A DNA stretch of 27,792 nucleotides from a virus, in the IMG/VR virus record IMGVR_UViG_3300020213_000096, positions 1-27,792 of that record; one strand, given 5' to 3'. The stretch's first letter is position 1, and the number at the start of each line of letters is the position of its first letter. The translations under genes were made by a program, and so were the position numbers. Under the pieces are notes generated by a model. It saw only the letters and a list, made by a program, of their open reading frames with translations, was not told the DNA's origin and made no database searches. This document shows positions 1 through 27,792 of the stretch, one piece after another.

Positions 1-111
1 ATATAATGTAAAGCATCATTTTGATGCGTAGCTTTATTTATTTGGTGAAATGTGAGATATTAATTAAAGTTTATTAGAGTTGTGCCGATAGGCTATTAAC
101 TGGAGGATATT
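1..111. other. AT-rich leader region, no gene seen
   Basis: No open frame of credible length is visible. The stretch is AT-rich and ends in a good Shine-Dalgarno site (CTGGAGG, about 6 nt before the ATG at 112). A promoter for the first gene probably lies here, but I cannot pick a convincing -35/-10 pair. The window edge may cut an upstream gene. Confidence 0.4.
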
Positions 112-480
112 ATGAAACGATTAAAAGCATTAAAACAGGTTAGTGATCAAGTTGTAGGGTTTGTGAGCATTAAAGACGTGTTAAAGGACTGCTACCCGAT
201 TGAGGTACATGGCTTGACTTTAGATCTAGAAGTCAATGTTACAGTCATTATGAGAGGTTCAGGCGAGCTAGAGGTTGAGTTCTTTGATGTTGTTGGTGAT
301 ATTGTTCATATCCATATGGACGAATTCCCAGAGAATAAGTGGTTAAGACTCGGCTGGAGTGGTAATGACAACATCTTGACTGGTATTAAAAGCGAGATAA
401 AGGCTTTGATCTCGGATATAGCCGTAAACTTAGCTAAAAACACAAAAGAAGAGTCTTGGCAGTATTATGTACTAGACTAA
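112..480 (+). CDS. hypothetical protein, 122 aa
   Basis: This is a 122-residue soluble protein that I do not recognise. It starts at an ATG preceded by TGGAGG at good spacing. The N-terminus is basic (MKRLKALKQ). The middle alternates hydrophobic and charged residues in a beta-like pattern (VNVTVIMRGSGELEVEFFDV), and the C-terminal third looks helical (IKSEIKALISDIAVNLAK). There is no signal peptide, membrane segment or Cys cluster. It is separated from the next gene by a promoter and a hairpin, so it is probably the last gene of an upstream unit or stands alone. The reading frame is secure and the function is unknown. Confidence 0.75.
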   Translation: MKRLKALKQVSDQVVGFVSIKDVLKDCYPIEVHGLTLDLEVNVTVIMRGSGELEVEFFDVVGDIVHIHMDEFPENKWLRLGWSGNDNILTGIKSEIKALISDIAVNLAKNTKEESWQYYVLD

Positions 481-481
481 T

Positions 482-509
482 TTGGCATTATAGTGTATCA
501 TTGAATAAT
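482..509 (+). promoter_or_regulatory. sigma70-like promoter before hairpin
   Basis: TTGGCA at 482-487 (5 of 6 to the -35 consensus) is followed, after 16 bp, by AATAAT at 504-509 (5 of 6 to the -10). The start would fall near 516, five bases before the hairpin at 521. It would drive either a short RNA or the AAA+ gene at 592. This is inferred from sequence only. Confidence 0.5.
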
Positions 510-520
510 GAAGTTTCGTG

Positions 521-579
521 AGTCCCTACGTCGCCAGCACCACCACCCCACTGGTACCAGACGTAGGGACTATTTTTTT
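521..579 (+). terminator. 12-bp hairpin plus U-tract (terminator, attenuator or short RNA)
   Basis: AGTCCCTACGTC (521-532) is perfectly complementary to GACGTAGGGACT (560-571), and a run of seven T follows at 573-579. Inside the 27-nt loop CCAG and CTGG can pair again, leaving a C/A-rich apical loop (CACCACCACCCC). The form is that of an intrinsic terminator. It lies only about 5 nt downstream of a predicted start and just upstream of the AAA+ ribosome binding site (AAGGAG, 580-585). It could end a short RNA of about 60 nt, attenuate the operon, or protect the 5' end of the mRNA. Confidence 0.7.
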
Positions 580-591
580 AAGGAGATTTTG

Positions 592-1599
592 ATGAGTGAT
601 TCAAATGATGCAGCAGACTTTGTGAGAGAAGCCGATGACGGCGATGGCGTTGTCATGCCTGTTAATAAGTCACGCGCTTTGACTGATCGTGAGTTAGAGG
701 ACTTCATATTCGATGAAAATGTAGCCTCACGTAAACAAGCAGTGCTATCTCCCGCTCAATATGCCGTAATACAAGACGGCTACCTACCTACTGCACCTAC
801 GGTAAAGCTACTACCACCAGGTGGTTACGAGATTATGAATAGTAAGATGGGACCATTTGCGTCACCGACTATTGCACCACAAGGGCTATTGCTAAATCTA
901 CCTGAAATGCGCTCAGATGACGTACTGCGCATTGTCGATACGTTTTGGGCGTCCGAAGCCGACTATAAAGACGGTAATGAATTTGTCGTAGGTGGTGCGG
1001 CGTACCGCGCTGGCATTATGCTGTTCGGACCTCCGGGGTCTGGTAAAAGCTGTACGATTAAACTTCTATCTAAAAAGCTTATCGCGCAAGGCGGCACTGT
1101 ATTTCATTCGTCTGGACCACCGGAACCGCTAAGCAATTTCTTAACTAGCTTTTTTAGGATTGAACCGACGCGCAAGTGTATTGTTATTTTAGAAGACATT
1201 GACAGTTTACTATCCATGTATGGTGAGTCTGGATACCTAGACATTTTAGATAGTGCTAAGAGTATTAGTAATGTCATGTTTATAGCGACTACTAATTATC
1301 CAGATCGGCTAGACAGACGCATATACAATCGACCTGGACGCTTTAGTCATGTTATTAAAATAGGTCTACCTAGCGCTAATACTAGACGAGCATATTTAAA
1401 GGCTATTCTTAAGAACCACCGCGACGTAGAGGAGATAGTATTAGGGTCTGGTAACTTCACTATTGATCATCTTACAGCATTAGTTAATGCTGTATATCGA
1501 GAGAAGAAAGATTTAAAAGAAGAGATGGTACGTTTACGAGTATTATTCCAGGTGCCAAAGTCCGAAGATAATGAGATCTCAATGCGCGTAGGTATTTAA
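592..1599 (+). CDS. AAA+ ATPase
   Basis: Cytoplasmic ATPase of 335 residues. The start at 592 has AAGGAG about 6 nt upstream; the in-frame ATG at 508 would run through the hairpin and has no such site. The first ~135 residues are unrecognised. They are followed by an AAA module: Walker A GPPGSGKS (146-153), Walker B IVILEDID (197-204), a sensor-1-like IATTN (231-235), and arginines in NRPGRF (246-251) fitting the arginine-finger/second-region pattern of classical AAA proteins. AAA proteins use ATP hydrolysis to remodel proteins or nucleic-acid complexes. Its place at the head of the recombination block suggests a replication or recombination remodelling role (inference). The substrate is unknown. 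The stop shares bases with the next start (TAATG). Confidence 0.88.
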   Translation: MSDSNDAADFVREADDGDGVVMPVNKSRALTDRELEDFIFDENVASRKQAVLSPAQYAVIQDGYLPTAPTVKLLPPGGYEIMNSKMGPFASPTIAPQGLLLNLPEMRSDDVLRIVDTFWASEADYKDGNEFVVGGAAYRAGIMLFGPPGSGKSCTIKLLSKKLIAQGGTVFHSSGPPEPLSNFLTSFFRIEPTRKCIVILEDIDSLLSMYGESGYLDILDSAKSISNVMFIATTNYPDRLDRRIYNRPGRFSHVIKIGLPSANTRRAYLKAILKNHRDVEEIVLGSGNFTIDHLTALVNAVYREKKDLKEEMVRLRVLFQVPKSEDNEISMRVGI

Positions 1600-1844
1600 T
1601 GAAATTACTATTTAGAGGTAAACTTACAGATCTACTTAGAGGTGGCTACAGCTCCAGCTACAGCGACGGCTACGGCTCCGGCTACGGCTACGGCGATGGC
1701 TACGGTAGCGGCTACGGCTGTGGCTACGGCGATGGCTACGGCAACGGCGGCGGCTGTGGCTACCTCTACAGCTACAGCCACATTACTCAGGCTAATTTTA
1801 AAGACTATCTACTAAAATCAGGGGCAGAGGTACACAATGGCTAA
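1599..1844 (+). CDS. Gly/Tyr-repeat small protein, 81 aa
   Basis: Unrecognised 81-residue protein, coupled to the AAA+ gene by a TAATG overlap. A basic N-terminus (MKLLFRGKLTDLLRGG) leads into about 40 residues of short repeats of G-Y with S, D, G or C between (roughly residues 15-58), and then a non-repetitive tail ending in AEVHNG. Codons in the repeat are mostly GGC TAC, giving an imperfect 6-bp DNA repeat unlike its neighbours. Low-complexity Gly/Tyr tracts elsewhere can promote self-association, but no such role can be shown here. Conserved coupling and ordinary flanks argue that it is translated. Confidence 0.6.
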   Translation: MKLLFRGKLTDLLRGGYSSSYSDGYGSGYGYGDGYGSGYGCGYGDGYGNGGGCGYLYSYSHITQANFKDYLLKSGAEVHNG

Positions 1845-2244
1845 TCTTTCCATTAAACAGTTACTATTAGTTATTTTGTCATCAATGGCTATAGGAGCTA
1901 GTATTGCGTATACACTTACTAGTAGTAATGTAACTACTACAGAAACGCAAGTAAAAGAGCGTGACCGTATAGTAACAATTATTGTTGAGGCGAAAGACGG
2001 TAGCAAGAAAACTACTATTGTGCAAGATAAAAAACGCGTAAGTGCAGAAAAATCGGTAATTAAAGCTAGTGTACCAAAACGCAATACTATCAATATATCA
2101 GCACTATACTCGGTAGACACTACAGATCGGTTTAGACCCGCTTATGGCCTAAGTGTATCAAAAGAAGTACTAGGCCCAATTACTATTGGTATATTTGGCC
2201 TAACAGATGGTACGATAGGTGTATCAATTGGAGGTAATTTTTAA
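1837..2244 (+). CDS. membrane-anchored hypothetical protein, 135 aa
   Basis: The ATG at 1837 overlaps the previous stop by 8 nt and has GAGG about 6 nt upstream. Residues 7-27 form a hydrophobic segment (LLLVILSSMAIGASIAYTL), read as an N-terminal signal anchor. A charged stretch rich in E/K/R follows (about 38-80). The C-terminus is beta-like with many Gly and Val (VLGPITIGIFGLTDGTIGVSIG). The body would then lie in the periplasm. I do not recognise the family. Position among recombination genes gives no clear functional clue. Confidence 0.65.
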   Translation: MANLSIKQLLLVILSSMAIGASIAYTLTSSNVTTTETQVKERDRIVTIIVEAKDGSKKTTIVQDKKRVSAEKSVIKASVPKRNTINISALYSVDTTDRFRPAYGLSVSKEVLGPITIGIFGLTDGTIGVSIGGNF

Positions 2245-2633
2245 TGGCATATAAAGACTTAGAGCAGATAATTATTGATTCCTATGAATCAGGCATTACG
2301 CTAGACGAAGCCGAAAAACTAGCCGGTCGATTTCTAGCCGCTCAAATAGAAGTGTCTAGAGAACTACAAGTAGCCGATCTTAACTCTCGTATGCGTAAAT
2401 CAGGTGTAAAAGCTATTAGAGCAGCGGTATACACATCCACTATCCAGCAGGCGGACAAACGTCCTACAGAAGCGGCACTAGACCACACTCTAAACATGGA
2501 TGAGCTAGTGCTTACAGAACAAAAAGAGTTTGATACTACCGAAGCGAATAAGGCAGAACTAGAGCGTATGTACAGCATATTCCAAAACGCACATTTACAT
2601 TTTAGAGCTATAGCGAAGGGACGGTTTGAATGA
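2244..2633 (+). CDS. helical protein upstream of recombinase; possible recombination mediator
   Basis: 129-residue, mostly helical, charged protein with no membrane segment. It starts on the TAATG overlap with the preceding gene. The second half (ALDHTLNMDELVLTEQ through FQNAHLHFRAIAKGRFE) is a long amphipathic helical region ending in a basic, aromatic tail. Its size, helical content, tail and place two genes before a RecA-like recombinase resemble mediator proteins such as UvsY of T4. That is a weak inference from architecture and context, not a recognised homology. The ATGA overlap couples it to the next gene. Confidence 0.6.
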   Translation: MAYKDLEQIIIDSYESGITLDEAEKLAGRFLAAQIEVSRELQVADLNSRMRKSGVKAIRAAVYTSTIQQADKRPTEAALDHTLNMDELVLTEQKEFDTTEANKAELERMYSIFQNAHLHFRAIAKGRFE

Positions 2634-2875
2634 TATTAGTAGTGTATAACCAAAGAACGGATAGTATCGGACTTCTTGAACCATGCCCTGGTGGATGGTT
2701 ATTGAGTTATGATGGAATTGCTTGGGTAGTTGTGACGTTTAAAGTAACAGCGAAACGCATTAAAGCACTACATTGTGATAATGTAATTATTGGAGAATTG
2801 AATGAAAAAAAAGATAGATGTATCAAAGCTGGTAATGGACATGCAGAAACTGTACAGCAAGGACAAGAAAGCTAA
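2630..2875 (+). CDS. hypothetical protein, 81 aa, overlapping recA-like gene
   Basis: Starts at an ATGA overlap with the previous stop. The first ~57 residues look like a small beta-rich domain (ILVVYNQRTDSIGLLEP, then YDGIAWVVVTFKVTAKR). The last 24 residues are translated from DNA that also encodes the start of the RecA-like protein in the +1 frame, an overlap of 74 nt, and they look unstructured (KAGNGHAETVQQGQES). The overlap begins at GAAAAAAAAG. I do not recognise the protein. The N-terminal part is probably the functional portion. Confidence 0.55.
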   Translation: MILVVYNQRTDSIGLLEPCPGGWLLSYDGIAWVVVTFKVTAKRIKALHCDNVIIGELNEKKDRCIKAGNGHAETVQQGQES

Positions 2876-3725
2876 TACTCTGATTTCTACTGGAGCTTCA
2901 GTAAAGACCGAATATACCATAATGGACGGTATCCCATTAGCTAGTGGGCACCCGCTTCAGCAGTTACTAGGCCTCCCTGTTATTCCTTTTAATAAAATCA
3001 TTCAGATCAGCGGTAAACCAGACACGGGTAAAAGTACCTTTGCCGGTGAGACCATGGCGCAAGCTCAGAAAGCAGGCGCTACCGTCATTCTATTTGACTC
3101 TGAAGACAAGTTTGATGCTAATCGCTTTAAAGTTATCGGAGGAGATCCTACTCAACTTCTATTAATTAAGACTAATGAGATCTTAAAAGGCGGAGAGTTA
3201 GTCAGGCGCTTTATTACTGGTATTAAAGAACAGGATAAAGACGCTACAATCCTATTTGTGTGGGACTCAGTAGGTGGTAGTCAGTCTAGAAGTCATGCCG
3301 AACGCGAGTTAGACAGTGAGCGCCACGCACAGCCAGGACAAGACGCTAAAGAGAATGGTTCAGTAATGAAGATGCTTGTAGCCCTGATTAACAAGTATCC
3401 CGATACTATCGCGGTGTATTTAGCGAATCAAACCTACGCAAAGATAGGTTTTATGATGAAAGGCGATGCTAATGCAGGCGGCGCTAAAATTGAATACCAC
3501 TCGTCATTTATCGTAGGCCTGAAACGCATTAAAACTCTGACCAAAGTAGTCAAGGGTGTTACGACTAAGACTGGTATCATCTCTAGAGCGGTAGTGACTA
3601 AAAACCACTTGTCTCAAGGTAAGACCTCTGTGCATCAATTAGATTTCCAAGTTACAGCAGATGGTGCTAAACTAGTAGATACAGCAGGAGATGATAATGA
3701 AGACACCGATAGCAGTTCTGATTAG
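2802..3725 (+). CDS. RecA/UvsX-like recombinase
   Basis: ATP-dependent strand-exchange protein of 307 residues, acting on ssDNA in recombination and recombination-dependent replication. Motifs in order: Walker A GKPDTGKS (71-78), FDSED with the expected catalytic Glu at 101, Walker B TILFVWDSVGG (149-159), LANQ (208-211) at the position of the conserved Gln that senses ATP, and GGAKIEYHSS (226-235), which matches the RecA-core GGxALxFYAS segment. The length is shorter than cellular RecA, as in phage recombinases. The C-terminus is acidic (DDNEDTDSSSD), as in many RecA proteins. The start has GGAG about 8 nt upstream. It lies next to SbcD/SbcC-like genes, which fits a phage repair/recombination module. 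Confidence 0.88.
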   Translation: MKKKIDVSKLVMDMQKLYSKDKKANTLISTGASVKTEYTIMDGIPLASGHPLQQLLGLPVIPFNKIIQISGKPDTGKSTFAGETMAQAQKAGATVILFDSEDKFDANRFKVIGGDPTQLLLIKTNEILKGGELVRRFITGIKEQDKDATILFVWDSVGGSQSRSHAERELDSERHAQPGQDAKENGSVMKMLVALINKYPDTIAVYLANQTYAKIGFMMKGDANAGGAKIEYHSSFIVGLKRIKTLTKVVKGVTTKTGIISRAVVTKNHLSQGKTSVHQLDFQVTADGAKLVDTAGDDNEDTDSSSD

Positions 3726-4716
3726 TGACGTTCATTACAATATAAACACACTACCTTTAGCGGATGCCGCCGTAAGATTAGCCGCCGCTAAAGCCAATTT
3801 GCTAGATGTACCACTAGTAGTAGCTGGCGATCTACACGATACCAAGGCTAATCTACGCGGAGAGTGTATCTCAGCGATGCTTAAAACATTTGACCTATGT
3901 CGCATACCGGCTATTATACTGCGTGGAAATCATGATTCAATTAATGAAAAAAGCCAAGACCATTCTTTAGAGTTCCTTAAGCATGATGCTAGTATTATTG
4001 CAAGCCCTGTGCGCAATCTAATACCTAATGTTACTTTTATACCGTATAGCCATGACCCTATTAGTCTTAAAATCTTTTTAAAGTCAGTGTGTAAAGGCAG
4101 TATGATTATAATGCACCAGGGTATTGAGGGCTCATACTCAGGCGAGTATATTCAGGATAAAAGTGCAATAACCTATGATGATGTAAAAGACTTTAGAGTA
4201 ATATCAGGACACTATCATAGGCGTCAAGACATTAAAACAGGCGCACCCCAAAAAGGACATGTAGGTATATTTAGCTACATCGGTAACCCGTATACGCTAA
4301 ACTTCGCTGAAGCGGATGACCCAGAAAAAGGATACCAGATACTAATGGACGACGGGTCACTAGAATTTGTCGCAACTAATCTCCGGCGGCATAAAGTAAT
4401 AACTGCTACATATGTAAAAGATGCTTGGATGGGCGCGGTTTGGCATGACGTTAAGGATAATGATCTGGTACTAGTTAAAATGCACGCCCCTAGCGACATA
4501 CTTAGTAATGTGACAAAGGATAGTGTTAGACTGTTATTTTATTTAAAGTCCGACTTTCGTCTAGACCTAATCCCAGCGGACACTAAAACAGTAGCGGCAT
4601 TGTCTGAGACACCTAAAACTCAGGATCAGGTGCTAGATGGACTCATAGATTCGCTAACTGGCACAGATACGGAGCGCAAAGAACGTCTTAAATCATTGTG
4701 GAGGGCTTTTATTTGA
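3697..4716 (+). CDS. SbcD/Mre11-like (T4 gp47-type) exonuclease subunit
   Basis: Metallophosphoesterase of 339 residues. ATG 3697 is preferred to ATG 3691 because CAGGAG then sits about 6 nt upstream; it overlaps the recombinase end by 29 nt. Five phosphoesterase motifs are present: SDVH (10-13), GDLHD (44-48), GNHD (77-80), MHQG (139-142) and GHYH (171-174). Together these bind two metal ions. The C-terminal region after about residue 240 would be the capping/ATPase-binding part. The SbcC-like partner follows with an overlapping start, so the two would assemble into an ATP-regulated end-processing nuclease (family knowledge). The pairing makes the call strong. Confidence 0.9.
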   Translation: MKTPIAVLISDVHYNINTLPLADAAVRLAAAKANLLDVPLVVAGDLHDTKANLRGECISAMLKTFDLCRIPAIILRGNHDSINEKSQDHSLEFLKHDASIIASPVRNLIPNVTFIPYSHDPISLKIFLKSVCKGSMIIMHQGIEGSYSGEYIQDKSAITYDDVKDFRVISGHYHRRQDIKTGAPQKGHVGIFSYIGNPYTLNFAEADDPEKGYQILMDDGSLEFVATNLRRHKVITATYVKDAWMGAVWHDVKDNDLVLVKMHAPSDILSNVTKDSVRLLFYLKSDFRLDLIPADTKTVAALSETPKTQDQVLDGLIDSLTGTDTERKERLKSLWRAFI

Positions 4717-6392
4717 GAATACTACGCGTTAAGGCCAGTAATTTTGGTAGTTACCCTAATATCGACTTTGATTTTGATAACCAAGGCCTAACTCTTATTA
4801 GTGGACCTACAGGAGCTGGCAAGAGCACGCTAATGGACGTAGTGCCGTGGGCATTATTTGGCAGAACGTCTAAGAATGGTACTGTAGACGAAATCATGAG
4901 CTGGCCTTGCGATAAAGTAACGTCTGCTGTAGTCAGCCTGGGTGACGTAACAGTATCTCGCTCACGTGGTCCTAGTAGTAAAGATAATGACCTTATGTTT
5001 TGGCCCGTTGATGGTCAACCAGTAAGGGGTAAGGATATTACTGACACACAAAAGCTATTGAATGCATTTTTAGGTATTGACGCTGAGCTGTACTTGTCTG
5101 CGGCGTACTTCCATGAGTTTTCTCAGACGGCTAGTTTCTTTACCGCCACAGCTAAAAACCGCCGTCTATTAACTGAGCAGCTTGTAGACCTCACGTTAGC
5201 CAAAAAGATCAATAAGGACTTAGCAGAGTATAAAAAAGAGCTGAAAAATGCGAAAGATCTGCTTGTGGGTCAAATAGCTATATCTATAAACAATATAAAA
5301 CATACTGAAGACAAACTCAAAACAGAACAGCAGAAGTCTAAAGCTTGGAAGCAATCGCAAGAGATTCGCCTTACTAAACTAGTAGCTCTAAATGATAACT
5401 TTAAGGCGGATCAAGCAAAGTCGGTGACTTCCGTACTAGAACGCAGTCAACTCACATTACTAGAGTTAAGTAAAGATATGGCAGACTTGCGCGATGACCT
5501 AAAGTCCGATACCTACTTTACAAGCAAGAGCAGCATTATCAACGCTAGGAAAGCTAAATTAAAAGAAGTGCACTGTACCGAGTGTGGTGTGCCTAAAGAC
5601 ACAGAGAAGCGCCTTCTTATCACTAAAGATGAGTATGCACTACAGCGCGAGTTAGAATTAAATCAACAACGCCGCTCGCAAATTGATCAGACTACAGCCC
5701 GTATTAAGCGCCTAGATGACACGACCGTAAGAGATATAAACCAAGAAAACAGTCGTCATAACCCATACCCGTCTCAAATCGAAACTATTACTTTAGAGAC
5801 AAACCCGCACAATACCCATGTGCATAGTACCGCTCTTGCGGCTGAAACTGCGGTTCTTTTATCCTTAACAGACAAGAATAGTGTGCTTTCTGTCGAGTTA
5901 GCAGATATTCAACTATTACAGCAGGTTATAGAAGACTTTCGCTTAACACTTGTCAAAAATACAATTGTACATATAGAGCACACGACAAATAAGCTTTTAG
6001 CCGATCATTTTGATGCAGAGTTACGAGTTTCTTTTGAGATAGAAGACGCTGAGAAGCTTGACGTTCAAATATATAAAGACGGCAATAGCGCTACTTTTAC
6101 CCAGCTTAGCAAGGGACAAAGACACCTGCTCAAGCTTACGTTTGGAGTAGCTGTAATGAAGGCAGTATCTAACCACAGCGGCGTAAGTTTTAACGCTGTA
6201 TTTCTTGACGAAGTAGCCGAAGGATTAGACGAAGATATGAAGGTAAAGATTTATGGACTCCTACAAGGTCTGTCACTTGATCACTCTACAGTTTTGGCAA
6301 TTGACCATTCAGAAGCATTAAAAGCATTGTTCACTAATCGGTATAATGTTACACTTAGCAATGGGGCGAGTACTATTGAAAAAGCCAACTAA
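4713..6392 (+). CDS. SbcC/Rad50-like (T4 gp46-type) ATPase subunit
   Basis: SMC/ABC-type ATPase of 559 residues, partner of the SbcD-like nuclease. The TTG at 4713 overlaps the previous stop and has TGGAGGG about 8 nt upstream; GTG 4698 lies inside that site. Walker A is GPTGAGKS (31-38). The middle is coiled-coil-like, with the zinc-hook motif CTEC (288-291) at its tip. The ABC signature LSKGQ (465-469) and Walker B AVFLDE (495-500) lie at the C-terminus. The head-coil-hook-coil-head layout is complete but the coils are short, as in phage versions. It would open ATP-dependently to let the nuclease reach DNA ends. Confidence 0.9.
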   Translation: MRILRVKASNFGSYPNIDFDFDNQGLTLISGPTGAGKSTLMDVVPWALFGRTSKNGTVDEIMSWPCDKVTSAVVSLGDVTVSRSRGPSSKDNDLMFWPVDGQPVRGKDITDTQKLLNAFLGIDAELYLSAAYFHEFSQTASFFTATAKNRRLLTEQLVDLTLAKKINKDLAEYKKELKNAKDLLVGQIAISINNIKHTEDKLKTEQQKSKAWKQSQEIRLTKLVALNDNFKADQAKSVTSVLERSQLTLLELSKDMADLRDDLKSDTYFTSKSSIINARKAKLKEVHCTECGVPKDTEKRLLITKDEYALQRELELNQQRRSQIDQTTARIKRLDDTTVRDINQENSRHNPYPSQIETITLETNPHNTHVHSTALAAETAVLLSLTDKNSVLSVELADIQLLQQVIEDFRLTLVKNTIVHIEHTTNKLLADHFDAELRVSFEIEDAEKLDVQIYKDGNSATFTQLSKGQRHLLKLTFGVAVMKAVSNHSGVSFNAVFLDEVAEGLDEDMKVKIYGLLQGLSLDHSTVLAIDHSEALKALFTNRYNVTLSNGASTIEKAN

Positions 6393-6753
6393 TCCTAAAG
6401 AACGCAATCTAATCAAGGGTGCCATACGCCGCGTATTCTCTAGATCAGACCTACGTAGGTCTATCATTGATCTTAGCCGTACTAACTACTTAGACCCTGA
6501 ACGGCCTAGAGTTAAAAAGTGGTCTATTTGCACAACTTGTATGACAAAAGTGCCTACATATCTCATGGAATGTGATCATATAAGACCTATAGTACCTATT
6601 GACAGTAGACTAGAGGATATGTCTTGGGATGCAGTAGTGTCAGCAGTATGGTGCGACCCGATGAATTTGGTTGCAATTTGTAAACCTTGTCATAAGATTA
6701 AGAGTAAGCAAGAAATGAAAGATCGCCGGGAGGCCAAAAAATGTCGAAAGTAG
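6361..6753 (+). CDS. HNH endonuclease, free-standing
   Basis: About 130 residues from ATG 6361. TTG 6376 or ATG 6346 are alternatives, and none has a clear ribosome site, so the start is uncertain. It overlaps the SbcC-like gene by 32 nt. HNH features: CTTC (57-60), CDHI (71-74) supplying the H of the first motif, N102, and CKPCH (107-111). Two CxxC pairs would hold a structural zinc. The N-terminus is very basic (KKPTNPKERNLIKGAIRRVF), suiting DNA binding. The genes on either side are intact, so nothing indicates an intron here. It may serve replication or packaging, or be a free-standing homing nuclease. Confidence 0.8.
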   Translation: MGRVLLKKPTNPKERNLIKGAIRRVFSRSDLRRSIIDLSRTNYLDPERPRVKKWSICTTCMTKVPTYLMECDHIRPIVPIDSRLEDMSWDAVVSAVWCDPMNLVAICKPCHKIKSKQEMKDRREAKKCRK

Positions 6754-7448
6754 CTAAGTCAATTCTAGTAATTTCAGATATGCACTGCCCTTATAATCAT
6801 GTAGACCTAGTGCCTTTCCTAAAGGCACTTAAAAAGAAGTTTAAGTTTGATCGAGTAGTCTGTATCGGTGATGAGATCGATGGCTCTAGCTGGAGCTATC
6901 ACGAGGCTAACACAGAACTACCTAGCCCAGGCGAAGAGCTTAAGCAAGCCATTAAAGCGTTACAGCCTGTATACAAGCTATTTCCAAAGGTAGATGTGCT
7001 AGAGTCTAACCATGGCTCGTTAGTATACCGTAAAGGCATTACAGCGCGTATACCAGCCGCTGCTATTAAGTCGTATAGAGACCAGATTGAGGCACCTAGG
7101 GGCTGGAACTGGTACGAATCACTCGTTATAAATACCCCGTTGTCTCCCGTGTATTTTACCCATGGTATTACTGGTACACCGGGTAAACTTAGCAATATGT
7201 ACTCCCTTTCATCGGTGCAAGGTCATTACCACTCACGCAGCCAGGTGACATGGATAAGCACGCCCGAGCGCTTACGCTTCGATATGCACGTAGGTTGCTT
7301 GATCGATGACAAAAGCCTTGCTTTCAAATACAACAAAATGTCACCCGTACGCCCTATCATTTCAGTAGGTGTTATTATCAATGGCGTAGCTCAGATCGTA
7401 CCTATGGTACTTAAGCGCGGCTCGGGTCGGTGGGTAGGCAAGCTGTAG
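6741..7448 (+). CDS. second calcineurin-like metallophosphoesterase
   Basis: 235-residue phosphoesterase starting at ATG 6741, with GGGAGG about 7 nt upstream, overlapping the HNH gene by 13 nt. Motifs: ISDMH (11-15), GDEID (43-47), SNHG (89-92), a later THGITG and GHYHS, giving the full set of metal ligands. It is distinct in sequence from the SbcD-like gene and lacks its C-terminal extension. The substrate could be a nucleotide, a phosphoprotein or nucleic acid; the sequence does not say. It is the last gene of the recombination block, followed by about 20 bases and then a promoter. Confidence 0.8.
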   Translation: MSKVAKSILVISDMHCPYNHVDLVPFLKALKKKFKFDRVVCIGDEIDGSSWSYHEANTELPSPGEELKQAIKALQPVYKLFPKVDVLESNHGSLVYRKGITARIPAAAIKSYRDQIEAPRGWNWYESLVINTPLSPVYFTHGITGTPGKLSNMYSLSSVQGHYHSRSQVTWISTPERLRFDMHVGCLIDDKSLAFKYNKMSPVRPIISVGVIINGVAQIVPMVLKRGSGRWVGKL

Positions 7449-7468
7449 TCTCAATTTGAGGCGCTGGT

Positions 7469-7496
7469 TTGTTAATATTTAAATCTGTGCTATAGT
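7469..7496 (+). promoter_or_regulatory. extended -10 promoter for the lysin cassette
   Basis: TTGTTA (7469-7474), a 16-bp spacer, and TATAGT (7491-7496) preceded by TGC, an extended -10. The expected start is about 7503, which is the A of the next ATG. No Shine-Dalgarno site lies between. This suggests a leaderless transcript. Confidence 0.55.
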
Positions 7497-7502
7497 ATTC
7501 CT

Positions 7503-7889
7503 ATGGACACAATAACCCTAATGCTGATATTCAGTGCAGTTACGACTAAACTTGATTTACCACCGCACTTACTAGAATCTGTGTGCTACATAGAGTCACA
7601 CTATAGAGTAGATGCTGTGCATAAAGATGACGGCGGTGGTGATTCACTTGGTGTCTGCCAAGTTAAACTAACCACAGCGGCTTGGTTAGGCTTTAAAGGT
7701 ACCAGCGAACAGCTTATGCAGCCTGAAATCAATGCACTTTACTCTGGTAAATATCTTAAGTATAATTTGAAGCGCTATGGTAATATGACTAGAGCTATTG
7801 TAGCGTATAATAGAGGTAATGCCCGAGGTTTATTGCGCTCAAAGTATAGCGATAAAGTGCTAAAGCAGTATAACAAGGTTAAAAAATGA
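7503..7889 (+). CDS. SLT-type lytic transglycosylase/muramidase
   Basis: 128-residue peptidoglycan-cleaving enzyme. It carries the soluble lytic transglycosylase pattern: the ES dipeptide with likely catalytic Glu31, then SLGVCQVK (48-55) matching the GLMQ-type motif, and AIVAYNRG (98-105) matching the AYNxG motif. The length is about that of the bare SLT domain. The N-terminus (MDTITLMLIFSAVTT) is moderately hydrophobic but has no clear cleavage site, so export is uncertain. The start codon has no ribosome site and sits at the predicted transcription start. It heads a cassette with an exported protease and small exported proteins, so it may act in lysis or in local wall opening. Confidence 0.8.
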   Translation: MDTITLMLIFSAVTTKLDLPPHLLESVCYIESHYRVDAVHKDDGGGDSLGVCQVKLTTAAWLGFKGTSEQLMQPEINALYSGKYLKYNLKRYGNMTRAIVAYNRGNARGLLRSKYSDKVLKQYNKVKK

Positions 7890-8566
7890 GTTTATTATTG
7901 AGCATTATACTAGGCATAGGACAAGCTAATGCCTATTATAATGATAGCCGCGTAAAGATAGCCGTTATTGACTCTGGACTAAACGTAAGTCCGGAGCTAA
8001 AGCCTTACCTGTGCGCCAGCGGCCATACATCATTGGTAGATGGTAACCCGATGAAAGACAGTACCACGACACAGCATGGCACAAACGTAGTAGGTCTCAT
8101 TACTAAAGGTTTAGATAGTAGTAAATATTGTGTTATTATAATTAAATTTTATAGCCCTACCTACCAAGGTTCAAATAAGCAGGATAAAATAGCGGATAGC
8201 GTAGCGCACGCATTAATCTACAAAGCGCGCTATATAAACATTAGCGCTACCGGCAAAGGTTACTTAGGATATGAGGCTAGAGCGCTTAAAGTTGCTTTGG
8301 CTTCTGGCGCTACCATAGCAGTAGCCGCTGGCAATGAACACTTAGATTTGAATAAAAAATGCAATACATACCCGGCATGTTACGCTGCTTTACTTAATAG
8401 TAAACGCTTTCACGTAGTAGGCTCCTATTCTGGTGAGTTTTCAAACCAGGGTTTCATAGTTACGCATAAAGAAAATGGCGTATTTGTGGGCATACCGCCG
8501 CTCACTGGCACATCTCAGTCTACGGCGGTGCACCTAAATAAGGTACTCAGGGGTGAGTGTGATTGA
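7886..8566 (+). CDS. exported subtilisin-like serine protease (S8 family)
   Basis: 226 residues, starting in an ATGA overlap with the lysin. Residues 1-16 (MSLLLSIILGIGQANA) form a signal peptide with an A-x-A cleavage site. The mature part carries the subtilase triad in order: Asp29 in AVIDSG, His64 in HGTNVVG, and Ser210 in GTSQSTA. Asn150 in AAGNE is the oxyanion-hole residue. Cys at 43, 82, 159 and 165 could form disulfides. The protein is shorter than typical subtilisins and lacks a propeptide. It should act in the periplasm or outside. Exported subtilases are unusual in phages. The target is unknown: spanin or holin maturation, host envelope protein cleavage or superinfection defence are all possible. 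Confidence 0.88.
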   Translation: MSLLLSIILGIGQANAYYNDSRVKIAVIDSGLNVSPELKPYLCASGHTSLVDGNPMKDSTTTQHGTNVVGLITKGLDSSKYCVIIIKFYSPTYQGSNKQDKIADSVAHALIYKARYINISATGKGYLGYEARALKVALASGATIAVAAGNEHLDLNKKCNTYPACYAALLNSKRFHVVGSYSGEFSNQGFIVTHKENGVFVGIPPLTGTSQSTAVHLNKVLRGECD

Positions 8567-8831
8567 GCTAATGGTAGTAGCGATGTGTCTAGGAGACTAC
8601 AGGTGTGACCAAGCCGCTAAAGGCTATATAGCTTATAATCCTAGACTTAAGTACTTTGCTAAAGACATTAAAAATAGGGCAGAAAGTACAGTAGGCAAGC
8701 CTACGCTAGTTGCTACTAGCACAATACTGGCTGCGGCCACTAGTAAAACGTATCAAATTAAGATTAACCGTTATTTTTCTTTCGGTAAGCAACCAGATGG
8801 TATAGTATTACTACTAGCACTAACTTTTTAA
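8559..8831 (+). CDS. hypothetical small protein of the lysin cassette
   Basis: About 90 residues from GTG 8559, chosen because AGGGG lies 5 nt upstream; GTG 8553 is an alternative. It overlaps the protease stop by 8 nt. The N-terminal segment (IELMVVAMCLGDYRCDQAAKGY) is hydrophobic and then Cys-containing. A second apolar stretch (TLVATSTILAAATS) lies mid-way, and the C-terminus is hydrophobic (GIVLLLALTF). It could be membrane-associated, but neither segment is a firm transmembrane helix. I do not recognise it. Context suggests an envelope or lysis function (inference). Confidence 0.55.
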   Translation: MIELMVVAMCLGDYRCDQAAKGYIAYNPRLKYFAKDIKNRAESTVGKPTLVATSTILAAATSKTYQIKINRYFSFGKQPDGIVLLLALTF

Positions 8832-8844
8832 GGAGTAACAGTAT

Positions 8845-9156
8845 ATGAGTCTAGCTACTAAAGTTTACTTGTTTTATGTGGCGTTTATTTTTACGCTACT
8901 CTTCTGCCTGGCGGCTAGAGCTACAGCTGGTAATACGGCATTTTACTGTGAGTGGAAGGGTGGCAATATTACGTTTGCGACCTCATTAGATTCTAAAGCC
9001 GTTTCTATCCACAGGTATTATGACCGAGGCACAGATAAAGTGTACGTTTTTATCCCACTACTTGATACTATGGACATGCCAGCCAGCGTTACGCTTGAAC
9101 ACGGCGGTAATAAATATGTAAAAACAGCGAGCTGCATATATGCTATTGGAGACTAG
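8845..9156 (+). CDS. exported small protein, 103 aa
   Basis: Strong ribosome site AAGGAG about 9 nt upstream. Residues 6-28 (KVYLFYVAFIFTLLFCLAARATA) are a basic-hydrophobic leader ending in A-x-A, so cleavage near residue 28 is likely, or it may serve as a membrane anchor. The mature ~75 residues are beta-like, with Cys35 and Cys97 positioned for one disulfide (FYCEW and ASCIY). It should be periplasmic. The family is unrecognised. It sits with the lysin and protease. Confidence 0.65.
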   Translation: MSLATKVYLFYVAFIFTLLFCLAARATAGNTAFYCEWKGGNITFATSLDSKAVSIHRYYDRGTDKVYVFIPLLDTMDMPASVTLEHGGNKYVKTASCIYAIGD

Positions 9157-9157
9157 A

Positions 9158-9427
9158 ATGTCAGTTAGTGACGATCATCTTAACTGGATCTCTAAGTTTG
9201 AAATGGTAGTAGACCCTTACGTGTCAGACACTAAAATAGTACAGTTGACTCTACGTCAACGTCTTTTATCATGGCCCTGGCGTCCGTTTACTAAGACTAA
9301 ACTCGTTTACTCTCCGATAGCATATTTGATGAGTAATGGTACAGTAGTAGTTAGCCCTACTACTAAGAAGTATATCGAAGATTTTATTTTTAATAGTAAC
9401 AAAACATTATCACACTATGATAATTAA
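9158..9427 (+). CDS. hypothetical phage protein, 89 aa
   Basis: ATG 9158 is chosen over ATG 9140 because GGAG lies about 7 nt upstream of it and it directly follows the previous stop. The central LTLRQRLLSWPWRPFTKTK is a Trp/Pro/Arg-rich segment. The C-terminus (NGTVVVSPTTKKYIEDFI) is beta then helix. There is no signal peptide or transmembrane helix. I have the impression that similar short proteins with an RLxSWPWRP segment occur in other phages, but the function is unknown to me. Confidence 0.6.
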   Translation: MSVSDDHLNWISKFEMVVDPYVSDTKIVQLTLRQRLLSWPWRPFTKTKLVYSPIAYLMSNGTVVVSPTTKKYIEDFIFNSNKTLSHYDN

Positions 9428-9445
9428 CAAAGGAGTACAGATACT

Positions 9446-9988
9446 ATGGCTTTTAAAGAAGTGACCTCATTGGAGGCGGAAGTAACAATTTCTCTCGGCG
9501 GCGCTAACCGTAAAACCGGCAAGAAAAACCCTAGCTCAGTAGAGGGTTATTACCTAGGTAAACGCGAAGTAGACGACGTGAAGAAAAAATCTGGTAAATC
9601 TTACATTTACTATTTCCAGACTAAAACTGGCAACCTAGGCGTATGGGGTAAAACTGATCTTGATCGCAAGATGACTTCAGCTACTCTCGGCTCTATGACG
9701 CGCGTTTCGCATTCTGGTATGCGCGCTACGCCTAACGGCGAGATGTACGTATACAAGGTAGAGATTGACTCAGACAATACTATTGAAGTATCTGGACCTA
9801 CTGAAGCGGTAGAGGCATCTGGCTATAATGACGGCACAGATGAGCAGGTAGAGGAGTCTGAAGAAGAGGCGGCATACACCGAAGAAGACGACGCAGAGCA
9901 AGAAGCCGCGCTACAAGCTGCTGTTAAGACGGCGGCTGAGCGTAAGGCTAAAGTGCAAGCTATTCTAGCTAAAGGTAAAAAAGCGTAA
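9446..9988 (+). CDS. probable single-stranded DNA-binding protein
   Basis: 180 residues with AAGGAG upstream. The N-terminal ~115 residues are beta-rich with many Lys, Gly and aromatic residues (YYLGKREVDDVKKKSGK, YIYYFQTKTGNLGVWGK), as expected of an OB-fold. A strongly acidic tract follows (about 128-152, EEAAYTEEDDAEQE), then a basic helical tail ending KGKKA. Many phage SSBs have an acidic C-terminal region; here it is internal. Context is the best support: it sits directly before the primase-helicase and polymerase and starts the replication operon. No sequence motif proves ssDNA binding. Its codons are richer in C-ending forms than its neighbours, fitting high expression. Confidence 0.55.
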   Translation: MAFKEVTSLEAEVTISLGGANRKTGKKNPSSVEGYYLGKREVDDVKKKSGKSYIYYFQTKTGNLGVWGKTDLDRKMTSATLGSMTRVSHSGMRATPNGEMYVYKVEIDSDNTIEVSGPTEAVEASGYNDGTDEQVEESEEEAAYTEEDDAEQEAALQAAVKTAAERKAKVQAILAKGKKA

Positions 9989-11847
9989 TGAAATTATGCC
10001 GCTTAATAGCACCACAATGGCTACTTGAACTTAACCCTAGTACACCTAGAGTTCTCGAAGGTATGTTTAGTGATGCAGACATTAAGCGGCATAATGAGTC
10101 CGGCTATAATGTGTACTATCGGCCTAATTATCCTACAGAGTATGCAGGAGGATCAGTTAATGGTTCTCATATCAATGTATTTGAGTATGCCTTCATAGAC
10201 TATGACCAGAAGTCTGACACGTATGGCTCTAAAGAAGCATTTATAGAGAAGCTAGCTACGTTTGACCTTTTACCCACTAAAATTGTAGACTCCGGCAACG
10301 GTATTCATGCCTACTGGCGCATATCTGATCTAGATGCCAAAAGCTTTTTACGCTTAGGCAGAAGACTTATGCGCTTATTTGTAACGGATGACGCTGTGCA
10401 AACGATACCACAGCTAATGCGCTTACCGGGCACACTCAATACCAAAGATGTAGATGAGGCTAAACCGTGTACGGTGCTGCATGATAGTAGCGATAGCTAC
10501 ACTTGCGAACAATTAGACAAGCTATTACCTACAATATCTCCAGAAGACGAAACATACTGTCAGCAGCATTATGACAAAACATATAACTCAGATAAGATCA
10601 ATTTAAACGTGGACGACGCTTTACCGCCTAAGTTTGGTAAGCTCTTGAATGAAAACTCAGAGGTTAAAGACCTATTCGCCGGTCAGTCGTCTGACCGAAG
10701 CAAAGACGACTTTAGATTAGGGCACCTTATGTATGCTAATAGCTTCACTAAAGAAGAGGCTATGAGCGTTCTAATCAATACTACTAAGGCTATGGCCAGG
10801 GCTCCAATACACAGGGTTAACTATGCCCAAAACATTATAGATAAGATCTGGACCTATGAAGAGACTCAAAGTACGTCTAACTTATCTCCTACAGTTAAAG
10901 AGATCTTAGCCAAGGGTGAAGATGCACTAAAAGGTACTAGATTCCCTTGTCATAAGCTCATTGACGACACAGAGCATGGTTTTCGTCTAGGTCAGGTTAT
11001 AGGCATTATCGGAGGATCTGGGGTAGGTAAAACTACGCTGACACTTAACACCTTTCTATGGTTTGCGCAGAATAACCCGGACTACCACCATTTCTTTTTC
11101 TCTTTAGAACAGCCAGCGGGTGAGATAGCCAGCCGCATTAGAACTATATGCCAAGGCGATACTACGCTTTACGACAAAATACACATTGTTTCTAATTATG
11201 AAGCTAATGGCGAGTATAAACATTTTTCTATGGACTCTATAGAAGAACACTTAATGCAGTTTCAAAAGACTACCGGCCATAAAGTAGGAGCTACGGTAAT
11301 AGATCATATCGGTGTTATTGCCAAGCAAGCAAAGAACGGCGAGAATGATGGCCTTATCGGTGTGTGTCGCCAGATGAAAGCCTTGGCGGTGAAAGTAAAC
11401 ACTATGCTCATCATGCTAAGCCAGGCCCCTAGAGAAAAAGCTGGTATAGGAGACCTAGAGCTAGACAAGTCAGCGGCTTATGGCACAGTGTTTTTTGAGT
11501 CATTTGTCGACTACTGCCTGTGCCTATGGCAGCCTCTAAAGCGTGTCTATCAGAATGGTGCGCCCACAGTAATGGCGCTTAAGTTTGCCAAGATAAGGCA
11601 CAAAAAACAAGGCGTAGATCGTATTCAAGAAGATATTAGGTATCAATTATTTTTTGACCCAAATACCGAACAGCTTAGGGAGCTTACTCAAGAAGAAGAA
11701 AAATCACTTGTATATTTTTACAATCTAGCCGCGAATATAAGAAAACAAGACCGTAAGACAGACGTAGTTACTTATGTATCTCGAAGGGAAATCAATGAAA
11801 CTGCACCAGCCCAAACTGAAGGTAATCGACAGCCTAGACGACATTGA
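9988..11847 (+). CDS. primase-helicase fusion (AEP-like primase + SF4 DnaB-type helicase)
   Basis: 619 residues, starting in a TAATG overlap with the SSB-like gene. The N-terminal ~160 residues carry PrimPol/RepB-like primase signs: an acidic pair in FIDYD (69-73), DSGNGIHAYW (101-110) and LMRLPGTLNTK (143-153). A linker precedes a RecA-fold helicase: Walker A GGSGVGKTT (342-350), FFSLEQP with Glu374 at the catalytic position, Walker B ATVIDHIG (435-442) and LIMLSQAPR, matching DnaB-family motif 3. It would unwind DNA at the fork and prime the lagging strand. T7 gp4 has a comparable fusion, but its primase is of the unrelated TOPRIM type. Confidence 0.85.
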   Translation: MKLCRLIAPQWLLELNPSTPRVLEGMFSDADIKRHNESGYNVYYRPNYPTEYAGGSVNGSHINVFEYAFIDYDQKSDTYGSKEAFIEKLATFDLLPTKIVDSGNGIHAYWRISDLDAKSFLRLGRRLMRLFVTDDAVQTIPQLMRLPGTLNTKDVDEAKPCTVLHDSSDSYTCEQLDKLLPTISPEDETYCQQHYDKTYNSDKINLNVDDALPPKFGKLLNENSEVKDLFAGQSSDRSKDDFRLGHLMYANSFTKEEAMSVLINTTKAMARAPIHRVNYAQNIIDKIWTYEETQSTSNLSPTVKEILAKGEDALKGTRFPCHKLIDDTEHGFRLGQVIGIIGGSGVGKTTLTLNTFLWFAQNNPDYHHFFFSLEQPAGEIASRIRTICQGDTTLYDKIHIVSNYEANGEYKHFSMDSIEEHLMQFQKTTGHKVGATVIDHIGVIAKQAKNGENDGLIGVCRQMKALAVKVNTMLIMLSQAPREKAGIGDLELDKSAAYGTVFFESFVDYCLCLWQPLKRVYQNGAPTVMALKFAKIRHKKQGVDRIQEDIRYQLFFDPNTEQLRELTQEEEKSLVYFYNLAANIRKQDRKTDVVTYVSRREINETAPAQTEGNRQPRRH

Positions 11848-13900
11848 AACACTTAAAGCAGCTATTGCTACGGTCGATTTAATTGCGTTTGATACAGAAA
11901 CGACTGGCGTGCATAAAGGCGCTAAGATCGTAGGTATTTCGTTTTGTTGGGATGAGTCAGAAGCTTATTATATTATAACTCACGCCTGGTCTAATGCGCT
12001 AGAGATGCTAGTAGAGCAGCACCCTGGCTATAACTACACTCCCTTAATTAAAATGCTGGAAGGTAAACAACTCATAGCCCACAATGGCATATTTGACTGC
12101 GAAATGGTAAACTCTAACTATAAAGTGTCTTTAATTGATAGCCTTCATACAGACACGATGATACTAGCACATCTACTCAATGAAAACCGTCGAGTTGGTC
12201 TTAAAGACCTCGCTAGAGAGTACTTCGGTAATGATGCAGCCCAAGAAGCCGAAGAGATGAAAGCCTCTGTAATATCCAATGGAGGAGTCTGGACGACGTC
12301 TGCTAAAGACATGTATAAGGCTGATAGCAAAGTACTTGGTAAGTATGGCGCTAAAGATGCTTGGCTAACCTATATGCTATTCATGGAACTACTGCCCGAA
12401 CTGCATGACCAAGGTCTAGATAAGTTTTTCTATGAAGATGAATCTATGCCACTTCTTAAAGGTCCTACATACCAGCTAAATACTACCGGCTTAAAAACAG
12501 ACCAAGCCGCTATTACCAGCCTGAAAAAACAGCTAGAAGCTGAGTGTGCAGAAGCCAAGTCTTACATCTACTCTGAAATAGATGTAAAGATAAAGGGTAA
12601 GTATCCAGGCACTAATAAGAAAAATACATTCAATATAGGCTCCAGCCAGCAGCTTTGTTGGTTGCTATTCGGCGTGTATGAACTAGAATTCGGCACCTTA
12701 ACGGAGTCTGGGCGCGACATATGCTATAAGCTAGGTCTTAAAGCCCCATATCACGCGGCTGCTAAACGAGACTTCATACACTCGTGCATGAGTATGCAAG
12801 GCCAGGTGTACGAGCAGGCTGGTACTAATAACGGCAAGAAGGTTAATGCTAAAAAGTTTAAAGAACCATGGGCTTACATCGCGTGCGATAAAAAAACGCT
12901 AATAAAGATAGCGCCTAAATATAAGTGGGTCGAACGCCTTTTAGAGTACCAGCGTAAGAATAAACTGCTAACAACATATATTAAAGGCATAGAGGAGCGA
13001 GTACAGTATGGCATAATACACCCTAGTTTCCTACAGCACGGCACCACGTCCGGACGGTACTCGTGTAAAGCGCCTAACTTTCAAAATCTACCAAGAGACG
13101 ATAAGCGTGTTAAAGGCTGTATCGTAGCGAGACCAGGCAGAGTATTTGTGGGTGCTGACTATAGCCAGCTAGAGCCTAGGATGTTTGCGTATTACAGTAA
13201 AGATGAGCGACTACTCAAAGCGTTTGAGGGTGGAGACGACTTCTATAGTGTCATTGGCATGGAAGTGTACAACAAGTATGACTGCACGCCTAGTAGAGAA
13301 GAGCTACCCACATCATTTAAAATCAAGTATAAATCACTTAGGGACAAGACTAAGGTTATACCGCTAGCACGCACCTATGGAGCCACTGCATTTCAGATTG
13401 CTAAAACTACGGGTAAAAGCGTAGCAGAAACGCAAGAGGATATGGACCGGCTAGACGAGGCATTCCCAGGGATACCCGAGATGGTCAAGAGCTTCCATAC
13501 TATAGCTAAGACACAAGGGTATGTGTCAAACCTATTCGGACGCCTCCGACGCATTCCAGAGGCTAAAAACATAGATAAACGGTATAAGAATATGGAGCAT
13601 AGTGAGTTACCCTATGAGGTAAGAAGTGTACTTAACCTAGCCGTCAACCACCCTATTCAGTCTTCAGGTGCCTCTATCATTAATAGGGCGTCCATAGCAT
13701 TTTATAATAATTGTAAAGCTTTAGGTCTAGACGCCACCATATCCGCACAGGTGCATGATTCTATCGTGGTAGAGTGTAAAGAAGAAGACGCTGAGACAGT
13801 ATCCTTACTACTTCAGGATGCTATGGAGAATACAACGGATCTGAAGACTATTAAGCTAGAAGCCGTACCAAAAATCGGAAAAACGTTAGCCGATGTGTAA
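11795..13900 (+). CDS. family A DNA polymerase with 3'-5' exonuclease
   Basis: 701 residues from ATG 11795 (GAAGGGA about 6 nt upstream; ATG 11774 lacks one), overlapping the primase-helicase by 53 nt. There is no 5'-3' exonuclease domain; the size is like T7 polymerase. Proofreading motifs: FDTETTG (32-38), HNGIFDCE (96-103) and YGAKDAWLT (184-192). Polymerase motifs: GTTSGRYSC (416-424), motif A GADYSQLEPR (453-462), motif B from R516/K520 to YG (528-529), and motif C QVHDSIVVE (652-660). In motif B, Leu524 occupies the position of E. coli Pol I Phe762 and T7 Tyr526. This is the replicative polymerase of the phage. Confidence 0.95.
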   Translation: MKLHQPKLKVIDSLDDIETLKAAIATVDLIAFDTETTGVHKGAKIVGISFCWDESEAYYIITHAWSNALEMLVEQHPGYNYTPLIKMLEGKQLIAHNGIFDCEMVNSNYKVSLIDSLHTDTMILAHLLNENRRVGLKDLAREYFGNDAAQEAEEMKASVISNGGVWTTSAKDMYKADSKVLGKYGAKDAWLTYMLFMELLPELHDQGLDKFFYEDESMPLLKGPTYQLNTTGLKTDQAAITSLKKQLEAECAEAKSYIYSEIDVKIKGKYPGTNKKNTFNIGSSQQLCWLLFGVYELEFGTLTESGRDICYKLGLKAPYHAAAKRDFIHSCMSMQGQVYEQAGTNNGKKVNAKKFKEPWAYIACDKKTLIKIAPKYKWVERLLEYQRKNKLLTTYIKGIEERVQYGIIHPSFLQHGTTSGRYSCKAPNFQNLPRDDKRVKGCIVARPGRVFVGADYSQLEPRMFAYYSKDERLLKAFEGGDDFYSVIGMEVYNKYDCTPSREELPTSFKIKYKSLRDKTKVIPLARTYGATAFQIAKTTGKSVAETQEDMDRLDEAFPGIPEMVKSFHTIAKTQGYVSNLFGRLRRIPEAKNIDKRYKNMEHSELPYEVRSVLNLAVNHPIQSSGASIINRASIAFYNNCKALGLDATISAQVHDSIVVECKEEDAETVSLLLQDAMENTTDLKTIKLEAVPKIGKTLADV

Positions 13901-13908
13901 AATAGTGC

Positions 13909-13936
13909 TTGCTTTTGTATTAAAATGAGATATATT
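13909..13936 (+). promoter_or_regulatory. promoter upstream of small lipoprotein
   Basis: TTGCTT (13909-13914), a 16-bp spacer, then TATATT (13931-13936). The predicted start at about 13943 is the A of the next ATG, and no ribosome site lies between. The geometry matches the promoter at 7469-7496. Confidence 0.45.
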
Positions 13937-13942
13937 AAACAT

Positions 13943-14104
13943 ATGAGATTAGTACTTGCTATAATGCTTTTAAGTACTACCGCATGTAGGATGCGCCTAG
14001 CGCCTATAGACCCTATTGCTAAGGAATGTCAGGCGACGTGCCAGAAGTCATTTGGAACCTGTCTTAAGTTTGTATCTAAGGCTAAAACTTGTTTTTGTAA
14101 CTAA
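13943..14104 (+). CDS. Cys-rich small lipoprotein, 53 aa
   Basis: A 53-residue frame beginning MRLVLAIMLLSTTAC. The leader is basic then hydrophobic, and ends in Cys15 with Ala at -1, close to a lipobox although -3 is Thr. After lipidation about 38 residues remain, with five more Cys (29, 33, 40, 50, 52) and many Lys, ending TCFCN. It would be anchored in the inner or outer membrane, facing the periplasm. Size and lipidation recall outer-membrane spanin (Rz1-like) lipoproteins, but those are Pro-rich and normally nested with an Rz gene, which is absent here. It could instead act in exclusion. The start codon coincides with the predicted transcription start. The stop overlaps the next ribosome site. 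Confidence 0.6.
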   Translation: MRLVLAIMLLSTTACRMRLAPIDPIAKECQATCQKSFGTCLKFVSKAKTCFCN

Positions 14105-14114
14105 GGAGATAATA

Positions 14115-14471
14115 ATGAAGCTTACTGTAAAACGACTGTTTTCTCTAATCCCGACGCCGCTACCTGTTGGAATGACTCAATTTGAGGAGTGGTCAGAATC
14201 TATTATTGAGCTATCAGGTAACTATGCTGACACAGACTCACTCAAGTTTGCTATGGCATCTATGATTTTACACCTAGGCGCGCAGCGCTCCCGAGTACCA
14301 AAGAATCATTTTGTACAATCCTTGCGCAAAGTAGCAGCTAATCAAGTTGCTAGCCAAGTATTCCAAGATATTAAAGTTAAACAGCAAGAAGCTGCTGCCA
14401 AACAACAAGCTGAAGCTACAGCGCTAACCTCTGAGGCTTTAACTTTAAATGGCGAAACGCAAACCTCGTAA
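14115..14471 (+). CDS. hypothetical protein, 118 aa
   Basis: Start at ATG 14115 with AAGGAG about 6 nt upstream; in-frame extension to 14016 would run through the lipoprotein gene. The N-terminus is MKLTVKRLFSLIPTPLPVGM, the middle is helical with an aromatic-acidic stretch (QFEEWSESIIELSG), and the C-terminus is an Ala/Gln/Lys-rich helix (VKQQEAAAKQQAEATAL) likely to form a coiled coil. It overlaps the next gene by 23 nt. Unrecognised; it is at the front of the packaging block. Confidence 0.7.
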   Translation: MKLTVKRLFSLIPTPLPVGMTQFEEWSESIIELSGNYADTDSLKFAMASMILHLGAQRSRVPKNHFVQSLRKVAANQVASQVFQDIKVKQQEAAAKQQAEATALTSEALTLNGETQTS

Positions 14472-14868
14472 ACCTACACTTAACCAGCTTAAAACCATTT
14501 GGTACAAAAAGCTGAAGGCTGAAGGCTTTAAAGATATTGAGCAGGATGAGTTTAATTTGAAAAAGTGGACTCCTAACCTTAATAATAAGTATAAACATCA
14601 AGAGTGGAAGCATAGCCAGGACTACTATACGCTAGCTGGGCACTTCTTAAATGAGTATAAGTTTGAAACTAAATTAGAGCACATTGTCTGGGAATATCAT
14701 ATGAACGGTATTAGCATGCGCAACATAGCTAAGATACTTCTTAAAACTAAAGTAGTGAAGAAATCAAACCGCACTACTGTGTGCTTGATACTAAAGACAC
14801 TAAGAGATCAGATGTTTAAACTTTACAACGTGAACACAGGTAAAACATATGAGCGAAGAAGCACGTAA
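14449..14868 (+). CDS. basic protein, possible DNA-binding, 139 aa
   Basis: Starts MAKRKPRKPTLNQLK and is strongly basic throughout. Residues ~84-100 (YHMNGISMRNIAKILLK) resemble a helix-turn-helix, with GIS at the turn and a following recognition-like helix, and the C-terminal third is basic and helical. A transcription or packaging-related DNA-binding protein is possible. It lies four genes ahead of the large terminase. No confident family match. It overlaps both neighbours by about 20 nt, suggesting coupled translation. Confidence 0.6.
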   Translation: MAKRKPRKPTLNQLKTIWYKKLKAEGFKDIEQDEFNLKKWTPNLNNKYKHQEWKHSQDYYTLAGHFLNEYKFETKLEHIVWEYHMNGISMRNIAKILLKTKVVKKSNRTTVCLILKTLRDQMFKLYNVNTGKTYERRST

Positions 14869-15268
14869 GCTGTACGAGATTAGAGATAGTGCTCCTACAG
14901 ACCATAGCTTTATAATGGCTACATTCTTACGCGGCATGTATTATGGTGATAGCTGGTTTAGCTCTATCCCTAAAGATATATTTATGGCATCATATAGCTC
15001 TTTTATCGAAAACCTGCTAAAATCACCTGGCGTAGAGATTAAAGTAGCCTGCCTAAAAGATGACGCGGACGTTATATTAGGCTACAGCGTGTTAGGCAAC
15101 GGCTTTCAGACCATACACTGGGTATTTGTTAAAAAGGCCTGGCGCGAACAAGGCATTGCCAGAGCGCTGCTACCGAAGTATCCTACTGCTGTAACTCACT
15201 TAACCAGGTTAGGTCAATCCTTACTTACTAAGTTTAAAGACTGTATTTTTAACCCGTTTTTACTATAA
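14849..15268 (+). CDS. GNAT-like acetyltransferase protein
   Basis: 139 residues. The best clue is HWVFVKKAWREQGIARALL (90-108): a beta strand and then R-E-Q-G-I-A, which fits the acetyl-CoA-binding R/Q-x-x-G-x-A loop of GNAT folds. Upstream strands (VEIKVACLKDDADVILGYSV) fit the preceding GNAT beta sheet. The substrate is unknown. GNAT-like proteins near terminase genes are familiar in podoviruses. The C-terminus (KFKDCIFNPFLL) is short for a full GNAT domain, so it may be reduced or non-catalytic. It overlaps the previous gene by 20 nt. Confidence 0.6.
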   Translation: MSEEARKLYEIRDSAPTDHSFIMATFLRGMYYGDSWFSSIPKDIFMASYSSFIENLLKSPGVEIKVACLKDDADVILGYSVLGNGFQTIHWVFVKKAWREQGIARALLPKYPTAVTHLTRLGQSLLTKFKDCIFNPFLL

Positions 15269-15295
15269 ACAAAAATATCTTAAAAGGAGATAATA

Positions 15296-15550
15296 ATGAA
15301 GAACTTTCTGAAGCGTAAAAAAAGCCCAAAGCCGCCGGAGCCGCGCACTATTGAGGATATTCAAAAGGTGTATACAGAGATTCTGTCGAAAGCGGCACAA
15401 ATACAATACCAAGTGTATGTATATAAACAAGAGCTAGAGAAGTGTAACCGTGACCTAGTGTTTATTAACCAAGAAGCTGCGGCACGCCAGGCACTAGACA
15501 AAGCTTCTGCTAAAGCTACAGAAGGAGCAGACACAAATGCAAACTCTTAA
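15296..15550 (+). CDS. coiled-coil hypothetical protein, 84 aa
   Basis: AAGGAG lies about 7 nt upstream. The basic, Pro-rich head (MKNFLKRKKSPKPPEPR) is followed by one long helix (about residues 18-75) with heptad-like hydrophobics and many Gln/Lys/Glu, then a polar tail. It probably forms a coiled coil. Unrecognised. Position just before the packaging genes suggests a virion-assembly or packaging accessory role (inference). Confidence 0.6.
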   Translation: MKNFLKRKKSPKPPEPRTIEDIQKVYTEILSKAAQIQYQVYVYKQELEKCNRDLVFINQEAAARQALDKASAKATEGADTNANS

Positions 15551-15788
15551 TGGTACGACGGTAGTAGGATGGGGTCTTCATGCTGCGCTAATGGCCGCCG
15601 GTGTCAATCTAGATCTAACTGCGGATGTTAGAGGTCCTGGTCTAAAGTATCGCGGCCTAGGTGCTGTACTCGTTGACGGCGGTGTATTGTTCAGCCGAGG
15701 CGCTGCGCGTACTCTAGTACCGCTAGTTAACTTTAAGTCACTTACCCTCGGCGAAGCGTTAGCAGCAGTAGAGGCTCTACCCACTTAA
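15537..15788 (+). CDS. hypothetical protein, 83 aa
   Basis: GAAGGAG about 10 nt upstream of ATG 15537, with 14 nt overlap with the preceding gene. The protein is rich in Gly, Val, Ala and Leu (GWGLHAALMAAGVNLDL, GLGAVLVDGGVLFSRGAAR) and apolar, but it has no continuous membrane helix and is likely a small beta/alpha domain. Unrecognised. Its stop overlaps the next start (TAATG). Confidence 0.6.
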   Translation: MQTLNGTTVVGWGLHAALMAAGVNLDLTADVRGPGLKYRGLGAVLVDGGVLFSRGAARTLVPLVNFKSLTLGEALAAVEALPT

Positions 15789-16096
15789 TGAAACGCTTCC
15801 CTGTAAAGCCTATAGCGCCTGCACTGCGTGAAACACCAGCGCCTATAGACCCTATCATTTCAGACATATCGGTAGACAGACTCATTGGAGACTGTCTACT
15901 TGCTTTACACCGAGAGGTTAAGAATATCCTTCGACTTGGTATAGACAATAAGCTAGACAAAGAAGACGCTAGAGACCTAAGAGACACGCTCAAGGCACTG
16001 TTCGAGATTAAGGATAGAGAAAAAGACTTTTTAAAGGCACTAACAGACGAGCAGGTGCAGGCCATTATGAAGGCGTTAAATGACAGTCCTGAATAA
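15788..16096 (+). CDS. helical protein before terminase; candidate small terminase
   Basis: 102 residues. The N-terminus is Pro-rich, then three helical stretches with many Arg/Lys/Asp follow (DRLIGDCLLALHREVKNIL, DLRDTLKALFEIKDREKDF, DEQVQAIMKALN). It overlaps the large terminase start by 17 nt. Small terminase subunits are small helical DNA-binding oligomers encoded immediately upstream of the large subunit. Only position and fold style support that role here; no helix-turn-helix is evident. Confidence 0.5.
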   Translation: MKRFPVKPIAPALRETPAPIDPIISDISVDRLIGDCLLALHREVKNILRLGIDNKLDKEDARDLRDTLKALFEIKDREKDFLKALTDEQVQAIMKALNDSPE

Positions 16097-17519
16097 AAAC
16101 TCTATTGTAGCTGAAGCTTTAGCGCGCAAGGTAGCCAGTAGACCCGTGTCAAAGCCCATTGAACTAGACGCTAGTTTCCCACTACAAAATGCATTTATCA
16201 ATGATGAGTCCAGGTATATAGATGCACAGTGTTCTCGTCGAGCTGGTAAAACTAATGGTCTAGCTATCAGATTCATTAAGACCATGGATAAGCACCCTAA
16301 GAGTCAGTCTATTTACTTAGGCCTTACACTAGACTCAGCACGAGAAATCATGTGGCCAGTACTACACGAAATCAATGATAAGTTTAACCTAGGCTGCACA
16401 TTTACTGAGTCTAAACTCACTATGAAGCATCCTAATGGTGCCACCCTAAAGCTATTCGGCGCTGATATGAAAAATTTTATCAAACGACTTAAGGGTAGGA
16501 AGTACCCAGCTGTAGGTATAGATGAGGCGCAGGACTTTGGGTCACATCTACAAAGCCTAATTGATGATGTGTTAACACCATCTATAGCCGATTATAAAGA
16601 TAGCTGGCTAGCGCTAACAGGTACACCAGGTCCAGTACCTCAAGGCTATTTCTTTGACGTTACTAATAAGGGTAAGTATGGGTATAGCCATCATTCATGG
16701 ACGATCATGGATAACCCGTATATGCCAGATCCGCAAGCGTTTTTAAATGACCTAAAGATCAAGCGCGAGTGGACGGAGGACAATCCTACGCTAAAACGTG
16801 AGTGGCTTAATCAATGGGTGCTGGACGTTGAATCACTATGGGTAAAGTATAAGGAGTCTGTCAACCACTTTGAGCAGCTACCGATAGAGCATAAATGGAA
16901 CTACATTTTAGGCGTAGACATAGGCTTTAATGACGCCGATGCTATCGGGGTAGTGGCCTGGTCTGAAACGTCACCTATAACGTATCTAGTAGAGGAAAGC
17001 ATTAAAGCTAAGCAGGGTATCTCAGCACTGATCACACAAATTGATACACTACAAAAAAAGTATGGCGCATATAAAATCATAATGGACGAAGGCGCATTAG
17101 GTAAAAAGATAGCTGAAGACATAAGACAACGCTTTGGGTGTCCTATTGAACCGGCGGACAAAACCCATAAGCAAGATAATATAGAATTCCTTAATGATGC
17201 TATGCGCTTAGGCAAATTCAAAGCACATAAGTCTTCTAGGTTTGCCCAAGATAGCTATCTTGTACAGATCGACTGGGATAAGTCTACGCCCAAGCGTATC
17301 ATTATAAAGAAAAAACCGCATAGTGATATTATAGACGCTGTTCTATACGCATTCAGAGAGTCGTACGCCTATACGCATAAGCCTGAAACTAGCAAACCAA
17401 AATATGGATCAAAGGAATGGGCAGAAGCACAGACTAACGAAATGTTTGAGGCTGAACTGGCCGGTCATCAAGCCGATGATTCACTTAATAAGTGGCTAAA
17501 AAACGGCCAAAACGATTAA
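16080..17519 (+). CDS. terminase large subunit
   Basis: 479-residue DNA packaging motor and nuclease. ATPase half: Walker A CSRRAGKT (51-58), Walker B AVGIDEA (144-150) with catalytic Glu149, and the coupling motif LTGTP (179-183). Nuclease half (RNase H-like): LGVDIGFND with Asp280, IIMDEGALG with Asp336, and HSDIIDAVLYAF with Asp416/Asp419, the usual metal-binding acidic set. It cuts concatemers and drives DNA through the portal. All expected motifs are intact. The start overlaps the preceding gene. Confidence 0.92.
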   Translation: MTVLNKNSIVAEALARKVASRPVSKPIELDASFPLQNAFINDESRYIDAQCSRRAGKTNGLAIRFIKTMDKHPKSQSIYLGLTLDSAREIMWPVLHEINDKFNLGCTFTESKLTMKHPNGATLKLFGADMKNFIKRLKGRKYPAVGIDEAQDFGSHLQSLIDDVLTPSIADYKDSWLALTGTPGPVPQGYFFDVTNKGKYGYSHHSWTIMDNPYMPDPQAFLNDLKIKREWTEDNPTLKREWLNQWVLDVESLWVKYKESVNHFEQLPIEHKWNYILGVDIGFNDADAIGVVAWSETSPITYLVEESIKAKQGISALITQIDTLQKKYGAYKIIMDEGALGKKIAEDIRQRFGCPIEPADKTHKQDNIEFLNDAMRLGKFKAHKSSRFAQDSYLVQIDWDKSTPKRIIIKKKPHSDIIDAVLYAFRESYAYTHKPETSKPKYGSKEWAEAQTNEMFEAELAGHQADDSLNKWLKNGQND

Positions 17520-17574
17520 AATACACGTAATATTGACTATAAAGCATTAAAGACACCCTTTCTGGAGGTTTTTA

Positions 17575-17823
17575 GTGCTACCGTTCCTTAAACAAAAACC
17601 CCAGGCCTCTGGCGTTGTGACTCAAGTCCGCGCTCCTGATCAACCTGAAGAAAACTCAATGACAGACCTAGAGTCTGCTGCTGAAGACATACTTCGTTCA
17701 ATTAACATGAAAGATGTTAAGGGTTTAGCTCAAGCTTTAAAAGCTGCGTATGATATGTGCGAGTCTACTGAAGAATCTAGCGAAGATGAATATACTAATG
17801 AAGACGAAAGTCTTACGGAATAA
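17575..17823 (+). CDS. acidic hypothetical protein, 82 aa (GTG start)
   Basis: GTG start 17575 with TGGAGG about 7 nt upstream; the in-frame ATG 17659 lacks a comparable site. The N-terminus has Pro and basic residues (MLPFLKQKPQASGVVTQ). The middle helix contains SAAEDILRSINMKDVKGLAQALKAA, a helical hairpin-like segment, and the tail is very acidic (EESSEDEYTNEDESLTE). Unrecognised; head-assembly context. Confidence 0.65.
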   Translation: MLPFLKQKPQASGVVTQVRAPDQPEENSMTDLESAAEDILRSINMKDVKGLAQALKAAYDMCESTEESSEDEYTNEDESLTE

Positions 17824-17835
17824 AGGAAAATAATA

Positions 17836-17859
17836 ATGCCTATTTCAAAGGTTAAATAA
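17836..17859 (+). CDS. possible 7-codon upstream ORF
   Basis: Encodes MPISKVK then TAA, one base before the ATG at 17861. It has AAAGG at normal distance upstream, better placed than any site for the downstream gene, whose own AAAGG lies inside this frame. It may couple or tune translation of the long repeat protein. Speculative. Confidence 0.25.
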   Translation: MPISKVK

Positions 17860-17860
17860 C

Positions 17861-19270
17861 ATGAGCGACAAAAAACAGTCTCTAGCCATTGCCCTTAGTA
17901 TAGCGCGCAGGCCTAAAAAGAAAAAAATGGCTGAGGGTGGTGCCGTTAACGAATCAGCTAAAACTGAACAGCGCCCATCGGCTTCAGGCACGAATAACAA
18001 TTCTAAGCAAGTGTCTAACAATAGAGGCAATAAGGCTCCAGGACAAGACTCTGTACTCGATCAGCCTACAGTAGCACAGGCGCGTAAACCGTCTAAGACT
18101 CCACTTAGCCATCCTAAAATGGCTCCTATTACAGGCCCGTTTAGTGTACGCAGCCGCGATATGCACGCAGACGCAATAGACGCGATTAATCGTATGCGTC
18201 CGGACAACTATGGTGACCAGCCGCCTGCACGCTATGACGAATTAGACGCTCAGAAGCAAGGTAGTGATCCTGATATGAAGGACTCACACAGCACAGGCCG
18301 TAAGCCTTATCAGAACAGTGCAAGGCAGCCTGAAAGCAGATACCCTATTGATCCGCTTCACAGTAAACCAGAAAACCCTAAGCGTAAGTATGCTGAGGGT
18401 GGTGAAGTAGAGGAGCCAGAAGCCGCTAAAGCAAATAAGTCAAAGGGCGATAAAGCATCAACGGAAGCGGAAACATCGACTGACTCTAACACTCGCACTG
18501 CAACATCTACTAAAGCCTTTACTAAAGGCAATATAACAGTTACAGGCGGCGCAGGCCGTGGTGCAAATACCACAGTAAACCTGAACCGTAAAGAAGATGA
18601 GTCAGATGACGATATGCAGAAAATGGCCCAAGGCGGTAAAGTAACAGGCCAAGGCGCTATGTCTGATAGTGATCGTGAGTCACTATCAGATGACGGTGAT
18701 CGTAGACGCCAGCTAATAGGCCCAGGCGCTATGTCTGATAGCGAGCGCAAGTCACTATCTGATATGGATGACGATCGCCAGCTAACAGGCCCAGGCGCTA
18801 TGTCTGATAGTGATGGCCGTCAACGTTATGGCCAAGGCGGTATCATAGATATTATTCCTGACACAGGCTTCGGTAAAATCATTGTAATGAAAGCTGAAGG
18901 CGGAGAAGTAGAGTCATCTTCCGAAGATGACGAAATAGGCAAGGCTGCATCGGTAGCTGAGGCTATTATGGCCCGTCGCCGTATGGCGCATGGCGGTGCG
19001 ATTAACGGTATGGACTCAATTGATAGTGATTCATACACGGACGAAGCTGATCTCAGCCGTAACGCTGAAGAAGATGCTAACATGGCAGATCAAGCGTCAT
19101 ATAAGGCACTACGTAAAGAAAACTACAGTCAATCTGAAGGCTTAGCACAATTAGACAGTCCAGAAGACTCTAATACGCAAGGGCATGAGATTGATTCAGA
19201 TAAACATGGCGAATCACTCGTATCCGCTATACGAGCACGTATGAAACGCAAGTCACCGATTACGAGGTAA
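17861..19270 (+). CDS. low-complexity head-region protein with GG-modules, 469 aa
   Basis: 469 hydrophilic residues, lying between terminase and portal. Much of it appears disordered and rich in S, D, E, K and N. Short modules recur in which two or more basic residues precede (M/Y)A(E/H)GG: KKKMAEGGAV near 20-30, KRKYAEGGEV near 175-185, and RRRMAHGGAI near 375-385. A variant, MKAEGGEV, lies near 345. A tandem repeat of GAMSDS-starting units (24 and 23 residues, then a partial third) lies at about 264-320. I do not recognise an enzymatic domain. Its position suggests a structural or packaged protein (inference). The basic-GG modules may be binding or processing sites. Confidence 0.7.
   Translation: MSDKKQSLAIALSIARRPKKKKMAEGGAVNESAKTEQRPSASGTNNNSKQVSNNRGNKAPGQDSVLDQPTVAQARKPSKTPLSHPKMAPITGPFSVRSRDMHADAIDAINRMRPDNYGDQPPARYDELDAQKQGSDPDMKDSHSTGRKPYQNSARQPESRYPIDPLHSKPENPKRKYAEGGEVEEPEAAKANKSKGDKASTEAETSTDSNTRTATSTKAFTKGNITVTGGAGRGANTTVNLNRKEDESDDDMQKMAQGGKVTGQGAMSDSDRESLSDDGDRRRQLIGPGAMSDSERKSLSDMDDDRQLTGPGAMSDSDGRQRYGQGGIIDIIPDTGFGKIIVMKAEGGEVESSSEDDEIGKAASVAEAIMARRRMAHGGAINGMDSIDSDSYTDEADLSRNAEEDANMADQASYKALRKENYSQSEGLAQLDSPEDSNTQGHEIDSDKHGESLVSAIRARMKRKSPITR
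18653..18810 (+). repeat. in-frame tandem repeat, ~70-bp units
   Basis: The sequence GGCGCTATGTCTGATAG recurs at about 18653, 18725 and 18794, spacing 72 and 69 bp. It keeps the reading frame and encodes GAMSDS-starting units of 24 and 23 residues followed by a truncated copy. Drift between copies shows that they are not recent exact duplications. Confidence 0.75.
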
Positions 19271-19274
19271 TCGC

Positions 19275-19559
19275 TTGAAAATTGAAAATCAAAAGCAATT
19301 ACGGCAACTTATAAAGCTTTGCCGCGATACAGGTGTACTATCTATCTCAGTAGATGGTATTACATTAGAACTAGGCTCTATTTCCGTAGCGCCTAAACAG
19401 GCCCGTAGACGCTCTAGCGCGACCGTGGTTGAGACTTCAGACGGTACACAGGATGTATCGGACCTCATTGATATGCCAGACGAGCTGACCCAAGAGCAGC
19501 TTTTAATGTGGTCTTCAGCCTCTGGTGGACAAACCGTTACACCAGGTGAAGGTCAGTAA
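19275..19559 (+). CDS. hypothetical protein, 94 aa (TTG start)
   Basis: TTG 19275 with GAGG about 9 nt upstream. A compact N-terminal part (KIENQKQLRQLIKLCRDTG, then VLSISVDGITLELG) predicts helix-beta-beta. A basic linker (KQARRRSS) and an acidic helical C-terminus (DLIDMPDELTQEQLLMW) follow. I have the impression that similar short proteins occur beside portal genes in podoviruses, with no known function. It ends 3 nt before the portal gene. Confidence 0.65.
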   Translation: MKIENQKQLRQLIKLCRDTGVLSISVDGITLELGSISVAPKQARRRSSATVVETSDGTQDVSDLIDMPDELTQEQLLMWSSASGGQTVTPGEGQ

Positions 19560-19562
19560 GCT

Positions 19563-21476
19563 ATGAGAGTAAGCAATAAGCCTAAGCCAGAAGCTAAAGT
19601 CACTTTTAAGACAAAGCCTACATCTGAGATGATGACCCTACAGAAATGGTGGGATGAGGACAATAAAGATAAATGTGCTAACCAAATGCTTAGCACGGCG
19701 GCCTATCTTAAAGAGTCCCAGCAGTACCGCTACCGGCAATGTGCCTTATATGCTCGTCTCTATGGTAACCAAAGCCTATATAGCTTCGCTGGTAATAACA
19801 TTAGTAAAATGGACCAAACCCATGGTCTACCACAAGAGCGACCTACGTTTAACCTAATCCAGTCGGCTGTAGACACACTAGTGTCTAGAATCAGCCAAAG
19901 TAGACCACAGCCGGTATTCCTTACAGAGGCTGGTGACTATAAAGAACGTAACCTAGCTAAGAAGCTTAATAACTTCATACTAGGCGAATTCTATCAGTGT
20001 AAGGCCTATGACGTAGCCACAATAGTGCTCAAAGACACACTAGTCGAAGGTACAGGTATCATCCATACGTTTGAGACGCCTGACAATAGAGTCGGTATGG
20101 AGCGCGTACTACTAACAGAACTGCTAATAGACCCTAATGAAGCAATCTATGGCGAGCCGCGTCGTATATACCGTATTAAGCTAGTAGACAGAGATGTGCT
20201 ATTCGCTAATTTCCCTAAGTTTAAGGATAAGATAGCAGCAGCGGCTAAAGCTACCCCAGATAACTCTTCAGACGCGTCTAAGACCGTATCTGACCTAGTA
20301 ATGGTTGTAGAGGCTTGGTCACTACGTTCTGGTAAGAATATGAGCGATGGTAGACACGTTATAGCGTGTAGCGCTGGTAGCTTAGTAGACGAAGAGTATA
20401 CTAAAGACCGATTTCCGTTCTCATTCCTTCACTACTCCCCTAGAATGCTAGGCTTTTGGAGCCAAGGTATCGCAGAACAGCTAATGGGTACTCAAATGGA
20501 GCTAAACTCTATCCTATTCACTATTAGCCGCGCCATTAAGCTTGTGGGCGTTCCTAGAGTGTTTCAAGAGGACGGCTCTAAGGTCGTATCGGCGCACCAT
20601 AATAATGAGATCGGTGTCATTGTAAAGTACAGAGGGATAAAACCTAGTTATGAAGTTGCGCCATGTAATGCCCCTGAACTATATGCTGAACGCGACAAGC
20701 TTATACAATACGGATTCCAACAATGTGGTGTGTCTGCAATGCAGGCGACTTCTCAAAAACCTCAAGGCCTCGATTCCGGAGAGGCTATCCGCACATATGA
20801 TGACATATCTACCGATAGATTCGCCTCTTTGTCACGTAGGTACGACAATCTTTTTGTTGACCTCGCGTACCAAGTCATTGATTTAGCTAAGGATATTGCA
20901 GAACGCGAAGGCGAATACGCTACAGTATACCCTAATAAGAACGGTACTAGAGAGATTGATCTACCTAAAGCTAGCTTATTAGATGACTCATTTATAATCC
21001 AGTGCTTTACACAAAGCTCACTACCTAAAGAGCCAGCCGGTCGACTACAGAAGGTCACCGAGATGGTGCAGTCGGGCATGGTCTCTATTCAAGAGGGGCG
21101 AAGACTCCTAGACTATCCAGACTTAGAACAGGCTGAACAGCTAGCCAATGCCGGTGAAGAGCGCATTCTATCAGTGCTGGACGATATTATTGAGTCCGGT
21201 AAGTATGTGCCACCAGATCCGTTTATGGACTTAGATCTAGCTACTAAACTAACGACTCAGTACATAAACAGGTACATGCCAGCTAAGCTAGAAGAGTCAA
21301 AAGTACAAAAGCTTAGAGACTTTTTTAGCCAAGTACAAGCCATTAAACAAGCGGCAATGCCTCCAGCACCACCGCAAATGCCAGGCGCTCTAGCCCCTGG
21401 TCAACCAATACCGCAAGCAGCCCCTGAACCTATGCTCACATCACCCCTTGTGCCTAATGGCCCAGGTATCGTTTAA
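19563..21476 (+). CDS. portal protein
   Basis: 637 residues. The portal ring is the DNA entry and exit vertex, docking terminase and tail. Signs: long acidic/basic N-terminal domain with YRYRQCALYARLYGN, conserved PTFNLIQSAVDTLVSRI near 95-110, a wing with beta strands, a characteristic helix containing LMGTQMELNSILFTISRAIK, and a Pro-rich C-terminal tail (MPPAPPQMPG). Size and order between terminase and scaffold/capsid fit podovirus-type head modules. No catalytic motifs are expected. Leu codons are mostly CTA (13 of the first 21). Confidence 0.85.
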   Translation: MRVSNKPKPEAKVTFKTKPTSEMMTLQKWWDEDNKDKCANQMLSTAAYLKESQQYRYRQCALYARLYGNQSLYSFAGNNISKMDQTHGLPQERPTFNLIQSAVDTLVSRISQSRPQPVFLTEAGDYKERNLAKKLNNFILGEFYQCKAYDVATIVLKDTLVEGTGIIHTFETPDNRVGMERVLLTELLIDPNEAIYGEPRRIYRIKLVDRDVLFANFPKFKDKIAAAAKATPDNSSDASKTVSDLVMVVEAWSLRSGKNMSDGRHVIACSAGSLVDEEYTKDRFPFSFLHYSPRMLGFWSQGIAEQLMGTQMELNSILFTISRAIKLVGVPRVFQEDGSKVVSAHHNNEIGVIVKYRGIKPSYEVAPCNAPELYAERDKLIQYGFQQCGVSAMQATSQKPQGLDSGEAIRTYDDISTDRFASLSRRYDNLFVDLAYQVIDLAKDIAEREGEYATVYPNKNGTREIDLPKASLLDDSFIIQCFTQSSLPKEPAGRLQKVTEMVQSGMVSIQEGRRLLDYPDLEQAEQLANAGEERILSVLDDIIESGKYVPPDPFMDLDLATKLTTQYINRYMPAKLEESKVQKLRDFFSQVQAIKQAAMPPAPPQMPGALAPGQPIPQAAPEPMLTSPLVPNGPGIV

Positions 21477-21505
21477 CACCTATAACCTAAAGGAAGTAAA
21501 ACCAC

Positions 21506-22543
21506 ATGAATATTAAACCTATTGCGTCGCCACACGTCGCACAGCCGTCCGGTAATAACCAGCAGGCGTCTAATGACGCTAGGGATCGCGCTATTGCAAA
21601 GCTTACCACGCAGCAGCCTATACCCTTAGAAAACCCACAAAACATCTCTGTCGAGGAGCTAGGAGCTATTAGAGCACCTTCTCAATATAGACAATCGGAC
21701 ACTAATGAGGGTCAAGAAGAGACAGAATCAGAAGTAGCTGAAGAGATTAAGTCTCCACCAGTATCTGAAGACCCACAATTGTCTAGCAAATTCGCACAGT
21801 TAGCTAAACGTGAGAAAGCTATTCGAATTCGGCACCAGCAAGCTGATCATGCCTTAAAACAGCGAGAACAGGCCCTAGCTGCACGAGAAGCCGAACTATC
21901 GTCTAAAGCCCAGTTTGATCCAACTAAGTACATTGATAAGCAACGCCTTAGAGAACAGACTCTAGACGTACTAGCTGAAGAAGGCTTAAGCTACGATGAG
22001 CTTACACAGCAGCTAATTAACCAGCAGCCTAAAAACCCTAGGTATGATGCTTTAGTATCAAAGCTAGAGGCTAAGATCGAAGCCCTTGAGGAAGCCAATA
22101 AAACGTCGCAGACAAATCAACAAGAGCAGCAGACTCAAGCCTACGATGCGGCCATTAAACAGCTTAAGACAGAAGCCACTACACTAGTATCACAAGATGC
22201 CGCATTTGAGCTAATTAGAGCTACAGGTGAAGTAGATCAAGTAGTAGAGCTAATTAAATCAACCTTTAATGAAGAAGGCTGGGTAATGTCTACAGAAGAA
22301 GCAGCAGCAGAAGTCGAACAAGAGCTAGAACGTCGTATGAATCATGTTATTAATAAAACTGAAAAATTTAAAAAACGGTTTGCAACTCCGGTAGCTCCGG
22401 CGAAAGCAGCCCAAACGCAGTCACCAAATGATACAAAGCAGTCACAGCCAATGAAAACCCTTACAAATGCGACAGGCTCTACGCGGCAGTTATCCGCGCG
22501 TGAACGGGCGTTGCTAGCGTTCCGGGGAGAGCTTAAGTCGTAA
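21506..22543 (+). CDS. scaffold-like head assembly protein
   Basis: 345 residues, mostly charged and helical, with AAGGAAG upstream. The N-terminus is polar and Gln/Asn-rich. A long coiled coil (about 95-220: KFAQLAKREKAIRIRHQQ, QREQALAAREAELSS, LEAKIEALEEANKT) follows. The C-terminus is basic and ends SARERALLAFRGELKS, fitting the coat-binding tail found in scaffolds. No protease domain is seen. Its position between portal and major capsid supports the scaffold role; the exact family is unrecognised. Confidence 0.75.
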   Translation: MNIKPIASPHVAQPSGNNQQASNDARDRAIAKLTTQQPIPLENPQNISVEELGAIRAPSQYRQSDTNEGQEETESEVAEEIKSPPVSEDPQLSSKFAQLAKREKAIRIRHQQADHALKQREQALAAREAELSSKAQFDPTKYIDKQRLREQTLDVLAEEGLSYDELTQQLINQQPKNPRYDALVSKLEAKIEALEEANKTSQTNQQEQQTQAYDAAIKQLKTEATTLVSQDAAFELIRATGEVDQVVELIKSTFNEEGWVMSTEEAAAEVEQELERRMNHVINKTEKFKKRFATPVAPAKAAQTQSPNDTKQSQPMKTLTNATGSTRQLSARERALLAFRGELKS

Positions 22544-22549
22544 TGCGGC

Positions 22550-22619
22550 TATAGTACACTATAAGGCAACTAGGCAATTCCGCCTAACCCTTTAATTATA
22601 TTTAAGAAAGAAGGACTTT
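22550..22619 (+). promoter_or_regulatory. leader of the capsid gene: palindromic promoter-like box and small hairpin
   Basis: TATAGT AC ACTATA (22550-22563) is an inverted repeat containing a -10-like hexamer on each strand. Downstream, TAGGC (22571-22575) and GCCTA (22582-22586) can form a 5-bp hairpin in the leader RNA. The ribosome site GAAGGA lies about 5 nt before ATG 22620. No good -35 was found. Independent transcription of the capsid gene is plausible but not shown. Confidence 0.35.
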
Positions 22620-22757
22620 ATGGCAGCAGTTTTCGCCAATAGTTCAAACCAGATTGCAGCACTAAAAGAGCTGTATACAGATGATAAAGAGTACATGAAG
22701 GATCTCGTATATAAAGAGAATCCATTCCTTGCTCTAGTTCCAAAAAACGAAAGCCCT
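22620..22757 (+). CDS. major capsid protein, exon 1 (46 codons)
   Basis: Encodes the N-terminal 46 residues of the major capsid protein, ending NPFLALVPKNESP. It starts at ATG 22620, with GAAGGA at ideal spacing. Unspliced RNA would read one more codon and stop (AAA TAA, 22758-22763), giving a 47-residue stub. The NPFLALVPKN segment is typical of coat-protein N-termini, and coat proteins normally continue towards a YGxPQGRS segment, which lies in exon 2. The exon ends on a codon boundary, after the U of CCU, as required by the group I P1 pairing. Confidence 0.85.
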
Positions 22758-23508
22758 AAATAACCGTCGGGGCTTTTACTTACTTGCACAAACTCAAGTT
22801 AAATGCTTGATATTTGGACGGATTCGCAGGTAAGTACATTCCTAGAGATATGGGAATGTAAAACCAACCAGTATCGGGGGAAGCTGAAATGCCAATCCCG
22901 AGGTAAGCTCAAGTATAAAATTTTGAGCCACCGTAGAGCGTAGTACTTGAAACTAACTACTTGATATGTTAGAATAAAATAGTACCAAGAGTGGTAGGCA
23001 ACCGAAAGGGTTGAAAATGTACGCCGAACTTGAACGAACTTGTAAAACTTGCGGACTCAGTAAAGTAGTCTCTAAGTTTACCTCGTCGGGAAATAGTCCT
23101 TCAGCTCGATCTAGAGCTAAGAATTATTGTCACGAATGCCAAAAGGCAGTGGGTAGAATAAGAGCAGCTAAACTGCGCAGGGACAGTCCTGAAAAAATAA
23201 GGGACGCTAGGTTACGACACTTGTATGGTATCTCGTTAGTAGAGTATGAAGCTAGAGTATTAGCGCAGAATAATTTATGCGCTATATGCCAGAAGCCTCA
23301 AAATCGACTAAACGGAGTTACTAAAAAACAAGAAAACCTAGTTGTAGACCACGATCATCGTACCTTAGAAGTGCGGTATCTACTCTGTCACAAGTGTAAT
23401 ATGGAAGTCGGAATAGTTGAACTAAACTTAACCCGCATTCTAGATTACTTAAATAAGTTTAAGAAGTAGAGATAAAAACCTCTACGATAACAGGCCATAA
23501 GGCCACTG
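22758..23508 (+). other. group I intron in the major capsid gene
   Basis: P1: exon bases 22750-22757 (AAAGCCCU) pair with 22769-22776 (GGGGCUUU), with the diagnostic U.G pair at the splice site. Further pairings consistent with a group I core are a hairpin with arms TACATTCC and GGAATGTA near 22835-22860, UCGGG/CCCGA (22874-22878 with 22897-22901), GCUCAA/UUGAGC (22907-22912 with 22923-22928), CUAAC/GUUAG (22953-22957 with 22968-22972) and GUACU/AGUAC (22943-22947 with 22981-22985), the last two resembling P8 and P7. The 3' end is uncertain: G23508 follows a GGCC-AUAA-GGCC hairpin, and G23502 is the alternative. Both keep the frame. A homing endonuclease gene lies inside. Confidence 0.85.
23017..23469 (+). 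CDS. intron-encoded HNH homing endonuclease (endonuclease VII-like)
   Basis: 150 residues from ATG 23017. TTG 23011 is possible, but it lies in the stem of a hairpin. Zinc pairs: CKTC (9-12) and CHEC (38-41) at the N-terminus; CAIC (88-91) and CHKC (124-127) flank the catalytic VVDHDH segment (109-114), followed by RYLLCHKCN with Asn128. The YGISLVEYEARVLAQ and DHDHRT...RYLLC pattern matches the recombination endonuclease VII family (T4 gp49 type). In this place it is most likely a homing nuclease that cuts intronless capsid alleles and spreads the intron. Its putative ribosome site AAAGGG lies in a CAACC/GGUUG hairpin (22999-23013). Confidence 0.88.
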   Translation: MYAELERTCKTCGLSKVVSKFTSSGNSPSARSRAKNYCHECQKAVGRIRAAKLRRDSPEKIRDARLRHLYGISLVEYEARVLAQNNLCAICQKPQNRLNGVTKKQENLVVDHDHRTLEVRYLLCHKCNMEVGIVELNLTRILDYLNKFKK

Positions 23509-24663
23509 GTACCTCTCGAGTATGGTACTCCCCAAGGTCGGTCACACACGTTCGCTAATGCGCAAGCACAGCAGACGGCTACAGCCCTTGTAAGCTACTT
23601 CGTATACGTTATTGAAGATTACCAATTGGTAACTATCACTAACTTACTTATGGAGCAGACAAAGACTAATGCTGGTGCATTCGTAGATGCTGCAAAGCTT
23701 CAGATGGATGGCGGTTTCCGTAACTTGACTAACAACATCGCTTTTGAGTTGTTCGGTTCAGGCACAGCTACTCGCGGTATCTCAGCAGGTACTTCTAGCC
23801 AAACTGGTGCAAGCCCTAACGTAGTAACTATTCCACTTACAAATGCTAGCCAAATTGTGGCATTCGAAGTCGGCATGTTACTAGTTGCGTCTACTACAGA
23901 CGGCGGCGCTCCTGGCGCTACTGGCGTAGTTGTCACAGCGGTTAACCGCGCTTCAGGCACTGTTACTGGTAACGGTATCACTCTTGCTACTGGTGCATCG
24001 GTTGCGTCTCTTGACGCTAACTTTGCTATCGGTTCAGGCATTGCTTACCTTACAGTGTCAGGCGACTTGCCAGCCGCCGGAGCTACTAATACTGGTTCAT
24101 TCTTGGCGCTTTCAGGCCTTGCGGCTTGGATTCCAGTAACTAGCCCTAGCTCTACTGATAACTTCTGGGGTGTAAACCGTTCAGCAGATCCTACTCGACT
24201 TGCGGGTTGCCGTTTCGACGCTTCTAGCATGACTATCGAAGAAGGTATGACTAACGCGCTTGCATTCTTGAACCGCGAAGGTGGTAAACCAGATCTTGCG
24301 ATCATCGACTTCGCGTCGTACGCAGCTCTAGTTAACTCTCTTGGCGCTAAAGTACAGTACGTTCAAGTTAACCACGATGAAGTCGAAGTTGCATTCGAAG
24401 GTATTACCTTCCAGTCAGCTTACGGTCGCGTGACTATCTTGGCTGATCGCTCTTGCCCACCACAAACGTGCTACCTTCTCACAATGAACACATGGAAACT
24501 ACGTTCATTAGGTAAAGTACCGCACATCTTGACTTACGGCATGGAAGGTCTCGAAGGTCTTCGCGTCGGTAATGCGGATGCTCTTGAGATTCGCATTGGT
24601 TACTACGGTAACCTTATCTGTGCAGCTCCAGGTTGGAACTGCGTAGTGCAACTCAGCGCTTAA
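23509..24663 (+). CDS. major capsid protein, exon 2
   Basis: Encodes the remaining ~384 residues (386 if splicing is at 23502). It opens VPLEYGTPQGRSHTFANAQ, the coat-like segment expected to follow exon 1. The open frame runs upstream of the TTG at 23626 to the intron boundary without a stop, so a start at 23626 would be an artefact. Gly/Thr/Ala/Val-rich beta regions (about 80-180 of the exon) resemble an inserted beta domain. The C-terminal part (RIGYYGNLICAAPGWNCVV) looks like a capsid core strand. Leucine codons are CTT/TTG-rich: only 3 of about 35 are CTA, unlike neighbouring genes, and Asn and Phe favour AAC and TTC. That is consistent with very high expression. Confidence 0.9.
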   Translation, partial: VPLEYGTPQGRSHTFANAQAQQTATALVSYFVYVIEDYQLVTITNLLMEQTKTNAGAFVDAAKLQMDGGFRNLTNNIAFELFGSGTATRGISAGTSSQTGASPNVVTIPLTNASQIVAFEVGMLLVASTTDGGAPGATGVVVTAVNRASGTVTGNGITLATGASVASLDANFAIGSGIAYLTVSGDLPAAGATNTGSFLALSGLAAWIPVTSPSSTDNFWGVNRSADPTRLAGCRFDASSMTIEEGMTNALAFLNREGGKPDLAIIDFASYAALVNSLGAKVQYVQVNHDEVEVAFEGITFQSAYGRVTILADRSCPPQTCYLLTMNTWKLRSLGKVPHILTYGMEGLEGLRVGNADALEIRIGYYGNLICAAPGWNCVVQLSA

Positions 24664-24698
24664 TCACAACTAGTAAGACTTAAAATGTCTCACTTCGG

Positions 24699-24730
24699 GC
24701 CTCAGAGGGAAACTTCTGGGGCTTTTATTT
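24699..24730 (+). terminator. intrinsic terminator after the capsid gene
   Basis: GCCTCAGAGG (24699-24708) pairs over 10 bp, including two G.U pairs, with CTTCTGGGGC (24713-24722). The loop is GAAA, and TTTTATTT follows. It ends the plus-strand head operon. The minus-strand stop codon at 24725 falls in its T-tract, so the two convergent operons abut here. Confidence 0.85.
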
Positions 24731-25453
24731 ACCAAGCATCTTTAAAATACGATCAGCATCTCTATCATATACATGTAGATTATGTACTAAGTGCGTATAA
24801 GATCCAATATCTAGATCTGGATACACTGGCTTAAGATCATCTCGCATCTTGTACATTAAACTGATAAACCAAGGAAGATCATAGGCTAAACCTAATACAA
24901 GATCATTAGACCGCATTACTATGCTTAAGTTTAATTTATTGTGTCTAATACTAAATACGCCGTGCATAGTACAGGTTTGATCCTTATTACCTATCCATTG
25001 ATGTTCTGGAAGTGAGAAGCGCAAGATAGCCTGCCTAGTGTCCCTATCGGCTTCTAGCGATGTTTTTGCCCATTCCCATGGTGTTCGCATAGGCCCTTCA
25101 AACTTTGGATGCCCGTGACTCCTATTGTTCCATATAAGGTGCCCATACGCCGAGTTGACTGTACCGTCAGGGTTGGCTAGTTTTAACCAAAACTTAGACG
25201 CCTTACCAAAGTCTTCTGCTAGATTAGATCCAGAATCATATAAATCGCACTCTTTTTTAGTATATGTCTCAATAACTTTATTGCGCTCTATATCGTTAGT
25301 AATAATAGACTCAACTTTAGGATTAGATATAGTAAAACTGTAATCGAATACCTCTTTAATTGGCTGTCCGCGAGGGGCAGACGTAGACTGCGGGTTATAG
25401 AATACGTCTGACAATATAGCCAAGTACGCCGAATGAATATCTTTATACACCAT
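24725..25453 (-). CDS. thymidylate synthase-family pyrimidine (hydroxy)methylase, Asp variant
   Basis: 242 residues. The start shares the A of TAATG with the dUTPase stop, and GAGG lies about 6 nt upstream. Family marks: RQAILRFSLP (140-149), the nucleophile Cys161 in DQTCTMHG, RSNDLVLGLAYDLPW (181-195), and HVY (227-229) near the end, where thymidylate synthases bind the nucleotide sugar. Ordinary enzymes convert dUMP to dTMP with methylene-tetrahydrofolate. At the position of E. coli Asn177, which recognises uracil, this protein has Asp192, as in T4 dCMP hydroxymethylase. So a dCMP substrate is predicted (inference). The N-terminus is divergent. A thymidylate synthase with altered recognition remains possible. 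Confidence 0.8.
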   Translation of the reverse strand: MVYKDIHSAYLAILSDVFYNPQSTSAPRGQPIKEVFDYSFTISNPKVESIITNDIERNKVIETYTKKECDLYDSGSNLAEDFGKASKFWLKLANPDGTVNSAYGHLIWNNRSHGHPKFEGPMRTPWEWAKTSLEADRDTRQAILRFSLPEHQWIGNKDQTCTMHGVFSIRHNKLNLSIVMRSNDLVLGLAYDLPWFISLMYKMRDDLKPVYPDLDIGSYTHLVHNLHVYDRDADRILKMLGK

Positions 25454-25893
25454 TAGTAGCCTCGTTTCTGGCGATCAAAATTTTCTGCATTCTTAGTAAG
25501 GTACAGTTTTACAAAGTCGTCGGCACCGATACCGAGCAATAGACCTACGTTTAAAAAGAAGTGAAACACGTCGATGTATTCATACCATGTTTCTAACTTC
25601 TGTTCTTCATTCTCCCAACCAGTCTTTTGAACGTCAGTATATGATTTCCACGATTTGTGCGGAAGTCGTTCAACTAACTCTGCCATCTCTAGGTTAATAT
25701 TTTTCCATTCTAGTGCTATCTGGTTGACTTTATCAATAAAAGTAGACTTATCATAGTCTAAACCGCGCCCAGAAGCGCCAAGTTTGTTCTGAAGATCGCG
25801 CTGCAATTTAAACATGCTATAGATGATCTGAGTGTCATAGTTTAGACCTAACTCACTATTAAATAACTGACTGCATTTATTAACATGTTTCAA
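25453..25893 (-). CDS. dimeric dUTPase (all-alpha NTP pyrophosphatase family)
   Basis: 146 residues from TTG 25893, chosen because AAGGAG (25900-25905) lies 6 nt upstream; ATG 25935 would place that site inside the gene and the promoter overlaps it. The all-alpha fold is shown by EMAELVE (69-75) with the ExxE metal motif, EYIDVFHF (105-112) with the second ExxD pair, and the C-terminal KNAENFDRQKRGY (134-146), typical of dimeric dUTPases. It hydrolyses dUTP to dUMP and pyrophosphate, limiting uracil in DNA and supplying pyrimidine monophosphate. It is directly upstream of, and coupled to, the thymidylate synthase-family gene. Confidence 0.82.
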   Translation of the reverse strand: MKHVNKCSQLFNSELGLNYDTQIIYSMFKLQRDLQNKLGASGRGLDYDKSTFIDKVNQIALEWKNINLEMAELVERLPHKSWKSYTDVQKTGWENEEQKLETWYEYIDVFHFFLNVGLLLGIGADDFVKLYLTKNAENFDRQKRGY

Positions 25894-25920
25894 GTACAAC
25901 TCCTTAGTTATATTAAAAAT

Positions 25921-25949
25921 AGTGTACCATGCCACAATAGTATAGTAAA
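25921..25949 (-). promoter_or_regulatory. promoter of the dUTPase/methylase operon
   Basis: On the minus strand, TTTACT (25949-25944) and TGG followed by TACACT (25926-25921), an extended -10. The spacer is 17 bp. The transcript then has the leader AATATAACTAAGGAG before the TTG at 25893. The same leader sequence follows the divergent promoter. Confidence 0.55.
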
Positions 25950-25954
25950 CTTAA

Positions 25955-25971
25955 TGCTTCGTATTGAAGCA
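25955..25971. promoter_or_regulatory. inverted repeat between divergent promoters
   Basis: TGCTTC (25955-25960) and GAAGCA (25966-25971) form a perfect 6-bp inverted repeat with a 5-bp centre (GTATT). It sits just behind the minus promoter and between the two promoters, which is the position for a shared operator. It could also be a small RNA hairpin. No regulator is recognised nearby. Confidence 0.35.
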
Positions 25972-26002
25972 CAAAATAGTACTAAAGCTTTTTTACGTTG
26001 TG

Positions 26003-26011
26003 TGCTACTAT
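26003..26011 (+). promoter_or_regulatory. extended -10 promoter for the small-enzyme operon
   Basis: TGCTACTAT (26003-26011) is an extended -10, with TACTAT at 26006-26011. No clear -35 is present. It is followed by AATATAACTAAGGAG, the same leader/ribosome-site sequence as the divergent operon. Confidence 0.5.
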
Positions 26012-26035
26012 TAAATATAACTAAGGAGCCATCAA

Positions 26036-26290
26036 ATGTCTAAAGAAAAAGTACAAAAAGAATACCCAGATTTCTGTAAAGAAGTAGATAATCTACCTTC
26101 AGAAGCCCTTCGTGGCCGTATTGTAGCCCTACAGCAGGCCCTAGGCGAGTCAGAAGATCATAAAGAGGCTAATGAGGCACTACAGAATGCGCGTGCCGAA
26201 GTAAATGAACTAGCCGGTCCTTACAGAGATGTGAAGAAGGCTGTTAAGGCTAAGACTAGCTACCTTCTTACGCTACTCGGTGGCCGCTAG
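26036..26290 (+). CDS. coiled-coil hypothetical protein, 84 aa
   Basis: ATG 26036 with AAGGAG about 9 nt upstream. The protein is almost wholly helical, highly charged and soluble: an N-terminal KEKVQKEYPDFCKEVDNL, then a heptad-like stretch (ALQQALGESEDHKEANEALQ), then YRDVKKAVKAKTSYLLTLLGGR. Likely a small coiled-coil dimer. Unrecognised. It is the first gene of the divergent plus-strand operon. Confidence 0.65.
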   Translation: MSKEKVQKEYPDFCKEVDNLPSEALRGRIVALQQALGESEDHKEANEALQNARAEVNELAGPYRDVKKAVKAKTSYLLTLLGGR

Positions 26291-26611
26291 ATGAGTAATA
26301 GTGGCACTAAGCACGATCATGGTAAGCCGTCTATAGCTCTACTACCACCAGAAGCTATTATAGAAGTAGCGAAAGTACTGACGTTCGGCGCTAATAAGTA
26401 CACAGCACATAATTGGCGCAAAGGCTTTGCGTATACACGCGTATTAAGCGCTGCATTACGACATATATTCGCATTCTTAATGGGAGAGGATAATGATCCA
26501 GAAACAGGTGTTAGTCATTTAGCACATGCTATCTGTGACCTTCTATTCGTGCTTAACTTTAAACTAACCGGCGATGGTACAGACGATAGGTATAAAAATG
26601 AGAGTAAATAA
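26291..26611 (+). CDS. dATP/dGTP diphosphohydrolase-like protein
   Basis: 106 residues, directly after the previous stop. Sequence signs: KHDHGKPSIALLPPEAI (7-23), AKVLTFGANKYTAHNW (27-42), LSAALRHIFAFLMGEDND, and THLAHAICDLLFV-like HLAHAICDLLFV near 77-88. This pattern is that of a family annotated as dATP/dGTP diphosphohydrolase, N-terminal type (all-alpha, metal dependent). Such enzymes remove purine dNTPs; a relative (MazZ) serves phages that replace adenine with 2-aminoadenine, but no PurZ gene is present here. The family is also seen in ordinary phages. It would adjust nucleotide pools with the other enzymes nearby. Confidence 0.65.
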   Translation: MSNSGTKHDHGKPSIALLPPEAIIEVAKVLTFGANKYTAHNWRKGFAYTRVLSAALRHIFAFLMGEDNDPETGVSHLAHAICDLLFVLNFKLTGDGTDDRYKNESK

Positions 26612-26963
26612 AAACGAGCAGGTAATTTGTGTAGACGTAGACGACACACTAGTGTCGTGGGATACGACAAACTCTACTGATCTAATTACTGTAGTTTGTC
26701 CTAATACAGGGTGTAATGAACGCCTAGCGCCCCACCGTCCCCATATCAAAATAGTGCAGAATCGACTAGGTCGTGGTGCTTTAATCATTGTGTGGTCAGC
26801 TGGAGGGTATGCCTGGGCAGAGGCTGTAGTAAAGGCACTAGGGTTAGAGCATGAAAACCTTCATATCTATTCTAAGCCTATAGCGTACGTAGATGATAAG
26901 AAGTCTGAGGAGTGGATGGGTGAACACATCTATCTCAAACCTGATAGTCCTTACGGAAAATAA
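26598..26963 (+). CDS. HAD-superfamily phosphatase-like protein
   Basis: 121 residues from ATG 26598, overlapping the preceding gene by 14 nt; ATG-like starts further upstream lack a ribosome site. HAD motif I is VDVDDTLV (12-19) with nucleophile Asp13 and Asp15. Motif II is IIVWSAGG (63-70) with Ser67. The motif IV acidic pair is VDD (98-100) in AYVDDKKSEEW. A compact fold without a cap implies a small phosphatase, possibly acting on nucleotides or nucleic-acid 3' phosphates. A CPNTGC segment (34-39) may bind metal. The substrate is unknown. The context is nucleotide metabolism. Confidence 0.75.
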   Translation: MRVNKNEQVICVDVDDTLVSWDTTNSTDLITVVCPNTGCNERLAPHRPHIKIVQNRLGRGALIIVWSAGGYAWAEAVVKALGLEHENLHIYSKPIAYVDDKKSEEWMGEHIYLKPDSPYGK

Positions 26964-27026
26964 AAGCTAAAGTATTTTAAAAGAAAGCCGATAAGATAGT
27001 ATAAGCAATAACGCAGGAGTAATAGA

Positions 27027-27230
27027 GTGAAAAAAGAAATTGTTAACTGGATTAAAGGCAGCCCCGAACTAAACGCGAAAGAATTGAAGTGGCAGCTCTT
27101 AGACATGGGCGTGAGCGCGGACGAGTCTGAAATTGCCGAAGTTGTCATGCAAAGGATGCGCGAAAAGTGTCGCTGTCCAGACCGCAGCGGGTCTTGTGCG
27201 GCCTGCTTGGAACACTATGCATTGTCCTAA
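27027..27230 (+). CDS. hypothetical protein with Cys-rich tail, 67 aa
   Basis: GTG start 27027 with AGGAG about 7 nt upstream. The N-terminal two thirds are helical (KEIVNWIKGSPELNAKELKWQ, then ADESEIAEVVMQRMREK). The tail CRCPDRSGSCAACLEH has four Cys and one His in 16 residues, a likely small zinc-binding knuckle. Unrecognised. A DNA- or RNA-binding regulator is conceivable. Confidence 0.6.
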   Translation: MKKEIVNWIKGSPELNAKELKWQLLDMGVSADESEIAEVVMQRMREKCRCPDRSGSCAACLEHYALS

Positions 27231-27267
27231 ATGCGGCTACGAGCCAGAGCGGGTGTACTGTTTATGA
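27217..27267 (+). CDS. possible 16-residue zinc-ribbon-like micro-ORF
   Basis: Encodes MHCPKCGYEPERVYCL. The CPKC pair plus a third Cys resembles half a zinc ribbon. It starts inside the preceding gene and its stop overlaps the next start (ATGA at 27264), an arrangement typical of real coupled genes. No strong ribosome site. Low confidence. Confidence 0.25.
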   Translation: MHCPKCGYEPERVYCL

Positions 27268-27497
27268 GCAAAGAACTAGCAAATTTTATAGGATTATTAG
27301 TAATAGGCGCATTCTTATATTATATGCCGTATTTATCAATGGCATTACTAGGGTTATGGCTTATAAGCGTTGTGTGTGGTTCTCTTTACCTACTATTGGC
27401 TACAGATGTTAAAACTACAGAAGGAGTTAAGAATGAAAAAGTCAACAAAGTTACTAGTACTGATACTGATCCTGGGCAGCGCGGCGGCATGTGCTAG
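27264..27497 (+). CDS. small membrane protein, 77 aa
   Basis: Probable start ATG 27264, in an ATGA overlap with the micro-ORF; ATG 27231 is in frame but lacks a site. Two hydrophobic segments, about residues 7-27 (FIGLLVIGAFLYYMPYLSM) and 24-47 (MALLGLWLISVVCGSLYLL), give one helical hairpin or two transmembrane helices. A polar, charged tail follows (VKTTEGVKNEKVNKVTS). The topology fits a small holin or other inner-membrane protein, but nothing proves it. The last 64 nt overlap the start of the lipoprotein gene. Confidence 0.55.
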   Translation: MSKELANFIGLLVIGAFLYYMPYLSMALLGLWLISVVCGSLYLLLATDVKTTEGVKNEKVNKVTSTDTDPGQRGGMC

Positions 27498-27792
27498 AGG
27501 CCCTCGAGGAAGTCAAGGGCATGGCGGCACCCCAGGCGTCGGCTGTGAAGTAAGCCAGCTAGCTAATGGTGCCTTGATCTCATGTGGCGGCAATACAACG
27601 GCTGTAGTATATAACGGCGCAGCTGGTAGCGACGGTCAAGACGGTAGCGACGGTAGCGATGGTCAAGATGGTCAAGATGGTCAAGATGGTCAAGATGGTC
27701 AAGATGGTCAAGACCTAGCCCCTGGTGCATATAGTGTGGTAGAGGTTATTAATCCTTGTGGCGCAAGCCCTGGATATGACGAAGTATTACTT
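27434..27792 (+). CDS. collagen-like lipoprotein, partial (runs off the window)
   Basis: ATG 27434 with GAAGGAG 6 nt upstream. The leader MKKSTKLLVLILILGSAAAC ends in Cys20 and would be processed as a lipoprotein (lipobox-like AAAC). A Gly-rich stretch and a short domain with Cys (GCEVSQLANGALISCGG) follow. Then come ten Gly-X-Y triplets (GSD/GQD) without Pro, and then LAPGAYSVVEVINPCG. The frame continues past 27792. Gly-X-Y repeats form collagen-like trimers in several phage fibres and bacterial surface proteins. A lipidated, collagen-repeat phage protein would be displayed on the host envelope. Possible roles are exclusion, adhesion or a virion attachment. The domain after the repeats is outside the window. 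Confidence 0.75.
27625..27714 (+). repeat. ten 9-bp tandem repeats (collagen-like triplets)
   Basis: Ten units of GGTCAAGAT, GGTAGCGAC and close variants, each one Gly-X-Y triplet; the last six are almost identical (GGTCAAGAT or GGTCAAGAC). The near-identity suggests recent slippage, and length may vary between relatives. Confidence 0.85.

What the first reader, a model, noticed from the sequence alone, without database searches (positions are those of the whole stretch)
22620..24663. Group I intron with endonuclease VII-like gene splits the major capsid gene
Exon 1 ends KNESP on a codon boundary and unspliced RNA stops two codons on. A coat-like segment (YGTPQGRS) resumes in frame about 750 bases later. 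P1 is an 8-bp exon-IGS pairing with the required U.G. Several internal pairings fit a group I core. Phage introns are best known in DNA metabolism genes; one in the most highly expressed structural gene makes virion production depend on splicing. Exact 3' splice site (23502 or 23508) is unresolved.
Basis: partly seen in the sequence, partly recalled or inferred. Interest (0 to 1): 0.8.

Follow-up and report, generated by a model that had tools for sequence, protein, structure and literature searches.

The report
Coreless mini-introns beside a self-splicing intron
A phage coat-protein gene is broken by two insertions, an ordinary self-splicing intron and a 59-letter mini-intron that keeps only the splice-site guide and has no catalytic core; related phages carry 29 further distinct mini-introns at nine positions, each in a gene that also holds a full intron, which suggests that one intron's RNA enzyme splices its neighbours as well.

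Summary
Intronless relatives read KNESP-DGFAGKYIP-VPLEYG. In the window DGFAGKYIP is present as a 27-nt micro-exon (22817-22843) inside the supposed intron. Among 105 distinct full-length relatives, 72 have no insert, 28 have mini plus full intron, 5 full only, and none mini only. Thirty distinct minis (30-59 nt, nine codon sites) all follow exon-U | ... G | exon. All carry an internal guide sequence that pairs with both exons (P1 with U.G, and P10) with covariation, and none can hold a catalytic core. No take-off codon matches a landing triplet, which argues against T4 gene 60-type bypassing. Best explanation: minis are coreless, non-autonomous group I-type introns excised by the ribozyme of the neighbouring full intron. 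Splicing itself is untested. I found no report of such elements, within an open-access literature search.

The parts
22620..22757 (+). exon 1 of the major capsid gene (46 codons, MAAVFANSS...VPKNESP)
   Evidence: splice-aware alignment to relatives; window vs L057 over exons 1+2: 29 synonymous, 0 non-synonymous codon differences
22758..22816 (+). 59-nt mini-intron: group I-type substrate domain only, no catalytic core; exon ends U, insert ends G, in-frame TAA two codons in
22749..22777 (+). P1 of the mini: exon 22749-22757 (GAAAGCCCT) with guide strand 22769-22777 (GGGGCTTTT), U22757.G22769 at the splice site
   Evidence: pairing kept with changes on both sides in relatives
22764..22821 (+). 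P10 of the mini: guide strand CCGTC 22764-22768 with start of next exon GACGG 22817-22821
22817..22843 (+). micro-exon of 9 codons, DGFAGKYIP, invariant in aligned relatives
22844..23508 (+). 665-nt full group I intron; P1 = 22836-22843 (ACATTCCT) with 22852-22859 (GGGAATGT), terminal G23508
22864..23024 (+). group I catalytic core: P3 22864-22870/22992-22998, P4-P5 22874-22901, P6 22902-22932, P7 22938-22942/23020-23024, P7.1-P7.2 22943-22985, P8 22999-23013
   Evidence: 96.7% of cells paired, 259 double-change cells vs 76 in shuffles over 28 introns
23011..23469 (+). endonuclease VII-like homing-endonuclease ORF (TTG 23011 or ATG 23017); its start overlaps P8 and the 3' strand of P7, the rest lies in the P9 region
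   Evidence: Endonuclease_7 7.4e-16, phrog_2633 1.9e-27
23466..23485 (+). P9-like hairpin GTAGAG...CTCTAC followed by conserved GATAACA
   Evidence: alignment of 3' ends of large introns
23509..24663 (+). exon 3, rest of the major capsid gene (VPLEYGTPQGRS...VVQLSA stop)
   Evidence: phrog_9953 major head protein 2e-8; weak SU10_MCP, below cut-off; intronless relatives

Best explanation
The capsid pre-mRNA carries two introns. The 665-nt one is a complete group IA-like self-splicing intron with a homing-endonuclease ORF (core shown by covariation). The 59-nt one is a non-autonomous mini-intron that keeps only the group I substrate domain. This is a guide hairpin that pairs with the 5' exon (P1, with U.G at the cut) and the 3' exon (P10), plus a tail ending in G. 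Lacking P3-P9 it cannot catalyse anything, so its P1/P10 helix is inferred to dock into the catalytic core of the neighbouring full intron, which performs both transesterifications on it, in cis on the same RNA or in trans, as well as on itself. Shown: the inserts, their limits, P1/P10 with covariation, the core, and the strict co-occurrence. Inferred: RNA-level removal and which ribozyme does it. More speculative: minis are core-deleted remnants that block the endonuclease target and make loss of the full intron lethal.
For: Thirty distinct minis at 9 codon sites: 30/30 have exon-final U and insert-final G, although the splice-aware alignment had no U/G preference. P1+P10 pairing averages 11.8 bp in the first 26 against 5.1 with shuffled inserts and 5.0 with inserts swapped between sites; no control set exceeded 6.2. 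Positions 2-7 of P1 pair in 173/180 cells and 1-5 of P10 in 149/150, with many pair types, e.g. UUUGU/ACAAA, CUUAU/AUAAG and UAGCGU/ACGCUA at one site. At codon 46 only 12 of 69 intronless genes have T at the splice position, against all nine minis there. Minis in phase 1 (sites 31 and 413) split a codon that is whole only after removal of the insert; codon 31 encodes an invariant Tyr. Of 105 full-length distinct genes: 72 none, 28 mini+full, 5 full only, 0 mini only (Fisher 1e-20; genes are related, so P is nominal), and every mini lies 21-303 nt upstream of a full intron. Later scans found no further family members with inserts. P10 is longer in minis (5.5 bp) than in full introns (2.5), as expected if the 3' site has no tethered core. 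The full-intron core is real. Exons 1 and 2 are under strong purifying selection.
Against: No RNA data exist here: neither excision nor the acting ribozyme has been observed. Co-occurrence also fits any process that creates short inserts next to endonuclease-bearing introns. Minis are known only in this capsid family, so in trans action is not demonstrated. In L067 the nearest full intron is 303 nt away, and it is unclear whether that core serves the mini. Rfam's group I model did not report the large introns, so the core rests on the covariation analysis. The guide position was chosen to maximise pairing; applies the same choice to its controls, one search does not.
Confidence: 0.72

Rival explanations
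1. The minis are translational bypass elements like the 50-nt coding gap of T4 gene 60: ribosomes hop over them, and they were placed there by homing-endonuclease activity.
For: Similar size, early in-frame stop in most, a hairpin at the take-off side, association with a homing endonuclease; T4 gene 60 has the first three (PMC5009743).
Against: [quoted passage not shown] here 0 of 23 phase-0 minis match. Phase-1 minis split the codon of an invariant Tyr. Bypassing does not predict 30/30 exon-U and insert-G, nor the covarying P10 with the 3' exon.
Confidence: 0.06
2. Minis are spliced by group I chemistry, but by a ribozyme other than the neighbouring intron (another gene, the host) or with a dedicated protein.
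For: The core need not be adjacent in principle; in L067 the nearest core is 303 nt away.
Against: No mini occurs in a full-length capsid gene without a full intron, 28 against 0, and the full intron is always downstream and usually within 21-114 nt.
Confidence: 0.13
3. One large intron 22758-23508 (or -23502), as first proposed, giving a capsid protein without DGFAGKYIP.
For: In the window both 5' sites are in phase, so KNESP-VPLEYG stays in frame; group I exon skipping has been described in phage Twort (own knowledge).
Against: DGFAGKYIP is present in the DNA, invariant in aligned relatives and under purifying selection; the 665-nt intron has its own P1. In relatives such as L001 (mini in phase 0, full intron in phase 1) skipping would break the frame.
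Confidence: 0.03
4. The mini-bearing genes are decaying pseudogenes of defective or dead phages, and the minis are debris.
For: All loci are metagenomic and no isolate is known (no match in the phage collection).
Against: The pairing rules hold in all 30 distinct minis over nine sites and the exons show strong synonymous bias.
Confidence: 0.04

Closest known systems
Phage group I introns with homing endonucleases in capsid genes (LittleE, Tuc2009; PMC3706429)
   Same: Group I-type intron splitting the major capsid gene; in LittleE, U before and G at the end of the intron and an endonuclease gene inside
   Different: Those have a single insert; no coreless partner was described there
Group I ribozyme reactions with a separate P1 substrate helix (in vitro work on core-only ribozymes, own knowledge)
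   Same: A core acts on a P1 helix that is not joined to it in the usual way; recognition of the U.G rather than of sequence
   Different: Engineered; here the substrates appear natural, complete with P10 and 3' splice site
Euglenoid chloroplast group III introns (degenerate group II; PMC8393795)
   Same: Introns that lost most of their ribozyme and must be spliced with help from elsewhere
   Different: Derived from group II, not group I; no neighbouring ribozyme partner of the kind seen here is named there
T4 gene 60 coding gap (PMC5009743)
   Same: Short insert with early stop and hairpin; thought to be linked to a homing endonuclease (own knowledge)
   Different: Bypassed by ribosomes between matched codons; the minis lack matched codons and carry a group I guide sequence
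Split (trans-spliced) group I introns of mitochondria (PMC8393795)
   Same: Splicing that depends on RNA parts not contiguous with one intron
   Different: There one intron is in pieces; here a contiguous mini has no core at all

Membership tests
Group I intron (the 665-nt insert) | P3-P4-P5-P6-P7-P8 core | tested here: met
   42 pairs, 96.7% of cells paired over 28 introns, covariation score 0.598 vs 0.188 shuffled
Group I intron (the 665-nt insert) | P1 with U.G, exon-final U, intron-final G | tested here: met
   ACATTCCT/GGGAATGT, G23508
Group I intron (the 665-nt insert) | match to Rfam group I family at gathering score | tested here: not met
   no hit for the window or 12 relatives; a detection aid rather than a defining trait, and the model may not cover this subgroup
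Group I intron (the 665-nt insert) | self-splicing with guanosine cofactor | not testable with these tools
   needs in vitro transcript
Group I intron (the 59-nt mini) | P1 with U.G, P10, exon-final U, insert-final G | tested here: met
   30/30 distinct minis
Group I intron (the 59-nt mini) | catalytic core P3-P9 | tested here: not met
   30-59 nt long, only the guide hairpin and a short tail; so not filed as a group I intron proper
Group I intron (the 59-nt mini) | removed from RNA | not testable with these tools
   no transcript data
[quoted passage not shown]
   0 of 23 phase-0 minis
Translational bypass element (T4 gene 60 type) | stop codon at or near the take-off codon | tested here: met
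   early in-frame stop in most minis, but this is also common in introns
Homing endonuclease (endonuclease VII family) | Pfam Endonuclease_7 match above cut-off | tested here: met
   58.3 bits vs 23.6
Major capsid protein (SU10-like) | family match | tested here: inconclusive
   SU10_MCP 22.6 bits vs cut-off 24.1; phrog_9953 major head protein 2e-8; next to portal and terminase genes

The most novel reading that the evidence does not exclude
A single phage group I ribozyme serves as a shared splicing engine for several coreless introns, possibly also in trans, a natural division between catalytic RNA and dependent introns like that between spliceosome and nuclear introns. The mini blocks the endonuclease's target and holds the host gene hostage, because losing the full intron would leave the mini unspliced and the capsid gene dead.
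Probability: 0.35. Interest if true: 0.95.

Novelty: categorically new. Interest (0 to 1): 0.86.

Why it matters
Group I introns are thought of as self-contained: each carries its own catalyst. A set of 30-59-nt introns that keep only the substrate domain, always beside a complete intron, would be the first natural non-autonomous group I introns that I know of, and would show one ribozyme serving several introns in a protein-coding gene. That makes directly testable how introns can lose their cores and come to depend on a shared catalyst, the step postulated for group II introns on the way to the spliceosome. It also offers a simple way in which a selfish intron could become indispensable, and a minimal natural guide format for RNA engineering. 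In practice, gene callers miss such inserts: the ORF list for this window starts the capsid ORF at 23626.

Tried and rejected
Rfam search at gathering and E-value thresholds found no group I hit in the window or relatives. tblastn of the capsid exon against the phage collection found no isolate. A scan of bacterial genomes found no relative. A TerL scan returned nothing. DNA polymerase, portal and scaffold genes of relatives show no comparable inserts, so minis outside the capsid gene were not found. A core-motif scan of viral contigs found only this capsid family in the loci examined. Endonuclease phylogeny against mini site: both mini site and full site cluster on the tree, so the target-protection idea is suggestive only. 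Its best case is the fully supported clade in which introns sit at codons 21, 26, 30, 30, 36 and 123 while the gene is always interrupted at codons 21-26 by a mini or by the intron itself; this was picked out after the fact. Two further capsid scans returned almost only contigs already seen. Literature searches for coreless or non-autonomous group I introns gave nothing relevant, in an open-access library only.

Full report
What is there. The window is a 27.8-kb virus record with terminase, portal, scaffold-like and capsid genes. Exon 1 of the capsid gene runs from ATG 22620 to T22757 and ends KNESP, as reported. The reported 8-bp P1 with U.G is real (22749-22757 with 22769-22777, 9 pairs counting a G.U). 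The ORF 23011-23469 is an endonuclease VII homologue.

Search of IMG/VR gave 79 capsid relatives, later 78 more loci, partly on the same contigs. Intronless ones read VPKNESP-DGFAGKYIP-VPLEYGxPQGRS without a break. In the window, DGFAGKYIP is encoded at 22817-22843, within the supposed intron. A splice-aware alignment that allows an insert at any phase, with no preference for splice-site letters, gives a 59-nt insert at 22758-22816 and a 665-nt insert at 22844-23508. The three exons join to a 439-codon ORF. Over the first 55 codons (exon 1 and the micro-exon) the window differs from the intronless L057 by 29 synonymous and no non-synonymous codons, so these parts are translated. The 3' splice site is after G23508.

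The large insert is a group I intron. It has its own P1 (ACATTCCT/GGGAATGT). Twenty-eight large introns from the family aligned with P3, P4, P5, P6, P7, P7.1, P7.2 and P8 pair in 96.7% of cells, with 259 double changes against 76 in shuffles, and 29-41% pairing when the partner is slid by one to three columns. P7 is GCGUA/UACGC here and GACUA/UAGUC in L048 and L055. The additional P7.1/P7.2 helices point to subgroup IA (own knowledge). The endonuclease ORF begins in P8 and the 3' strand of P7, so most of it lies in the P9 region. Rfam's models did not report these introns.

The small insert belongs to a set. In two data sets 30 distinct inserts of 30-59 nt were found at codons 22, 28, 30, 31, 34, 35, 46, 51 and 413. 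Every one has U as the last exon base and G as its own last base. Every one holds a strand that pairs with the end of the 5' exon, beginning with U.G, and immediately before it (in one case after a single base) a strand that pairs with the start of the 3' exon. This is the layout of the group I internal guide sequence, P1 plus P10, which is called the substrate domain as opposed to the catalytic core with P3-P9 (PMC8393795). The pairing is specific: 11.8 bp on average against 5.1 with shuffled inserts and 5.0 with inserts exchanged between sites. Within a site, P10 follows exon changes: at codon 31 ACAAA/UUUGU, AUAAG/CUUAU, AUAAA/UUUAU, ACGCUA/UAGCGU; at codon 46 GACGG/CCGUC and, in L133, GAUGGUUU/AAACCAUC; own pairs average 5.4 bp against 4.2 when exchanged within a site. 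At codon 46 only 12 of 69 intronless genes have T at the position that becomes the exon end, yet all nine minis there do. Minis are too short for any core.

They occur only with full introns. Of 105 distinct full-length capsid genes, 72 have no insert, 28 have mini and full intron, 5 have a full intron only, none has a mini only. Each mini lies upstream of a full intron, at 21-114 nt except one at 303 nt. The partner may be the 600-870-nt type with endonuclease or the 200-220-nt type without ORF (L004, L063, L070, L075). Some genes have two minis (L007, L008, L063, L070, L075). Two more scans added only four new loci, all without inserts, so the sample of this family in IMG/VR is nearly complete at this search depth.

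How it most likely works. The full intron folds its core and can dock either its own P1 or the P1 of the mini. Guanosine bound at P7 attacks after the exon U; the freed exon then attacks after the terminal G, held by P10. For the mini both splice sites are brought by the guide strand alone, which may be why its P10 is twice as long as that of the full introns (5.5 against 2.5 bp). P1 docking is known to depend on the helix and its U.G rather than on sequence (own knowledge of in vitro work), so one core could serve several guides. Whether this happens within one RNA or between molecules is open. All chemistry is inferred; no RNA has been examined.

Alternatives. [quoted passage not shown] none of 23 testable minis has them, and minis in phase 1 split codons, one of them that of an invariant tyrosine. 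Skipping of the micro-exon would remove invariant residues, and would break the frame in relatives such as L001. Decay is contradicted by the regularity of the guides and by selection on the exons. A ribozyme elsewhere cannot be excluded, but the strict co-occurrence makes the neighbour the natural candidate.

Origin and role, as hypotheses. At codon 51 some relatives have a full intron (L023, L033, L078, L126, L130, L132) and others a mini (L028, L077), the latter with a full intron ten codons downstream; minis could be core-deleted remnants. In one fully supported endonuclease clade (L001, L012, L048, L055, L067, L075) the host introns sit at codons 21 to 123, but the gene is always interrupted at codons 21-26, by a mini or by the intron itself. 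That fits a mini that spoils the endonuclease's target, but both kinds of site cluster on the tree, so this is not decisive. A mini also makes loss of its partner intron costly.

Novelty. Introns in capsid genes are known (PMC3706429), and so are multi-intron phage genes. I found no description of group I introns without a core, but the library lacks most subscription papers. The minis meet the substrate criteria of group I introns and fail the core criterion, so I do not file them as group I introns proper but as coreless dependents of them.

Noticed in passing
L035, L063, L070 (capsid gene): Capsid genes with up to five inserts, e.g. L070: mini at codon 46, full introns at 53 and 310, mini at 413, 210-nt intron at 424.
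   Followed up: partly
L004:2795-2997, L063:2084-2292, L067:2811-3012, L070:4892-5101, L075:4157-4378, L077:3092-3321, L128:4671-4872, L161:4515-4716: A second class of short (about 200-230 nt) ORF-less introns, several with GATTGACTTGGA and GACTA/TAGTC motifs typical of group I P7, at many different codons of the same gene.
   Followed up: partly
window 6346-6753: Free-standing HNH endonuclease gene between the sbcC-like and phosphoesterase-like genes.
   Followed up: no
window 1599-1844: Small ORF of mostly Gly-Tyr-Ser repeats (YGSGYGYGDGYGSGYG...), low complexity.
   Followed up: no
window 27370-27792: Lipoprotein-like ORF with a GQDGQDGQD collagen-like repeat, running off the window.
   Followed up: no
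window 17861-19270: ORF of 469 aa between terminase and portal with internal repeats (GPGAMSDSDRESLSDD) and AEGGEVE/AHGGAI motifs.
   Followed up: no
L083:4217-5564: Terminase large subunit reads in two frames that abut at residues 121/122 (one extra base): sequencing error or frameshift.
   Followed up: no
L008:1038-1925: An 888-nt insert at codon 15 whose core was not recognised by the motif of the other large introns; ends in the same CTACGATAACA...CTG tail.
   Followed up: no
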